Assembly (NCBI GenBank): GCA_903900025.1 | Contig: CAIULN010000093.1 | Location: 1 to 64,000, forward strand | From: an uncultured Methanomicrobiales archaeon | GTDB taxonomy: Archaea; Halobacteriota; Methanomicrobia; Methanomicrobiales; Methanospirillaceae | DNA: 64,000 nucleotides | Direction of reading: 5' to 3' | Shown: positions 1 to 64,000 of the stretch, piece after piece | How the letters are laid out: every line of letters starts with the position of its first letter | Numbering within the stretch: position 1 is the stretch's first letter | Notes under the pieces: generated by a model | Databases searched by the model: none | Told to the model about the DNA's origin: nothing | The model's input: the letters and a program-made list of their open reading frames with translations, nothing else | Program-made: the position numbers and the translations under genes

Positions 1-1
1 C

Positions 2-574
2 CTTGGCCACGCCCGGCTCGATTCGGTCATCTACAGCCATACCGCAGAGACCGGGGATCATGTTGTTGCCGCGATCGATCTCAACGGCAGGGTCCACCCG
101 TCCTGCATGCTGAACTGGGACTCTGTCACGATGAAATCCGCCTCCGTTGTCAGGGCGCAAATCGCAGTGCTCGAACAGGTTGGCAGGGATCACCTCGTGA
201 CTGCCGGCAAAGATATCAGCAACCCCGGACTTATCGGCACGCTGGGCATGCTGCTGGAAGTGAGCGGCAAGGGCGCACAGATCGATCTCGGCCTTATCCC
301 GCGGCCCGACCTTGTGGCAAACAACATCACGTTTGACCTGTGGGTCAGGATGTACCCCGGCATGGGCTTTGTGCTGACGGCAAAGGAGAAGAACGTGCCG
401 GAGCTGGTCAAACGGTTCGCCTCCGTGGGTATGACGGCAAAAGCGATCGGCACCGTGGATGCAACAAAGACCCTGAGAATATCCTATGAGGGGGACGAGA
501 CAATGGTGTTTGACTTCATCAAAAACGGCATCATGCATCTCTTCTCAGAGGACCTCCCATGCCAGCTGCACTGA
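2..574 (+). CDS. Methanogenesis marker protein 2 (C-terminal part)
   Basis: The reading frame is open from the left edge, so only the C-terminal ~190 residues are visible. The sequence resembles methanogenesis marker protein 2, an AIR synthase (PurM)-related family found essentially in all methanogens, whose exact reaction is not established. Visible family-like stretches include the Gly-rich segment NPGLIGTLGMLLE and the C-terminal domain ending near DETMVFDFIK. It overlaps the next gene, the marker 4 protein, by 16 bases, so the two are probably translated together. The first in-frame ATG is at 107, but the upstream codons continue the same protein without a stop, so the true start lies outside the window. 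Confidence 0.8.
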   Translation, partial: LGHARLDSVIYSHTAETGDHVVAAIDLNGRVHPSCMLNWDSVTMKSASVVRAQIAVLEQVGRDHLVTAGKDISNPGLIGTLGMLLEVSGKGAQIDLGLIPRPDLVANNITFDLWVRMYPGMGFVLTAKEKNVPELVKRFASVGMTAKAIGTVDATKTLRISYEGDETMVFDFIKNGIMHLFSEDLPCQLH

Positions 575-1320
575 AACGCATTGGGATCGGGATCGGTGAT
601 GATGCAGAAAAGGTGATCGCGAGCGCCGCTGCTCTCGTCACCCGTGCACGCGTGACCTGTTACTGCCGTCCTGAAACGATCGGCATGTCACCGTCCGCTC
701 AGGTCACCTTTTCTGCCCACGCACAGCCCGAAGAGGCGCTGGTTGCCGACCTGATGTCCGGGGCGATCGATGCGGCAGTCCGGGGGACGCTGCCGGCAAA
801 TGCAACGTTACAGGCCTTAAAAAGGGAGTGCGGTGTCGATCACCTTGAACGCATTGCACTGCTCGAGACCGTAACGGGTAAAAAATTCCTGCTGGCGCCG
901 GTCGGTGTTGACGAAGGCTGGACGGTGCCTGAAAAGCTGGCACTGATCGAGAAAGGCAGGCATATTGCGAACCGGTTTGGCATCCCTGATGAAGTCGGCA
1001 TCCTGTCCGGCGGGCGGTTCGGGGATATCGGCAGGCACCCGCAGGTTGACGCCAGCATGGCGGACGCGGAACTCGTCGCACGGCTTGGTGGCGCCCGTCA
1101 CTTTGAGATCCTGATCGAAGATGCGGTCGAACGCTGCGGGATCATCATCGCTCCGGACGGCATTTCGGGCAATTTAATCTTCAGAACTCTCATATTTCTT
1201 GGAGGCGGGCACGGACACGGCGCGCCTGTGCTAAATATCGGTAAAATATTCGTGGATACTTCGCGCGCCTCACCGGATTACACCAATGCGCTAATGCTTG
1301 CCGCATCGTTGTTGGATTAA
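559..1320 (+). CDS. mtxX: Methanogenesis marker protein 4 (MtxX-like)
   Basis: A 253-residue protein matching the methanogenesis marker 4 / MtxX family, named for a link to methyltransferase genes. It is related to phosphotransacetylase-type folds, but its activity is not settled. Features are the N-terminal GIGIGDDAEK segment, the central SGGRFGDIGRH motif and the C-terminal Gly/His-rich FLGGGHGHGAP motif. The start ATG at 559 lies inside the end of the marker 2 gene, which supports co-expression. It is the last gene of this operon: an AT-rich gap and the histone promoter follow. Confidence 0.8.
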   Translation: MPAALKRIGIGIGDDAEKVIASAAALVTRARVTCYCRPETIGMSPSAQVTFSAHAQPEEALVADLMSGAIDAAVRGTLPANATLQALKRECGVDHLERIALLETVTGKKFLLAPVGVDEGWTVPEKLALIEKGRHIANRFGIPDEVGILSGGRFGDIGRHPQVDASMADAELVARLGGARHFEILIEDAVERCGIIIAPDGISGNLIFRTLIFLGGGHGHGAPVLNIGKIFVDTSRASPDYTNALMLAASLLD

Positions 1321-1473
1321 TTTAAAACTGATATAAATCATTATTTTTGTAAATTGTTCGATTTAATCGGGATTAAAAATATTCTGCGAAATTCTGCCGC
1401 TGGATTTTGATTAAATTCGCTGCATGCCTTCCAATATTCCATTGGAGGGTAAAATGAGGCTTTTTCCCAGAAA

Positions 1474-1509
1474 GTATTTATATATATCAATATACTTCTT
1501 GTTTGAGGT
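1474..1509 (+). promoter_or_regulatory. Histone gene promoter and ribosome binding site
   Basis: A strong TATA element (GTATTTATATATATC, 1474-1488) sits about 30 bases before the histone ATG, with GAGGT at 1505-1509 as a Shine-Dalgarno sequence. The whole gap 1321-1516 is very AT-rich compared with its surroundings. With initiation about 25 bases after the TATA, the leader would be very short. Confidence 0.65.
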
Positions 1510-1516
1510 ATGAAAC

Positions 1517-1723
1517 ATGGCAGATTTACCAATTGCCGCAGTTGTAAGGATTGCAAAGAAGAATGGTGCAGAGCGGGTCGGCAGTGATGCAGCAGAGGCG
1601 CTTGTTGCAAGGGCAGAAAAATACATCGCGCAGCTGACCAAGGAGTCCAACAAGCTCGCAGAGCACGCCGGCAGAAAGACGATCAAGAAAGAGGATGTTG
1701 ACCTGGCAGCCAAATCCCAGTAA
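1517..1723 (+). CDS. Archaeal histone (HMf/HTF family)
   Basis: A 68-residue single histone-fold protein. It begins MADLPIAAVVRIAKKNGAERV, continues with the long central helix containing DAAEALVARAEKYI, and ends in the family motif AGRKTIKKEDVDLA. Archaeal histones dimerise and wrap DNA into nucleosome-like stacks. The length is the usual 65-70 residues, with no tail. It is a monocistronic gene with its own strong TATA box, as expected for an abundant protein, and it converges with the his genes on the other strand. There is a run TTTTTCTCG directly after the stop. Confidence 0.93.
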   Translation: MADLPIAAVVRIAKKNGAERVGSDAAEALVARAEKYIAQLTKESNKLAEHAGRKTIKKEDVDLAAKSQ

Positions 1724-1752
1724 TCACCCCTTTTTCTCGTCCATCCGCTTCT

Positions 1753-2331
1753 TCAGAACGTTCCTTTCGTGCTCGGGATTCCTTTCTTTTTGTTGGCTGC
1801 AAGGGCTTTTGACAGCGCAATCCCGAACGCCTTGAAGACCGCCTCGCACTTGTGGTGGTCGTTCCGCCCGGTAAACGTGATGTGGGCGGTGATGCCGGCG
1901 CGTGTGCAGAGGGAGTGGAAGAAATGCTCGATGATCTCGGAATGGATCCCCCCCACCTTCGAGTCACCAAACGAACCGGAGAAGACAAGGTAGCCGCGCC
2001 CGCCGCAGTCAAGCGCCACGGTCGCCAGCGCCTCATCCATCGGGATGATCGCGTGGGCAAACCGCTCAATGCCCCTGCCGTCATCAATCGCCTGCCGGAT
2101 CGCGTCGCCGAGCACGATGCCGGTGTCCTCGACCGTGTGATGGCAGTCCACGTTAAGGTCGCCTTTCACCGTGCAGCCCAGGTCAAAGCCGCCGTGCTTT
2201 GCCATCGAATGGAGCATGTGGTCAAAGAAGGGGATGCCAGTCTTGACCGTTCCTTTCCCTGAACCATCAATATTCAATGCGAGCCTGATATCCGTCTCTT
2301 TTGTCGTACGTTCCAGCTGTACTTTCCTCAT
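1753..2331 (-). CDS. hisB: Imidazoleglycerol-phosphate dehydratase
   Basis: HisB catalyses the dehydration of imidazole glycerol phosphate in histidine biosynthesis. The protein is a monofunctional form of about 192 residues with both metal-binding repeats visible: the FFDHML and [10 protein letters not shown] motifs in the first half, and the [13 protein letters not shown] and [10 protein letters not shown] motifs in the second. I prefer the ATG at 2331, which overlaps the hisA stop (ATGA) and follows GGAGGTG at a good distance; a GTG six bases upstream is possible. It is the last gene of the mat-hisG-hisA-hisB run. Confidence 0.95.
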
Positions 2332-3038
2332 CTGCACACCTCCAGGGCCTCTGCAAGTGTTATCTTTCCGGAATAGAGCGCTGACCCGAGCACCGCCCCG
2401 CAGGCGCCCGTCTCCTTTAACCCGGATATGTCCTGCACACTGCTCACCCCGCCGGCCACAACGACCGGGCGTTGTGTGGCTTCAATAACCTTTCGCACCG
2501 GTTCGAACCGGACACCCTGCTGCAGCCCCTCCACGTCCACGTTGGTATAGAGGAACGAGCCTGCGCCGAGCGATTCGAACCTTTCCACCCATGCAATGAC
2601 ATCGCCGGCGGTCTTCTGCCAGCCTTCGACGGCGATCTGCCCGCCCTTTGCATCAACCCCCGCCATCACCCGTTTGCTCCCGAACTCGTCGGCGAGGGTC
2701 TGGATGATGTGGGGCTTTTGCGTCGCGACCGTCCCGAGAATAACGCGGGAGACGCCGGTCTCGAGCCAGCGGGCCGCGTCCTCCGTTGACCGGATACCTC
2801 CGCCCAGCTGGATCTCGATGCCGGTCATATGGATGAGATCTCGGATCAGGTCGGAGTTCTTCTTTGAGCTCCCGAACGCACCGTCGAGGTTAATGAGATG
2901 GAGGGCGTCTGCCCCCCCGGAGATCCAGTGCTCCGCCCATGAGAGCGGGTCGCCATAGACGGTCGCACTTTCACGCCTGCCCTGCACCAGCTGGACGCAT
3001 CGCCCGTCAAGGATATCCACCGCAGGGAAGATTCTCAT
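2328..3038 (-). CDS. hisA: ProFAR isomerase
   Basis: Phosphoribosylformimino-5-aminoimidazole carboxamide ribotide isomerase, a TIM barrel of 236 residues. The N-terminus carries the catalytic Asp in [17 protein letters not shown]; the phosphate loop [10 protein letters not shown], the second catalytic-Asp region MAGVDAKGG and the C-terminal phosphate site VVAGGVSS are all present. It overlaps hisB by four bases and follows hisG after five bases, so the three are one histidine operon transcribed leftward. Confidence 0.95.
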
Positions 3039-3043
3039 AATGT

Positions 3044-3946
3044 TCAGCGGATCATCCGCTGGATCGACATGACAAGGATGTCTTTTGCACCGGCACGCCG
3101 CAGAGCGTTGATCAGCGTATAGACCCGCTCCTCATTGACCACCGCATGCACCGCGACAAGGTCCTCTTTTGAGGCGACATCCATGACCGTTGGCCCTGAG
3201 AGGCCGGGCAGCACTTTTGTTACCGCCTCAAGAGCCGTGCGCTTCACGTTCATCATCAGGTAGCACTGGCCGCGGGCCCGCACGACACTCTCGAGGGCAA
3301 GCAGGATCTCATCGATCTTCTCCTTCTTTGTCCGCAGCGATTCTCTGTTGGCAATCAGGTGCGTGCTGGTCTCGAGCACGTCAGCAAGGACCCGGAGCCG
3401 GTTGGTCTTTAACGTGGTCCCGGAACTGGAGAGATCGACGATAGCATCAGCAATGCCAAGGTATGGTGTTGCCTCGCAGGCCCCGCCGACAAGGACAACA
3501 TTGACAGAAACACCCTGCTTTTTAAAAAAATTCTGTGTTATGGCAGGGAACTCTGTGGCAACCTTTGCACCCGCAAGGTCGCGTACGGAATGAATTTCTG
3601 AATCCTCCCGCACAGCAAGGACAATCTTTGCCCTGCCGGACTGCAGGTCAAGGAGGTCTTTTACATCGGAACCCCGTTCGATGACCATGTCGCGACCGGT
3701 GATCCCGAGATCAGCCGCACCGGTTGCAACGTACTCCGGGATATCGGCCGGGCGTGCGAACAGGATCTCAACGTGGGGGTCGAGGGTTCTGGTGATGAGC
3801 CGCCGCTCGCCTCCTGTCTCGGGGAGGTGGAGCCCGCTCTTTTCCACAAGCTCCATGATCGGTGCGGCAATCCTCCCCTTATTGGGTATCGCGAGGCGGA
3901 CCACCGGGGAAGACGGTGGCGGACCCCCAGGGAGGGGTTTTTTCAC
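3044..3946 (-). CDS. hisG: ATP phosphoribosyltransferase, long form
   Basis: HisG joins ATP and PRPP in the first step of histidine synthesis. The core starts at [12 protein letters not shown], followed by the phosphate-binding and PRPP regions ([12 protein letters not shown]). The C-terminal ACT-like regulatory domain, ending in [20 protein letters not shown], marks the long form, which is feedback-controlled by histidine and needs no HisZ. The start is uncertain. The frame extends to 3991, inside mat. GTG at 3946 lies just after the mat stop, and GTG at 3904 would give the shortest product. The 15-25 residues before the core are Lys/Pro/Gly-rich and not conserved. Confidence 0.9.
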
Positions 3947-3968
3947 GCCGCCTTTTTTTATTTTTGTA

Positions 3969-5171
3969 TCAGAAGGTCTTGAGCTCACCACAGATTACCT
4001 TCTCTGTAATATCGGTCACGTTCTCGAGCCAGGTATCGACAATCCCCTCGATCTCCCCCTTGATCTTCTGCATTTTGACCCCGGGTTGCGGCAGGACCTG
4101 GACGCTTGCGACAAGCGGGCGGTCTATGGGCTGGCCGATCTGGGAGAGGAGGCGGACATACATCTCGTCAATACCCTCGACCTGTGCGATGCAGTCATTT
4201 GCGATCTGGGTGGAGAGCAGGTTGTAGATCTTGCCGATATGGTTGATCGGGTTTTTCCCGCTCGTTGCCTCCATGCTCATGGGGCGGTTGGGGGTGATCA
4301 AGCCGTTACAGCGGTTGCCGCGCCCCACGGACCCGTCATCGCCCATCTCGGCAGAGGTCCCGGTCACGGTCAGGTAGACACTATTATTCTTGATATCATC
4401 CGCTGTATTGACGTGGACGACGACGTTGCGTTTTGTCTGTTTCTGTGCGACCTTCCCGATCTCCTTTGATAAGAGAGCCATATATTCTTTGTATTCGGAA
4501 ATATCAGCACAGTATTTGTCAACGATCGCGCAGGCAACGGTGAGGATGATGGTATTGCGGTCCCGCACCCCCATGATCTTGATGTCCTGCCCGATTGCGG
4601 GGTACTTGGGCCGCAGCTTGTCATCGATATAGTCACTGACATTTATTACGATATTTTCAACATCAGAGAAAGGTGCATGCCCGACTCCAAAGGACGTATC
4701 ATTTGCGCGGGGCACTCTTCCATCACAGGGTTTGAACACATCCTGGAGATCGGTTGAACCTGTGCCGAGCCGGCAGTCCATGATGACATCCCGTTCAAGG
4801 TTCAGGGTTGTAAAATGCGTGCGGAGGTAATCCCGTGTCGCTTCCACCGCAATGGCGTCGGCAGCGATCGCAACATTGTTGAATTTCTTTGTTGCACGGC
4901 CATCGATAAGGATGAAGATGGGGCGTATCACCTTGCCTCCCCCGAACTTTGGCACGGATTCACCGGCTACCACTTCGCCCTGGTCGGTATTGTGGTGCAG
5001 GACAGCCCCGAACTCTTGTAAGTATTCCCTGCACAGGGCCCTGCTGATCGATTCGGCGATACCATCAGCGATGCTGTCGGGATGACCGAGACATTTGCGT
5101 TCAACGAGTTCTATCTGCTGTTTTTCCAGTGGGATCTGGTCCAGTGCTTCGACTTTGATATTTCTCTTCAT
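3969..5171 (-). CDS. mat: Archaeal S-adenosylmethionine synthetase
   Basis: Methionine adenosyltransferase of the archaeal type, which is very distant from bacterial MetK. It makes S-adenosylmethionine from methionine and ATP. Characteristic blocks are [17 protein letters not shown] near the N-terminus, HHNTDQGEV, the [10 protein letters not shown] block and [11 protein letters not shown] followed by [14 protein letters not shown] start at ATG 5171 ([12 protein letters not shown]), preceded by GAGGAACGG. The frame reaches 5282, but those 37 residues are AT-rich and untypical. About 400 residues is the family norm. It is the first gene of the run leading into hisGAB, which may reflect shared nucleotide metabolism or simple linkage. 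Confidence 0.95.
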
Positions 5172-5300
5172 TCCGTTCCTCGGCCGATTAATCAGTCGTA
5201 CTAATAAAGGGGTCGGATATCTTATAACAATTTTCGTATGATACAAATTAATTATAGCGCATTTTACCGATAAAAGGGGCAAAAAAATAAAAGATTGCGG

Positions 5301-6647
5301 TTATCTTCGCAAAAATTTGTGCAGGATGGTCATCTCGCTCCCCTTGGGGGCTTTCCTGACCGCAGGCTTCTTTTCGTGATGCTCGGGTTTCTCCTCTGCC
5401 TGCATTCCTTCAGATTTTTGGGATTTTTTCTGGTGCTGGGGGGAGGGTTCATGTGTTGCCCTGACAGGGCCGAGTTTTGTGCCGCACCCCGGGCAGAAAT
5501 TTGCTGCCGCAGGTAATTTTTTTCCGCAATTCTGGCAGAATATTGGCGTCCCTGCCTCCTCCTCATCGGGAATTTCCTTTATTTCAGATGGTTCTTTCCG
5601 GACTGCAGACGGAGTCACTTCAGGTTCAGGGGGGAATTTTTTCTGCGGTTCGGGAGCGGGCCTTTTTTGCGGCTGGGCTGATGGCTGCCGTGCCGGCTGC
5701 ATTGCCATCTTTATGGCAGTCTTCATCGCCGACTGCACCTCAACCTTTTTTACCGGCTGGATCTCGGGCTGCGTTGTGGGAGGGATCTCACGGTAGGTGG
5801 GCGGCTGGGCTGACGCCCTGCGGGCTGGTTGCCCGGCGGGGCTTGTGTCCTGGCGTTTCGGGACAGGTTCCTGTGGTTCCTCCTGTTTTGAGCCCTGGTA
5901 CAGGGACAGGAGCCTTTTTACCGGGGGTTGTTTTTCATGGTCTTTTGTCGGTTTCTTTGCAGGGTGGAGTTCCTGCCGTAGCGGGACCGGTTTTGTCAGA
6001 CGTGCCGTCGCGGGTTCTTCTTTCTCAGTTCCCGGCTCAGGTTCTGACCCGGGCCCGGGTTCCGGCGCTTTCTGGACGGGAGGCTTTTTATGCTTTTTTG
6101 GCTGGGATTGCTCGTTCAACAGCGTGATCCATTCATCGATCTCATCGGACCTGTCCATCCCGTTCTGGGAAAAGACCAGCTTCATGGTCTTGACCTCATC
6201 GTCGGCGGCACGGATCGAGAGTACCAGCACCGGGTCGGATGTTTCGGAAAATTCAACAATGCTTCCGGTGATGGTGTTGAGGAATATGTCCTTTGCCGTG
6301 ACCTTCAACTTCTTTTCCTGTGTATCAATCAAAAATATCCGCCGGTCTGTCAGGTATGCATGGAACAGGAATTTTTTCACGGAGACATTGAGCGAGCCGA
6401 TCAGCACCTGTTCATTGGGCTGCAGCAGGGCCGAGAGACCGCCCTCCTCTTCCTCGTTATCTGGCTCGGGTTCCTCGTCCTTGGATCTTTTTGCAGGCGG
6501 TGCTTTCTGTGGCATGGTGCCTCCCGTATCCGCCCTGCCTCCCTTTTGCGACGCCGGCGTCCCCTTCTTCTGCGGTATTTTGCCACCGCAGTACCCGCAG
6601 ATCACCGTGGTATCCCTGACTTCAATCCCGCAATGAGGGCACTTCAT
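5301..6647 (-). CDS. Zinc-ribbon/PH-like protein with long disordered linker
   Basis: A 448-residue protein of unknown role. It starts with a zinc ribbon (CPHCG...CGYCG, residues 3-20). A Ser/Lys/Glu-rich spacer is followed by a compact domain at about 75-190 that looks like a bacterial PH-type domain (NEQVLIGSLNVSVKKF, YLTDRRIFLID). A Pro/Gln/Lys-rich low-complexity stretch of roughly 170 residues comes next. A second zinc ribbon near the C-terminus (CQNCGKKL...CPGCGTKL) precedes a basic tail. No signal peptide or membrane helix is visible, so it is probably cytoplasmic. It is transcribed alone; the function is not recognised. Confidence 0.75.
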   Translation of the reverse strand: MKCPHCGIEVRDTTVICGYCGGKIPQKKGTPASQKGGRADTGGTMPQKAPPAKRSKDEEPEPDNEEEEGGLSALLQPNEQVLIGSLNVSVKKFLFHAYLTDRRIFLIDTQEKKLKVTAKDIFLNTITGSIVEFSETSDPVLVLSIRAADDEVKTMKLVFSQNGMDRSDEIDEWITLLNEQSQPKKHKKPPVQKAPEPGPGSEPEPGTEKEEPATARLTKPVPLRQELHPAKKPTKDHEKQPPVKRLLSLYQGSKQEEPQEPVPKRQDTSPAGQPARRASAQPPTYREIPPTTQPEIQPVKKVEVQSAMKTAIKMAMQPARQPSAQPQKRPAPEPQKKFPPEPEVTPSAVRKEPSEIKEIPDEEEAGTPIFCQNCGKKLPAAANFCPGCGTKLGPVRATHEPSPQHQKKSQKSEGMQAEEKPEHHEKKPAVRKAPKGSEMTILHKFLRR

Positions 6648-6754
6648 CGATATACTCCATTTACTATGCGCAGAGTAGGTAACTATAATGTTCTCATCAG
6701 ATAAGAAAAATTCTCTGATCCACTATCACACATCCGGACTGGCAGCAGGTATTG

Positions 6755-8119
6755 TCAAAGGTGGAACAGACAAGTCATCTCCCTGACAAGCTGAGAAATC
6801 TTTTTTTTACCTGTCATCGTATGGAAATAGATACCGGCATCTTTGCGGTTCCTGCAGATCAGGGCATTAATCCGGCAGGAGGTGGCATCACCGTCCCGGT
6901 AGCAGGTTGCCGGCAGGATCGAACCCAGTGTTTCATTGATTGTATCTGCAAACCTGCCATGACACCCGCCTGCGGCACATATATGGTCCCCGACAACAAC
7001 GAGCCAGATGCCCTTCTGTTCTGAAAGTCCACGATCGGTGGTCCTGAACCTGCAGTACTCCCCGTCACCATGCACATTGAGGAACTCGCGGTAGAATCCA
7101 TCGTGGTTCTGTTTCAGTTCAAAAAGAAATGAACCTATCATGGAATCCAGATACGGTGCGTATCTCGTTTTTACAACAGGCCTGATATCGTTATAGGGAG
7201 GCAGGCTGATGATCTGCCTGACTGGTGCAGTCGCCTTTGCAAAGAGGTTGCGGACAATCCCGTGTCCGAAATGCAGGTGTACTCCCCTGAAATAATACGT
7301 CTGATTCTTCAGAGCAACTCCAAGCGTGCCGTCCTTCATCCGACTGAAGGGTGCGGGTCCTGGTTCGTCTGCTTTTTTTCCGGCAGCAAGTACCGTGCGT
7401 GAGTGCGGCATTTCCTGTCTGGATGCGCTACCGGATGCGATGGCTGCCCAATCGCCCGTGGTGCGGGTTTTGTTAAGGTGCCGTTTCCAGGACGGATCGC
7501 GGATCGTTGCGATCGAAACGAGGCGGAACTGGTCCCCGGACGGTACGAATTTTGCCCCGCAGTGGGTGCAGGCAAGAAAATCGGTCTCCGGAATCCCGAA
7601 TAGCCGCTGGCCTGTTACCGGATTAAGCGTGCCGGTCTGGCAGACCGGGCAGAGGTTTGTCCACACAGAAGGATCACAAAGGCTGGTTGAATGGATTCCC
7701 TGCAGCCCGTATGATCGTTCTGTTTCCGATGCGATGTGCCATGTCCAAACTGAAAGTAACCGTATCCCCCGGAACGTACGATGTGACCGGCGATCAGATA
7801 CGACTACCGGTTCCACAATACCCGCATCCTTCAGCACAAGAGAGAGGGTGTCTGCTGTACCCGGTTCTGGAAAGCCCCGTCCGGTTAAGAGCCGGTCGAG
7901 CCCGTCAACCTGCACACGTCCATCTGCACCGGTTCTCTGGTTGATAGCAAGCGTCCGGGTTGCTTCTGCATTGAGCGACTCTATCCCCGCTGCAATGAGA
8001 TCGCCAGTGACCCTGACCCTGTTCCGGATGAACGGTACCGAAGCGACACGCCGGCTCACGGTATCGCACGCGAGCGTGCGCAGGCTTGTTGGAATCGGCA
8101 GATAGTGCGGGGTGGGCAT
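6755..8119 (-). CDS. Uncharacterised protein with internal zinc ribbon
   Basis: A 454-residue protein that I do not recognise. The clearest element is a treble-cleft or zinc-ribbon-like CPVCQ...CTHCG pair near residues 155-190. The C-terminal third contains further Cys/His (DHICAAGGCHGRFAD and CYRDGDATSCRINALICR) and could hold a second metal site. There are no transmembrane segments. It is a single gene facing the divergent SOUL-family gene at 8240, with a 120-base gap between them. The codon use looks native, and the long open frame supports a real gene. It could be a lineage-specific nucleic acid-binding protein, but that is only a guess. Confidence 0.6.
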   Translation of the reverse strand: MPTPHYLPIPTSLRTLACDTVSRRVASVPFIRNRVRVTGDLIAAGIESLNAEATRTLAINQRTGADGRVQVDGLDRLLTGRGFPEPGTADTLSLVLKDAGIVEPVVVSDRRSHRTFRGIRLLSVWTWHIASETERSYGLQGIHSTSLCDPSVWTNLCPVCQTGTLNPVTGQRLFGIPETDFLACTHCGAKFVPSGDQFRLVSIATIRDPSWKRHLNKTRTTGDWAAIASGSASRQEMPHSRTVLAAGKKADEPGPAPFSRMKDGTLGVALKNQTYYFRGVHLHFGHGIVRNLFAKATAPVRQIISLPPYNDIRPVVKTRYAPYLDSMIGSFLFELKQNHDGFYREFLNVHGDGEYCRFRTTDRGLSEQKGIWLVVVGDHICAAGGCHGRFADTINETLGSILPATCYRDGDATSCRINALICRNRKDAGIYFHTMTGKKKISQLVREMTCLFHL

Positions 8120-8239
8120 GGATGAATGTCCTGTTCCCTATTTTTGAACGCCGGATGGTATAAACAGTCATGGTAGTGGCACCCTGCCAAAAGAAGCGCT
8201 CGGGCACTCGGATTTTTCCGATCAGGGATCCTACCGGAG

Positions 8240-8770
8240 ATGACAGAGCATATGACTGAAACCATTACCTACGACATAACCGGACAGGTCGGCGAGATCG
8301 AGTTCAGGAAATACTCCCGGATGGTACTTGCCTCCGTGAAGGATACGGGAGATGACAGCGGGTTTAACCTTCTCTTTGCATATATCTCCGGCACCAATCG
8401 CACGAGGATAAAAATCCCCATGACTGCTCCGGTGATAACATCAGAACAGGTCCCGATGACCACCCCGGTTATATCCGATGAACTCTCAATGTCGTTTGTT
8501 CTGCCCATGGGAAAAGAGAAGGATGAGATGCCGGATCCGCTCGACAGCCGTGTGCAGATCACCGCAATTCCTCCACGGGAGATCGCAGTCATCCGGTTCC
8601 GGGGATATGCCGGACAAAAAGACATTAAAGATGTGAAGTCCCGATTGCTTGATGGACTGAAAAAAAGCCGGGATCACAACCCGGGGCCAGCCTTTTCTGA
8701 TGCGGTACAATGCACCCTGGACTCCAGGGTTCCTGCGATGAACAAGGTAGGGATCGGGATAACAAGGTAA
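8240..8770 (+). CDS. SOUL-family heme-binding-like protein
   Basis: A 176-residue member of the SOUL/HBP family. It shows the hallmark segments: YDITGQVGEIEFRKY near the N-terminus, NRTRIKIPMTAPVIT in the middle, the MSFVLPMG strand, and a C-terminal IAVIRFRGYAG strand. Eukaryotic members bind heme; in archaea the ligand is not established. No signal peptide is visible. ATG 8240 directly follows GGAG and is rather close, so ATG 8252 is an alternative. It is a single gene between a divergent orphan and the convergent sucD. Confidence 0.85.
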   Translation: MTEHMTETITYDITGQVGEIEFRKYSRMVLASVKDTGDDSGFNLLFAYISGTNRTRIKIPMTAPVITSEQVPMTTPVISDELSMSFVLPMGKEKDEMPDPLDSRVQITAIPPREIAVIRFRGYAGQKDIKDVKSRLLDGLKKSRDHNPGPAFSDAVQCTLDSRVPAMNKVGIGITR

Positions 8771-8809
8771 GTACCGCGGTCCCGCACCATAAAAGAGACG
8801 GGATTTTTA

Positions 8810-9685
8810 TCAGCAGCTCCTGAACAGGCCTTTGACCATCTCAGGGATCTCGGATGGCCGGGATGCCACCGGGACGCCAAGTTTCATTAAACGGGCTATC
8901 TTCGAGCGTGCATCGCCCTCGCCACCCTCAGCGATCGCGCCGGCGTGCCCCATCCGTTTGTCCGGCGGTGCTGACGTGCCAGCGATGTACGCGACAATCG
9001 GGAGGTCGCTCGATTTCGCCCCTTCCTCTTCGAGGTTGCCGCCAACTTCACCGATCAGCACGACGACTTTTGTCTGCGAGTCGTTTTTAAACCGCTCAAG
9101 CACATCGGTGAAGGTCTGACCTATCACGGGGTCGCCGCCGATACCAACCACGGTGCTCTGCCCGATGCCGGCCCGGGTAAGTTCGTCGACCACTTCGTAG
9201 GTGAGCGTACCGCTGCGTGAGATGACACCCACGTTCCCCCTCAGGAAAAGCTGCGCCGGCATGATCCCCATCTTTACCTCACCGGGCGAGAGCAGCCCCG
9301 GGCAGTTCGGGCCAATCACGCTGCAACCCTCATTCCTGGCATACGCGATCGCCTTCATTGTGTCGTGCACCGGGATATGTTCGGTTATTGCGACCACCAG
9401 CTCGATGCCGGCATCTGCCGCTTCCATGATGGCATCTCCTGCGGCGGCACCCGGGACAAAGATCACGCTTGCCGTTGCATCGTGCACCCGGACCGCTTCC
9501 TTCACAGTATTGTAGACCGGGACACCATGCACCTGCTGCCCACCTTTGCCCGGCGTGGCACCGGCAACGACTCCCCTGCCGCCAATCTGCTGCGCATACG
9601 CATTCATCAGCCCTGAATGAAACTCGCCCTGTTTGCCGGTGATATTCTGCACAATTAATTTTGTGTACTTATCGCCGTAGATCAT
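8810..9685 (-). CDS. sucD: Succinyl-CoA synthetase alpha subunit
   Basis: The alpha subunit (291 residues) carries the phosphorylated His (GHAGAIAEGGEG, near residue 240) and the CoA-binding Rossmann domain with the ITGKQGEFH motif at the N-terminus. It also has the IGPNCPGLLSPGE and ISRSGTLTYE motifs. With SucC it interconverts succinate and succinyl-CoA at the expense of ATP; in methanogens running the reductive incomplete TCA branch it makes succinyl-CoA. It overlaps sucC by four bases and is the last gene of the fum-kor-suc operon. Confidence 0.95.
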   Translation of the reverse strand: MIYGDKYTKLIVQNITGKQGEFHSGLMNAYAQQIGGRGVVAGATPGKGGQQVHGVPVYNTVKEAVRVHDATASVIFVPGAAAGDAIMEAADAGIELVVAITEHIPVHDTMKAIAYARNEGCSVIGPNCPGLLSPGEVKMGIMPAQLFLRGNVGVISRSGTLTYEVVDELTRAGIGQSTVVGIGGDPVIGQTFTDVLERFKNDSQTKVVVLIGEVGGNLEEEGAKSSDLPIVAYIAGTSAPPDKRMGHAGAIAEGGEGDARSKIARLMKLGVPVASRPSEIPEMVKGLFRSC

Positions 9686-10767
9686 GCTGCCACCTCGACA
9701 GCCTTTTTGACCACGAGGTCCATCGTATCCAGCATCTCGTAGCCCTTTTCAAAGAGCAGTTTTCTCCCTTCTGCTTCGTTAGTGCCGGCAAGCCGGACGA
9801 TCACTTTCTGGGAGATGCCGGCGGCAATAATCCCCCTTGCCACCTCATCGCAGCGGGTAATCCCTCCCAGCAGGTTGACAACGATGACCTTCACCGAAGG
9901 GACGCTTGCGACAAGTCGGACCGCGTTCATGACGCGCTCGCTCTCCGCGCCACCACCAACGTCGAGAAAGTTTGCCGCGTTGCCGCCATAGTACCCGATC
10001 AGGTCAAGGGTTGCCATCGTGAGCCCGGCGCCATTCCCGATCACCCCGATCGAACCGTTCAGCTCGACATACGAGAAACCGTGTTTCTCTGCCTCCCGCT
10101 CGCGCTCCGAGAGGTCACGGTTCACCCTGATCCCCTGGCGGGCGAGCGCATTATCGTCAACGATTATTTTGGCGTCTGCTGCAAACACACCCTGCGGTGT
10201 GACGACGAGCGGGTTGATCTCGGCAAGCAGCGCGTCCTTTTCACAAAAGACGCGGTAGAGCCTGTTGATGATCGGGCCGACTTCTTTTGGGGCCTTTCCT
10301 GACAGTTCGCGGAGCATGAACGGCGGGAGATCCCGCATCAGCGGCATGGCAACCGCCCTCCGGATCGCATCAGGGCGCTCCTTTGCGGTCTTCTCGATCT
10401 CCACACCCCCGACATCTGAAAACAGGATGAGCGGGGCTTTGGCGGCCCGGTCAATAGTAACCGAGAGGTAGTATTCGTGCAGGATATCGAGTTTCTGTTC
10501 AGCGAGCACCTCACGGACCGGGAGCCCCCTGACCTGCTTTCCGAAGAGCTCACGCGCCGTTGCCACCGCGGTATTCTTGTCTGCCATGAGGATGCCCCCG
10601 GCTTTCCCCCTGCCGCCGGCATCCACCTGTGCCTTGAGTACGATCGCATCACCCAGTGCATCAAGGTGCACCGTAACGTCGTCTGCCTGTTTGATCAGGA
10701 AGCCTGCCGGAACCGGAATACCGGCGTCCCGCAGGACGTTTTTTGCCTCATACTCCCGTAGCTTCAT
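9682..10767 (-). CDS. sucC: Succinyl-CoA synthetase beta subunit
   Basis: The beta subunit (361 residues) has an N-terminal ATP-grasp domain (MKLREYEAKNVLRDAGIPVP, AQVDAGGRGKAGGI) and a C-terminal CoA-ligase domain with LDVGGGA and VNLLGGITRCDEVARGI. The order sucC-sucD and the four-base overlaps on both sides show translational coupling with korC upstream and sucD downstream. Length and motifs are normal for an archaeal ADP-forming enzyme. Confidence 0.95.
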   Translation of the reverse strand: MKLREYEAKNVLRDAGIPVPAGFLIKQADDVTVHLDALGDAIVLKAQVDAGGRGKAGGILMADKNTAVATARELFGKQVRGLPVREVLAEQKLDILHEYYLSVTIDRAAKAPLILFSDVGGVEIEKTAKERPDAIRRAVAMPLMRDLPPFMLRELSGKAPKEVGPIINRLYRVFCEKDALLAEINPLVVTPQGVFAADAKIIVDDNALARQGIRVNRDLSEREREAEKHGFSYVELNGSIGVIGNGAGLTMATLDLIGYYGGNAANFLDVGGGAESERVMNAVRLVASVPSVKVIVVNLLGGITRCDEVARGIIAAGISQKVIVRLAGTNEAEGRKLLFEKGYEMLDTMDLVVKKAVEVAA

Positions 10768-11309
10768 GGTTGTGCTTTCCCTGCCGCTGCAACCAGTTCA
10801 ATCCCTCTCTTCATTGCCTTTGCGTTGAGCGCCTCGGTGCCCTTTGGGACGGAGTCAAGGATCGCCTTTTCGAGGGCTGATTCGGAAACGATGCCGGTTG
10901 CAGCGACCAGCGCGCCGAGCATCACGATGTTTGCCACGATGTCCCTGCCCAGCGTCTCTTTCGCCTCGCGGGTTGCCGGGATCTCGTAGCACGTGCAATC
11001 CGGGCGCGAGTGGACGAGGCTGCTGTCCAGCACCATCACCGCATTCTTTTGAGCTCCGGCGCCGTATTTCTCGAACCCCTCCTGCGACATGATGACATAG
11101 ATGCCCGGCGTGGTGACCTTCGGGTACAGGATCGGCTCATCATCGATGATCACCGCACTCATGGACGCCCCGCCGCGGGCTTCCGGGCCATACACCTGTG
11201 TCTGCACCGCATGCTTGTTGTCGTACATCACCGCTGCCCTGCCAAGGATCACCGCGGAGAGGATGATCCCCTGCCCGCCAAAACCCGAGAACCGTATCTC
11301 GTGCCTCAT
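10764..11309 (-). CDS. korC: 2-oxoglutarate:ferredoxin oxidoreductase, gamma subunit
   Basis: A 181-residue catalytic gamma-domain protein with the typical start RHEIRFSGFGGQGII and the internal VQTQVYGPEARGGAS motif shared by all 2-oxoacid:ferredoxin oxidoreductases. Together with KorA, B and D it reversibly carboxylates succinyl-CoA to 2-oxoglutarate with reduced ferredoxin, supplying glutamate synthesis. Assignment to 2-oxoglutarate rather than pyruvate rests on its place between korB and sucC. Four-base overlaps join it to both neighbours. Confidence 0.92.
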   Translation of the reverse strand: MRHEIRFSGFGGQGIILSAVILGRAAVMYDNKHAVQTQVYGPEARGGASMSAVIIDDEPILYPKVTTPGIYVIMSQEGFEKYGAGAQKNAVMVLDSSLVHSRPDCTCYEIPATREAKETLGRDIVANIVMLGALVAATGIVSESALEKAILDSVPKGTEALNAKAMKRGIELVAAAGKAQP

Positions 11310-12094
11310 ACCTTCACCCCCATCGCCGGGCGTTTGCGGCGCATGAGTTCGCCAATGACAAAGAAGTCGTCTGGAACCTTTTCGCCCTGCTCGATCATCC
11401 GGTCGCGCTTTGCCCGCAGGAGCGCGTGGGTCTTTATGTACTCCACCTGATCGGCGACCTGCTTAAACTTGTTCCTGCGCCCGAAGTTGGTCGGGCACTG
11501 GGTCATCGCCTCAATAAACGAGAACCCCGGCGTCTCCAGCCCGGCTTTCACCGCTTTTTCGAGTTCCTTCACATGGTATGAGGTCCAGCGTGCGACATAG
11601 TTGGCTCCCGCTGCAATCGCGAGCTCGCAGAGGTCAAACGCCGGCTCGGCACACCCGTACGGCGTGGTCGTGGAGAGGCAGCCCCACGGGGTTGTCGGGC
11701 TTCCCTGCCCGCCGGTCATCCCGTAGATCTGGTTGTTCATGCAGACCACCGTGAGGTCGATATTGCGGCGGCAGGCGTGGATGAAGTGGTTGCCCCCGAT
11801 CGCTGCAAGGTCGCCGTCACCGGTGAAGACGACCACGTTGAGTACAGGGTTTGCCAGCTTGACCCCGGTCGCAAACGCAAGGGCCCTCCCGTGGGTCGTA
11901 TGGAGCGAATCGGTGACAATATACCCCGGCGCACGCGACGAGCAGCCGATACCGGAGACAAACACGGTATCGTCCTTCTTCCACCCCATCTGGTCGACTG
12001 CTGAAAGCGTGCAGTTGATGATCGTCCCGTTCCCGCAGCCGGCACAGTAGATGTGCGGGAGCCGGTCCGTTCGGAACCAGTCCTCAAACGTCAT
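11306..12094 (-). CDS. korB: 2-oxoglutarate:ferredoxin oxidoreductase, beta subunit
   Basis: A 262-residue thiamine pyrophosphate-binding subunit. It contains the CAGCGNGTI motif near residue 18, the VSGIGCSSR segment, the TPP/magnesium motif GDGDLAAIGGNH and the NNQIYGMTGGQGSPTT loop. It pairs with KorA to form the catalytic core. Its start overlaps the korA stop by four bases, and its stop overlaps the korC start in the same way. Confidence 0.95.
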   Translation of the reverse strand: MTFEDWFRTDRLPHIYCAGCGNGTIINCTLSAVDQMGWKKDDTVFVSGIGCSSRAPGYIVTDSLHTTHGRALAFATGVKLANPVLNVVVFTGDGDLAAIGGNHFIHACRRNIDLTVVCMNNQIYGMTGGQGSPTTPWGCLSTTTPYGCAEPAFDLCELAIAAGANYVARWTSYHVKELEKAVKAGLETPGFSFIEAMTQCPTNFGRRNKFKQVADQVEYIKTHALLRAKRDRMIEQGEKVPDDFFVIGELMRRKRPAMGVKV

Positions 12095-13191
12095 CGGTGA
12101 GCCTCCAGCGCTGCGACGAGTTCGGGAGGTGTGTGGAGATCGCCGCCGAGTTTTGGCAGGCTGACGACCGGCACCTTCACGTGCCGCTCAATCTCGCGGG
12201 CGATCTGCCCCATGTTCAGTTCGGGGATAAAAAAGACCTTTGCATTTTTGAACATTTTGAGAGAGTGCTCCGGGAACGGCCAGACCGTGCGCAGGCGCAA
12301 AAAGCCGATCATGCCATCAGGACGGTCGTGGAGCACCTGCTGCACCGTGCGCACCGGTGCACCGTAGGCAACAAAGACCTGCTCTGCATCAGGGTTGATG
12401 ATGTCGTAATCCGCGATCGCGGTGCGGGCATTCTCGATCTTGTCCACAAGCCGCCGGACCAGCGCCGCATGCACGCCGGGGTTCGTCGCGCAGGGATACC
12501 CCCGCTCGTCATGGGTCAGCCCGGTTACATGCACCCCGTACCCCTTCCCGAACGTGGCAAACCCGGGGACCAGATCTGCATCCGGCTGGAACGGCAGGAC
12601 CCCCCTGTCCAGTTCGCGCCGGGGGGTCTGTCCGACCTTGTCCGGGACCGTGATCCGCTCCCGCATGTGCCCGACAATCTCATCTGCCATCAGGAATACC
12701 GGCACCCGGTACCGGTCGGCAAGGTCGAACGCTCTTGCCGTGAGTTCGTACATCTCCTGCACGCTCGCCGGGCACAGCGCGATCACGGAATAATCCCCGT
12801 GCGACCCGAACCGGCACTGCAGCATATCCCCCTGCGCAGCCATCGTCGGCTGGCCGGTGGAGGGACCACCCCGCTGGATGTTCACGATCACACACGGCGT
12901 CTCTGTCATCGCGGCATACCCGATGTTCTCCATCATGAGCGAGAAGCCCGGGCCGCTCGTCGCGGTCATCGCCCGTGCACCGGTCCACGAGGCACCGATG
13001 ATCGCCGCCATGCTCGCAATCTCGTCCTCCATCTGGACAAAGACCCCGTTCATTTTCGGCAGTTTCACCGCCATGTGTTCCGCGACTTCAGTCGATGGCG
13101 TGATCGGGTAGCCCCCGAAAAACCGGCACCCTGCAGCAAGCGCCCCCTCGGCACAGGCAGTGTTCCCCTGCCAGAACTCAAGTCTCGTCAA
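12091..13191 (-). CDS. korA: 2-oxoglutarate:ferredoxin oxidoreductase, alpha subunit
   Basis: A 366-residue alpha subunit of the four-subunit ferredoxin oxidoreductase. The N-terminus (GNTACAEGALAAGCRFFGGYPITPSTE region) and TSGPGFSLMMENIGYA are hallmarks of domain I; domain II follows with the NPDAEQVFVAYG strand. The separate alpha, beta, gamma and delta genes in the order D-A-B-C are typical of methanogen Kor. It overlaps korD and korB by four bases. Confidence 0.95.
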   Translation of the reverse strand: MTRLEFWQGNTACAEGALAAGCRFFGGYPITPSTEVAEHMAVKLPKMNGVFVQMEDEIASMAAIIGASWTGARAMTATSGPGFSLMMENIGYAAMTETPCVIVNIQRGGPSTGQPTMAAQGDMLQCRFGSHGDYSVIALCPASVQEMYELTARAFDLADRYRVPVFLMADEIVGHMRERITVPDKVGQTPRRELDRGVLPFQPDADLVPGFATFGKGYGVHVTGLTHDERGYPCATNPGVHAALVRRLVDKIENARTAIADYDIINPDAEQVFVAYGAPVRTVQQVLHDRPDGMIGFLRLRTVWPFPEHSLKMFKNAKVFFIPELNMGQIAREIERHVKVPVVSLPKLGGDLHTPPELVAALEAHR

Positions 13192-13460
13192 TATTCAATC
13201 GCCACCTTCATGGGTTCGTAGGGCTGCTCCTCGATCCAGTGGATTGCCTGGTCAGGGCAGGTGAGCTCACAGACCCCGCACAACCTCCTCCCGTACAGGT
13301 GCTGGAGCCGGCAGTTTGCGCAGCGCTCGGGGCGGTCGAGTTCGGGCACCACAATCCCCCGGCGGTTGGGTCGTTTTCCTTCCTTGAAAATCTTATACGG
13401 GCACACTTTTATACAGAGATTGCAGCCCTTGCACCGGGTCTCGTCAATGGCGAGTTTCAT
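13188..13460 (-). CDS. korD: 2-oxoglutarate:ferredoxin oxidoreductase, delta (ferredoxin) subunit
   Basis: A 90-residue ferredoxin-like subunit that passes electrons between the thiamine centre and ferredoxin. The first cluster motif CKGCNLCIKVCP is intact; the second is spread out as CANC...CGVCELTCP, a pattern seen in Kor delta proteins. I start at ATG 13460 (MKLAIDETRCKGCN). The frame runs further to 13628, but that part overlaps the end of the fumarase beta gene and is not ferredoxin-like. It is the first kor gene, 43 bases after fumarase. Confidence 0.92.
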   Translation of the reverse strand: MKLAIDETRCKGCNLCIKVCPYKIFKEGKRPNRRGIVVPELDRPERCANCRLQHLYGRRLCGVCELTCPDQAIHWIEEQPYEPMKVAIEY

Positions 13461-13503
13461 GTGATGCGTCCTACCGTAATGTGCATACCCTGATGAAAAA
13501 AAC

Positions 13504-14067
13504 CTATTTATCAGATAGTCCCTGCACCTTGCTGTATCGCCCGAATTCCTTGTTCGCACGGGCCCGCACTGATTCAAAGATATCATTCCCCTGCGCATCA
13601 ATTCCCACCACAAGCGGGAGATGGTCAAGTTCTAGTATCCAGACTGCTTCTGCCATCCCGAGGTCCTCAAAAAAGACCCCGCGGAGCGTCATGTGGGAAG
13701 CGGCGAGGGCAGCACAGCCGCCGGTAAAGGCAAGATAGACCCCCCTCCCGCAGAGCTGTTCGCGTACTGCCTCACCCATACCCCCTTTCCCGATCACCGC
13801 CCGGACGCCGCGGTCGAGGAGGAACTTTGTGAGCATGTTCATCCGTGCCGAGGTCGTAGGGCCAGCGGCAATGACCCGGTTGTTGTGGATGACCGGGCCG
13901 CAGTGGTAGACTGCTGCACCCTCCGCATCAAAGGGAATGCCCTCCTTCTGCATCCGCAGGTGGGCTTCATCCCGTGCCGTGTACACCATCCCGGACAGTT
14001 CAACATGGTCGCCGGCATGGAGCGCAAGCACCTCATCACCAAGGGGCGTGTGGAGCTGCACGGTCAT
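13504..14067 (-). CDS. fumB: Fumarate hydratase (class I), beta subunit
   Basis: The beta subunit of the two-subunit iron-sulfur fumarase, about 187 residues. It has the family start LHTPLGDEVLALHAGD, YHCGPVIHNNRVIAAGPTTSAR near the middle, and the GKGGMGEAVRE and AFTGGCAALAA segments. It forms a heterodimer with the alpha subunit and converts malate and fumarate. The start at 14067 gives an ATGA overlap with the alpha subunit stop. A longer frame exists, but it is just the end of the neighbour read in another frame. Confidence 0.93.
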   Translation of the reverse strand: MTVQLHTPLGDEVLALHAGDHVELSGMVYTARDEAHLRMQKEGIPFDAEGAAVYHCGPVIHNNRVIAAGPTTSARMNMLTKFLLDRGVRAVIGKGGMGEAVREQLCGRGVYLAFTGGCAALAASHMTLRGVFFEDLGMAEAVWILELDHLPLVVGIDAQGNDIFESVRARANKEFGRYSKVQGLSDK

Positions 14068-14933
14068 CGCTCCACCTCTACGGTTGCCCTGCGGCATGCC
14101 CAGCACTGGACGTTCACGGCCACCGGGAGCGATGCCGTGTGGCATGCAGCGAATTTCACCTTGACGGAAAGAGCTGTCGTATCTCCGCCAAGGCCCATCG
14201 GGCCGATCCCGAGCCGGTTCACCGCATCGCAGAGCTGCTGTTCGAATGCAGTCATTTCATCGATGGGGAGCAGGAGCGCCTCTTTGGCGAGTGCCGCAGC
14301 ACCATCGAACGTCCCGCCAATCCCGACACCGAGCACAATGGGAGGGCAGGGCCTCCCTTCAGCCAGCAGCACCGTCTCGACCAAAAACCTCTCGATCTGC
14401 TCCACTTGCGACGGGAGCAGCATCGCGATCCGCGAGACATTCTCCGCCCCTGCTCCCTTGGGCAGCACGGTGACAGAAAATTTTCTTCCCGGCATCACAT
14501 GGATGGCGGGCATGCCGGCACCGGTGTTATCATTTGAGTTATGCCTCGTGAGCGCATCCACGACATTCGGGCGCAGCGGGACCTCTTTGGTGGCGAGGCG
14601 CACCCCCTCTGCGACCGCGTCGTACAGGTCTGTAGTCAGGGGGACATCCGGCGGGATCGTAAGGTACACGACCGGAACACCGGTGTCCTGGCAGAGCGGG
14701 ACGCCAAGTGTTTCTGCCTGTTCAATATTCCGGACGATGTTGTGGAATTCGCCCTGTGCAACCGGGTTTGTCTCCGCTGCTGCCGCACACACGAGAGCAC
14801 GCTTTACATCCGGGGGGAGGCGGATCACCGCTTCACGAAGTGCATCGGCGGTTGCCCGGCCCAGCGCCCGGAGGATTGCTGATCGATCAGGGGTGCCCAT
14901 CAACAGTAGTGAGAAAAGAGCAGACATAATCAT
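14064..14933 (-). CDS. fumA: Fumarate hydratase (class I), alpha subunit
   Basis: The alpha subunit of two-part class I fumarase (about 290 residues). It holds the [4Fe-4S] cluster: Cys residues appear in VPLCQDTGVPVVY, in the GVGIGGTFDGAA region's surroundings and in the C-terminal KFAACHTASLPV segment. The exact start is uncertain among GTG 14954, ATG 14933, ATG 14927 and ATG 14900. None has a clear Shine-Dalgarno site, and a TATA box lies at 14991-15001, so a short leader is likely. It is the first gene of the eight-gene fum-kor-suc operon. Confidence 0.92.
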   Translation of the reverse strand: MIMSALFSLLLMGTPDRSAILRALGRATADALREAVIRLPPDVKRALVCAAAAETNPVAQGEFHNIVRNIEQAETLGVPLCQDTGVPVVYLTIPPDVPLTTDLYDAVAEGVRLATKEVPLRPNVVDALTRHNSNDNTGAGMPAIHVMPGRKFSVTVLPKGAGAENVSRIAMLLPSQVEQIERFLVETVLLAEGRPCPPIVLGVGIGGTFDGAAALAKEALLLPIDEMTAFEQQLCDAVNRLGIGPMGLGGDTTALSVKVKFAACHTASLPVAVNVQCWACRRATVEVER

Positions 14934-14974
14934 TTGGATGCCGGAATGTTCCACACAATAGAGAGATACAGGTC

Positions 14975-15001
14975 ACCCTGTGAAGGACAGGGTATAAAAA
15001 G
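14975..15001 (-). promoter_or_regulatory. Promoter of the fum-kor-suc operon with operator-like palindrome
   Basis: Read on the minus strand, a TATA element CTTTTTATACC (15001-14991) runs into a perfect palindrome ACCCTGT-CCTTC-ACAGGGT (14993-14975) that touches its downstream edge. The position between the TATA box and the fumA start is where archaeal repressors usually bind. The stem could also be the terminator of the upstream L10e transcript, although the T-rich run there lies at about 15016-15030, ahead of the stem. Confidence 0.5.
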
Positions 15002-15047
15002 AATGGTCAGATAGACAAAAAAACAGATTAAAAATTGAAAAGAGCAA

Positions 15048-15809
15048 TTATTTCTTTTCTTTCCCGCCTTTTGCCGGCTTGCCGCCCTTTGCCGGCTCTT
15101 CGGCAGCCTTTGCCGCGGGAACTGCTGCTGCCTTCTTTTCCTCAGCACCCTTTGCAGGCTCCCTGCCCTTCGCGGGTTTGCCGCCCCTGTGCTCTTCAGC
15201 ACCCTTCGCCGCTTCCTTCTCCTTGGGTTCCTCAACGGCTGCTGTTACCGGTGCAGCAACAACCTTCTCCTCAGAGAATTTGGCCGCCACAATTCTGCCG
15301 CTCACCTTGATCGTACTGATCTTGAGGTGTGAAGGAGAGGGGAGCTTGTGCCCGCCATGGCGGAGTGCATCCTTCACCTTTTCGAGATACTGGGGGGTTG
15401 AAAAGACGGTAAGGATGCGCTGGTTTGACGCGACCCGTGCGGCAGTCCCGACCGCCTTTCCGAACGCGAGGCGCATCCCTTCGGATACACGGTCCGCACC
15501 TGCACCGGTCGCCTGCTTGTTCTCACGGAGGACATGGTGGGGATAGACACGGACCTTGAAGTGGAAATTCGCCCTACCGACCTCCTTCATCAGCCTGCGG
15601 TTGACGCTGATGCGTGCTGATTCGAGCGCAGAGTGACGGACCTGACACGCCTCTTCGATGACCAGATCAACCTGTGTCGGAAACTCCTGTGTGAGGTTTC
15701 CCATCTCAAACTGCACGATCTTGCTTCCCGGAACCCCGCCCATGTACTCACGGCGCGTGTAGGCTTTCTTTGAAATGTTCCTGTACATCTTTCCTGGTTT
15801 TCTTACCAT
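15048..15809 (-). CDS. rpl10e: Ribosomal protein L10e (uL16) with C-terminal Lys/Ala/Gly tail
   Basis: Residues 1 to about 175 are a complete archaeal L10e/uL16: [11 protein letters not shown] at the start, [39 protein letters not shown] and the [10 protein letters not shown] region. Normal family members stop there. This one continues for about 78 residues of low complexity built from AKG, GGKPAKG and EEPAKG-like units, rich in Lys, Ala, Gly and Glu. The start is supported by AAGGAGTG 10 bases upstream and a TATA-like GATTTTTATGCC near 15850. It is a single-gene unit. The core assignment is secure; the tail has no known role. Confidence 0.93.
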
Positions 15810-15928
15810 CGCGTCCCACTCCTTTTAAACAGCGTTGCTGGGCATAAAAATCCAACATGGGATCAGAGATTCATGCCATACGATATCGTAAACTGCTTTA
15901 ATAAAATGGAGATGTGGCGTATTAAACC

Positions 15929-16690
15929 TTACGAGAGAGAACATTTCGGCTGGTTGATCATGTCGAGGACATACCTGCGGACTTTTGCGAATTCCACGCT
16001 GGTGCGGTCACGGGGGTGGGGGTGATCGACCGGTATTACATCGCAGATCCGGCCGGGGCGCGGGGTGAGCACCAGGATCCGGTCAGCAAGGAAGACCGCT
16101 TCGTCCACACTATGGGTGACAAACAGGATCGTCTTTTTTGTCTTGCCCCAGATGTCGAGAAGGTCATACTGGAGCTTGTTTCTGGTCTGTGCATCGAGGG
16201 CCCCGAACGGCTCGTCCATCAGGAGGACTTTCGGATCAACGGCGAGCGCCCGCACCACGGCGATACGCTGCCGCATGCCTCCCGAGAGCTCGTACGGGTA
16301 GCTGGTCCCGAATTCAGAGAGCCCGGTCAGGGCAAGGTATTTTTGGACGATTCCCGCCCGCTCTTCTTCCACGACTCCCTGGATCTCAAGACCAAAAGCG
16401 ATATTCTCGTTGACCGTGCGCCAGGGGTAGAGAGAATAGTCCTGGAAGATCATCCCGAGCTTTCTGTTGGGGCGGTCAATTACGGTCCCGTCGATCCGCA
16501 CAGTGCCGGATGTCGGGTGGTCGAGCCCGGCGATGATGCGCAGGAGCGTTGTCTTCCCGCACCCGCTGGGCCCGAGAATGCAGATGAACTCCCCGTCCCT
16601 GACGTCAACACTGATATCAACAAGTGCCTCCACCAGCTCCTCACCGTTCTTGACAAACTGCTTCGAGAGGTTTTCGATGGTCAGTGTCAT
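15929..16690 (-). CDS. ABC transporter ATP-binding protein (nitrate/sulfonate/taurine type)
   Basis: A 253-residue ATPase with Walker A (GPSGCGKTT, from residue 40), Q-loop FQDYSLYPW, signature LSGGMRQR and Walker B LLMDEPFGALD. The LYPWRTV sequence after the Q-loop is typical of the SsuB/TauB/NrtD group. It energises import through the permease encoded just upstream and overlaps that gene by four bases. The substrate cannot be read from this subunit; sulfonates, nitrate or related small anions are the usual range. Confidence 0.92.
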   Translation of the reverse strand: MTLTIENLSKQFVKNGEELVEALVDISVDVRDGEFICILGPSGCGKTTLLRIIAGLDHPTSGTVRIDGTVIDRPNRKLGMIFQDYSLYPWRTVNENIAFGLEIQGVVEEERAGIVQKYLALTGLSEFGTSYPYELSGGMRQRIAVVRALAVDPKVLLMDEPFGALDAQTRNKLQYDLLDIWGKTKKTILFVTHSVDEAVFLADRILVLTPRPGRICDVIPVDHPHPRDRTSVEFAKVRRYVLDMINQPKCSLS

Positions 16691-17493
16691 CTCTCAAGCA
16701 CCCTCCACGAAAACGAGCGCCGGTCGATCACTTTGAACAGGTAGTCAAACCCGATCCCAATCAGCCCGATCACGATCATTCCTGCAATGATCACCTGCAC
16801 CTGCCCCCAGTTGTAGGAGGACATGATCAGGTACCCGAGCCCCGAGTTGGTGCCCGGCATCATCTCGGCAGCGACCACGCACATCCATGCGATACCGAAC
16901 CCGACACGGAGCCCGGTCCAGATCGTGGGTGCCGCCCCGGGAAGGACCACCTTGAGCAGCACCTGGCGGTGGGTTGCGCCAAGGATCTCCGCGGACTCGA
17001 TCCAGTTTCGCTTTACGCTTTTCACCCCGTCAAGGGTATTGAGGAGGATGGGGAAGAACGCACCGAGTGCGATGATGAAGACCATCGATGCGAGCCCGAT
17101 CTTGAACCATGCGAGGGCAAGCGGCACCCAGGCAAGAGGCGGAATAGGGCGGAGGAGCTGCAGGGTGGAATCGAAAAAATCATGTGTAGAATCTGACCGT
17201 GCCATGCTGATCCCCAACGGTATCGCGAGGCCTGCAGCGATCAGGAACCCGAGGATGACCCTTTCAAGGCTGGTAAAAGCATTGGTGATCAGGTTGCCAT
17301 ACCCGAGGATGTCAGCAGTCGGTGAGAACAGGACCGCAAAAACCGATTCAAGCCGCGGGAGTATGAACTCGTTGTTGAGAAGGATCGCAATGATCTCCCA
17401 CCCGATAATTATTCCCAACGGCAGGATCACTTTCAGGAACGTATGGGGGTGCAGGAGCCCCTCATGCCCACCGCCACGCTTCATAAAACCCAT
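16687..17493 (-). CDS. ABC transporter permease (SsuC/TauC type)
   Basis: A 268-residue membrane protein with about six hydrophobic helices. It has the cytoplasmic EAA loop, here ESAEILGATHRQVLLKVVLPGAAP, that docks on the ATPase. The first helix follows a short basic N-terminus with HPHTFLKVILPLGIII. It sits between the binding-protein gene (82 bases upstream) and the ATPase gene (four-base overlap), giving a complete importer. Confidence 0.92.
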   Translation of the reverse strand: MGFMKRGGGHEGLLHPHTFLKVILPLGIIIGWEIIAILLNNEFILPRLESVFAVLFSPTADILGYGNLITNAFTSLERVILGFLIAAGLAIPLGISMARSDSTHDFFDSTLQLLRPIPPLAWVPLALAWFKIGLASMVFIIALGAFFPILLNTLDGVKSVKRNWIESAEILGATHRQVLLKVVLPGAAPTIWTGLRVGFGIAWMCVVAAEMMPGTNSGLGYLIMSSYNWGQVQVIIAGMIVIGLIGIGFDYLFKVIDRRSFSWRVLER

Positions 17494-17575
17494 TGAGTGT
17501 ACCGCTTGCCGTGAAAAAGGATTAATGTTGTTTCATTTCTGCAGATGTATTCACTGCACCGGCAGAAATTGCCTG

Positions 17576-18793
17576 TTATGAGGACTCTTTGATCGCAATA
17601 CCGCTGTCCCTGATTGCAAACTTGAGCATGACATCCTGGATGGATCCTTTGCCCGGGTTTGCCATGACGAGGGGTTTGCCTTCGGCAGATCTCTGTTGCG
17701 CCCACGCGATAAAGGATTTCCAGTCGGTGACCGGTGCGCCGGCAGCAACAACAACCCCGGAACCCTCCGTGTTAAGCGGGTGAAGGATCCTGATAGGTAT
17801 GCCCTTGTCAATGGCAGCGAGTTCCGGTGGTGTCCCGATATATCCCATCTGGACGGTATCGGTTGCCGCCAGCTGGGTGACCTGCGGCCCGGCGTCACCT
17901 CCGATCAGCTTGACCTCAGCAACCTTCTGCCCGTTGACCATAAGGTCGCAGAGCTCGGGTTTGGACTGGGACGGGTCTCTGGGTACAAGCGCCACGCCAT
18001 AGGTATCATTGAAGTACTGGTACTTTTTGACGGCGACGATAAGGGAAGCCGAATGCATATCCCCGTTGAGGTACCCGATCGCAAACGGTTTGTCCAGCCT
18101 GGCAGGTGTTACGACCTTTTTGTCGTCAACCATCTTCCGTGCTGTATGGTACGGTCCGAAGTTGAAGATCATCGCTGCCCGTTGTTCGGGCGTAGCATTC
18201 CTGATGTTGGCGGTGATATACCCGAGATCGATCTGAGCGCTCACGAATTTGGTGGTACCGTTGATCCATGAGGGCGAGGGGTCGGTGGTGTACTTCACGG
18301 TGGGCAACGCGGAGTGGACGACAGCGATTGAAGATACCGTGACGTTTCCATAGGTCAGGTTCCCTTTGCCCGCGATCCAGTCAGCAACAAGCTCGCCGGA
18401 TTCTTCCTTGTGGGTATTGATGTAATCGGTCGACGCGATGGTCAGGGCACTGATCGCGTTGACAATGTCGGGATTTTTCGCGATAAAGTCGTCCCGCACG
18501 AACAGGGCACAACAGGGGTGGTCCTTCCACATCCCCATTGGGGGGAGGTCGCCTGAATACACAAGGACCTTTCCAATCCTGCTTTCTGCAGCCACAGCAA
18601 CGAACGGCTGCCATGCGATGTACCCGTCGATCTGGTTTGTTGCCAGAAGCATCGGAAGGGGCCCGACCCCTTTGCTGTACAGGATAGTGACACTTGCATT
18701 GCCGGACGTGCCCGCCGGCTGCGTGCAGCCGGCAGTGAGGAGAACGAGTGCAATCGTGATGAGCACGATTGTGGTTACCTTTAACATTTTCAT
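17576..18793 (-). CDS. ABC transporter substrate-binding lipoprotein with apparently permuted lobes
   Basis: A 405-residue secreted binding protein with a lipoprotein-type signal (LLTAGC, Cys23). The family is the NMT1/SsuA-like periplasmic binding fold, but the order of the halves is unusual. Residues 34-190 match the part that normally comes second (ASVTILYSKGVG, GYIAWQPF, the DHPCC segment, ATDYIN-like STDYIN, and VKYTTDPSPSW at the usual C-terminus). Residues about 237-405 match the part that normally comes first (FAIGYLNGDMHSA, VQMGYIGTPPELAAIDKG, NTEGSGVVV, ANPGKGSIQDVMLK). The break falls between the equivalents of IKESS and ASVTILYS. It is the first gene of the transporter operon. Confidence 0.85.
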   Translation of the reverse strand: MKMLKVTTIVLITIALVLLTAGCTQPAGTSGNASVTILYSKGVGPLPMLLATNQIDGYIAWQPFVAVAAESRIGKVLVYSGDLPPMGMWKDHPCCALFVRDDFIAKNPDIVNAISALTIASTDYINTHKEESGELVADWIAGKGNLTYGNVTVSSIAVVHSALPTVKYTTDPSPSWINGTTKFVSAQIDLGYITANIRNATPEQRAAMIFNFGPYHTARKMVDDKKVVTPARLDKPFAIGYLNGDMHSASLIVAVKKYQYFNDTYGVALVPRDPSQSKPELCDLMVNGQKVAEVKLIGGDAGPQVTQLAATDTVQMGYIGTPPELAAIDKGIPIRILHPLNTEGSGVVVAAGAPVTDWKSFIAWAQQRSAEGKPLVMANPGKGSIQDVMLKFAIRDSGIAIKESS

Positions 18794-18854
18794 ACACCCA
18801 GTGTTCTCCGGTCAATAATTAAAATACTACGATCAGGACATTTTTTCTGTCTTT

Positions 18855-18980
18855 TTGTGATAAATTATATATAAAAAATGCGAAAATGGACACTGGTAAT
18901 CTGATAAATGTCCACGAACGGGAAATTTTTCCTGCCTTGGGTTAGCACAATAATAAAAAAATTTTTCAGGAATTATCACA
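18855..18980. promoter_or_regulatory. Divergent control region with repeated TTGTGATAA half-sites
   Basis: The gap between the transporter operon and the divergent HTH gene contains TTGTGATAA on the plus strand (from 18855, running into TTATATATAA) and its inverse TTATCACAA at 18973-18981, just before the regulator start. Both copies are AT-flanked and sit near likely promoters. They are plausible operator half-sites for the neighbouring regulator. This is inference from symmetry and position only. Confidence 0.35.
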
Positions 18981-18994
18981 ATTGTATCTATGAT

Positions 18995-19528
18995 ATGGCA
19001 CAATCAGACCCGATCGACCGGCTCATGCGCGCGGCACTGAGCTCAGATGAGGAGTTTGTTCTGACGCTCAACAATCTCCTGAAGCACGACCTCCGGATCA
19101 GCGTGCGGGAGCTCTCGGAAAAGAGCGGGATCTCCCCGAGCTCGCTGTACAAACTCCTGCATGGGAAACGTTCCCCGAACCTGAGTACGCTTCGTGCCAT
19201 CATCCGCGCCCTGCGCCACCTCTACCATGTCGGGGACGAGACATTCATCGGGCTGATCGCTGCCCGCCCGGTGCTCGAGAACGTCGAGGAGCGGGTCGCC
19301 GAGATTGACGGGCACCGCATGCGGGTCCGCGAATACCCTGTCCACACCATGGAGGATGCAATTGTCGCTGCTGTGCGGGCAGAACGCGAAGGAGCGATTG
19401 CGATCGTATGCGCCCCGATTGTGTCAAGTATTATCGAGCAGCTCGTCCATGTGCCGGTCGCGACCATCATACCCCGTGAATCGGTCCAGCGGGCAATCGA
19501 GCTGGCAGCACGGAAGGCGTGGATTTAA
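18995..19528 (+). CDS. HTH transcriptional regulator (COG1709-like)
   Basis: A regulator of about 177 residues starting at MAQSDPIDRLMRAA (ATG 18995). Residues about 20-75 form an XRE-type helix-turn-helix (ISVRELSEKSGISPSSLYKLLHGKRSPNLSTLRAI). The C-terminal part (VAEIDGHRMRVREYPV to the end) resembles the small domain found in archaeal COG1709-type regulators. The frame is open from 18908, but the first 29 residues are AT-rich and not part of the domain. It is divergent from the ABC transporter and probably controls it; no inducer can be inferred. Confidence 0.8.
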   Translation: MAQSDPIDRLMRAALSSDEEFVLTLNNLLKHDLRISVRELSEKSGISPSSLYKLLHGKRSPNLSTLRAIIRALRHLYHVGDETFIGLIAARPVLENVEERVAEIDGHRMRVREYPVHTMEDAIVAAVRAEREGAIAIVCAPIVSSIIEQLVHVPVATIIPRESVQRAIELAARKAWI

Positions 19529-19576
19529 TGAATCCGCAACTCATAGGTAAACGAGTACAAACCGGATGGTGAACGG

Positions 19577-21058
19577 ATGCGAACCGACGTTGTAAGGCTG
19601 GGACGCCTTTCCGGCGAGAGAACCGGGGAGATGATGCGGTTCCTCTCATCGATGCGTGCCGACCGCTGTATTGCTGACGCAGATGTGCTTGTGGACATCG
19701 CCCACGTGCTGATGCTTGACAAGCAGAAGATCATCGACCGCGATATCACAAAGCAGCTCCTCCAGGCACTCCTGGAACTCCATGACGAGGGGGTTCCTGA
19801 CGAGGCGTTCGATGACCGGTTTGAGGACGTCCACGCGGGCATCGAGTCCATCCTCACCGAGGCGGTCGGTGCTGACGTCGGCGGGCGCATGCACATGGGG
19901 CGGTCGCGAAACGACGAGGTAGCCACCTGCATCCGGATGAAGCTGCGTGACGATATCCTCAAGCAGATGGCAGCACTCCTCAAAGTGCGCGAGGTACTGG
20001 TCGCCCTTGCCGGGCAGCATATCGACAGCGTCATGCCCGGTTTCACCCACCTGCAGCACGCCCAGCCGACGACCCTTGCCCACCACCTCCTGTCCTATGA
20101 ACAGGCATTCTCCCGGGACTTCGACCGGCTGAGGGACGCGTATATCAGGATAAACCAGTCCCCGCTTGGCGCAGCAGCGTTTGCCTCCACGGGCTACCCC
20201 ATCAACCGGGAACTCACCGCACGCTTCCTCGGGTTCGAGGGGCTGGTGAACAATACCATGGATGCCGTGGCGAGCCGTGACTTTGCGCTGGAGGCGCTTG
20301 CCGACCTCTCCATCCTGATGGCGAACGTGAGCCGGCTCTGCGAGGATCTCATCCTCTGGAGCACCACGTTTGTCGCGTTTGTCACCCTTGATGACGCATT
20401 CTGTTCCACCTCGTCCATCATGCCCCAGAAGAAGAACCCGGACATTGCCGAGATCATGCGTGCAAAAACCGGGTCGGTGTTCGGCGCGTATACCGGCGCA
20501 CTTATCACGGTCAAAGGGCTCCCGATGAGCTACAACCGGGACCTGCAGGAGCTCACCCCCAACATCTGGCGCGGGATGCGCGATGCAAAGGAAAGCCTGC
20601 GCCTGCTGATTGACATGCTCTCCAGTGCGACGTTCGATGCCGTGCGGATGAGGGAGGAGGCCGGCAAGGGGTTCTCCACGGCGACCGAACTTGCCGATAC
20701 GCTCGTGCGCAGCTACGGGCTCCCGTTCCGCACTGCCCACAATATTGTCGGGAGGGCGGTGCAGAAAGGATACCTCAACCTTGAAACTCTGGATACGGCG
20801 GCGCGTGAACTCGAGGTTGATATCTCCTTTGCAGACAAGGGGCTGACACAGGAGAAAATCAATGAGGTGCTGGATGTCAGTTATTGCGTCGCGCTCCGAA
20901 AAGCTCCCGGGGGGCCGGCCCCGTTCGCAACCAAGATCGCAATAGAAGAATGCAGGAAGCAGCTTGACACAGATTCTGCGCTCATCGATGAGCGGCTCGC
21001 AAAACTCGCACGGGCAAAGGATGAGCTGATTGCCGAAGCCCGGAGGCTGGTAGCATAA
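19577..21058 (+). CDS. argH: Argininosuccinate lyase
   Basis: A 493-residue enzyme of the fumarase/aspartase superfamily. It splits argininosuccinate into arginine and fumarate, the last step of arginine synthesis. Conserved blocks are VGGRMHMGRSRNDEVAT near residue 100, the PGFTHLQHAQPTTLAHH block with the catalytic His near residue 155, and the signature STSSIMPQKKNPD near residue 275. Length and motifs are normal. The gatD gene follows without a gap. Confidence 0.96.
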   Translation: MRTDVVRLGRLSGERTGEMMRFLSSMRADRCIADADVLVDIAHVLMLDKQKIIDRDITKQLLQALLELHDEGVPDEAFDDRFEDVHAGIESILTEAVGADVGGRMHMGRSRNDEVATCIRMKLRDDILKQMAALLKVREVLVALAGQHIDSVMPGFTHLQHAQPTTLAHHLLSYEQAFSRDFDRLRDAYIRINQSPLGAAAFASTGYPINRELTARFLGFEGLVNNTMDAVASRDFALEALADLSILMANVSRLCEDLILWSTTFVAFVTLDDAFCSTSSIMPQKKNPDIAEIMRAKTGSVFGAYTGALITVKGLPMSYNRDLQELTPNIWRGMRDAKESLRLLIDMLSSATFDAVRMREEAGKGFSTATELADTLVRSYGLPFRTAHNIVGRAVQKGYLNLETLDTAARELEVDISFADKGLTQEKINEVLDVSYCVALRKAPGGPAPFATKIAIEECRKQLDTDSALIDERLAKLARAKDELIAEARRLVA

Positions 21059-22293
21059 ATCCGAAGTTTGTTTCCGGAGACCTCGTTACCTGTGAAGCCG
21101 GCGGGCAGGGAAAAACCGGAACCTTTATCACCTGCCGCGATGGCATGGCGGTAATAAAACTCGAATCCGGGTACAACATCGGTGTGGATCCGCACTCCTG
21201 CACGTTTGTTGAACGTCCGTCACCTGTCCCGGTAAAAAGGCTCGAAGTAACACCGGACCGTAATCTTCCCGATCTCTCAATCGTATCAACAGGAGGCACC
21301 ATCGCAAGCCGCATCGATTACCGTACGGGATCGGTAACAAGCCAGTTCGACGCGGGTGAAATTGTATCTGCGATCCCGGAACTTGCGGGCGTGGCAAATT
21401 ACCGGACGCGGTCTATCTCAACGATCCTCTCAGAGAACATGACCCCGGCAATCTGGCAGGATCTTGCCCGTGCGGTGTCTGAGGAGATTAGGTCTGGTGT
21501 GTCGGGTGTCATCATCACCCACGGCACGGATACCATGGCGTACAGCGCATCGGCGCTGAGCTTTATGCTCGACACACCGGTGCCGGTTGTCTTTGTCGGT
21601 TCACAGCGATCCGCTGACCGCCCCTCCAGCGACAACGCGATGAACGCGGTCTGCGCAGCGAGCACGGCGACGAGCGATCTCGGGGAGGTGGCGGTGGTGA
21701 TGCATGCAACGACGAATGACGACCGGTGCGCGATCCACCGGGGCACCCGGGTGCGCAAAATGCATACGTCGCGCCGCGATGCATTCCGGAGCATCGGGAT
21801 ACCGTCAATTGGGACCGTCTCGTACCCCTCCCGCGAGGTTACCCTTGAACCCCATGCAGTGCGGCGTGGTACCCATACGCTCGCACTTCATGAAAAACTC
21901 GAGGAACGCTGCGGGCTCGCCCAGTTCTACCCGGGAATGGCGCCCGGGATCCTCACCGCCTGCCGGGGATACCGGGGGCTCGTGCTCTCCGGCACAGGGC
22001 TCGGCCATGTCAGCACGGGCCTGATCCCCCTGATCAGGGACCTGATCGAAGGCGGGACGATGGTGGTCATGACCTCGCAGTGCATGCACGGGAGGGTGTG
22101 CGACCGTGTCTATGACACCGGGCGGGACCTCCTGCAAGCCGGGGTCATCGAGGGCGGCGACATGCTCCCCGAAGTGGCACTGGTCAAGCTGATGTGGGTG
22201 CTTGGCAACGAAAAGGACCCGGATAACGCAGCTGCACTCATGCAGACCGATCTCGCCGGCGAATGGAACCGGAGGAGTTTCCATGGATTATAA
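21055..22293 (+). CDS. gatD: Glutamyl-tRNA(Gln) amidotransferase subunit D
   Basis: An asparaginase-like subunit of the archaeal GatDE enzyme, which turns Glu-tRNA(Gln) into Gln-tRNA(Gln). It releases ammonia from glutamine or asparagine. Motifs include the catalytic Thr in IVSTGGTIAS, VIITHGTDTM and VGSQRSADRPSSD. The N-terminal GatD domain (GDLVTCEAGGQGKTG, ending LESGYNIG) is encoded from about 21061, yet no ATG, GTG or TTG exists in frame before 21145. ATA at 21055 has GGAGG (21042-21046) at ideal distance and overlaps the argH stop, so I start there. ATG 21145 would cut off the N-terminal domain. It overlaps gatE by 11 bases. Confidence 0.9.
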   Translation: MNPKFVSGDLVTCEAGGQGKTGTFITCRDGMAVIKLESGYNIGVDPHSCTFVERPSPVPVKRLEVTPDRNLPDLSIVSTGGTIASRIDYRTGSVTSQFDAGEIVSAIPELAGVANYRTRSISTILSENMTPAIWQDLARAVSEEIRSGVSGVIITHGTDTMAYSASALSFMLDTPVPVVFVGSQRSADRPSSDNAMNAVCAASTATSDLGEVAVVMHATTNDDRCAIHRGTRVRKMHTSRRDAFRSIGIPSIGTVSYPSREVTLEPHAVRRGTHTLALHEKLEERCGLAQFYPGMAPGILTACRGYRGLVLSGTGLGHVSTGLIPLIRDLIEGGTMVVMTSQCMHGRVCDRVYDTGRDLLQAGVIEGGDMLPEVALVKLMWVLGNEKDPDNAAALMQTDLAGEWNRRSFHGL

Positions 22294-24157
22294 GGCAATC
22301 GGCCTTGTCGCCGGGATCGAGATCCACCAGCAGCTGGACACAACAGAGAAGCTCTTCTGCCGCTGCGCGACGATGCTGCGCGACACGGCTGACCATTCCG
22401 GGGAATTTTTCCGGTACCTGCGGGCGACCGAGAGCGAGATGGGGGAGATCGACCGGGCGGCAAAGGAGGAGATGAAGCGCGAGCGGAAGTTCCGGTACTA
22501 CACCTACGACACCACCTGCCTTGTCGAGAACGATGAGGAACCCCCGGCACCGCTGAACGAGGAGGCTCTCCTCGTATGCCTGACAATTTCGAAAATGTTC
22601 TCCATGACGCCCATCCCGCAAATACACACCATGCGGAAACTCGTGATTGACGGTTCCAACACGAGCGGGTTCCAGCGCACGGCGCTTGTCGCAATGAACG
22701 GAGCACTCCCGGACGGGGGCCGGATCGAGACGATCTGCCTCGAGGAGGAGGCGGCTCAAAGGGTGAAGGACGATACCTTCTCGCTTGACCGGCTCGGGAT
22801 CCCGCTTATCGAGATCACCACTTCGCCCTGCATGCACACACCGGAAGAGGTGCAGGAGGTGGCAGAACACATTGGCATGGTGCTCCGCTCCACGGGAAAG
22901 GTGAAGCGCGGGATCGGGACGATCCGACAGGACGTGAATATTTCGATCGCCGGCGGGGCACGCGTGGAGATCAAGGGCGTGCAGGAGCTTGACCTCATTT
23001 CAGAAGTGGTGAGACGCGAGGTGCAGCGGCAACAAGAACTCATTAAGATCCGGGATGAATTGAAAAAGAGAGGGGCATCCGTTAGTCCCAATATGATATA
23101 TAACGTTACCGAACTCTTCAAACAGACGAAATCGGGGATCCTGAAAAAGGCAAAACGGATCGAAGCTATCACGCTCATGGGATTTGCTGGGCTGGTCGGG
23201 CGCGAAATCCAACCGGAACGCCGACTCGGGAGCGAGATGTCCGATTACGCAAAGAAGTGCGGCGTCGGCGGGATCTTCCACACAGATGAAAAATTGGCAG
23301 CATACGGCATCACGGAGGACGAGATAACACAGCTCCGTCAGCTTACGAACGCTGGAGAGGCTGATTGTATCGTACTCGTTGCCGGAACGAGCCAGAAACA
23401 GACGGGATGCGCCATTTTTCAGGTTTTTAACCGGGCAGAGATTTCGATCTCACAAAACCCGGTTCCCGAAGAGACCCGGAAGATGCTTGAAAGCGGGTCA
23501 ACCGCATACATGCGCCCGCTCCCCGGTGCTGCAAGGATGTACCCCGAGACGGACGTGCTGCCGGTGATGATCGATCAGAAACGGTGGGATATGGTTGAAG
23601 TATATGAGCTACTGACTGAACGGACCAAACGAAAGGCCGCTATGTTTGTCGCTGATTACAAGTTCAATAGCAATTACGCCGACCAGGTTGCTGCCTCACC
23701 ATATTTACCAAGAATTGAATTGGCAATTGACAGTGGAATAAACCCAGATCTTGCCGCTTCTACTTACATCCAATATATATCAGAGATAAAACGAGAGGGA
23801 ACCGATGTTACGAAATTTTTCATAAATAATGCGGATATTAGGATACTACAAGCGGTAGAAAGTGGAAAAGCTGCAAAAGAAGTTAGATACGACCTGTTTA
23901 AAGCTGTTGCCTCAGGAACCAGCGTAGAGAATGCCATAGCAAAGCATGCACCCTCTGTTTCCAAAAACGACCTCGAAGCCCTTGTACAGATGATCATCAC
24001 CGAGCGTGCCGACTTTGTTGCACAAAAGGGCAAGGCCGCACTTGGTCCGCTCATGGGCGTGGTCATGGCAAAGGTCCGGGGCTCGGTTGATGGCAAAATG
24101 GTCAGCGAATTACTCAAGCGTGAAATCGACCGAATGATCGCTGGAAAATCCAGATGA
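22283..24157 (+). CDS. gatE: Glutamyl-tRNA(Gln) amidotransferase subunit E
   Basis: A GatB-like subunit of archaeal GatDE, about 624 residues. It activates the tRNA-bound glutamate with ATP and hosts transamidation. The start MDYKAIGLVAGIEIHQQLD at 22283 follows GGAGGAG and lies inside the gatD end. Conserved parts are TEKLFCRC, RRVIDG-like KLVIDGSNTSGFQRT, an inserted AspRS-like segment, and the helical YqeY/tail region ending in PLMGVVMAKVRG. The stretch 23701-23880 is only about 36% GC against roughly 58% around it, yet the protein remains continuous, which suggests a mosaic tract. Confidence 0.95.
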   Translation: MDYKAIGLVAGIEIHQQLDTTEKLFCRCATMLRDTADHSGEFFRYLRATESEMGEIDRAAKEEMKRERKFRYYTYDTTCLVENDEEPPAPLNEEALLVCLTISKMFSMTPIPQIHTMRKLVIDGSNTSGFQRTALVAMNGALPDGGRIETICLEEEAAQRVKDDTFSLDRLGIPLIEITTSPCMHTPEEVQEVAEHIGMVLRSTGKVKRGIGTIRQDVNISIAGGARVEIKGVQELDLISEVVRREVQRQQELIKIRDELKKRGASVSPNMIYNVTELFKQTKSGILKKAKRIEAITLMGFAGLVGREIQPERRLGSEMSDYAKKCGVGGIFHTDEKLAAYGITEDEITQLRQLTNAGEADCIVLVAGTSQKQTGCAIFQVFNRAEISISQNPVPEETRKMLESGSTAYMRPLPGAARMYPETDVLPVMIDQKRWDMVEVYELLTERTKRKAAMFVADYKFNSNYADQVAASPYLPRIELAIDSGINPDLAASTYIQYISEIKREGTDVTKFFINNADIRILQAVESGKAAKEVRYDLFKAVASGTSVENAIAKHAPSVSKNDLEALVQMIITERADFVAQKGKAALGPLMGVVMAKVRGSVDGKMVSELLKREIDRMIAGKSR

Positions 24158-24250
24158 CTTTTTAAAAGAAAAAGGGTTTTCTTACGGGATAGCCGGCTCT
24201 GGCGCGAACATTTATCAGCAGCACGGCAGAATTAGATAAGGAGTTTAAGC

Positions 24251-24586
24251 ATGGGCAAGACAGGAACCACCATCTGGGCACAGGTGAAGGGCGTCAAGGG
24301 GCAGATCAGGCTTGTCCCGAAAAAAGAGGCAGAGCTCAAGACCCCCGGCCCGAACCAGCGGTTCAAGCAGGGAGCAACCGTAAAGAAGGTTGACGAGGCG
24401 GCCGAACAACAGTTTGGCGGGCGTGGTGGCAGGCGTGGCGGCGGGCGCGGGGGACGTGGCGGCCGGGGCGGCAGCCGCGGGGGAGACAGGGGCACTCCCG
24501 AAAGGACCGGCAACCCGTTGATCAGACGCCGGATGCGCCGTGCAAAAGTGTCGGCGCTGGGCACCAAGCAGAAGTCTGCGCGGTAA
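24251..24586 (+). CDS. Small basic RGG-box protein (DUF5350-like)
   Basis: A 111-residue very basic protein. Its N-terminus (MGKTGTTIWAQVKGVKGQIR and LVPKKEAELK) looks like a methanogen family I recall as DUF5350, and the C-terminal PLIRRRMRRAKVSALG is also family-like. Between them, residues 56-81 form a dense Gly-Arg region (GGRGG, RRGGG, GGSRGG) like eukaryotic RGG boxes that bind RNA. No zinc site or membrane segment is seen. It is preceded by an AAGGAGTTTAAGC leader with a good Shine-Dalgarno sequence and is a single-gene unit. RNA or ribosome association is inference. Confidence 0.7.
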   Translation: MGKTGTTIWAQVKGVKGQIRLVPKKEAELKTPGPNQRFKQGATVKKVDEAAEQQFGGRGGRRGGGRGGRGGRGGSRGGDRGTPERTGNPLIRRRMRRAKVSALGTKQKSAR

Positions 24587-24720
24587 TGAACGGGAACCGC
24601 TGCCCGCAACGTTTCAATAATACTACACAGGGATCTTCAAACTCCCGGATTATCCAACCTCCTTTTTCAGATGGCAGGTGAAATTTTTATAATGAAAACA
24701 ATCTTTTATGGAGAATATCC

Positions 24721-25086
24721 ATGGTGAGTATGGATCTTCCTACCGCAGTGAAAAGTTACCAGTTTGGCGAACGGGCAAAGTCAGAGCTGATCATTGCATC
24801 CCAGCTCTGTATGGCGCTTTCGGGTTTTTCCGGGCAGGAGCGGGCAGGCGGCAGGCGCATGCTGCTCATGCTGATGGAATCCGTCCGCTCCGAACTCCAG
24901 TTCGCACACAACAGCACGAACCAGCAGGATTTCGTCAGGGCGATCAACGCCCTGAACGAGGCGATATCCCTCCTTGAGAGTAACCAGCCGGACCAGGCCT
25001 CGGAAAAAATTGCTGCTGCTATCAGTGCCTCAACAACATCTGCACAGCAGGCGTGGCAGGTACTGGCGGAACATGGACTCCTCTGA
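24721..25086 (+). CDS. Hypothetical helical protein
   Basis: A 121-residue protein predicted from its composition to be all helical (TAVKSYQFGERAKSELIIASQ, AINALNEAISLLESNQ, KIAAAISASTTSAQQAWQVL). It has no Cys, no signal peptide and no known motif that I recognise. Its end overlaps the start of the nitroreductase gene by 14 bases, so it probably belongs to the following operon. ATG 24721 has no strong Shine-Dalgarno sequence; a TATA-like TTTTTATAATG lies near 24688. A second ATG at 24730 is equally possible. Confidence 0.65.
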   Translation: MVSMDLPTAVKSYQFGERAKSELIIASQLCMALSGFSGQERAGGRRMLLMLMESVRSELQFAHNSTNQQDFVRAINALNEAISLLESNQPDQASEKIAAAISASTTSAQQAWQVLAEHGLL

Positions 25087-25600
25087 ATTCCTGGGATTTC
25101 TGACCAGCAGGTCTTCGGTGCGGGACTATACTCCTGAATCCATTCCCGATGAGGAGATCGCCTATATCCTTGCCTGTGCAAGCACCGCCCCGAGCGCCGG
25201 AAATCTCGAGGCATGGGACGTGGTGATTGCAACTGACGAAGATGTCAGGATGGAACTCAGGGAGGCAGCATTTGAACAGGAGCACATCAGGCAGGCGGCA
25301 GCAATCCTTGTGGTCTGCGCAAACTACGTCCGCTCGATGTCCCGTTATGGGGAGCGGGGTATCCTGTACGCGATGCAGGACGCAACGATTGCCGGTACCT
25401 ATATGATGCTTGCAGCACACGCAAAAAACATTCACTCGTGCTGGACAGGCGCGTTTGATGAGGAGGAGATCCGTTCGGTTCTCGGCCTGCCGCCCCACAT
25501 CCGGCCAGTCTGTCTGCTCGCTGTCGGAAAGGGCCATCCCCCCTGTGCACTCACTGAACGTATGGCGGTTGCTGATCATGTGCATTACGAACGATGGTGA
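25073..25600 (+). CDS. Nitroreductase-family protein
   Basis: A 175-residue member of the FMN-dependent nitroreductase fold. Typical segments are the N-terminal [18 protein letters not shown] (FMN phosphate contact), [17 protein letters not shown], and [21 protein letters not shown] followed by the [16 protein letters not shown] strand. The electron donor and substrate cannot be inferred. I start at ATG 25073 ([10 protein letters not shown]), which overlaps the preceding helical protein. A second, different nitroreductase is encoded at 49983. Confidence 0.88.
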
Positions 25601-25611
25601 AATGGGAGTGG

Positions 25612-25956
25612 ATGAGCGTGCCTGACTATCTGGTAACCCTCGAATCTGCGTGGGTCATACGGGACGCAAAATCGCTTGATGATGCGATCGGGATTGCGAT
25701 CAGCGAAGCGGGAAAAAGGCTGAACCCGTCAGCGAAATACGTGGAAGTCGAAGCGGGAATGCTTTCCTGCCCGCACTGCGAGGGGGAACTCTCGACCGCG
25801 ATCGTCGTTGCAGACACGGGGCTTGTCGGGCTCTCACTGGAGATGAAAGTATTCCGGGCAGAGTCTAAAGAGCATGCGGAAAGGATCGCAAAATCCGTCG
25901 TGGGTAAGGCGCTGCGGGACGTCCCGCTCAAACTGGTGGATGTGCAGGAGATATGA
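25612..25956 (+). CDS. UPF0212 family protein (DUF555)
   Basis: A 114-residue member of the archaeal UPF0212/DUF555 family with the conserved start [27 protein letters not shown], a CPHC pair, and [20 protein letters not shown] near the C-terminus. Function is unknown. ATG 25612 follows GGGAGTGG; an ATG at 25594 upstream is a weaker choice. The stop overlaps the next gene by four bases, so it is co-translated with the sugar kinase and Dph6. Confidence 0.85.
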
Positions 25957-26861
25957 TCCACGTTGTCGGGCATACCGCAGTTGACCACATATCCACCGTC
26001 CACCACCTGCCGGACAAAAACACATCGACGCATATCACCGACCGGAAGATCTTTTTTGGGGGCGGTGCGGCAAATATCGCGGCAGGCATCGCGATGCTGG
26101 GCGAACCCTGCACGCTGGTATCCTGTGTGGGTGATGACTTTTCGGGGACAGACTATGACCAGTGGATGAAACGTCTCGGGATCCGTCAGCAGTTTTTTTT
26201 TGTGCCCGGTACCCATACCCCGACAGCGTTCATGTTTACTGACGAGGCCGGTGACCAGATGACCTTTTTCGAATGGGGCGCCTCAAAGGCATTTGCCACA
26301 AAAACAGAAAAAGCCCCTTCGCTCCCGTTCGTCCACATGGCAACGGCTGATCCGGACTTCAACTGCCGGGTTGCAGAAAAGGGGGGTTTTGTCTCATTCG
26401 ATCCGGGGCAGGACGTGTTCTGGTACTCAAAAGAGCAGCTCGACTCGATCATCTCCAACACCGACATCCTGTTTGCAAACCAGCACGAAGTGCAGGGGTT
26501 GTGCAGGACGCTCGGGATTACAAAGGAAGCGCTTATCGGGCGGGTTGAGACCACCATCTTTACGATGAGCGGGGATGGCAGCACGCTCTACCATGACGGG
26601 AAAGAAGAATTTGTGCCAGCCGTCCCGGTGCGCCTGTCTGACCCGACCGGTGCAGGAGACTCCTATCGTGCCGGCTTCCTCACCGCGTATGCCCGCGGGT
26701 ATGGACTCCCCGACTGCTGCAGGGTCGGGACGGTCACTGCATCGTTTGTCGTGGAGCACCCCGGCTGCCAGACACACCTGCCGGACTGGGACGCAATGCT
26801 GGCGCGGTTCTGTCGCTATTTCGGGGCGCCGGATGAGCCCGGGGAACAGAGGTTCACATGA
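25953..26861 (+). CDS. PfkB-family carbohydrate kinase
   Basis: A 302-residue ribokinase-fold kinase. The N-terminal substrate motif [16 protein letters not shown] and the C-terminal [14 protein letters not shown] motif, with the catalytic Asp of GAGD, are intact. Archaeal PfkB proteins phosphorylate ribose, fructose phosphates, nucleosides or sugars; the sequence alone does not decide. Four-base overlaps link it to the UPF0212 gene before it and the Dph6 gene after it. Confidence 0.9.
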
Positions 26862-27514
26862 GCTGGGCTGCGCTCACCTCAGGCGGAAAGGACTCGATCC
26901 TCGCATGCCAGAAAGCGATCGATTCCGGAAATGATGTCGGGTTTCTTGTCACCGTCCGGCCGGAGAACCGCGAGTCCTTCATGTTCCACTCGGCAAACCT
27001 CGATGCGGTGGCGGTCATCGCGCGGGTGGCAGGAATGAAGTATGTCGAGGTCCGTACGCATGGCAGAAAAGAGGAGGAAGTTGCTGATCTCGAACAGGGC
27101 CTTTCCTGCCTGCCGGTGGATGGCATCATCGTTGGTGCGGTCGCCTCCGCTTACCAGAACGACCGGATCGCGGCAATTGCAGAAAACCTGTCGCTGGAAG
27201 TCTATGCACCACTCTGGCAGATGGACACAAAAGCACTTCTTTCTGAGGTGGCGAGGCGGATGGATGCCATCATTGTCGTGACAGCCGCAGGAGGGCTCGA
27301 CGAGAGCTTTCTCGGGGCACACATCAATGACGGACTGATCCGCCGGTTACAAACGGTCGCCTCGCGCCACCGGATCAACCTCGCAGGCGAAGGCGGGGAG
27401 TATGAAAGCCTCACCCTTGACGCGCCGTTCTATACCCGCCCCGTCACGTATGCAACTGCAGAGATACGGAAAACTGCCGACCGGAGTGAACTCGTGCTCG
27501 GGGGTTTTGCATAA
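26858..27514 (+). CDS. dph6: Diphthine-ammonia ligase (Dph6-like ATP pyrophosphatase)
   Basis: A 218-residue PP-loop protein: SGGKDS at residues 8-13, the conserved HSANLDAVAVIARVAGM region, EVYAPLWQMD, and the late EGGEYESLTLDAPF motif. Dph6 amidates diphthine on elongation factor 2 with ATP and ammonia, completing diphthamide. Family membership is clear; the specific role follows from archaeal homologues. It overlaps the kinase before it, and its stop touches the DUF2070 start. Confidence 0.88.
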   Translation: MSWAALTSGGKDSILACQKAIDSGNDVGFLVTVRPENRESFMFHSANLDAVAVIARVAGMKYVEVRTHGRKEEEVADLEQGLSCLPVDGIIVGAVASAYQNDRIAAIAENLSLEVYAPLWQMDTKALLSEVARRMDAIIVVTAAGGLDESFLGAHINDGLIRRLQTVASRHRINLAGEGGEYESLTLDAPFYTRPVTYATAEIRKTADRSELVLGGFA

Positions 27515-29271
27515 TGGCAATCGGCGGTGATGTCAAACTCGGGCAGCTGACCCGGTATATCTTCACGGCACCTTCCTGGAAGCGTTCGCTCATCATCATC
27601 GCGCTCCTCGGTCTTCTGATCGATGGCGCAGGTGTCCGTGCCTGGGTGATCCTGTCCGTTTCAAACCTGCCATTCCCGTTCTCAGGAACCATCGCATTCA
27701 CCCTGCCGGCGTTCATCGGGTTCTTCCTGACCAAACCCCTTATTGAGTCCAGTGGCAAGGCGATGACATGGAACCGCTCTGCGCTGCTCGCGCTCAGCTG
27801 CACGGTCTTTGGGGTCATCATCACGCTTGCCGCATTCATCTCCCGCGTGGCACCTGTCTCCCTCTTCTATGCAATCTCGCTTGGGTTTGTCTTCGGCCTC
27901 CGTCTTTTTGTGCTCGTCGCAATTGCTGACTACCGGATCCCCCGCATGCTGGTCCCTGCTTTTACCCAGAGCGGTGTCGGCATACTTGCCGGCATGTTCC
28001 TCTTCTCGCCCGCATTTGGCATTTTTGCGCTCGTCCTCCACGCGGTCTTCGGGCTGGGATTTGCCATCCTGATCTGGCTGATCGAACGCCCTCTCAACCG
28101 GGCGTTCGGTATCCGCGGGCTCGCGTTCATCAATGCGTTCATCGCCCACACGACCGATGGTTCCCGGGGGATGGAGGACTTCTTCCGGGAGATCGGCGAG
28201 GAGATCTATGTCCCGCAGGTGAGCCTCTTTTTCCGCAAAAAGAAAGGGAAGGACATCCTTTTCACCGTCCCGAACCTCCACCCCGGGCCCATGGGGGAGG
28301 TTGGCGGTGGCAACCTGCCAAAGATCCTGCACGACAATTTTGAGGAGGAGACGCTGGTGCCGCATGGGTGCGCTACGCATGACTTCAACCTCGTCTCGGA
28401 AAGCGAGATCCACAAGGTGATCGATGCGGTAAGGGGCTCGAAAGCAGACCTTGTCTATGTTCCCACCGCAACCCAGTCCCGGCGGCTGTCATCAGGTTCG
28501 GTACACCTGCTCTTCCAGCGGTTCGGGGATGCGATCCTGCTGGTCTCCACCCGGTCCCCGCAACGCACCGAGGACCTTGACTTTTCGGTTGGTATGGGGA
28601 TCATGGCAGAGGGGCACCGCTGGTATTCCCACGTCGCATTCGTGGATGCGCATAACTGCATGACAGACCTCTCATCGCCGGTGCATGCAGCGACGCTCAC
28701 CGCCACCGAGTACCAGCGTGCGGCCGAAACCGCGATGGAAGCCTGCCACGGGCTGGACCTTCACCCGTTTGCGATCGGTGTGGCCCACCAGACCGTGCCC
28801 TACTCCCGCGAACAGGGGTTCGGCGACCTCGGTATCCAGGCACTCGTGGTCGAGACCTGCGGACAGAAGACTGCATACGTCCTGATAGACGGCAACAATA
28901 TGGCACAAGGTATCCGGGAGGTGCTCCTTAAGGAAATCCTGACCGTCGTGGATGCCGCCGAGGTCATGACAACGGACACACACGTCGTAAACACAATCAC
29001 CGGCAAAAACCCGGTGGGTATGCACGTGCCGCCGGCAGAATTCCTCCCGCTTGTCATGCAGACAGTTCTCGCTGCGATCGCTGACCTCTCACCTGCAGAA
29101 GTCGCAGCGGGTACAGCACACTGCAACGGTATTGTTGTCTTTGGTTCTAACCGGATCTCCCAGCTTGCCAGCACCGTGAACGCGATGCTGATCTATGTTG
29201 CCCCGCTCTCGCTTGCTATGCTGCTGCTCGCATTCCTGCTCTCCCTCATAGCGTATATCGTGATTGTGTAG
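27514..29271 (+). CDS. DUF2070 family membrane protein
   Basis: A 585-residue archaeal protein. It opens with about six hydrophobic helices (residues about 25-195: LIIIALLGLLIDGAGV, AFIGFFLT, FGVIITLAAFI and others), continues with a large soluble domain, and closes with a final membrane helix at the C-terminus (LAMLLLAFLLSLIAYIVIV). The soluble part contains HPGPMGEVGGGNLP and VDAHNC-like segments that are characteristic of DUF2070. The role is unknown. It directly follows dph6 with a TAATG junction and ends the operon. Confidence 0.88.
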   Translation: MAIGGDVKLGQLTRYIFTAPSWKRSLIIIALLGLLIDGAGVRAWVILSVSNLPFPFSGTIAFTLPAFIGFFLTKPLIESSGKAMTWNRSALLALSCTVFGVIITLAAFISRVAPVSLFYAISLGFVFGLRLFVLVAIADYRIPRMLVPAFTQSGVGILAGMFLFSPAFGIFALVLHAVFGLGFAILIWLIERPLNRAFGIRGLAFINAFIAHTTDGSRGMEDFFREIGEEIYVPQVSLFFRKKKGKDILFTVPNLHPGPMGEVGGGNLPKILHDNFEEETLVPHGCATHDFNLVSESEIHKVIDAVRGSKADLVYVPTATQSRRLSSGSVHLLFQRFGDAILLVSTRSPQRTEDLDFSVGMGIMAEGHRWYSHVAFVDAHNCMTDLSSPVHAATLTATEYQRAAETAMEACHGLDLHPFAIGVAHQTVPYSREQGFGDLGIQALVVETCGQKTAYVLIDGNNMAQGIREVLLKEILTVVDAAEVMTTDTHVVNTITGKNPVGMHVPPAEFLPLVMQTVLAAIADLSPAEVAAGTAHCNGIVVFGSNRISQLASTVNAMLIYVAPLSLAMLLLAFLLSLIAYIVIV

Positions 29272-29427
29272 CGTTGCACCCTTTATTTTTAAAAAACACG
29301 AAAATCTCACGCTTCTAAAAAAAAAGTATTTATGGAGCAGCGTGCGATTACTCATTGTCAGGAGCAGGAGGGAGCAATAACAGATACAATGAAAGATCCT
29401 GTATTGTTTTACAGCGGATGAACAAGC

Positions 29428-30226
29428 GTGAAAGGACTGGTGATCGAATTTCATTTTGCCATGATTTCTGAAACCCGCTGGATCGGTGTTGATTTAAACA
29501 CCACCGGGCACGTGGCAGTCGCTGCTGACCCGTTAAGCGGGGAAGGTCATGAAACTGGGAAAGAATGCACCGTATGTTCACAGTCATTGTTTAAAAAACT
29601 GTACAAACCTCTGGAAATCGGGAAAATTCTGGAAACTCAAAAAACTCAAAAGCCGCGAACGCACGATCATCAAAGGTGCGATTCACACCATCAGAAGGCA
29701 GATCGTATCATTTGCAGAATCAGTTGGTTCCGGCATCAAATTCGAAAAACTCTTCAACACCCACATCGATCCACCGAAAAATTCATCGAATTATTTTGAA
29801 TTTTCGTTTGACAACGCCTCATTCTTCCACCTCCAGCAGCAGGTGGAACGCAAGGCTAAAAAGGCCGGCATCCCCGTTATCTACGTGAACCCGGCGTACA
29901 CCTCAAAACGGTGCAGCCGGTGTGGCAGATTCTGGAGACGGTACCGCAAACGGTTTGAGTGCCCGCACTGCGGCTACGTAGTGCATGCCGATGTGAATGC
30001 CGCGTTCAATATCGCCACCGCTTCGATCCGGGCTGAGGTGATTGGTGCAACAGGAGAACTGGAGAGGGATCGCCTCGGTCTCACCAAAAAGGAACTGCGC
30101 AGGTTCTCGAAGTCAGATGCTACATACAACCGTCACGAACCCGACCTGTTCGTACCTATGGGTTTTGAGAATCTTCTTTATGTCTTGGAGTACCAGGATC
30201 AGCAGATGCAATGTACTCCATCCTGA
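29428..30226 (+). pseudogene. tnpB: Broken TnpB (IS200/IS605-type accessory nuclease)
   Basis: A remnant of an RNA-guided TnpB gene. The first piece carries the RuvC-I region (GVDLNTTGHVAVAAD). Near 29545 the frame must shift from one reading frame to another to continue as KLGKNAPYVHSHC and then GIKFEKL (RuvC-II Glu). The zinc finger CSRCG...CPHCG and HADVNAAFNIA (RuvC-III Asp) follow. The N-terminal REC/wedge part is missing, so it is truncated as well as frameshifted. No TnpA gene is nearby. The 3' end overlaps the start of the GntP permease gene by 16 bases. The stretch 29272-29427 holds only AT-rich sequence and no recognisable gene. Confidence 0.85.
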
Positions 30227-31473
30227 TCTTTCTTGTAACGATTGCACTCATCTCGTTTGTTGCAATCCGTTACAAGACACCACCATTCCTCATCCTTTTT
30301 TCCGGAGCCCTGTTCTTCGGGATCGCTTCAGGAATGCCTCTTGATGCCCTTGTCCAGGCTGCAATCTCAGGTATGGGCAGGGTATTTGCACTGCTCGGAC
30401 TTGTGATCGTTGCCGGAGCAGTGATTGCAAGGGTGATGCAGGAGCAGCACCAGATCGGGCAGATCGTTGATGACCTCCGCTCTGTGGTGAAAAAACCGTT
30501 TGCTCTTTCCGGGCTTGCCGGCTTCCTGCTTGCGATCCCCCTGATGTGCTGCATCACGGCATTTGTGATCCTCACCCCGGTTATCTCGGGCTTTGGGAAC
30601 AATACGGAGAGAGCTAAAGGGTTATTGTACACCGCGGCTCTCGGGAGCCTGATCTCGTTTGCACTCATTTATCCCACACCGGTAATCATCGCACTGTTCT
30701 CCGCGATTCCGGGTATGGCAATTTCACCGGTTATATTCGACCTGTACATGCTCCCGATCTCTCTTGTACTGCTCGCAGGTGCGATCCTGCTGATGCGGCA
30801 CCGGTTTGCCGGTACGCCCAAAAAAGATCAACAACCTGATGAACAGGTACCACTTCCCGGAACACAGAACCATGCACGGGCATGGTACCCGTTCATTGTT
30901 ATGGGGCTTGCGATGGCACTCGGTATTGCACTGCTGCGGCTCTCGCCTTCGAGCCTGATCCAGGTCGTAATGTTCGCCGGTGTCGTGACCGCACTTGCAT
31001 TCGCACCGGCACCGGTCAGGACAAGTGCGTTCACTTCAGGAGCAAAACACGCGGGCGTCATCATCTTCGACCTCTGTGGTGCGGGAGCACTCGGTTCAGT
31101 GATCGCTGCAAGCTCCCTTGGCATGCAGGCGTACAGCCTGCTTACTCTTGCACTCCCCGCTATTTTTGTCCCATTCCTGCTTGCAGCACTCATCCAGACT
31201 GCACAGGGATCGCGGGTCGTAACCGCGGTGATCACCGGAGAAATTATTGCAGGTACCAGCATCGCTGCATCGATCCACCCCATCCCCCTCATCCTTCTCA
31301 TCAGTGGCGGAGCGTGCATCGTCTCCTACCTTACCGACCCGTACTTCTGGCTTGTCCAGCGGGCAACAGGTGATGATGTCACAACAGTTGTTAAAAATTA
31401 CACGATCCCGCTGGCTGCTTTCGGGGTCGTTCTCTTTGTCGTGGCAGCGGGGCTGGCGCTATTGTTGGTGTAA
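30211..31473 (+). CDS. GntP-family permease
   Basis: A 420-residue membrane protein with about twelve hydrophobic segments, resembling the gluconate:proton symporter (GntP) family. Typical parts are the N-terminal YKTPPFLILFSGALFFGI, LLIPLMCC-like LAIPLMCCITAFVILTPV, and the late IIAGTSIAASIHPIPLILLISGGACI. A hydroxy acid such as gluconate or glycerate is the usual cargo; here it is unknown. The start ATG lies within the end of the degenerate TnpB gene, and no clear promoter of its own is seen. Confidence 0.82.
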   Translation: MYSILIFLVTIALISFVAIRYKTPPFLILFSGALFFGIASGMPLDALVQAAISGMGRVFALLGLVIVAGAVIARVMQEQHQIGQIVDDLRSVVKKPFALSGLAGFLLAIPLMCCITAFVILTPVISGFGNNTERAKGLLYTAALGSLISFALIYPTPVIIALFSAIPGMAISPVIFDLYMLPISLVLLAGAILLMRHRFAGTPKKDQQPDEQVPLPGTQNHARAWYPFIVMGLAMALGIALLRLSPSSLIQVVMFAGVVTALAFAPAPVRTSAFTSGAKHAGVIIFDLCGAGALGSVIAASSLGMQAYSLLTLALPAIFVPFLLAALIQTAQGSRVVTAVITGEIIAGTSIAASIHPIPLILLISGGACIVSYLTDPYFWLVQRATGDDVTTVVKNYTIPLAAFGVVLFVVAAGLALLLV

Positions 31474-31550
31474 GGTGCCCCAAAGCGCATCGGCACAGGG
31501 TGGCAGGAAATCTAAAAAAAATTAGTTCCTTTTGGTCTGGAGACAAAAAG

Positions 31551-32069
31551 TTATATCGTAATAAATTTCCCGACAAACGATGGATCGCCGGAAAGAACAT
31601 ACAGGAATGCCTGCAGTATTTCCGGTGAAGACAGAAAGATCAGGGTCGTTCCAATCGTTGCCCAGATAAATGCGTTGAGGCTGCTCCTTTTCATATGGTA
31701 GGATCCGACGCCGATGAGACCAAAGCCTATACCCCCGATGATACTGGGGATGATTACCGTCGGATCGAAGAGCCTGCTGAGATCGAAAAACAGCGAATCA
31801 AGCAGGGGAAAGGCAAGGGCATACAGGACCAGAGGGACAAAAAAACCCACGGTCGGTGTCGTGTAATGGAAACCCTCGAAAACAAGAAATACCGGAAGAA
31901 GAAACAAAAACAGAATACCAACGCCCAGCATCAGTCTCAACGACGATGAGATGCCATAGACCTCAAGGAACAGAATAATAAACCACGAAATGATGAGCGA
32001 TTGAAGGAAGGATATCCCGATCGGGAGTATCTCCCATGTACCTTTGAATACCGTGTTGATCGTTGTCAT
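31551..32069 (-). CDS. Hypothetical four- to five-helix membrane protein
   Basis: A 172-residue very hydrophobic protein with segments such as FLQSLIISWFIILFLEV, LGVGILFLFLLPVFLVF, GFFVPLVLYALAFPL, IGGIGFGLIGVG and AFIWATIGTTLIFL. No family is recognised. It is a single gene on the minus strand. Upstream there is an AT-rich region with TATA-like sequence (TATATAAAATATG near 32190). Membrane location is clear; function is unknown. Confidence 0.65.
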   Translation of the reverse strand: MTTINTVFKGTWEILPIGISFLQSLIISWFIILFLEVYGISSSLRLMLGVGILFLFLLPVFLVFEGFHYTTPTVGFFVPLVLYALAFPLLDSLFFDLSRLFDPTVIIPSIIGGIGFGLIGVGSYHMKRSSLNAFIWATIGTTLIFLSSPEILQAFLYVLSGDPSFVGKFITI

Positions 32070-32390
32070 ACCTGCTGTCCTCCATCATCATGCTGAACTC
32101 CGGCCGTTTCACATCAGAACAGGATCGGCCCATCCCTTTTGTATGAAGTGAACGATCCCTAGCTTTTCTTATCTGCATTAACTAGTATATAAAATATGAT
32201 GTTATTTCTTTTTCAATGGATTATGATTTGAATGGTAAATAAAACGATAAAATCTTTTTTTTAATGTCGCATCACCGCTGGGGGGTGACGCCCGCGGGTG
32301 GGGAACTCTATCATGCCGGATAGATCCGGAAGGAAGGGGATGGACAGATTGCGACTGGCGGAGAGGGACTTGCAGCTGACAGGGTTCGAT

Positions 32391-32542
32391 ATTTTTCCTG
32401 TTGCCCTTAACAAGACCCGCGCTGCAGACCGCAGCGCCCGAAGCTCTTCTCTTTTTGAACTCTGTTAACTGCCTTTCCGTTTGGAAACGGCAGGAATCCC
32501 CATGAGCACCGGGTAAACAGGGCGGGGGGTGACAGGAAAAAT
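32391..32542. ncRNA. Candidate structured RNA or small inverted-repeat element
   Basis: The 480-base gap 32070-32549 contains a GC-rich block in AT-rich surroundings. Its right half can fold as a multibranch structure. ATTTTTCCTGT (32391-32401) pairs perfectly with ACAGGAAAAAT (32532-32542), and the stem extends inward with G-U pairs. TTAACA (32407-32412) pairs with TGTTAA (32463-32468) around a 7-bp hairpin, GCGCTGC/GCAGCGC (32419-32437). A second hairpin lies at 32470-32492. GGGGGGTGAC occurs twice (32280-32289 and 32524-32533), and TTGCAGCT flanks the block (32370 and 32543). It does not match tRNA, RNase P or SRP RNA as I know them. The strand is undecided: on the minus strand it would be the 3' end of the channel mRNA. 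Confidence 0.4.
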
Positions 32543-32549
32543 TTGCAGC

Positions 32550-33368
32550 TCACTGGACAATCACCGACGCGTTCGTATCAAACGGGTTGGAGCGCATCGC
32601 AAGGGAGAAGAGATACGGGTAGTGCTGCTTCAGGTGCCGCATATACGTGAGCCACTCAAGAACAAGCAGCCCGTACACCCGGTTGATATCCCCCGAGAGA
32701 TGGTCGTAATCGGTACTGGGCAGGTCGGTGAGGCGCTCGCGTGCGATCAGCTCCTCAGCAAGGTGAAACACGGCGTGGAGCAGATCGGTGAATGTATCAT
32801 GCTCGACCAGCTGGGGGTTTTCGAGCAGCGCGAGCATGAACCCCTTGTGGTGCGTGAGAAACGCGTGGAGTTCGTCAAGAGGGATGGTGCGGGAGTCGAG
32901 ACGGTACACGTGCTGGCGGAGCGTCAGTGCTGCCTGTGAAAAATCCTCATCTGACCAATGGTTCGACACAATGAGGGCGGAGCGGATGCCTTCGATACCG
33001 GGATCTTTTGCGCTGAATTTCTTCAGCAGTTTTGTCCCCACTTCAGAAAAAAAGACCCCGACGACCATGTTCAGCTTGGTAAGCCTCTGCGTGCGTTCGC
33101 GTTCGTCGATCATGTATTCGATCGAGTTCGCCGCCACACCGACAAAACAGCCGACTCCGGCGAGGATGATGAAAATGACCAGGACTTTCCCTTCAGGTGT
33201 CAGGGGATGGATGTCGCCGAACCCAACAGTGGCAATCGTTACGATAATGAAATAGAGTGCATTGAGGGGTGAGAGATTTTCGAGCATCATGAACCCGATC
33301 ATGCCGGCAACAACCACGCTCACCAGTACAAGAATGTAAACCTGCAGCCGGAATTTGACGTGACTCAT
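32550..33368 (-). CDS. Two-helix potassium channel family protein
   Basis: A 272-residue protein with two membrane helices (LQVYILVLVSVVVAGMIGFMM and VLVIFIILAGVGCFVGVAA) flanking a pore loop whose selectivity filter reads TVGFGD (residues 47-52). It would form a tetrameric K+ channel in the cell membrane. After the second helix there is no RCK/TrkA Rossmann domain (no GxGxxG). Residues about 90-272 form instead a soluble, mainly helical domain with His/Asp/Glu-rich stretches, of unknown ligand. It is transcribed alone. Confidence 0.85.
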   Translation of the reverse strand: MSHVKFRLQVYILVLVSVVVAGMIGFMMLENLSPLNALYFIIVTIATVGFGDIHPLTPEGKVLVIFIILAGVGCFVGVAANSIEYMIDERERTQRLTKLNMVVGVFFSEVGTKLLKKFSAKDPGIEGIRSALIVSNHWSDEDFSQAALTLRQHVYRLDSRTIPLDELHAFLTHHKGFMLALLENPQLVEHDTFTDLLHAVFHLAEELIARERLTDLPSTDYDHLSGDINRVYGLLVLEWLTYMRHLKQHYPYLFSLAMRSNPFDTNASVIVQ

Positions 33369-33439
33369 CTCATGTTCCTTTCATGCATAATTGTATAAAA
33401 TACATCCTTTTGCTGACGGTTCGCAATGAAAAATGGTGA

Positions 33440-33512
33440 TACCCCCGACCAGATTCGAACTGGTGTCGCCGGATCCAAAGTCCTGCATGATTGACCGCTA
33501 CACTACGGGGGT
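33440..33512 (-). tRNA. tRNA-Gln (anticodon TTG)
   Basis: A 73-base cloverleaf read on the minus strand: acceptor ACCCCCG/CGGGGGT with discriminator A, D arm with TAGTGTAGCGGTC, anticodon loop CTTTGGA (TTG) and T arm with GGTTCGAATC-like sequence (CCAGTTCGAATCTGG). The A1-U72 pair is typical of archaeal tRNA-Gln. CCA is not encoded. The anticodon stem CAGGA/TCCGG contains one A-G mismatch. The GatDE genes in the same window would amidate this tRNA. Confidence 0.93.
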
Positions 33513-33677
33513 GTACTGTGGCATTAGTATATGGGGGATTCGATATTTAAGCGATGGGGAGATCCCCCGTACTCATGTAAGAAAAATAACTCTTTCAGAT
33601 CCGAACTCCCCCATAAACGGACAAAGAAAAAATGGCCATTTATCATATAGCATTATAAGGTTTATAACAAATGCATT

Positions 33678-34607
33678 TCAGACGTTCGGGGGCTTTTCAA
33701 CCGTTCCGGAAAGCGGGAAAAACTGCTGGTAGACCTGCCGGCGTTCATCGACATCGGTATGAAGATAGATCTCAGTGGTCTTGATGGAGGTGTGACCGAG
33801 ATTTTCCTGTACAACGCGGAGGTTCTTGGAACGCCGGTAGAGCTCGCTTGCATAACTGTGCCGGATCTTATGAGGCGTGATGCCCACCGGAGCATAGTGC
33901 CGGAAAATGTGCTGAATTGCACGGGGTGATATATTCTTACCCTGCTGTCCTGCAAAGAGCGGCCCCATGATCTGGTTGCCGATGAATTTCCTGATCGCAG
34001 CCAGGGTATCATCATCGACAAACACGATCCGGATCTTGTCACCTTTCCCCCTGATCCTGATGGTGTGCTCCTCAAAGTCAATGTCTTCGATATTGATGTT
34101 ACAGAGCTCGGAGACACGGACACCGGTGGCATAGATTGTCCTGACGATCAACTTGTCCCGTTCGTCCGGGATCGAGTCGATGAGCTGCAATACCTGACTG
34201 TGTTTGAGGTACTTGACCTCCTGCTGTTTGATCCTGGGGCGCTCGATGCCGACCATCGGGTTTGCCACCACGGCTCCCTGCGTGTACAGAAACCGGTAGA
34301 AAGAACTCAGGGTGGAGATGACACGGTGAAAGGTCTTGGGCTTGTACGTCCGCATGGATGATAAAAAAGAAAGGAAATCCGTGATCATCACCAGGTTCAC
34401 ATCGACACCGGTGTCAAGCCGTGCTTTTTCCAGGTCTTTCCAGTAGAAGACCAGCTTTGTCACTTCCGTATGCCTGCGCAACCAGACATAAAACGCAAAA
34501 TGCTTGATCACCTGCTCATAACTGTCGAGGGTGCGGTCGGAATAGTTACGCATCCGGAGGTAGGTGCGGTAGCTTTTGAGCCACTCCGAAAAATAACCGC
34601 TTTCCAT
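33678..34607 (-). CDS. xerA: Tyrosine recombinase (XerA-like)
   Basis: A 309-residue tyrosine recombinase. The N-terminal SAM-like DNA-binding domain covers about 1-115. The catalytic domain shows the full set R164 (TGVRVSEL), K188 (RGKGDK), H246-x-x-R249 (HKIRHSYAS), H272 (LGHTS) and Y281 (TEIYLHT). XerA in archaea resolves chromosome dimers at a dif site; relatives act as integrases. It lies 165 bases from tRNA-Gln and borders a 2.6-kb gene desert, so an old integrative element is possible, but no attachment repeats could be found by eye. Confidence 0.9.
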   Translation of the reverse strand: MESGYFSEWLKSYRTYLRMRNYSDRTLDSYEQVIKHFAFYVWLRRHTEVTKLVFYWKDLEKARLDTGVDVNLVMITDFLSFLSSMRTYKPKTFHRVISTLSSFYRFLYTQGAVVANPMVGIERPRIKQQEVKYLKHSQVLQLIDSIPDERDKLIVRTIYATGVRVSELCNINIEDIDFEEHTIRIRGKGDKIRIVFVDDDTLAAIRKFIGNQIMGPLFAGQQGKNISPRAIQHIFRHYAPVGITPHKIRHSYASELYRRSKNLRVVQENLGHTSIKTTEIYLHTDVDERRQVYQQFFPLSGTVEKPPNV

Positions 34608-35984
34608 GGTCTATTCTTTCTTATCTCTCACAATTAAAGGTTTGCGCAGAATAGACATTCTACGACAAATACGAAAGATGCGTCTTTATCCATCGTGCAT
34701 CCCCCTGTCGACCGGACCCGGTCGATCCAGATGCTCCTGGCGGCCGTCGGGAAGGATACAATCGATTGCGGGAGGGGGTGAAAAACGGGGTTTTTTCCAT
34801 TTTGACCATGTCCGGTACCGGTTATCCCCAGATTTTGCCTGCAAACCCCTTTTTATCAACCGTTTTTTTACAGCACTCCATTGTTCGGTAGCCAGCGGGA
34901 AGGTGCCCGCGTAGTGATCGCACGTCCCTTTCCATTACCACAGAAAGGGGAGATGACACGAAGGGGATGGTGTAATCTCTCACTGGATATACCCGGCCAT
35001 GTGATGAACGGGCTGGTAATTACTCCTGACGTGACTGATGCACGGGAGGCAATCTCGTGGGACCGTAGTTTCAGGAGTAAACCCCGGTACGGAGTATCCA
35101 TACCATTGGTGCGAACCTTCATTCATCCGCGTTCTTTATGGATAATGTACTATTAGGAGGGTCCGCACACGTAGTATCATGGTGAGCCCACCTCCGGAAT
35201 GATTCTGAATGTCATTGAATGAGCATCTTCAGAAAGGAAGGTTGGGGAAATGATGACCACGTGCACATGGTTTGAGCGTTATTTCAGTTATATTCGATGA
35301 TCCTCTCATGATACAGAACGGTACCTCCGACAGGGTTCAGGACGATAATGAAAAGGGCATGGTACCGGCCCGGCTCCTGATATGATGCCTTCCCGAAGGA
35401 CTATCGCCTGTGGTGCATCCAGATCACCCTGATTGTGAGGATTCCTTCGGGCACCTGAATTTTTCTGTCCACAGGGGTCGACAGATGAGGTATTGCTCTG
35501 CCTTTTTGACAGGGATTATCGCAATTGGGGGGTGCCTGCCGTGACAAAGGTCAGGGCAGACTTGAGAGAATTTCCCAAAGAAAATTTTTTGATTATACCC
35601 ACGCGGCGGGGATGGAGAAAGTCGAAGATTTTTTAAAATCTTCTCCAGTTTGCTCTTCCTTATCGAACAGCAAACACCTCCAAGAGCGTAGAACCAGCGG
35701 AAAAAAACATTTTAGGTCCTGTGAAATAATTTGAACTGGGGGTCAAATGCTCACGGGGGCCTTTAGCAACTGCCTCCGCCCCCGCCGCCCGGGCATCCCC
35801 CATTCCTTTGAAGGAATGACTCCCCCGATCCTGTCTTTTCTGTTGTCACAAAAAAGCCCTTTTTAAAAAGGCATATAACCGCGCTTTTTTCAGATCCAAT
35901 AAAAATTTTCAGGATACTCGCATTTTTACTTATCATGAGGATGTATTTTTCAAAATAATTGATTTTTCAGCCTTTTTTACCACA

Positions 35985-36022
35985 TATAAACCATATGATG
36001 CTATACACAAAAGGGGATTTTT
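35985..36022 (+). repeat. Promoter-like repeat, copy 1
   Basis: The sequence ATATAAACCATATGATGCTATA followed by AAAAGGGGATTTTTG recurs in similar form at 37129-37166 and, over its first part, at 45103-45130. Its TATAAACC core resembles an archaeal TATA region. Here it precedes a broken reading frame (ATG at 36027). Confidence 0.45.
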
Positions 36023-37128
36023 GCGCATGATTGGATCACTTCCCGTTCTTCCCAACAGAAAGGTACCAGAAGGTTTACTGGAGCCACACTTCGTTTGATG
36101 CAACCATGCACCTGATCAATCACCCATGAGTCAGGGATTGGTACCAGAATCGATGGTATTTCTGTAACAATTCCGAAAAGCTGTCGGCCTGGCAGGACCA
36201 GTACGCACGGTGGCTGAGGGGAAGGGTCATGTTAATCACGATCGTGCACTGACGGTGTTACCGGCAAACAAGGAAGATCTGGTTACCAGAATGATTGTAC
36301 ATTGGGACCCTGGTTTCTTTGATAAAATGCTCTCATTATCATATTTTTTTACCGGTCAGTCACCCACAGGGGGACGCCCCAACGGCGGGGACAGGGCAGA
36401 GGCGCAGTCCTGAAAAATGTCATGCACGGTGAGATAATCTTCCCACACAGGATACTGCCGGATACTATCATGATGGCTGGGATTGGAACGATACCATCAG
36501 GCCGACCGCATTGCCGGCGAACAGCGGCATGACGGTAAGAACGGCAAAAGATTTTTTTCACGGTCAGCTTGGCTCCCGGGAGATCTTATAAACAATTCTC
36601 TCCCCCCGCAATTGATCTCATTTTTTATGTCTCGCCGGCATGACTTTCAGATCAGTCCACCAAGGGGAGAGTATCTCCATCCCTGTACCAATGGGCCCCG
36701 CATCATGGGGGTGCGATCACGCGCAAAAAAAAAAACCTGGAGCATAAAACGGTTGGCATCCGTACATTGGAGATACGGTCCCGGTCCCCATGCGTTTTTT
36801 ATTTCTTATGATGGGAAGTGGCGTCAGCGGAAGCATGTAACTTTTTTTTTTGAAACGATCCCGTGAACCCATCGTCTGGCAATCATGCTTTGGGACCCAT
36901 TGATCTTCTGCGCGGATTTCGGCACAAAACACCACCATGAGAGGTTCGTGCGGGCAAATGACCAGCAGCATAGGAGGCCCGGATACCATACCATAATGAC
37001 CCCACAATTACAGGGGGATATGCGGGATATTCTGCCATGGGATATTCCACGACACGTGCCTTACAAAAGAACGATCTTTCCCTGATTACCTGCCGGACCC
37101 CGCTCGTTCAGACGGTGGTTTTTTAAAA

Positions 37129-37166
37129 GATAAACCAAATAATGCTATATGAAAAGGGGTTTTTGA
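37129..37166 (+). promoter_or_regulatory. Promoter-like repeat, copy 2, upstream of the DUF5806-like gene
   Basis: GATAAACCAAATAATGCTATA followed by GAAAAGGGGTTTTTGA closely matches the copy at 35985-36022. It lies about 60 bases before the next start codon, suggesting a promoter plus leader. It is imperfect, so it is either a duplicated promoter or a conserved control site. Confidence 0.45.
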
Positions 37167-37224
37167 TCAGCGTTTCCCAGGACTTCAACAACGACGGGGC
37201 TTATACGGAAAGGAGGATGGTTGC

Positions 37225-38073
37225 ATGGACGAGACCCGGATTCAGGAAGAGATCAACAAATATAAAAAATTCAAAAAAGTTGACGGTGGGACGTACCGGA
37301 AGGTGAACCAGTTTCTGCGGAAACGGACCTATATTACCGCACGCGAATGGGCACTTGCCCGCCTCTGCACGGATTTCAGGACAACCGGGGGGGCAGAGAT
37401 GACCTTTATCGGACAACACCTGCCTGAGCTTGTGCCCTTCATGGAGGATACCTATACACCTCAGGCGGTAAACCAGGCGCGAAATTCATTCAAGAAGAAA
37501 GTGCGGAAGGCAAGCGCCACGTTTTTCTACGGGGCGATGTGTGGTTTTTTCACCACCGATGAACTGGATGACCTGCTTTTTGAAGCAAGCGAAGTGGCAC
37601 GATTCCTCCTCGAAGTGGAAGGGACAACCCTTGATATCGATGAGGAGATCGACATCGAGGACCGCATCACCAAGGTCATGAGAAGTGTGGGTGAAGCAGC
37701 CAAAACAATCCTCCAGACCCGCGTCATGGACGCAGAACAGAAACAACCTGATTTCGTGCCTTTAAAAAGTGCTGATACCATCGACGGAACGAACGAAAAT
37801 CTCCCTTCGGTCAAGATAAGAAGAAAAAGGCGGACCGCACAGAAGAAAATGGCGACATTACCGGAAGAAGAGGCAGGAGAACCTGGTCAGGATAAAGCGC
37901 CGTCGCAGTCATCCGCAGCCGCCACCAATGGTGGCCAACCTTTTAACGAGGGGCCGCATGAAAAAAAAAGTTTCCAGGAACAGGACGTATCGATGAGAGG
38001 TTTACCGAAAGGAGCATATTCACCTGCTGATCCGAAAGGAACAGGGCCTGATACAGGGGCCGGTCCGCAATGA
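37225..38073 (+). CDS. DUF5806-like protein
   Basis: A 282-residue protein. The first 150 residues are compact and conserved-looking (YKKFKKVDGGTYRKVNQFLRK, MTFIGQHLPELVPFMEDTYTP, AMCGFFTTDELDDLL, LLEVEGTTLD), and I recall this as DUF5806 from archaea. The remainder is a Lys/Arg-rich then Gln/Gly/Pro-rich tail that is probably disordered. ATG 37225 follows AAAGGAGG. The stop overlaps mobB by four bases, so the two are expressed together. The function is unknown; the family label is from memory and moderately sure. Confidence 0.7.
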   Translation: MDETRIQEEINKYKKFKKVDGGTYRKVNQFLRKRTYITAREWALARLCTDFRTTGGAEMTFIGQHLPELVPFMEDTYTPQAVNQARNSFKKKVRKASATFFYGAMCGFFTTDELDDLLFEASEVARFLLEVEGTTLDIDEEIDIEDRITKVMRSVGEAAKTILQTRVMDAEQKQPDFVPLKSADTIDGTNENLPSVKIRRKRRTAQKKMATLPEEEAGEPGQDKAPSQSSAAATNGGQPFNEGPHEKKSFQEQDVSMRGLPKGAYSPADPKGTGPDTGAGPQ

Positions 38074-38492
38074 AAATTATTCAGGTTGCCGGAAGGTCGG
38101 GTTCGGGCAAGACATCGTTTATCATAAAACTGGTGCCGGAACTGGAAAAAAAAGGGCGGGTAGCCGTAATAAAACACCTTGGTGACCATGATTTCAGGCT
38201 TGAAAACGGGAAGGATACGACACTGTTTTTTTCTGCCGGTGCAACGGTCTCGGTGGGCATTGATAACCAGAAATCGGTCGCCGCGATCCGGACCACCAGG
38301 TTGGAAGATGTCCTGAAATTCCTGAGTGGCCAGGGCATTGAATTTGCGATTATCGAGGGCTTCAAGAACTACGCATTCCCAAAAATCGTGATTGGTGATC
38401 TTTTGGTCAAGGACTGCGTCGCTGCCAATCCAACGGTTGATGAAGTTCTGGCATCCCTCCATCAGTTTGAAGATTATCCACAGAGAAAATAA
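38070..38492 (+). CDS. mobB: Molybdopterin-guanine dinucleotide biosynthesis protein B
   Basis: A 140-residue P-loop GTPase-like protein: Walker A GRSGSGKTS (residues 8-16), VIKHLGDHDF, and the late EGFKNYAFPKIVI segment typical of MobB. MobB assists MobA in attaching GMP to molybdopterin for formate dehydrogenase and formylmethanofuran dehydrogenase. No other molybdenum cofactor gene is nearby. It overlaps the preceding gene by four bases. Confidence 0.88.
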   Translation: MKIIQVAGRSGSGKTSFIIKLVPELEKKGRVAVIKHLGDHDFRLENGKDTTLFFSAGATVSVGIDNQKSVAAIRTTRLEDVLKFLSGQGIEFAIIEGFKNYAFPKIVIGDLLVKDCVAANPTVDEVLASLHQFEDYPQRK

Positions 38493-38529
38493 ACACAGGA
38501 TCCACCGCAGGGAACGGGGGCACAGTCAG

Positions 38530-39897
38530 ATGAGACCAGAAACCCAGAAAAAACAACTGTTCGGGACGAACGGGGCACGCGGAATTGCCGGGAAAGATAT
38601 GGTACCCGCGCTCGTTTTCCAGATAGGTGCAGCCTTCGGTTCAATGCGTAAAGGGCGTATTGCGGTGGGGAGGGATACGAGGACCTCGGGGAATTCGATG
38701 CTCCTTGCACTCAAGGCAGGACTGAGGGGGGCCGGCTGTGATGTTGTTGATTGTGGTGTTTTGCCTACCCCTGCACTCCAGTATATTGTCAAGGATAATT
38801 TTGACGGCGGGGCGATGATCACCGCTTCACACAACCCGCCGGAATATAATGGTGTCAAGGTCATTGAGGCTGACGGGACTGAAATGGCCGATGAGGATAT
38901 CGTGAAACTGGAACAGCGTATGTTCAACCGCGCCCTTGATGTTCAACCTTGGGACAGGGTCGGTCATGAAGTCAGTGATCCGGCCCTCATCAACCAGTAT
39001 GTCATGGCGGTTGTCCGGCATTTTCCCTCTCAAATCGGCAGGGGGATGCTTGTTGTGGTGGACCCGGGTTCCGGGCCGGCCTGCACAACAACTCCTGAAA
39101 TTCTGAAAATGCTTGGGTGCCAGGTACTGACCGTAAACGGTACCATGGACGGGCGTTTCCCGGGACGGATGCCAGAGCCCACTCCCGAAGGGCTTGCAGC
39201 ACTTTCACAACTTGTGATCAGTTCCGGTGCCTCCTTTGGTGTCGCCCATGACGGGGATGCGGACCGTGCGGTATTTGTCGACGAGAAAGGTAACTATGTC
39301 GAGGAAAACCAGGAGTTCGCCGTGGTGGTGCAGCACCTCTGCCAGCAACAAAAAGGGATCATTGTCACACCGGTAAGCACATCGCAGCTTATTGAAGCAA
39401 TCGCACGAAGAGAAGGCTGCAGCGTCACGTACACCAGAGTAGGAAGTATCTATGTTGCGCGGACCATGCATTCTCTGGAAAAAGAGGGGAAAAAAGTGAT
39501 ATTCGGGGGCGAGGGGAACGGCGGGCTCATCTTTCCCGGTCACCAGTTCTGCCGTGACGGTGGGATGACCGCAGCGATGATGGTATCCATCCTTGCATCA
39601 GGAAACGAAAAACTTTCGGAGCTGGTTGGCCGCCTGCCAAAAAGGCACATGATTAAGGACAGGGTGAGGGCTGCGATACCGGAGAAGCTGATCGAAAAAC
39701 TGGGTCATGCATTCCGTGATGACCTGGTTGAGCATACCGATGGAATAAAAATTTCCCGAAGCTCAACATGGGGGTTAATCCGGGCATCCGGAACAGAACC
39801 GCTGATCCGGATCATTGTTGAATCTGACGACAGAGTACATGCTGAGTCTTTTTTCCATGAGCTGATGGATATCATCTCACAAAACCTTCCCCGTTGA
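38530..39897 (+). CDS. glmM: Phosphoglucosamine mutase / phosphohexomutase family
   Basis: A 455-residue alpha-D-phosphohexomutase. The start is ATG 38530 (MRPETQKKQLFGTNGARGIAG). The active-site Ser lies in TASHNPPEYNGVK (about residue 100), metal ligands in HDGDADRAVF, the sugar loop in GGEGNGGLIFPGH and the phosphate site in RASGTEPLIRI. Methanogen enzymes of this type convert glucosamine-6-phosphate to glucosamine-1-phosphate or act on mannose/glucose phosphates. The family is certain; the substrate is inferred. It is 37 bases after mobB. Confidence 0.88.
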   Translation: MRPETQKKQLFGTNGARGIAGKDMVPALVFQIGAAFGSMRKGRIAVGRDTRTSGNSMLLALKAGLRGAGCDVVDCGVLPTPALQYIVKDNFDGGAMITASHNPPEYNGVKVIEADGTEMADEDIVKLEQRMFNRALDVQPWDRVGHEVSDPALINQYVMAVVRHFPSQIGRGMLVVVDPGSGPACTTTPEILKMLGCQVLTVNGTMDGRFPGRMPEPTPEGLAALSQLVISSGASFGVAHDGDADRAVFVDEKGNYVEENQEFAVVVQHLCQQQKGIIVTPVSTSQLIEAIARREGCSVTYTRVGSIYVARTMHSLEKEGKKVIFGGEGNGGLIFPGHQFCRDGGMTAAMMVSILASGNEKLSELVGRLPKRHMIKDRVRAAIPEKLIEKLGHAFRDDLVEHTDGIKISRSSTWGLIRASGTEPLIRIIVESDDRVHAESFFHELMDIISQNLPR

Positions 39898-40038
39898 AAC
39901 GTTTTCACATGACAATGATGGAACGAACCATGTTCAGGCACCCTCTAAGAAAAGACCCCAAATTCATTAATATTACTAAATTTCATTTTTTATTCATTTA
40001 TTTTAAAAAAGAAGTTCATATAAACCATCATTCTTAAA

Positions 40039-40121
40039 ATGAAAAGAAATTTCATGGTATAAGGAACAGAAACAAATGATAAAAATAACAAGGTTTATAA
40101 AATATTTCATCTAAATGAAAT
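40039..40121 (+). promoter_or_regulatory. Twin ATGAAA/TTTCAT palindromes and TATA box before the solenoid gene
   Basis: The AT-rich gap 39898-40150 contains a palindrome ATGAAA-N5-TTTCAT at 40039-40055 and a second one, ATTTCAT-CTAA-ATGAAAT, at 40104-40121. The second starts directly after a TATA box TTTATAAAAT (40094-40103). Binding there would block transcription initiation. Both use the same half-site in opposite outward or inward orientation, which suggests one dimeric regulator. Confidence 0.5.
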
Positions 40122-40150
40122 GATTACCTGGATAACCATGTTGTGACTAT

Positions 40151-43100
40151 ATGGTCTTTTCCCTTTCCCAAACGATCACGGAAATACGACACGCAGCATC
40201 GATAAATGACCAGTCGGCCTTAAAAAAAAATATTTTTGAAGCTTCCCACCATTCGGGGCGCAAAGATCGCAGGAATACCATCAATGCAGTGAACAGGGTG
40301 ATTGTAGAAATAGCCATTGAAAAAAACAATTACGACATCCTTTTTTCCCTTAACGGCATTTCACATGATACTGTTTCTGGGCTTTTTTTACCACTCATCC
40401 AGCATTATACCAAAACACAGGACCCGTCATTGTTACTCGCAATCGTAAAAATAGCACAAGAACAGGAGAGAAAAAGCACCCGGTTCCGGATTCTGTCAAT
40501 GGTAACACAGAAGATGATTGAAGCCGGTATTGCAAACTCAAATCCGGTTCTTATATCAAAGGGGATGGAAACACTCGATCTTATCAATTTCAGGAAATAT
40601 CGTTCGGAATTACTGGTTGGCATCATCCCGCCCCTGATTACCTGGGGATTAAAAACAAAGGACACGGGGCTCCTTTATACCCTGTATTCCCTTGTCCTTG
40701 AGATCAGTGATGCCTCGAAACGATCGATACTACATGCCAGGCTTGCGTATACCATTGCCGCAGTGGCAATTGAAAACAAGGATATTATCACATTGAACAG
40801 GAGTCTTTCTATTGCCTGCAGCATCAAGCAGAAAAACCGTCGCCAGAACGGCATCGGATCGATAATCGGTCTGGCAGCAAAATCATCACTGAAAAATTCA
40901 CTGTTCAACATTCCATTGTTTATTGTTCCCTTCAGGGATTTATCCAGGGATCTGCAGCTTGAAATCATCGATGCGGGTCTCTGGCAGGTACTGAATCTGG
41001 AAAAGGACAAAATGCATCTCATTGCCATTCTTCAGGAGATATCTGAAAAAATACCCGATGCGCAGGCGATGATTATCCATAATTTATTAAAAAAGGCGCA
41101 GAGCAGCGGGGAGTTGTATTTCCTTTCAACTGCCATAGAGTTCCCCGGAAATTTTTCCAGCCATTATACCTTTCCTGTCCGGGAATTCATGAAAGCCGGC
41201 ATTTCTGTAGCAGAGCATTCGGGAGATATCACTGCACTTGCGATGATTGTGCCCATTGTTGAACAATCGTGCAATGCACGGGAATCTTCACGATATTTTA
41301 TCCAGTTGACGCAGATAATGGCATCGTATGATTATTTTTTTGAAGCCCTTGCCTTATTTTCACGGGTTGGAGAAGAGGGTGAGAGCCACCCGTCATTTGA
41401 TGCATGCTGCATCCTGCTCATTAAAAAAGGCATTATTTCCGACAAGGTATCCCTCATAAAGGAGGTATTGTCTCACAAGCTGGAAAGAAAAAGTTATTCT
41501 GATAATATCTACCGGGCAGCAATTGAAATCTGCAAAAATTTTTCCTATCAGGATATTATCGGTCATATTGATGCAATCATTTCACTGATCCTTATCCACC
41601 CGCAAAAAAACCAGCTTTTGTCCGATAGCATCTCGACCCTGATCAGCCGGGGTTTTCTTGATGAAATGGATCCAAAGGCACTCATCAGCTTAAGCGATTC
41701 CATCAGCGTACAACCGTTAAAAGAAAAGTCACTCTCAAAAATTGTCACAAAAATTGCTAAAATCGGCGTTGAAAACAGGAACCGTGATTTTCTTCAGCGA
41801 TCGGTCGGGCTTACCTGCCTGATTGAAGAGGAGAAGACAAGGTCAGCAACGTTAACCACTATCATCGATGACGCAACAATGCTTGCCGTCCTTGAGGGGG
41901 ACCTCGGCCTTCTCCGCCGGATGCGGGACTGGAGTGCATCCCTCCTTTCAAAAGATGGTGAGATCAGCGCAATATCAAATATTATTAACGGCCTGATACG
42001 ATATGCCACCGACAAACATTATCCGGATGCTCTCGAGGAAGCGTACACTATCGCACAGGATATCCACGACCCTTCGTTAAAAAAGGATCTGGTTGAACGT
42101 ATTGTTGAATGTTTTGTAAAAGTCGGGTGCCTTCTGATAGAGGACCACCAGGATCTGCACCAGCCGGATGCAATCATCCCCGCACTGCCACCCTTTAAAC
42201 GCGGCCTGGAATTATTAAACCTCCACTGGAAAAAAGAAGTACGGTCATTAAAAATTGCTAATCTGATCGATATTGTCCTTCATTCAAGCCGCAGGAAATT
42301 CAGTGAAAATTTTTTTATCCCCCTTGGATTATTTGCCCTTGAAATTGAGAATGTTGATGAACGGGACGCGATGGTCTCACGCATTGTCACAACAATCAAC
42401 ACAGGAACACTCTATTTTGATTCAACAGACCCCTATGAAATTTTTTTCCATTATCTCCGGAGCATAGAATTTATTCAAAACGAGCCCGTATTACTCGATC
42501 TTGTTTTCCGCTCCGTCAGACAGATTAAAGATCCGTTCATCCGGCTGTCAAAATTGTCCGACCTGGCGGAATCATACAGCTCTTTGGATCAGCGGGGACG
42601 GACCGTGGAGATCCTTGATACGATCCTGTCCTCTCTCGATGGTCTGCCTTTTAACTTCCAGCGGGTACTGCTGCTTTCCGATGTCGCTTACCTGTTCTCA
42701 CCGATCTCCCCCGATAAATCCAAAAAAAGCCTTGGAAAGGCAGTACAGCTGCTCACGGTTGTTGAAAACGAACGCGAATCGTCCGTACGGAAACAGGTGG
42801 TTGTTGCGATTGCCAGATTGTATGAAATAACGCAGGAAAAATCCCTTGTCGATGAAGCCCTGGGAATTATTTCCGGGATCCGGGATCCCGTTGAATACAT
42901 CAATGCGATGATCGTTGTGTACCGTATGGTCAGGGACGACCCCCTGCAACACAAGGAAATTGTCAGGAAGATCACAAAGAGCTGCAGGACGATCACATCA
43001 GCGGCTCAACGGGCATCGATGCTTCTTGATATTGCCATGATCATCAATGACGGTGGCGATACTTTTTCCCATTCCCTGCTAAAAGAAGCTGAAATTCTTA

Positions 43101-43708
43101 TTGGATCGATTGACATCTCCTCGATTGCCGATATTATCAGGGAAAGGATTGCCAAGGCATACATGGTAATAGCGAATAAGAAAAACTATCATAATCTGGT
43201 ACAAAAAGCCATCAGGAATATCAACGGGATAGAGAATGAAGAGACCAAAAAGAACTGTCTGGACCAGGTGGTGCACAGAATTACCTGGGACTACGCACCG
43301 CTTTACAGCAAGATCAAGGCAATGGCCCAAAAGATGATCGATGATGGTGCCGGGGCAGGACATACCGTCGCAATTGAGAGACTGATCCAATCCCATTCGG
43401 ACCGCAGGAAAAGAGTGCAGTATTTCAGCAACATTTCAGTAGTATTCAAAAACCGGGATAAGTCCAAGACTGCCACACGATTGCTGCATCTGGCACTTGA
43501 AGAAGCCCAGATCATCCGGCCGCTGTCCCAGCGTGCTTATGTGCTCTGTGATATTGCCATGATCCTGTATTCAGCAGGGTGTGAGAAAAAAGCGCAGAAT
43601 ATCATGGATGATGCTTTTGATGCAGCAACAAAAATACGGCAATTTCAGGAAAGGGAACGTGTTTTTGATAATCTTGCATTTGCGATGAAATTTATCCGGC
43701 AGGTGTGA
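40151..43708 (+). CDS. Giant alpha-solenoid repeat protein, unknown function
   Basis: An 1185-residue protein with no recognisable enzyme motif, signal peptide or membrane helix. It is built from helix pairs repeating at roughly 35-45 residues, with recurrent patterns such as RxxxLxxIAxxI and ALxxAxxI (for example RASMLLDIAMIINDGGD and RAYVLCDIAMILYSAG near the end). This is most like TPR or HEAT-type scaffolds. The gene is AT-rich (around 43% GC in sampled lines) compared with neighbours near 58%. There is no strong Shine-Dalgarno site, but a TATA box lies about 50 bases upstream. It runs into the acylphosphatase gene with a 4-base overlap and converges on the solo Cas1 gene. The function is not known; a scaffold role is inference. 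Confidence 0.75.
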   Translation: MVFSLSQTITEIRHAASINDQSALKKNIFEASHHSGRKDRRNTINAVNRVIVEIAIEKNNYDILFSLNGISHDTVSGLFLPLIQHYTKTQDPSLLLAIVKIAQEQERKSTRFRILSMVTQKMIEAGIANSNPVLISKGMETLDLINFRKYRSELLVGIIPPLITWGLKTKDTGLLYTLYSLVLEISDASKRSILHARLAYTIAAVAIENKDIITLNRSLSIACSIKQKNRRQNGIGSIIGLAAKSSLKNSLFNIPLFIVPFRDLSRDLQLEIIDAGLWQVLNLEKDKMHLIAILQEISEKIPDAQAMIIHNLLKKAQSSGELYFLSTAIEFPGNFSSHYTFPVREFMKAGISVAEHSGDITALAMIVPIVEQSCNARESSRYFIQLTQIMASYDYFFEALALFSRVGEEGESHPSFDACCILLIKKGIISDKVSLIKEVLSHKLERKSYSDNIYRAAIEICKNFSYQDIIGHIDAIISLILIHPQKNQLLSDSISTLISRGFLDEMDPKALISLSDSISVQPLKEKSLSKIVTKIAKIGVENRNRDFLQRSVGLTCLIEEEKTRSATLTTIIDDATMLAVLEGDLGLLRRMRDWSASLLSKDGEISAISNIINGLIRYATDKHYPDALEEAYTIAQDIHDPSLKKDLVERIVECFVKVGCLLIEDHQDLHQPDAIIPALPPFKRGLELLNLHWKKEVRSLKIANLIDIVLHSSRRKFSENFFIPLGLFALEIENVDERDAMVSRIVTTINTGTLYFDSTDPYEIFFHYLRSIEFIQNEPVLLDLVFRSVRQIKDPFIRLSKLSDLAESYSSLDQRGRTVEILDTILSSLDGLPFNFQRVLLLSDVAYLFSPISPDKSKKSLGKAVQLLTVVENERESSVRKQVVVAIARLYEITQEKSLVDEALGIISGIRDPVEYINAMIVVYRMVRDDPLQHKEIVRKITKSCRTITSAAQRASMLLDIAMIINDGGDTFSHSLLKEAEILIGSIDISSIADIIRERIAKAYMVIANKKNYHNLVQKAIRNINGIENEETKKNCLDQVVHRITWDYAPLYSKIKAMAQKMIDDGAGAGHTVAIERLIQSHSDRRKRVQYFSNISVVFKNRDKSKTATRLLHLALEEAQIIRPLSQRAYVLCDIAMILYSAGCEKKAQNIMDDAFDAATKIRQFQERERVFDNLAFAMKFIRQV

Positions 43709-44040
43709 ATGTGAAGACAATCCAGATAATCGTGTCGGGCAGAGTCCAGGGAGTGGGATTGAGGGCCTGCGTCAGGAGGATTGCACTCGATATGAATATC
43801 AACGGGACCGTCATGAACCTGCCTGACGGGAGAGTACAGGTTGTTGCAGTCGGAGAGTCCATCATCCTTGAAAAATTTTTATCCATGCTCTATGGTTGCC
43901 CCCGCGCCCTGATACGGGATATCCAGGTTATTGAGATTAATTTCCAGCAGTTCGAGGGTTTTTTCATCATCAAGGGGGGGGGGGAGGATCAATACAATAC
44001 TTTGAACATTTCACGGTTTTTAAGAGATTCGGACATCTGA
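43705..44040 (+). CDS. acyP: Acylphosphatase-like protein with a poly-G tract
   Basis: A 111-residue acylphosphatase fold. The N-terminal phosphate loop IIVSGRVQGVGLRACVRRIA keeps Arg and the Gly-rich turn, and GTVMNLPDGRVQVVAVGE matches the second conserved block with Asn. The enzyme hydrolyses acyl phosphates such as acetyl phosphate or carbamoyl phosphate. An 11-base G run (43974-43984) encodes Gly residues near the C-terminus, after which about 20 residues extend past the usual end into the opposite Cas1 gene. It starts at GTG 43705, overlapping the stop of the solenoid gene, so the two are co-translated. Confidence 0.75.
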   Translation: MNVKTIQIIVSGRVQGVGLRACVRRIALDMNINGTVMNLPDGRVQVVAVGESIILEKFLSMLYGCPRALIRDIQVIEINFQQFEGFFIIKGGGEDQYNTLNISRFLRDSDI

Positions 44041-44924
44041 TAGACCTGCTCGTCGATACGGTCAACCCGGAGTGATGATTTAAACAATTTGATCAGTCTC
44101 TGGACCAGTTCATCAGAGAGCATGCAACGGTCTGCACTCAGTTCATAGTCATCCTGGCTGACCGTTTCTGCGGCGATCCTGATTATTGGTTCATCGATCA
44201 TCCCGGCCTTCAACGGGTCAATCAGGTCATACACAAGCCCGCCCTGTCCTTCGTGCAGGATACCGATATCCGGATCAAGGTGAGCGGCGAGGACTGATAC
44301 CATGCAGTTCCCGTACAGCATCGCATACCCCACCGAAAACATGGCATTCACGACATCATGCTGGGGACGTACCATCCTTCGTCTGAATCCCAGTTCCGGG
44401 GCGAGTGCCCTTGAAAGGATCTCATAATACATGTCGGCGGTCAACTGGTGAAGGCGACGGACTTCGTCCAGTTTGATAAGATACTCCAGTTCATCCAGTG
44501 CCTTGTGAATCACCTCGCTCTCTCCCTCATAGAGCAGCGGTCTGCCTAAGGTTTCTTCGAGTTTTTGTGTAAAAAGAAGGCGTGATCTGATTGCACCTTC
44601 CACCAGCCCGACGGCAAAACGGTGGCGTGGTACATCCTGCTGGAGTGCCCGGATAGTTGCGGGCGTGGTATCCCCGTACGGGCGGAGTGTCCCGACCGGC
44701 GTGCCGTCAGCCTCAAAAAAAGAGACGTATATCCCTTTTTTTACAAGACGGGTGATCGTGGAAGTTTGGATCGTATGCCCTCCGATAAGGAGGAGGTGAT
44801 TCATCCCATCGACAGGAAATTCTCTCGTTTGGTTTTTCTGCAGTACGATCAACCGGTCCTGGCTTGATTTTATATGTGCGCCAAAACCGCTGACCAGAAA
44901 CCATGGGGTTTTAGATGACATCAT
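43989..44924 (-). CDS. cas1: Stand-alone Cas1-family protein with altered catalytic Glu
   Basis: A 311-residue Cas1 homologue. The N-terminal beta domain shows the LLLIGGHTIQTSTITRLVKKG pattern. The helical domain has VRPQHDVVNAMFSVGYAMLYGN, the catalytic His224 in GILHEG, and Asp233/Asp236 in VYDLIDP. The usual catalytic Glu, seven residues before the Tyr of the YFEAL-like helix, aligns with His159 (RRLHQLTADMYYEIL). The spacing H159 to H224 fits the family distance, so the substitution looks real. There is no Cas2, Cas4, effector, PolB or CRISPR array in this window, so it is a solo Cas1. It ends tail-to-tail with acyP, overlapping by 52 bases. Confidence 0.82.
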   Translation of the reverse strand: MMSSKTPWFLVSGFGAHIKSSQDRLIVLQKNQTREFPVDGMNHLLLIGGHTIQTSTITRLVKKGIYVSFFEADGTPVGTLRPYGDTTPATIRALQQDVPRHRFAVGLVEGAIRSRLLFTQKLEETLGRPLLYEGESEVIHKALDELEYLIKLDEVRRLHQLTADMYYEILSRALAPELGFRRRMVRPQHDVVNAMFSVGYAMLYGNCMVSVLAAHLDPDIGILHEGQGGLVYDLIDPLKAGMIDEPIIRIAAETVSQDDYELSADRCMLSDELVQRLIKLFKSSLRVDRIDEQVYQMSESLKNREMFKVLY

Positions 44925-45433
44925 TTGCGAAAAACACGTAATTTACTATCTAAATACTACCATGTTCCTCACAGATTAAGCCATCGTTTACGCGGTGGCG
45001 ATGAGGCGGACGGGGCAGTCACCGGGAAAAAAACGCTAAATAATCGCTTTTTTACTAAATCCCCGTCAATTCACTCAAAGATTAGCGGGAGGATTTTGCC
45101 CCTTTAAACCGTATGATGCGATATCCAAACACCCACGCGGGGAAATTATCCGGCTTGATCTCAAATATCCTGACGAATCGCGATCGGGTGGTTTTTCTCT
45201 CCAGTTCATAACGGGGGATACGGGGGGTTCTCTCCCCCTGCCGCTCCATGCCATGCTATTGCATGACAATGCCTTTTTGTGTGCCGGACGAGATTGTACT
45301 GATGCTTGATGCAACCAGATCTCCGGCTGTTCACCGGCGTGACGTTGACACACAGGATCATCCAGTCCACGTGAGGGATCGTACGAGACGGAGATCCCCT
45401 CTGCCGGATACGAAAAAACATCAGAGGTGACAG
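44925..45433. other. Intergenic region before the CoA ligase operon
   Basis: About 500 bases between the divergent solo Cas1 and the phenylacetate-CoA ligase operon with no credible gene. It contains a promoter-like sequence TTTAAACCGTATGATGCGATATCC (45103-45126), similar to copies at 35985 and 37129. An imperfect AAAAAACG...CGCTTTTTT hairpin lies near 45029-45054, and a small hairpin CATGC-TATT-GCATG near 45253. No CRISPR repeats are present. Confidence 0.5.
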
Positions 45434-46726
45434 ATGTTCTGGGATAAGACAAACGAAACACTCAAAGGGAAGAAACTCGAAGCGCTCCAGGTCAGGCGCC
45501 TGAAACAGACGATCCGCCAGTCACAACATGTTGGTTTCTACAAAAAACGCCTCACACAAGCGCATGTCCGTCCGGAGGACATAAAAAGGCCCGATGATAT
45601 ACAAAAGATCCCGTTTACCAGGAAACAGGACTTAAGAGACGGGTACCCCTTCGGGTTCTTTGCCGTACCTCTCAAAAAAGTCGTCCGGATCCATACCACG
45701 TCAGGGACCACGGGCAAGCCAACCGTTGTCGGGTACACGAGAAACGACCTCGATACCTGGGCTGAACTGATCGCACGAAACATGACGATGGCCGGGGTCA
45801 CTGAAAATGACGTCTTCCAGAACATGGTCAATTACGGTATGTTCACCGGGGGGCTCGGGTTCCATTACGGTGCAGAAAAGATCGGGATGACCGTCATTCC
45901 GAGCGCAACGGGAAACACGAAACGCCAGATCGAGATGATCAAGGATTTCGGTGTTACCACGATCCACTGCACCCCGAGCTATGCAATGCACCTCTCCGAA
46001 GTTGCCGAAGAGATGCACACATCGCTTGACAGCCTGAAAACCGGCATCTTCGGGGCCGAACCATGGTCAGAAACGATGCGCAGTTCTCTCGAGGAGCGTC
46101 TTGGAGTCACGGCGTTTGACAGTTATGGTCTCTCCGAGCTCTTCGGGCCGGGGGTCGCTTTCGAATGCCCCGAACGCGATGGGCTGCACATCTGGCATGA
46201 CATTTATTTTGTTGAAATAATCAACCCAAAGACCGGAGAGCAGCTTGGCGATGGCGAACGGGGGGAACTCGTTATCACACCATTAAAAAAAGAGGCGATG
46301 CCTCTCCTGCGCTACCGGACCGGGGATATCACGATGAAAATGGAAGACGGGTGCCTCTGCAGTCGCGGACAGAAGATCGGGCGGATCACCGGCCGCAGTG
46401 ATGACATGCTGGTCATCCGTGGCATCAATGTCTTCCCCTCCCAGATCGAGCATGTGCTCTTAAAAATCCCCGAGGTAGGCAATCAGTTTATGGTGTATGT
46501 GGACAAAGTGAATCATTTGGATGAAATGACGGTTGACGTAGAGATTAACAGGGACTATTTCAGCGGCGAGCTTGCAGACCTTGCACGGATCCAGAAGAAG
46601 GTCGTACAAGAACTGCATGATGCACTCGAGCTCCGGACCACCGTGAAACTTGTCGAACCGGGTTCTCTCCCCCGTTTTGAGGGAAAGGCAAAGAGGGTGG
46701 TTGACCGCAGGGGTGATGCGATATGA
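45434..46726 (+). CDS. paaK: Phenylacetate-CoA ligase family protein (copy 1)
   Basis: A 430-residue acyl-adenylate-forming enzyme of the PaaK group. Motifs are the P-loop HTTSGTTGKPTVVGYTRND (near residue 90), AEPWSETMR, DSYGLSELFGPG, RYRTGDI and the C-terminal GRSDDMLVIRGINVFPSQIE. It activates phenylacetate or other aryl acids to CoA thioesters. In methanogens such genes sit with ACT proteins and may serve aromatic amino acid salvage through indolepyruvate oxidoreductase. It starts at ATG 45434 after GAGGTGA. It overlaps the second ligase by four bases. Confidence 0.93.
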   Translation: MFWDKTNETLKGKKLEALQVRRLKQTIRQSQHVGFYKKRLTQAHVRPEDIKRPDDIQKIPFTRKQDLRDGYPFGFFAVPLKKVVRIHTTSGTTGKPTVVGYTRNDLDTWAELIARNMTMAGVTENDVFQNMVNYGMFTGGLGFHYGAEKIGMTVIPSATGNTKRQIEMIKDFGVTTIHCTPSYAMHLSEVAEEMHTSLDSLKTGIFGAEPWSETMRSSLEERLGVTAFDSYGLSELFGPGVAFECPERDGLHIWHDIYFVEIINPKTGEQLGDGERGELVITPLKKEAMPLLRYRTGDITMKMEDGCLCSRGQKIGRITGRSDDMLVIRGINVFPSQIEHVLLKIPEVGNQFMVYVDKVNHLDEMTVDVEINRDYFSGELADLARIQKKVVQELHDALELRTTVKLVEPGSLPRFEGKAKRVVDRRGDAI

Positions 46727-48024
46727 AGTGCTGGGACCCGCGTATCGAGGAGATGCCAAAAGAAGAACTCCAGCAGATGCAGTACAGGCTCTTAAAAAGC
46801 CTCGTGTACCGTTTGTACAGCTTCTCGCCGTTCTACCATGACCGGATGAAGGAGCAGAATGTCCATCCTGATGATATCCGCACACTCCCGGATGTGAAAA
46901 AACTCCCCTTCATGTTCAAACGTGACCTGCGGGACAATTATCCGGACAAGATTTTTACCGCAACAAAGGATGACCTGGTCCGGTACCACGTTTCGTCGGG
47001 CACGACCGGAAAGCCGACGGTCGTAGGCTATACCCAGAATGACCTGGACAACTGGACGGCCTCGCTCGCCCGCGCCCTCACGTCACTGGGGCTGGGCCGG
47101 GGGGATGTCATCCAGGTCAGTTACGGGTACGGGCTGTTCACCGGAGGACTGGGGCTGCACTACGGGGCAGAGCGGATCGGCGCGACCGTCCTGCCCACCA
47201 GTGTCGGCAACACCGAGCGGCAGATCGAACTGATGCAGGATCTCGGTGCGACCGCAATTGCCTGCACCCCCTCGTACCTGCTCCACATCGGTGAAGTCGC
47301 AGAAAAGATGGGCGTCGACATACAAAAAGACACGAAACTGCGGACCGGCATCCTTGGTGCTGAGCCCTGGACCGAACGGATGAGAATCCGGATGGAAAAG
47401 TGGCTGGGCATCAAGGCATACGACATCTACGGCACCAGCGAACTTTCAGGCCCGATGTTCACCGAATGCACCGAGCAGAAAGGGTTCCATGTATGGTCCG
47501 ATATCGCCCTTGTGGAGATCATCGATCCGAAGAGCGGTGAACAGGTCGATTCGGGGGAGAAGGGGGAACTCACCATGACAATCCTGCAAAAAGAGGCCCT
47601 TCCGATGATCCGGTTCCGGATCGGGGACATTACAACGGTCAATGAAGAGGTCTGCGCCTGTGGCAGGACTCACCCGAGGGTTGACCGGATCCAGGGGCGG
47701 GTCGATGATATGCTGATCATCAGGGGCATCAACGTGTTCCCGTCGCAGGTTGAATTTGCCCTCATGACCATCCCTGAAGTCGGCCAGCACTTCCAGATCG
47801 TCGTCGACCGGAAAGGGGCGCTGGATGACATGCTTGTCCGCGTGGAACTGAACAAGGAATCCTTCTCGGACAAGATCACAGACCTGATGCTTGTCCGGCA
47901 GAAAATCGAACACAAGGTGCGAAATTCGCTGAACGTGAACGCAACCGTGGAGCTGGTGGAACCAGGTTCATTGCCACGGTACGAAGGAAAATCCAAGAGA
48001 GTGGTTGACAGGAGGTCGTTATAA
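46723..48024 (+). CDS. paaK: Phenylacetate-CoA ligase family protein (copy 2)
   Basis: A 433-residue paralogue of the upstream enzyme with the same motifs: HVSSGTTGKPTVVGYTQND, GAEPWTERMR, DIYGTSELSGP, RFRIGDI and GRVDDMLIIRGINVFPSQVE. The tandem pair probably arose by duplication and may differ in acyl substrate. Four-base overlap with the first copy and a direct stop/start junction with the ACT gene indicate one operon. Confidence 0.93.
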   Translation: MKCWDPRIEEMPKEELQQMQYRLLKSLVYRLYSFSPFYHDRMKEQNVHPDDIRTLPDVKKLPFMFKRDLRDNYPDKIFTATKDDLVRYHVSSGTTGKPTVVGYTQNDLDNWTASLARALTSLGLGRGDVIQVSYGYGLFTGGLGLHYGAERIGATVLPTSVGNTERQIELMQDLGATAIACTPSYLLHIGEVAEKMGVDIQKDTKLRTGILGAEPWTERMRIRMEKWLGIKAYDIYGTSELSGPMFTECTEQKGFHVWSDIALVEIIDPKSGEQVDSGEKGELTMTILQKEALPMIRFRIGDITTVNEEVCACGRTHPRVDRIQGRVDDMLIIRGINVFPSQVEFALMTIPEVGQHFQIVVDRKGALDDMLVRVELNKESFSDKITDLMLVRQKIEHKVRNSLNVNATVELVEPGSLPRYEGKSKRVVDRRSL

Positions 48025-48458
48025 TGGATGTGAAAAAATATGTGATAAAACAGATATCGGTATTTTCCGAGAACCGGCCGGGACGCCTTGCCGCAATCGC
48101 CCATGCACTGGGAGAAGAGAAGGTCAATATTCTTGCGTTTTCCATTGCAGAAGCAAACGGGTTTGGTGTTGTCCGGGCGCTGGTCGATCAACCGGAAAGG
48201 GCGTATAAAAAATTATCATCAATCGGGTTCAACGTCGCGTTCACCGATGTCATTGCGGTGCATATGCAGGACAGGCCCGGGGGGCTCTACGAGATTGCCA
48301 AGATCCTTGGCGATGCCAACATCAATATCGAATATTCCTATGCCTATTCGGGAAAAGAGGGTGCAGTCCTCATCCTGCGCGTCGACCAGGTGGTGGACGC
48401 GATCGAGAAGATCTCCAAAACAGGCGCAACATTGATAGAAAGCTCGGTATTCCACTGA
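48024..48458 (+). CDS. Tandem ACT-domain protein
   Basis: A 144-residue protein of two ACT domains (ISVFSENRPGRLAAIAHALGEEKVNILAFSI and VHMQDRPGGLYEIAKILGDANINIEYSY). ACT pairs bind amino acids and regulate enzymes. Its place directly after the two phenylacetate-CoA ligases is conserved in many archaea and suggests sensing of an aromatic or branched amino acid for that pathway. The start ATG shares its first base with the stop of the ligase. Confidence 0.9.
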   Translation: MDVKKYVIKQISVFSENRPGRLAAIAHALGEEKVNILAFSIAEANGFGVVRALVDQPERAYKKLSSIGFNVAFTDVIAVHMQDRPGGLYEIAKILGDANINIEYSYAYSGKEGAVLILRVDQVVDAIEKISKTGATLIESSVFH

Positions 48459-48465
48459 CAGGATC

Positions 48466-49752
48466 TTACCTTTTTTCCCACCTGATCAGATCCGCAACCT
48501 TCGAGAGCGTACTTCCCCGATGGATCTCCTCCCGGATCCGGTCTTCATTCCTGCGGACCTCCAGTGCCCGGCGGGCGACCTCATAGGCGCGCTCCCGGGG
48601 GACAACGACAACCCCGCTTTCATCTCCCACGATCCAGTCGCCGGGTTTCACGTACTGGCCTGCACAGCGGATCTCCGCGTTGATCTCACCAAAACCCTTG
48701 GGTTCACCGGCATTCGGGACGATTGCCTTTGCAAAGAGCGGAAACTTCATCCTGCGTATGTCATCCACATCCCGCACCGCACCGTCAATGACCACCCCTT
48801 CGATCCCTTTTTTTATGCAGCTTGCCGTTGCCAGTTCCCCCCATGACGCCACATGAGTCCCGCCGTCATTGTTGATGACAATGACATCGCCGGGCCCGGC
48901 AACATCGATGGCTTCCACCGGTTTTGCCCAGTCGCCGGCAAACGTCTGGACCGTCACCGCCCGCCCGACCATTTTCACATCACCGCAGAGGGAAAATACG
49001 CCTTCCATCGCCCCTTTCCTGTGCATCGCATCGGTAATATTCGGTGACGAGACCTTTGCAAACAGTTCCCGGATACGTTCGTTTGGGGAACCTTTCGGCG
49101 CCGGCTGGATTGAGGGGTTGTCAATTGCCATCCGGATCCCTCTGGTCGATGCGGTCACATCTGCCGACCGGATAATTGCCCCTCCCACGATGACCATTGC
49201 AGCGCCATGCTGTACTGCCTGGGCTGCCGTCACCGCATCGAGCCCGCCTGCCACAGCAACCGGGACGGTGACCTCGCCGGTGATCGAGGCGAGGAGGTCG
49301 ATCGAGCTCTTCCCCATCATCTGCTGGTCGATGCCGACATGGGCTGCGATGATGTCAACACCCATCTCCTCCAGCAGTTTTGCCCGCATCACCGGATCGG
49401 GGGTGTTGATCAGGTCCGCCATCAGCTGGACACCGTAGAGGCGTGCAGCCCGCACCGCCTCGGCAATCACCGAGTTGTCCGCATCAGCAAGGATACAGAC
49501 AATGCCGGCACCGGCTTTTGCCGCCATCTCCACTTCAAGCGCCCCGGTGTCGGCGATCTTCATGTCGGCAATGATCATATGGCCGGGGAACTCCGCCTTG
49601 AGTGCCCGCACCGCCTGCATCCCTTCGCTCTTGATGAGCGGGGTGCCTGCCTCGATCCAGTCTGCCCCGCCTAGCACCGCTTCCCTGGCAATCTGCAGGG
49701 CGCGGTTCAGTTCGGTGAGATCAAGGGCCACCTGCAGGACCGGTCGTTTCAT
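48466..49752 (-). CDS. hps: Bifunctional 3-hexulose-6-phosphate synthase / RraA-like protein
   Basis: A 428-residue fusion. Residues 1 to about 215 are a hexulose-6-phosphate synthase (orotidine decarboxylase fold) with QVALDLTELNRALQIA, IIADMKIADTG and the late PVAVAGGLDA motifs. Residues about 225-410 are an RraA/DlpA-like domain (SPNITDAMHRKGAMEG, GPGDVIVINNDGGTHVASWGELA). In archaea lacking the oxidative pentose phosphate pathway this route runs in reverse from fructose-6-phosphate to ribulose-5-phosphate, making formaldehyde as by-product. The role of the fused RraA half is unclear. It is a single gene convergent with the ACT gene. Confidence 0.92.
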   Translation of the reverse strand: MKRPVLQVALDLTELNRALQIAREAVLGGADWIEAGTPLIKSEGMQAVRALKAEFPGHMIIADMKIADTGALEVEMAAKAGAGIVCILADADNSVIAEAVRAARLYGVQLMADLINTPDPVMRAKLLEEMGVDIIAAHVGIDQQMMGKSSIDLLASITGEVTVPVAVAGGLDAVTAAQAVQHGAAMVIVGGAIIRSADVTASTRGIRMAIDNPSIQPAPKGSPNERIRELFAKVSSPNITDAMHRKGAMEGVFSLCGDVKMVGRAVTVQTFAGDWAKPVEAIDVAGPGDVIVINNDGGTHVASWGELATASCIKKGIEGVVIDGAVRDVDDIRRMKFPLFAKAIVPNAGEPKGFGEINAEIRCAGQYVKPGDWIVGDESGVVVVPRERAYEVARRALEVRRNEDRIREEIHRGSTLSKVADLIRWEKR

Positions 49753-49982
49753 ATCCAGAGATTATGAAATGCCAGTGGATAAGGGTTGCTTCATGGGAGA
49801 GGATCGATCAGGTCCCTATTCTTGTCCCACCCAGGACATTTTGGGTTGTGCTGATCCGGTGAACGAAGCACTCGGATCACCGTAACAGGGGCGACAGGCA
49901 GGGGGGGATATGTTCCAGACAGGAGAACGGTGCAAAAAAACAAGAGAGCCCCGGGGTATTTTTGGTAACCTGTCCCGGACTA

Positions 49983-50495
49983 TCACGAACTATCGCGTTT
50001 GAACGATTCTTTAAATTCGACAAATTTCAGATCTTTTTTCTTCATGATGGAGATGTCGGCAGGGATTCCCGCCGGCACCAGCGAGACCAGGGTATATTCG
50101 TCCGGGACGTTGAGGAGCTTTCTGACCGGTTCTGCATACGCCTTCTTATCCCCTGCCACCCAGCAGGAGCCAATGCCATGTGCCTGGAGCGCGATGATCA
50201 GGTTCTCTGTTGCAGCACAGCAGTCCTCAAGGTAATATTTCGCCTGCTTTTCACCGAACACCGCAAAGCAGAGGGGTGCATCTGTGATAAATGTTCCATG
50301 GTCGGTGAGCTGTGCGATCGTTTCCAGAACTTTTTTATCCTGAATCACTCCAAAGAGCCAGGGCTGGAGGTTCATCGCAGTCGGTGCATGGCGGGCGCAC
50401 TCGACCGCATCCTTTATCGCATTTTCATCGACCGGATCGGTTTTATACTTCCGGACACTGTGCCTTGATTTGATGACTGTGGTGACAACATTCAT
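49983..50495 (-). CDS. Nitroreductase-family protein
   Basis: A 170-residue FMN-type nitroreductase fold: VIKSRHSVRKYKTDPVDENA, CARHAPTAMNLQPWLFGV and LEDCCAATENLIIALQAHGIGSCWVAG. It differs clearly from the one at 25073. The second half is typical of short archaeal members whose substrates are unknown. It is a single gene on the minus strand; the 230-base gap before hps holds no gene. Confidence 0.88.
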   Translation of the reverse strand: MNVVTTVIKSRHSVRKYKTDPVDENAIKDAVECARHAPTAMNLQPWLFGVIQDKKVLETIAQLTDHGTFITDAPLCFAVFGEKQAKYYLEDCCAATENLIIALQAHGIGSCWVAGDKKAYAEPVRKLLNVPDEYTLVSLVPAGIPADISIMKKKDLKFVEFKESFKRDSS

Positions 50496-50554
50496 AGTGC
50501 AGGGTTGGCAATCCTGTCATAAAAAAGTTCGGTATGGGAATCGGAATACGTGTC

Positions 50555-51535
50555 CTATCGCCTCCCCGAAGCATACAGGGCACAGGCAATGATGCCGGCA
50601 AGAATGGTGCTCCATCCACAAAGGCCCGCTGCTTTCGTCGGTGCCGGGGAAGGTGAAGGGGTCAGAAGGGGTTGTACCGTTTCCCGTACAGGTATTGTTG
50701 GGGGTATCATGGTCGTTGGTTTTGGAATCGTTTTGGTTGCCATCTGGGTTGTCAGCGGTATTGCAGGAGCAGTTGTCGTGACGATCCTGCTGATAAGTGG
50801 ATTCTGATCCTGGACGAGGACGGATCTCTGTACACTTACCGTCTTGCCTGCCTGATTATAATTGTCCTTCATCTGGTTCTCATTGCATTCTGCCCAGACC
50901 ATGTAGGTTCCTGCGCTATACAGCGAATTGCCGGTATCCCAAATATTTTCAGTAGTGAAGGGGTTCGTTGTCACCCGGACATCAAGAGAATGAGCGGCGT
51001 CCTCACTATCAATCAGAGAAGAGAGGGTGCTTCCCTCAGGGGTCAAAACCTTAATTGTCAACGGTGCACCTGCACTACCCCCCGCCCTTTGAGACATCAT
51101 GTAGAGGTTCGTTTCTATCCTGAACCCAAGGGCGTCCTTCCACGGAGCCCATTTTTCCGTTACGTCGACATTGACCGTCCTGTCCTCGATTCTGATGTCG
51201 ATGTAGGGGTCGGCAACAGAAAAAACGCGAGAACGCCCGGGATATGAGTGCCATGAACCTGTACGGGAAGAGAATTCAAGGGGTGAGATGTACACATCCT
51301 TCGGATCGGTAATCGCTATCCTGTAATCCGGTTCAGCCGATGATAGAGCGCTGGTTGTGCTCCACCATCCAATCATCGTATCACCAGCTAATGGTCCTGA
51401 AATATTCAGACCCTGCTCCCCGATAAAGACCGTATCTCCGGCACCAATGGTGTTCAGCGAAGCTCCCACTGGAAATGTCAGAACGACAAAAGCAATGAAA
51501 AAAAGAAAGATTCCATGTGTTGAATAGAGGTTCAT
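50555..51535 (-). CDS. DUF3821-like surface protein
   Basis: A 326-residue exported protein. The N-terminal signal GIFLFFIAFVVLTFPVGA is followed by a DUF3821-like domain (NTIGAGDTVFIGEQGLNISG, about 28-235) of the kind found in Methanomicrobiales surface proteins. A Thr/Pro-rich spacer (residues about 250-300) and a C-terminal hydrophobic helix with a basic end (ILAGIIACALYASGRR) anchor it to the membrane. The spacer is a likely O-glycosylation stalk. The DUF label is from recall. Confidence 0.8.
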   Translation of the reverse strand: MNLYSTHGIFLFFIAFVVLTFPVGASLNTIGAGDTVFIGEQGLNISGPLAGDTMIGWWSTTSALSSAEPDYRIAITDPKDVYISPLEFSSRTGSWHSYPGRSRVFSVADPYIDIRIEDRTVNVDVTEKWAPWKDALGFRIETNLYMMSQRAGGSAGAPLTIKVLTPEGSTLSSLIDSEDAAHSLDVRVTTNPFTTENIWDTGNSLYSAGTYMVWAECNENQMKDNYNQAGKTVSVQRSVLVQDQNPLISRIVTTTAPAIPLTTQMATKTIPKPTTMIPPTIPVRETVQPLLTPSPSPAPTKAAGLCGWSTILAGIIACALYASGRR

Positions 51536-51779
51536 ACCCCCTCACAGCTCCCTGTTGGACGTTTACCAGCTCTACATGATAAAGATCGCTTTGTTCTTCT
51601 GGTACGATCCCATCTTCCGGTTATCCGGATGCCCTCGCTGTCGATGACGACAAGCACGTCAGGAGGCATCTGATTGTGCTGCAGGACTTTTTTTGACCGC
51701 ACCGGATGCATCCGAACCCGGTTTCGTGGATTTTTTTTAATCACTTCACCTGAACCCATGCTGAAATGGTAATGGTATT

Positions 51780-52343
51780 CTATACCCCGTGCTCCTCTGT
51801 TACTGCATTGAAATTGGAAAAAATTCTCCTGCCATCGGCCGTGTGGCTGACTTCGGGGTGCCACTGGAGCCCGTATATGTGTTTTTCCGTACGGGCGATC
51901 GCCTCGGTGCTGCATATATGAGACGATGCAAGGACGGAAAAATCCGGTGGCATGACAGCCACTTCATCGGCGTGGGATGCCCAGACCCGGATCTTTTCGG
52001 GATAGCCTTTGAGGATGTCATTGTGCTCGCAGATCTCCACATCAACCGGCCCATACCCGCCGCTTCTTCCCTGTCGTACCGATCCCCCGTGTGCAGTGGC
52101 AATAATATGGAGTCCAAGACAGATCCCAAGGACGGGGAGCCCGAGCCCGAGATACCGCGGACAATTGCCGGCACGGTCAAGAGCCGGCCCCCCTCCAAGG
52201 ATGATCCCTCTGCAGCCGGTGGCAACGTCCTCAGGGGGTGTGGTATTCTGCACCATCACGACCGGGATATCCATGTCCCTGAGGGCACGGTGGATCAGGT
52301 GGTTGAACTGCCCGAAATTATTGACCACATAGAGGGGGCGCAT
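51780..52343 (-). CDS. guaA: GMP synthase subunit A (glutamine amidotransferase)
   Basis: A 187-residue class I glutaminase subunit. The nucleophile is Cys75 in GICLGLH, with the His163/Glu165 pair in WHPEV. Archaeal GMP synthase is split: this subunit supplies ammonia to the separate ATP-pyrophosphatase subunit, which is not encoded in this window. A 244-base gap without a gene separates it from the surface protein downstream. Confidence 0.92.
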   Translation of the reverse strand: MRPLYVVNNFGQFNHLIHRALRDMDIPVVMVQNTTPPEDVATGCRGIILGGGPALDRAGNCPRYLGLGLPVLGICLGLHIIATAHGGSVRQGRSGGYGPVDVEICEHNDILKGYPEKIRVWASHADEVAVMPPDFSVLASSHICSTEAIARTEKHIYGLQWHPEVSHTADGRRIFSNFNAVTEEHGV

Positions 52344-52381
52344 CGTTAACAGGTTTGGCGATGATCGGTGATAAGCCCTTT

Positions 52382-53407
52382 TCAGCTGTATGCGCTTACC
52401 GTCTCATAGATCTTCGAGCGGATCTTTTCCGGGGAGTACCCGAGAAGGTACGCAAGGAGCATCGCACCCCCGGCACCCATCCCTTCCTTGACCTCGCCAA
52501 TACAGTAGCGTGCGAGCCCGGCGTGGCCCAGGTCGTGAAAACCGGGATCGACAAAGAAGATTTTTACCGGGATCTGGTCCGCCAGTTCAACAACGTTTGC
52601 ACTCGGGTCATCACGGACATAGGAGGTTGTCGCGATCGGTGGCAGCCGGTCCCCCAGCGCTTTGACGAGTGCAGCCACGGCGAGCATCTGCGTCCCCCCG
52701 GCAAGCACAAGGTTGCCCGCATATGCGTGGGCAATACCTGCAGCGACCGGCATCATCGGGTCCCCCGTTGCACGGATGATGTCAAGAGGCCGCGTGATGC
52801 CTTTTTCCCTGATCCGTTTCATCACGATCCGGCAGACCTCTTCTTTTAACGGCACGGGATTGTCCACAAAACTGCTGCTCACCGATGCCGGGTAGCCAAG
52901 TGCCCGCAGGACACAAAGCGCCGTCGTCGTCCCCCCGGGCACACATTCGCCGAGCACCAGGAGATCACTTGTCTTTGAGAGGTACTCGCCGATCCACACA
53001 CCTTGAGAGAAGAGCGCCTCCGCACGGGGAACCGCGTCGCGCTCCCGCGGGTCATCGCCGGCACAGCCGTAGACATCGAGGCAGGGGACGGTCGGGCATT
53101 GTGCAAGCCCTGCATTGATGAACAGGGGCTTCATGCTGATCAGGTCCATCATTGCACGCGTTATTGTCGCGGGTGTCGGGCAGCCGGTCGGCGTGTTTGG
53201 TTTTACCGGCATGCTCGTGATCGATCCGTAGGTGATCAGTTCTGCATCGAGGACCGGGGTGAGCAAGGTTTTTTCCGGGCTCTGCCCCGCCCCGGAAATA
53301 CCGGGAACCGTGCTCAGGCGCGTATTTGCAAGGATACTGCAGAACAGGGGCCTTGTCGCTTCAAGGTGCGGATCTTCAGAAACAAACGGCATGTATTTCG
53401 CACCCAT
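52382..53407 (-). CDS. cobT: Archaeal CobT-type phosphoribosyltransferase
   Basis: A protein of about 341 residues of the archaeal CobT family, which activates the lower-ligand base for cobamide assembly. Conserved blocks are STVPGISGAGQSPEKT near the N-terminus, ELITYGSI, GCPTPATITRAMMDL, LGECVPGGTTTALCVLRALG and LAGGTQMLAVAALVKAL. The frame is open to GTG 53473. I prefer ATG 53407 (MGAKYMPFV), because a TATA-like GTATTATGGG lies about 50 bases upstream; ATG 53392 is another option. It is divergent from cobZ, consistent with a shared cobamide control region. Confidence 0.88.
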   Translation of the reverse strand: MGAKYMPFVSEDPHLEATRPLFCSILANTRLSTVPGISGAGQSPEKTLLTPVLDAELITYGSITSMPVKPNTPTGCPTPATITRAMMDLISMKPLFINAGLAQCPTVPCLDVYGCAGDDPRERDAVPRAEALFSQGVWIGEYLSKTSDLLVLGECVPGGTTTALCVLRALGYPASVSSSFVDNPVPLKEEVCRIVMKRIREKGITRPLDIIRATGDPMMPVAAGIAHAYAGNLVLAGGTQMLAVAALVKALGDRLPPIATTSYVRDDPSANVVELADQIPVKIFFVDPGFHDLGHAGLARYCIGEVKEGMGAGGAMLLAYLLGYSPEKIRSKIYETVSAYS

Positions 53408-53489
53408 GATGTCGCCATGGCAAAGATTGAAGGTATCGCTTTTTGGTTCCACAACCCATAATACTCCTGCCACTACAAGTTCTGATCAC

Positions 53490-53924
53490 ATGTTTGAGAT
53501 TGAGCGCAGGCTGGAGGAGAAAGGGATCTCTCCGGATGCCATCGTGGCCGCTGCGATGGAGTTATACGTCTCTCACGGCATGAACGAGAAAGACGCACAG
53601 AAGGAACTTCACCACAAGATCAAAAAATACCTGTGCGATCCCAATGTCTCCTCCCTGCTGCTGGGGGCAATCCTGCTTGAAGATGAACTCTACCACAACA
53701 GGGCTGACTCGGAGATCAGGGACGACCCGGTCTTTTTATTGAGCGACGAGATCATCGGGATGGCAATCGCAGAGTGCATCGGGGGCACTTATGCACGGTT
53801 TGAGTTCACCCGCTATGACCAGAAAAAACCCGGCATCCTTGCAGAACTCGGGCCGTTTCTCGATGATGCAATCGCGGGGCTGATCGCCGGCTGTACCTCC
53901 CGCCTCTACAGCGAATGCGTATGA
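53490..53924 (+). CDS. cobZ: Alpha-ribazole-5'-phosphate phosphatase (CobZ, PgpA-like)
   Basis: A 144-residue PgpA-fold protein (MFEIERRLEEKGIS, DDPVFLLSDEIIGMAIAECIGGTYARFEF). In Methanosarcina this type (CobZ) removes phosphate from alpha-ribazole phosphate during coenzyme B12 synthesis. Placement between cobT (divergent) and cobS supports that role here over lipid metabolism. The stop overlaps the cobS start (ATGA). Confidence 0.85.
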   Translation: MFEIERRLEEKGISPDAIVAAAMELYVSHGMNEKDAQKELHHKIKKYLCDPNVSSLLLGAILLEDELYHNRADSEIRDDPVFLLSDEIIGMAIAECIGGTYARFEFTRYDQKKPGILAELGPFLDDAIAGLIAGCTSRLYSECV

Positions 53925-54634
53925 AAGCGCTCGTCGCCCTCCTGCAGTTTGCGACCATCCTGCCCCTTGGAAAACCACGGGGCCTGGAGCATTTCGCACA
54001 TCATTCCTACCTTTATCCTCTCGCCGGGTATGTGATCGGGGGTCTTGTTGCGCTCGTGGTGTACTGGATATCCAGCCGGACCATTGCAGCAGCGGTTGCG
54101 ATCGCCTTGCTTCTTCTTCTCTCCGGGTGCAACCATTTCGACGGGCTCCTCGATTTTGGCGATGCGGTGATGGCGCAGGGTGACCGCGAAAAACGCATCC
54201 GTGCGCTGACCGACCGCCAGGTGGGTGCCGGGGGTGTTGCTGCGGGGATTGTCATCACACTGCTCCTCTTTGCAGGCCTGCAGGCCTCCGCATCGATCGC
54301 GGCGGCAGTCCTCATTGGGGAAGTCTGTGCCAAATTTTCCATGGCACTTCTCACGACCATCGGCACGCCGTTTAAAGAGGGGCTCCACAGTTTCTTCCAC
54401 CGTTTTTCGCACCCTTATTTCCCTGCAATCGCGTTTGTGCTCTGCATCCCCCTTATCCTGCTCCCGGTCTCTCCCTTTCAGCTTGCTGCAGCGGCGATCC
54501 TGATGGTGCTCTGCCCGGTGATCCTCCTTGTGATCGCGAAACGCCTGTTCGGCGGTGTCAATGGCGATGTGGCCGGGGCATGCAACGAGATCACCCGGGC
54601 TGCAATTATCCTTGGCATGGCAATGATCGCCTGA
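53921..54634 (+). CDS. cobS: Adenosylcobinamide-GDP ribazoletransferase
   Basis: A membrane enzyme of about 238 residues with six to seven helices. The conserved loops are ALLQFATILPLGKP near the start, NHFDGLLDFGDAVMAQGDREKRIRAL, and NGDVAGACNEITRAAIIL near the end, holding the Asp/Glu residues that bind metal and nucleotide. It joins alpha-ribazole to adenosylcobinamide-GDP, giving cobalamin. ATG 53921 overlaps the cobZ stop; an ATG six bases earlier is possible. Confidence 0.93.
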   Translation: MKALVALLQFATILPLGKPRGLEHFAHHSYLYPLAGYVIGGLVALVVYWISSRTIAAAVAIALLLLLSGCNHFDGLLDFGDAVMAQGDREKRIRALTDRQVGAGGVAAGIVITLLLFAGLQASASIAAAVLIGEVCAKFSMALLTTIGTPFKEGLHSFFHRFSHPYFPAIAFVLCIPLILLPVSPFQLAAAAILMVLCPVILLVIAKRLFGGVNGDVAGACNEITRAAIILGMAMIA

Positions 54635-54683
54635 TCTGCCATAACGCCATCCTTTTTAATCACGATGCCTGAATTAATGGTTG

Positions 54684-55541
54684 ATGTACAAGGATTTTGG
54701 CGTACATATGAAAGGGGGCGTCATCACCGAGAGGGATCCTGACCAGTGTACGGTCCGGATCCGGCTCCCCGCAGGCAAAATCTCGGTTGACCAGCTGCGG
54801 GGCATTGCCCGGATCGCAAAAAAATACGGGGTCGGAATTGTTCACTGCACCACCCGGCAGACTCTCGAGATCCCGCATATACAGCCTTCCCTGCTTGGAA
54901 GGATCGAACGAGCTCTTGTAAAAAACCAAACGCCGGTCGGCTCAGAACGCGATGAGGTGGTCAACATTATCGCGTGCCCGGGGACCGAGCGCTGCAAGTT
55001 TGCCAACATCGATACGATCAGCCTGGCGCAGAAACTCGATGCCAGACTGTTCGGAAAAGAGATGCCGGTAAAGATCCGTATCGCCATATCGGGCTGCCCC
55101 AACGCCTGCACCAGCCCGATGCTCAACGAGATCGGGATCATGGGGAGGGTGCGCCCCGTCAGGACGCCCGGGCTCTGCACCGGCTGCGGGACGTGTGTCG
55201 AGTACTGCAAAGAGAATGCAATCCAGATCAAAAACGGGGTCAGTGTCCTTGATCCCAAGAAATGCGTCCAGTGCGGGGTCTGCATCCACTCCTGCCCGTT
55301 CAATATCATACAGGCAGAGCACAGGCATTACCTTATCCTCGTTGGCGGGAGAAGGGGGCGGCACCCGCATATCGGCAGGGACCTGATCACCGTGGAAAGA
55401 GAAGAGCAGGTCGTATCGGTCGTAGAGAAGATCATCACCTGGGTGTACCGCCGGGCATGGAGCGGGCGGCTCCTCTCCGAACAGATGGACGACCTGCAGT
55501 TTGAGATATTTAAAAAGGAGATTTCAAAAGGTCTCTTGTAA
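54684..55541 (+). CDS. Small sulfite reductase-like siroheme protein
   Basis: A protein of about 285 residues from the small dissimilatory sulfite/nitrite reductase-like group of methanogens. The N-terminal half carries the ferredoxin-like siroheme domain (IVHCTTRQTLEIPHIQ). The cluster-siroheme cysteines are CPGTERCKF and SGCPNACTSP, followed by a two-cluster ferredoxin insert (CTGCGTCVEYCKE, CVQCGVCIHSCP). The physiological substrate of such small proteins is not settled; some groups reduce sulfite, others may serve in cofactor synthesis. A TATA-like CCTTTTTAAT about 30 bases before ATG 54684 suggests a leaderless message. Confidence 0.85.
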   Translation: MYKDFGVHMKGGVITERDPDQCTVRIRLPAGKISVDQLRGIARIAKKYGVGIVHCTTRQTLEIPHIQPSLLGRIERALVKNQTPVGSERDEVVNIIACPGTERCKFANIDTISLAQKLDARLFGKEMPVKIRIAISGCPNACTSPMLNEIGIMGRVRPVRTPGLCTGCGTCVEYCKENAIQIKNGVSVLDPKKCVQCGVCIHSCPFNIIQAEHRHYLILVGGRRGRHPHIGRDLITVEREEQVVSVVEKIITWVYRRAWSGRLLSEQMDDLQFEIFKKEISKGLL

Positions 55542-55566
55542 AAATCCAAAAGACCTGTTTTTTTAA

Positions 55567-55863
55567 TCAATACCGGGAACGGTATCCCTGGTTGGCATCA
55601 TCGTCGCACTCGATCGCGGAACCATCACGCACGAGCGTGTTGAACATCATCGCGGCATTCATGAGGTTCTCATCGGGAGCCGTGCCCCTGCGTATGTCTG
55701 AAAAAGCCTGGGACTGAGGGGTCGGCGTCAGCCGTTTCCCCACCCGCACCCCATTGCAGTGGATACAGTAGGCACAATGGCTGTACACCGAAACTTCGCC
55801 GTCCGCGCATGCAACGGTTACACGATCCTTCTTTTCATCCCGATGGAATTCGAGTGTCTTCAT
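55567..55863 (-). CDS. Hypothetical small Cys-containing protein
   Basis: A 98-residue protein starting at MKTLEFHRDEKKDRV (ATG 55863). A CAYCIHC cluster near residue 32 could bind metal. The Asp-rich C-terminus is otherwise nondescript. No family is recognised. The frame is open to 56031, but that part overlaps the EF-1A promoter and looks like noncoding sequence. It is convergent with the siroheme protein gene. Confidence 0.55.
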   Translation of the reverse strand: MKTLEFHRDEKKDRVTVACADGEVSVYSHCAYCIHCNGVRVGKRLTPTPQSQAFSDIRRGTAPDENLMNAAMMFNTLVRDGSAIECDDDANQGYRSRY

Positions 55864-55960
55864 TGTACGGAAATTGTTGCATAGCATGTAATAAGGGAGT
55901 TTCGGTGCACTCGCCGGCCCCGTAAATCGCGCCGGAAACCGGAGGTTGGTGCACTCAACA

Positions 55961-56047
55961 TGATTTATATAGATGGGTTTCCTATATGTAATACTCGCAT
56001 AAACTGACTGTACGCGGGCAGTTTTTGGCATTTATTGGAGGAACATA
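55961..56047 (+). promoter_or_regulatory. EF-1A promoter
   Basis: A TATA-box sequence TGATTTATATAGATGG (55961-55976) lies about 75 bases before the EF-1A start, and a Shine-Dalgarno sequence GGAGGAAC sits just before ATG 56048. This is as expected for a highly expressed translation factor. Confidence 0.6.
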
Positions 56048-57325
56048 ATGGCATCTGAAAAGCCTCACCTGAACCTTGCTATTATCGGACACATCGACCA
56101 CGGGAAGTCAACCCTTGTTGGGAGGATGATGTTCGAGACCGGCGCAGTACCGGCACACATCATCGAAGGCTACCGTAAAGAGGCAGAGTCAAAGGGCAAA
56201 GCGACCTTTGAATTTGCATGGGTCATGGACAACTTGAAAGAAGAGCGTGAGAGGGGTATTACGATCGATATCGCCCACAAGCGGTTCGATACGCCGAAGT
56301 ACTATTTCACGGTCGTCGACTGCCCGGGGCACAGGGACTTTGTAAAAAACATGATCACCGGTGCATCACAGGCTGACGCGGCGATCCTTGTTGTCGCCGC
56401 TCCCGACGGGGTCATGGAACAGACAAAGGAGCATGTCTTCCTTGCACGCACACTGGGCATCACCCAGCTCATCATCGCCATCAACAAGATGGACTCAGTT
56501 AAATTCGATGAGAAGCGCTTCAATGAAGTGAAAAAGGACCTCTCCGACCTTATCAAGATGGTCGGCTACAAGCCCGATGAGATCCATTTCATCCCGATGA
56601 GTGCCCTGATGGGCGTGAACATGAAGTCCGTGGGTCCCGAGACACCGTGGTATAAAGGCCCGGCGATCATTCCGGCGCTTGATACCTTCAAGGAACCGGA
56701 GAAACCCACCGACAAGCCGCTCCGCGTCCCGATCCAGGACGTGTACAGCATCAGCGGTATCGGCACCGTCCCGGTCGGCCGTGTTGAGACCGGTATCATG
56801 AAAAAAGGCATGAAGGTCGCATTCATGCCGGCAAACAAGGACGGGGAGATCAAGTCCATCGAGATGCACCACGAAGAGATCCCGCAGGCGGTCCCGGGGG
56901 ACAATATCGGGTTCAACGTCCGCGGTATCGGCAAGGGTGACATCCGCCGCGGCGATGTCTGCGGACCGGTTGAGGCCCCGCCAACAGTTGCCGACGAGTT
57001 CACTGCCCAGATCGTCGTGCTCCAGCACCCGAGCGCAATCACCGTCGGTTACACTCCGGTCTTCCACTGCCACACCACGCAGACTGCCTGCACCTTCGTC
57101 GAGTTGAAAAAGAAGATTGACCCGAAGTCCGGCCAGACCAAGGAAGAGAACCCGACGTTCCTCAAGACCGGCGATGCAGCGATCGTGCAGGTCAAACCGA
57201 GCAAACCGATGGTCATTGAGAACGTAAAGGAACTGCCCCAGCTCGGCAGGTTCGCGATCCGTGACATGGGTTCAACAATTGCCGCCGGTATGTGTATCGC
57301 CGTCAACAAAAAACAGATGAGATAA
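56048..57325 (+). CDS. tuf: Translation elongation factor 1-alpha
   Basis: A 425-residue EF-1A, the GTPase that brings aminoacyl-tRNA to the ribosome. G1 motif GHIDHGKST (from residue 14), G3 DCPGHRDF and G4 NKMD are intact. The effector loop region RERGITID and the C-terminal [20 protein letters not shown] barrel are typical of archaea. It is followed after 17 bases by S10, the classical tuf-rps10 pair. Confidence 0.97.
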
Positions 57326-57342
57326 TTTTTTGGTGATGATCG

Positions 57343-57651
57343 ATGCAGAAAGCCAGAATCCGCCTGACAGGAACCGATTTTAACAAAGTGGAAATGGTCT
57401 GTGACAGAATCCGGGAGATAGCAGAGCGCACAGGTGTGAATCTGGCTGGTCCGATACCACTTCCGACAAAACGGCTGATTGTCCCGATACGAAAAAGTCC
57501 CGATGGTGAGGGGACGGCAACATGGGACCGCTGGCAGATGCGTGTTCATAAGCGCCTGATCGATATTGACGCTGATGAACGTGCACTGCGCCAGCTGATG
57601 CGCATTCAGGTGCCTAAGGATATCGGCATTGAGATCGTGCTGGAAAGCTGA
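57343..57651 (+). CDS. rps10: 30S ribosomal protein S10
   Basis: A 102-residue archaeal uS10: [43 protein letters not shown] and the end [11 protein letters not shown]. It belongs to the 30S head and follows EF-1A in one transcript. Length and motifs are standard. Confidence 0.96.
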
Positions 57652-57660
57652 GGGTGCGGC

Positions 57661-59310
57661 GTGCCGGCCGCCGGTTTTTCCAACTCCATAAAAAAATTTT
57701 TTACCTTCGAGCGGACGTTTCTCCTTATCCTTGTTATCGCGTTTATCCTCCGTTTCTGGTCTCTCGACCTCAAGCTTCTCCACCATGATGAGGCAATCCA
57801 TGCATGGTTCTCCTATGACCTGTTAACCAAAGGGGCATGGTCGTACGACCCCAGCTACCACGGCCCGTTCCTCTATTACGCCACTGCCGGTATGTTTGCC
57901 CTGTTCGGGGACTCCGATCTCGTGGCGCGGCTGCTGCCTTCCCTCTTCGGCTTCCTGCTCATACCTCTCGTGTACTCTATTTACCGGCTCGGCTACCTCG
58001 ATAAAAAACAGACTCTTATTACCGCTTTATTCCTTGCGGTGTCACCGGACATGGTGTATTTCTCCCGGTTCCTGCGCCATGATATCTTCATGCTCTTTTT
58101 TTCGCTGCTGTTCCTTGTGGCATTGCTCTATTACTTCGAACGGGGGCAGACACGGTTTGCCGTAATCGCATCCATCGCTGCTGCCGGCGGGCTCTGCTGC
58201 AAGGAGGAGATGCCGGTCATTCTGTTGATCTTCGCGGCATTTTTCATCTATGCCATCTGGCGGAAACGCTTCACCCTGCCTCCGGGCTGGAAGACCGACC
58301 TGCTCATTGGCGTGTTCGTGGCCATCGCCATCATGGGTGTCCTCTACTCCGCATTCGGAATGCACCCCGAGACGCTTGTTGGCAGGGAATTCCAGCTGCA
58401 TACGTCGGGCTGGTACCAGGCGATCGAACACTGGACGGCGATGCACAACCAGCAGCGCCTCGGGGGGCCGTGGTTCTTCTACATCCCCCTGCTCCTGCTC
58501 TACGAGGTGCCGATCTTCATCCTTGCGATCATCGGTACCCTGCAGTTCCTGATACCGGGTTCTTCGCTGGCACTGGCGGTACAACGAGTGAAAAATGTAT
58601 TTGCCCGGCGGACATGGAAACTCTCAACCCCCGAGCTTGCCAATGTTGCTGCCCGGCAGTTGAAAGCTGCCGGGAAAGGCGACCGGAAATCCGAGGAATT
58701 CTTCCGGTTCTGCATCTGGTGGATGCTCTTATCGATGGCATTCTATGCCTATGTCGGGGAAAAGGTGCCGTGGCTGCTCATCCACCAGCTGCTGCCGATG
58801 ACGTTTGTCGCGGTGTACCGGCTGAACTGGCAGAAGGTTGCGTTTGCCCTGATCGGGACACTCTTTCTGGTCGCAGTAACGTGGCATGTCGCATTTGTGC
58901 CGGTCGATATTAATGAACCGATCGTACAGGTCCAGAACTCCGAAGACCTGCGCACCGTGATGGAGATTATGGATCATTCCGGCAGGGTTGTCCTTGCATC
59001 CAAGAATTACTGGCCTTTGCCCTGGTATTACCGGGGCAGCCGCTGGGACAGGATCACCATGTTTGACGACAGGAAGGACGAAGCGACCCTGACCAGCTCG
59101 CACCCGGACGTGATCATCCTCCACGATGCGGCGAGTTATGACTCCCTTGAGGGTTTTGATAAAGCCACGTACAAGCTGAGCTACTGGTTCTCGTTGTATG
59201 ATAACCAGGACAGGTTATTCGAGTACTATCTCCACCGGGACGGCCCCATGGGGAGCATCAATATCGATGTGTTCACAACCGATGTGTTCACAAAAAAGAA
59301 CACCGCCTGA
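57661..59310 (+). CDS. Flippase-associated membrane protein Agl23
   Basis: A 549-residue membrane protein with about ten helices and an N-terminal HHDEAIHAWFSYDLL motif, which places it among GT39-like proteins grouped as TIGR03663/Agl23. Agl23 is linked to flipping of lipid-linked sugars in archaeal N-glycosylation. The start is GTG 57661, nine bases after the S10 stop, with GAGGGTG upstream. No other glycosylation gene is adjacent, so its role is inferred from family knowledge. Confidence 0.8.
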   Translation: MPAAGFSNSIKKFFTFERTFLLILVIAFILRFWSLDLKLLHHDEAIHAWFSYDLLTKGAWSYDPSYHGPFLYYATAGMFALFGDSDLVARLLPSLFGFLLIPLVYSIYRLGYLDKKQTLITALFLAVSPDMVYFSRFLRHDIFMLFFSLLFLVALLYYFERGQTRFAVIASIAAAGGLCCKEEMPVILLIFAAFFIYAIWRKRFTLPPGWKTDLLIGVFVAIAIMGVLYSAFGMHPETLVGREFQLHTSGWYQAIEHWTAMHNQQRLGGPWFFYIPLLLLYEVPIFILAIIGTLQFLIPGSSLALAVQRVKNVFARRTWKLSTPELANVAARQLKAAGKGDRKSEEFFRFCIWWMLLSMAFYAYVGEKVPWLLIHQLLPMTFVAVYRLNWQKVAFALIGTLFLVAVTWHVAFVPVDINEPIVQVQNSEDLRTVMEIMDHSGRVVLASKNYWPLPWYYRGSRWDRITMFDDRKDEATLTSSHPDVIILHDAASYDSLEGFDKATYKLSYWFSLYDNQDRLFEYYLHRDGPMGSINIDVFTTDVFTKKNTA

Positions 59311-59505
59311 ACGTTGTTGAATGTATTTCGGTTTTGGGATGTGGTACATCCCTGGTTCCAATATCTCTCTATTTAATTTCGTGTTTTTTCAATGATTAAT
59401 CCGGTCATAATGAAAGACCAGTTCCCGGGTATCTCGTGCTACATGAAGTGTCGCTCTGCCTTTCAACAGGAATGAAAACAATCGAATAAAAAAGGAAAAA
59501 ATGAA

Positions 59506-60648
59506 TTAACCCAGTTCATCCCACCGGGACCGCTTCCGGTAAATGATGACGCCGGCGGCAACCAGCACGACCGCAACAACAACGACAATAATGACAACCG
59601 TACCGGAACCAAACAGTTTCCCGACCGCTCCCACCGGGTTGAACCCTTCGCTGATCTGCTTCTTTAAATCAAGGGCATCATTGTAGGACTCGTTTGCCTT
59701 GGCAAACGCTTCCTCTGCCTTGTCGCGGGCCCGTTCATAGTTACCGGCAAAGATCTCGTCATTTGCGGTTGAGATGATCCCTGCCGCCACTTCCCGTTTG
59801 GAGATGATGGGGGCGAGGCGGGGATCGGTGCTGCTGATGTTCGGTTTTATATAATTGATCGCCGCATCGACGTTGGTGATCGGGGCCTGAGCATCAACAA
59901 CCGCCTTTTCAGCCGAGGCTTTATCGAGCAGGTTCTCACCGGCGGTGATGAGCGTTTGTGCATTGGTAAGGCTGGCCTGGGCTGCCGTATATTGAGAGGA
60001 TGGCCGTGATTTTGCATCATTGATCGCTGCCCGGGCAGCAGTGTATTTTTGTTCGGCTGCTGCCGTATCGATCTCAAACACTGCCTGTTCATCGATATGC
60101 GTCCTGAACAGCTGGAGATCGGATTCCCGGGTCGCAATCAGGCTCGAAACTTCGGCGGTATTGATGATCTGGCGGCTTACTGTCACCAGCGAACCACTGA
60201 CGACATTATTCCTGTTGTCAAGTTCCTGGATTCGGACAATCGTTTTATTGGTTGTGGAGGTGACTGCCGGTGCGACCCCATCAAGGGTAATCCGTAAATT
60301 TTCCTCAACATCTGATGACGGATAGGAGAGAACCCAGCCTGTCAGGTAGACATTTTTCTTATTATCCAGGGGCTGGGGATTATCGACATTATTGAGCACA
60401 AGGACTGCAGACCATTTCGGGTTATCAAGGTCGGTAAAGAGATCGAGCGTACTCTCCGAGGGGAATGTCTCCCCGGAACCCGTCAACTGGATGGTAAAGG
60501 ATAACGTCACCGGCGTACCGGGTGTCAGGTCACCCGCAGGGTTCACTGATATCTGGGATACAGTATATGCAGATACCCCGGAAATAACGGCAAAAAGACA
60601 AATAAATACAACAGTCCAGATCCACATTCTCTTCATCATAAACCTCAC
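59506..60648 (-). CDS. Exported coiled-coil protein with C-terminal membrane anchor
   Basis: A 380-residue protein with an N-terminal signal (TVVFICLFAVISGVSAYT) and a beta-rich domain at residues about 30-150 (PGTPVTLSFTIQLTGSGETF). A long helical, probably coiled-coil stretch rich in Ala and Asn follows (about 165-330). A C-terminal helix GTVVIIVVVVAVVLVAAGVIIY ends in a basic tail RKRSRW. It would sit on the outer face of the cell membrane. It is cotranscribed with, and overlaps by four bases, the CetZ-type tubulin gene, so the two may act together. Confidence 0.75.
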   Translation of the reverse strand: MRFMMKRMWIWTVVFICLFAVISGVSAYTVSQISVNPAGDLTPGTPVTLSFTIQLTGSGETFPSESTLDLFTDLDNPKWSAVLVLNNVDNPQPLDNKKNVYLTGWVLSYPSSDVEENLRITLDGVAPAVTSTTNKTIVRIQELDNRNNVVSGSLVTVSRQIINTAEVSSLIATRESDLQLFRTHIDEQAVFEIDTAAAEQKYTAARAAINDAKSRPSSQYTAAQASLTNAQTLITAGENLLDKASAEKAVVDAQAPITNVDAAINYIKPNISSTDPRLAPIISKREVAAGIISTANDEIFAGNYERARDKAEEAFAKANESYNDALDLKKQISEGFNPVGAVGKLFGSGTVVIIVVVVAVVLVAAGVIIYRKRSRWDELG

Positions 60649-61820
60649 TCAAATAACGGTTCGATGCCCTCATCAAACATAGTCGATTTTTTCTCTTTTG
60701 ACTTGATAACATCTTCCTTGGTCTCTTTGGCAATATCGAGGAGTTCTTTTATCCGCGGCGCATTGCCGACCGTCGCGAGCATGACAACCGCGGCAACATA
60801 TTCGCTGTCAACCGGATAGTCCCCGCCCCGGACCTCGACACCGGCGATATTCTCCTCGACCCAGCTCTTTGCCTTCTCGACACCTTTGCGGTCCATCTCG
60901 TTGGGAGGCCCTGCAATGAGGACCAGCGCCCGCTCGGCAGTGGAATAGTCGCAGGGCATCGTCAGCCTTCCGAGCATTGCCCTGCGGACAAGTGCAACAA
61001 TTTTTGCAGATTTGTCCTCGCCCAGCAGCACTTCCTCAGTGTTCTCCCGTTTATGGAACTTATCCCTCAGCCCGCCAAAAATTCCCCGTTTCTTTTTGGT
61101 ATGTTTGCTCATCACTTCGCTGATCGCGTACCCGACCGATGATATGCCGCCACCCCGCAGCGTATTGATGATCTCGCTTGAGTCAACGACCATCTCACCA
61201 ACGCCCATTTTGCTCACTTCACCGGCACGGAAGAGCACAGAAAACCTCCTGACCACCTCGTTATTCAGCCGGTGAAATGCACTCTTGACACTCTCGCCTT
61301 CATTTTTCCAGGCGGAATTGTCGAAAATAAAGCAGTTGTCCGTTTCGTTGACAAGAGTCGTCAGGCTCCTCGCTGCATTATAGGAATAGAGGCGCCCCTC
61401 CTCGGGTGCAGGGATAATGCCAAGGGCATACACCGGTTCCCGGTAGATCCTCTTTAAGTGCCGTGCAAGGACCGGGGATCCCCCGGAGCCGGTGCCGCCA
61501 CCAAGACCCGCGACGATGACAAATGCGTCCACGTCATGAGTACCGCGGGTGTCGACTGCGGTAATAATGCTGTCAATCTCATCGGCAGTGACCCGGGCCC
61601 CGGTGACATTGTCAGTCCCCACGCCATGGCCCTTGACCAGTGTCTGCCCGATGAGGATCCGGTCACGCATCTCGATGTGTTTAAGTCCCATCAGGTCAGT
61701 GCGGGCGGTATTGACGGCGATCCCCCGGAAGCTGTCGGTCCCGAGCTTTTTGTCCTGTTCAATGAACATATCGACAATTTTTCCGCCAGCCTGACCGAAA
61801 CCTATGAAAAATACTTTCAA
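60645..61820 (-). CDS. cetZ: CetZ-family tubulin/FtsZ-like GTPase
   Basis: A 391-residue member of the tubulin superfamily. The GTP-binding signature GGGTGSG (107-113) is intact, and the N-terminal FFIGFGQAGGKIVD is a Rossmann motif. It lacks the exact FtsZ core sequence and has a long C-terminal domain, as in the CetZ group known from haloarchaea, where it controls cell shape and motility. It is the first gene of a two-gene unit with the membrane-anchored coiled-coil protein. It is divergent from the oxidoreductase gene. Confidence 0.85.
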   Translation of the reverse strand: MKVFFIGFGQAGGKIVDMFIEQDKKLGTDSFRGIAVNTARTDLMGLKHIEMRDRILIGQTLVKGHGVGTDNVTGARVTADEIDSIITAVDTRGTHDVDAFVIVAGLGGGTGSGGSPVLARHLKRIYREPVYALGIIPAPEEGRLYSYNAARSLTTLVNETDNCFIFDNSAWKNEGESVKSAFHRLNNEVVRRFSVLFRAGEVSKMGVGEMVVDSSEIINTLRGGGISSVGYAISEVMSKHTKKKRGIFGGLRDKFHKRENTEEVLLGEDKSAKIVALVRRAMLGRLTMPCDYSTAERALVLIAGPPNEMDRKGVEKAKSWVEENIAGVEVRGGDYPVDSEYVAAVVMLATVGNAPRIKELLDIAKETKEDVIKSKEKKSTMFDEGIEPLFE

Positions 61821-62008
61821 ACGGAGACACCATCCACTGGGCTGAATCTATTATGATCGTTATTTGGTTTAAGTCCTTTTGTTTTTAAGAACTTGATTCC
61901 GACAGTACAAAAACTTTCTTATTAGTACACGAGGGATTTTTACAAAAAAGAACGGAATTTGTCGGAGGCTTTTTCATTTCAGCCAAAAAAATAATACAGA
62001 TACCGTTT

Positions 62009-63241
62009 ATGAAGATCTGCATTATCGGGGGTGGCCTGACCGGTCTTGTCGCTGCGTGCGCATTATCAGGTACGCATGAGGTCGACCTCTTCGAGTCACG
62101 GTCCCGTCCCGGCGGATGCCTCTCCTCGTACGAGGTCAATGGCTACCGGATCGAACAATACTACCACCATTGTTTTTCTCATGATACGCATTTTTTTTCG
62201 TTGCTTGATTACCTGAAGATTTCCGATAAACTCGAGTGGCTGGGAGCGACAACGGGGTATTATGCCGGCGGTACAATATATCCTCTGAATACCCCGTACC
62301 AAATCCTGAAATATCCCCACCTGTCCCTCGTTGACAAAGCAAAACTCGCGTGGCTCACCCTCAACGCAAAAAAAATCGATCCCGTCCAACTCGATGATGT
62401 TCCTGCAAAGGACTATATTGTCACAAATCTTGGCGAATCCGTCTACCGCTCATTCTTTGAACCCCTGCTCAACAGCAAGTTCGGGGAGAACCGCACGAAT
62501 GTATCTGCAGCATGGCTGCTGAGCCGGATTGCCATCCGCTCGGACCGGGGGCTTTCAGGGGAGCGCCTCGGCTACCTCAAAGGAGGGTTCCACCAGCTCA
62601 TTGATGCACTGGAGCGTTCCATCAAGAAGAACAATGGCAGGGTTTTTTTAAAGTCACCGGTATCGAAGGTCCGGCGGGTGAACGGGTCATGGGAAGTGAA
62701 TGGCACACGGTACGACACGGTCATTTCGACGATACCCCCGCAGGAGCTGGAGAGAGTTGGCGGCCCCGTCATACGCCCCATCCCCTACCAGGGTGCCGCC
62801 TGCATGACGATTGGGCTTTCGCGTGGCGTGAGCGGGGGGATGTACTGGCTCAACATGAAGGACCCTGCTCCGTACGGGGCGGTTATTTCGCACACCGACT
62901 TTGTGCCAAAAGAACGGTATGGAGAGCATATCATCTACCTCGCGTCGTACTTCAGCGGGTCCCTGCCGCAGAATCTCGATAAACAGATGCTCCGGGATTT
63001 CTGTTTACGGTTTTCTGTGAAAGAGGAGGAGATCCACTGGACACGGATGGCGGTTGATCCCTTCGCGGGGCCGGTCTATACCCTCGGGTACCGTTCACTC
63101 ATCCCGGATTACGGGCAGGACGGGCTCTTTATGGCAGGCATGTTCTCGCTCCCGAATTACCCGGAGAGGAGCATGGAGGGTGCGGTCAGGGCCGGATACG
63201 AGGTGGCGGCACGGGTGATGAAGGTGAATCCCGTTGGCTGA
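62009..63241 (+). CDS. FAD-dependent oxidoreductase (protoporphyrinogen oxidase-like)
   Basis: A 410-residue flavoprotein. The dinucleotide-binding motif IIGGGLTGLVAACAL opens the protein, followed by the DLFESRSRPGGCLSSYE loop. It resembles amine oxidases/protoporphyrinogen oxidases that in cell-envelope clusters modify lipids or UDP-sugars. The partner is a glycosyltransferase directly downstream (8-base overlap), so lipid or polysaccharide decoration is likely; a prenyl-lipid saturase is possible, but I could not confirm it. Confidence 0.82.
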   Translation: MKICIIGGGLTGLVAACALSGTHEVDLFESRSRPGGCLSSYEVNGYRIEQYYHHCFSHDTHFFSLLDYLKISDKLEWLGATTGYYAGGTIYPLNTPYQILKYPHLSLVDKAKLAWLTLNAKKIDPVQLDDVPAKDYIVTNLGESVYRSFFEPLLNSKFGENRTNVSAAWLLSRIAIRSDRGLSGERLGYLKGGFHQLIDALERSIKKNNGRVFLKSPVSKVRRVNGSWEVNGTRYDTVISTIPPQELERVGGPVIRPIPYQGAACMTIGLSRGVSGGMYWLNMKDPAPYGAVISHTDFVPKERYGEHIIYLASYFSGSLPQNLDKQMLRDFCLRFSVKEEEIHWTRMAVDPFAGPVYTLGYRSLIPDYGQDGLFMAGMFSLPNYPERSMEGAVRAGYEVAARVMKVNPVG

Positions 63242-63944
63242 GACTGACGTGACCGCGATCATCCCGGTGTATAATGACCGGAACGCCCTTGAACTGGCGA
63301 TCCCGCGGTCAGTCGGGGTATTATCCACGATATCGGACAACTTCGAGCTGGTCATCGCCGAGGATGGCAGCAATGACGGCAGCAGGGAACTGACAGAACA
63401 CTATGGACAGCAGGACCCCCGGATCCGCCTCCTCCATTCCGATGAGCGGCTGGGGCGCGGGAGGGCACTGAACCGTGCCATCACCGAATCAAAAGGAAAG
63501 ATTGTCTGTTATTACGATGTCGACCTGGCAACGGATATGCGACACCTTCCCGAGCTTATCGGTGCAATCCGCAGCGGGTCTGACCTTGCCACCGGTTCGC
63601 GGCTCATGCCGGAAAGTGATATCAAACGGACGGGGGGGCGGGAGATCGCGAGCCGGACCTATAATTTCCTTGTCAGGATTATTCTTCGGAGCTCGGTCTT
63701 TGATCACCAGTGCGGTTTCAAGGCTTTTAATAAAGAGAGAATTCTTCCCGTCATTCCGGAGATTCAGTCGGCGCACTGGTTCTGGGACACAGAACTTCTG
63801 GTCCGCTGCCAGCGCCGGGGATTTGGCGTGAAAGAATTTCCTGTCCGCTGGCGTGCCGGCAAAGGGACGACCGTGAAGGCAAAGGACATCTTCGAGATGG
63901 GATCTTCGATCCTAAGGCTCTGGTGGCAGCTCCATGTACCGTAA
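63234..63944 (+). CDS. Family 2 glycosyltransferase (dolichyl-phosphate mannose synthase-like)
   Basis: A 236-residue GT2. It has the nucleotide-sugar motif VTAIIPVYNDRN at the start, EDGSNDGS, the YYDVDLATD segment with the DxD-type acidic cluster, and QCGFKAFNKERI. It probably transfers a sugar to a polyprenyl phosphate. The start is TTG 63234 overlapping the oxidoreductase end, with GGTGA upstream; GTG 63249 is the alternative. It overlaps the next, incomplete gene. Confidence 0.85.
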   Translation: MAETDVTAIIPVYNDRNALELAIPRSVGVLSTISDNFELVIAEDGSNDGSRELTEHYGQQDPRIRLLHSDERLGRGRALNRAITESKGKIVCYYDVDLATDMRHLPELIGAIRSGSDLATGSRLMPESDIKRTGGREIASRTYNFLVRIILRSSVFDHQCGFKAFNKERILPVIPEIQSAHWFWDTELLVRCQRRGFGVKEFPVRWRAGKGTTVKAKDIFEMGSSILRLWWQLHVP

Positions 63945-64000
63945 GGTCAGCGCGATTGTCATCCCCACCCTGATTGCTGTCGGCATCATCGTCTATATGC
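63934..64000 (+). CDS. Start of a membrane protein (incomplete)
   Basis: ATG 63934 overlaps the end of the glycosyltransferase and opens a frame that runs off the right edge. The 22 visible residues (MYRKVSAIVIPTLIAVGIIVYM) form a hydrophobic helix after a short basic start. By context it may be a lysyl-phosphatidylglycerol synthase-type flippase-like membrane protein, but the fragment is too short to name. Confidence 0.45.
   Translation, partial: MYRKVSAIVIPTLIAVGIIVYM

Follow-up and report, generated by a model that had tools for sequence, protein, structure and literature searches.

Among the substrate-binding proteins (SBPs) of ABC transporters, a natural circular permutation has been described in Tp0684 (MglB-2) of T. 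pallidum, which was classified as 'Type Ic / Cluster Bc', binds glucose, and changes conformation (PMC4990184). Tp0684 is a membrane-tethered substrate-binding lipoprotein whose homologues share its permuted order; it is bacterial, has the type I/cluster B sugar-binding fold, and is cut in the N lobe, and its permuted part is 13% identical to the canonical one (PMC4990184). Circular permutation is also known from enzymes, in the motif-order classes of the DNA methyltransferases, and from small helical domains, in saposin/swaposin; duplicated intermediates have been described for the methyltransferases (PMC3320104). Such intermediates, in the form of fused tandem copies, belong to the duplication model for the origin of permutations (PMC3320104).

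Substrate-binding proteins of the SsuA, TauA, and NrtA kind (PDB 6ssy, 2x26, 3ksx, and 2g29) have the canonical order. Methanogens possess a sulfonate-type importer of this kind: the ssuA and ssuC genes of Methanosarcina acetivorans have been described as encoding a transporter specific for coenzyme M (CoM) that is induced by CoM starvation (PMC12068725), and according to a review nearly all methanogens have ssuABC genes for CoM (PMC10658910). The SBP of the M. acetivorans importer is canonical.

Here we describe P0001, a circularly permuted SsuA/NMT1-like substrate-binding lipoprotein of an uncultured Methanomicrobiales archaeon, which is encoded in a 64,000-nucleotide stretch of contig CAIULN010000093.1 that we refer to as the window. 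Unlike Tp0684, P0001 is archaeal, has a predicted type II SsuA-like fold, is cut in lobe II, and belongs to a family with several breakpoints and tandem intermediates. Its relatives are NMT1/SsuA proteins of type II, and Tp0684 was not among its sequence matches, which places it outside Type Ic / Cluster Bc. We found no type II or archaeal permuted SBP, and no SBP family with multiple breakpoints, in the open-licence literature. A permuted, tethered SBP of the type I fold was known already; what is surprising is a series of permutations with living intermediates.

Results

Two exchanged parts behind a lipoprotein signal

The gene for P0001 (405 amino acids) occupies positions 17576–18793, the span given in the original prediction, but it lies on the minus strand, with an ATG at 18793 and a stop codon at 17576–17578. 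The protein begins with a signal peptide (residues 1–23, 18725–18793), modeled as a helix at residues 2–21 and ending in the lipobox LLTAGC with Cys23; the pattern 'l..agc' is kept in the family, in agreement with the proposal that a signal had been placed before the new N-terminus. Then comes what in canonical proteins is the C-terminal part (residues 34–224, 18122–18694), which corresponds to the rest of lobe II and the C-terminal part of lobe I, contains the motifs QIDGYIAWQPF and DHPCC, and was delimited with a lobe B model and by its alignment to positions 147–296 of a canonical profile. The canonical N-terminal part comes last (residues 237–405, 17579–18085, delimited with a lobe A model and DSSP) and contains IGYLNGDMH, GTPPEL, NTEGSG, and the GSIQD helix. 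It stops in the loop that precedes the first strand of the mature protein, with an extra short strand at residues 400–404; lying beside the break, this strand could be a leftover of duplicated sequence.

Profile searches revealed the exchange of the two parts. The NMT1_2 model (PF13379) matched P0001 in two stretches with 85.8 bits, above its gathering score of 24.7. The better stretch placed residues 49–140 on positions 167–251 of 252, the last third of the profile, and a weak match to PF09084 placed residues 293–361 near the start of that profile, at positions 22–91 of 216. Thus, the C-terminal part of the profile comes first in P0001. With half-models built from the family (B from residues 33–232 and A from residues 233–405 of P0001), the order was B followed by A in 61 of 61 full-length homologous open reading frames, which supplied the homologues of like order that the original prediction had proposed to look for. 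The order was A followed by B in six ordinary SBPs from sister genomes, the B match starting within about 3–20 residues of model A position ~167.

We also rotated mature P0001 in steps of ten residues against a profile made only from canonical proteins. In its native order the protein scored 93 bits and covered half of the profile; rotated, it reached a peak of 142–143 bits, spanning profile positions 13–296, with the cut at residues 203–233. The highest score among 300 shuffled copies was 3.2 bits, and doubling the sequence produced no gain in score for canonical or plasmid-borne bacterial SBPs. As judged by these alignments, both segments of P0001 are homologous to one canonical protein, with their order swapped. 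After rotation, its segments, motifs, and predicted secondary structure elements match those of the SsuA, TauA, and NrtA proteins one to one, with the exception of a family-specific hairpin. P0001 remained under the SsuA_fam (TIGR01728) cut-off of 163.5 in either order (57.9 bits native, 62.3 rotated); given that rotation gains only 4 bits, we reject permutation as the sole cause of the low score. The SaoX model (NF040735) gave 39.5 bits, below its curated cut-off of 300.

Position of the cut in the predicted fold

An AlphaFold model of P0001, obtained with 55 aligned relatives, showed two lobes with high confidence (pLDDT 94.1, pTM 0.88), and a model of a canonical sister protein (L064) had a pLDDT of 87.9. 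The order of the DSSP elements of P0001 mapped onto that of L064 after rotation, and the ordinary lobe order, for which a structural check had been proposed, was absent from the predicted fold. The cut falls between helix 385–396 (canonical 146–157), which is GSIQDVMLKFAIRDSGI, the first helix of lobe II, and strand 34–39 (canonical 166–169), which is VTILYS, the next strand. In the models, then, the break lies inside lobe II and not between the lobes, where the new ends had originally been placed. Also revised is the length of the sequence joining the former termini, put at about 45 residues in the original prediction: because helix 213–224 is the counterpart of the canonical C-terminal helix 319–325, the former C-terminus is connected to the former N-terminus by only about 12 residues (225–236, 18086–18121), which are bounded by helix 213–224 and strand 237–242 in P0001, as compared with helix 319–325 and strand 31–36 in the canonical model.

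In a search of the PDB with Foldseek, which respects chain order, the permuted model had 2 matches at E≤0.001, with TM up to about 0.3, whereas L064 had 1,101, with TauA and SsuA leading (TM 0.74–0.86); no solved protein with the chain order of P0001 was found in this search.

In sum, P0001 is an SsuA/TauA-like type II SBP that has undergone a true circular permutation. The central proposal of the original prediction, a permutation with swapped halves, was borne out by the sequence, the homologues, the predicted fold, and the synteny described below.

The importer operon and its possible substrate

Two genes follow on the minus strand: an ABC permease (16687–17493; BPD_transp_1, Pfam 98.6 bits), which adjoins the SBP gene in most homologous loci, and an ABC ATPase (15929–16690), a conserved neighbor whose best NCBIfam models, those of the SaoA, NtrCD, and TauB families, all score under their cut-offs. 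As had been anticipated, this is an ordinary transporter operon (SBP–permease–ATPase), and it encodes an ABC importer, P0001 having both the lipoprotein signal and the adjoining permease and ATPase genes that mark an importer SBP. Conserved residues are spread over the whole sequence of the family. Transcribed divergently is a gene for a helix-turn-helix regulator with a weak PrpR_N-like domain (18908–19528, plus strand), which is conserved beside permuted and canonical versions alike; genomes that probably belong to the family of M. acetivorans have a canonical SBP in the same layout of permease, ATPase, and regulator. The operon is flanked by two syntenic anchors named from their sequences, a ribosomal L10e/L16-like protein downstream (15048–15809, minus strand) and an argininosuccinate lyase-like gene upstream (19577–21058, plus strand). 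The L10e/L16-like protein has a long low-complexity tail of Ala, Lys, Pro, and Glu.

As to the substrate, we lean somewhat toward CoM (2-mercaptoethanesulfonate) or a related sulfonate. The canonical sister L064 passes the SsuA_fam cut-off of 163.5 with 179.6 bits. At locus L121, comB–comDE lies directly upstream of the permuted SBP gene, and at L112 a comDE-like gene and then a leaderless SBP-like gene come just before it. Neighbors of the permuted SBP gene in the Methanomicrobiales were uninformative on the substrate. Neither comB (PF04029) nor comDE-beta (TIGR03846) had a match in the window's genome, which is 90% complete, and many relatives with a permuted or a canonical SBP likewise had no match to either; possibly, the organism is a CoM auxotroph or uses another pathway. 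At two loci (L114, 50–2796; L119, 4–1983), genes for a RACo-like corrinoid activase and an MtrH-like methyltransferase immediately precede the permuted SBP operon, which suggests other substrates in some lineages.

We note that SsuA-like proteins without a signal peptide, which are probably cytosolic, are encoded at L112 (1450–2325), L065 (2127–3068), and L071 (1987–2970), in the latter two beside a paralogue of the helix-turn-helix regulator. These proteins are possibly CoM-related.

Distribution of permuted and canonical proteins

We surveyed 61 related genomes from the genus, family, and order of the window's organism. The permuted SBP was present in 34, its close relatives being 42–89% identical and full length except where a contig end cuts them, and the canonical family (alignment A2) was present in 25; none of the 61 had both (Fisher p 4e-15). 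The two genomes with neither are 62–64% complete, and some genomes of either class also hold diverged permuted paralogues (about 30–35% identity). The mutual exclusion extends into a single genus (3 versus 5 genomes). A wider scan of a genome contig collection returned 35 loci, all archaeal, among them some in Methanosaeta at 29% identity and in Thermoplasmata at 25–28%.

The canonical SBP of a genome of the same genus (G003, locus L069) occupies the very locus of the window. Between the two loci the regulator is 88% identical, argH 84%, rpl10e 89%, the ATPase 64%, and the permease 37%; argH and rpl10e also flank the canonical SBP at L063 and L064, and rpl10e is present at L066. The conserved flanks together with the exclusive distribution indicate that the SBP cassette was swapped in place under a divergent regulator that was itself conserved, and this exchange of canonical and permuted forms is probably an isofunctional replacement.

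Two exceptional sequences turned up in the survey. Another genome of the genus contains an isolated A-half of the permuted SBP, leaderless and 183 amino acids long (L189, 2263–2811), and in genome G025 a canonical SBP match (contig C7, 250751–251770) is interrupted by one in-frame TGA.

Further breakpoints and fused tandem duplicates

The break of P0001, which we call type 1, recurs in more families of the phylum (L106–L115, L118, L119, L123, and L124) and in Thermoplasmatota. Three additional breaks were found. In type 2, read from one genome of 220 contigs (L116, 1865–2953), the order is signal–A2–B–A1. Compared with the canonical orthologue of the same genus (L157, 1045–2127), two adjacent blocks are exchanged, L116 positions 2036–2637 corresponding to L157 positions 1501–2105 (78% nucleotide identity) and 2669–2946 to 1222–1499 (83%), and the operon is otherwise collinear (1203–2004 with 403–1208 and 2952–4427 with 2126–3607). 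The type 2 permutation is a recent event within one genus. Type 3, in Thermoplasmatota, starts at the NxxGSG strand and ends at VGSPPVVxxxINA; its members have an N-terminal hydrophobic anchor, most of them apparently without a lipobox. Type 4 (L223–L227, Thermoplasmatota) has its break within the B part, with WEPQFQRVIQES on one side and YVSLGLTNNFFPDHTCC on the other.

A tandem paralogue had been suggested as a possible source of the permutation. A source within the window's own genome is rejected, the P0001 gene being the sole match there; fused tandem paralogues do, however, exist in Thermoplasmatota. Single open reading frames of 790 amino acids (L221, 1885–4254) and 793 amino acids (L222, 2169–4547) consist of two tandem type 3 copies that are 84% and 72% identical, respectively. 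Each has a complete canonical-order unit in its middle and is followed by permease and ATPase genes. Fused genes of this kind are what the duplication model predicts as an intermediate.

In a tree of 77 un-permuted sequences, some with long branches, the topology labels require 9 changes (no fewer than 5, given the number of states). Type 4 arises in two places, both on branches with good support, L116 and L157 are paired at 100/100, and the canonical Thermoplasmatota proteins L139 and L228 are placed among type 1 sequences. A single clade of types 1 and 3 that leaves out L139 is rejected (AU p 0.001), but one that includes it is not (p 0.32); type 1 may thus have arisen once or more often. 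Several of the loci compared come from draft genomes. Bacteria were covered by plasmid records and one pattern scan, and none of the eight loci read in detail among the plasmid matches encodes a permuted bacterial SBP. One of these matches, Haloarcula L170, is archaeal and was matched only in part.

Discussion

We are highly confident of the following picture as a whole. P0001 is a permuted type II SBP: its chain opens with the second strand of lobe II, passes through the old C-terminus and on, by way of the short linker, to the old N-terminus, and stops behind the first helix of lobe II. It would serve its own permease and ATPase as an ordinary Venus-flytrap binding protein, with the lipid anchor on lobe II rather than on lobe I. 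The permutation would have arisen when the gene was duplicated in tandem, the copies were fused, and the outer parts were lost. In other archaea the same family was permuted at three more points, and some fused tandem duplicates still exist.

Joining of two parts from separate genes, whether half-SBPs or different SBPs, can also yield any circular permutation and was considered for the permuted part of Tp0684. The isolated half gene at L189 might be seen as such a part; lacking a leader and its first strand, it is instead probably a decayed copy. Moreover, both parts of P0001 fit one canonical profile once rotated, the family contains fused tandem duplicates, and type 2 is an exact swap of adjacent blocks of one gene, so that we regard such a joining as very improbable. 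Scarcely less improbable is that the permuted order is ancestral in the archaeal family and that canonical members were permuted back: although L139 and L228 sit among type 1 sequences and a clade of types 1 and 3 including L139 survives the AU test, the bacterial relatives checked and the aligned solved structures are all canonical, and the canonical and permuted proteins of the Methanomicrobiales form separate clades.

We also think it unlikely, though less so, that the permuted protein binds a different ligand from the canonical one and that the exclusive distribution is due to lineage history alone. The low identity of the permeases would be in keeping with this, as would the RACo and MtrH neighbors for that lineage, whereas the exclusion holds within one genus, at the same locus, and beside a regulator that is nearly unchanged. 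Finally, the window's genome is an assembly of 103 contigs, and a sequencing rearrangement had been named as a possible refutation of the permutation. The same order, with intact frames, is nonetheless present in dozens of independently assembled genomes, some in one or two contigs (G010, G049, and G054), and is fixed across the Methanomicrobiales, which argues against an assembly artefact, as the conserved residues throughout the protein argue against a pseudogene; we give either almost no credence.

Returning to permutation by duplication, we consider it likely that one archaeal family of ABC SBPs has been permuted repeatedly and independently at no fewer than four points through genes that were duplicated, fused, and trimmed, with fused intermediates still living, one event recent, and operon and function kept, and that the position of the anchor may be a target of selection. 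Profile and fold searches that depend on chain order give permuted genes of this kind low scores, and such genes may pass for fragments. Natural circular permutations are usually viewed as isolated, old pairs; here related archaea hold one SBP in its canonical order, in four permuted orders, and as tandem fusions. In-place replacement and a recent event with a known sister gene make the duplication model directly testable, as are the tolerance of the SBP fold to cutting and the effect of relocating the membrane anchor. Evolution has seemingly rotated one transporter gene again and again while keeping its role.
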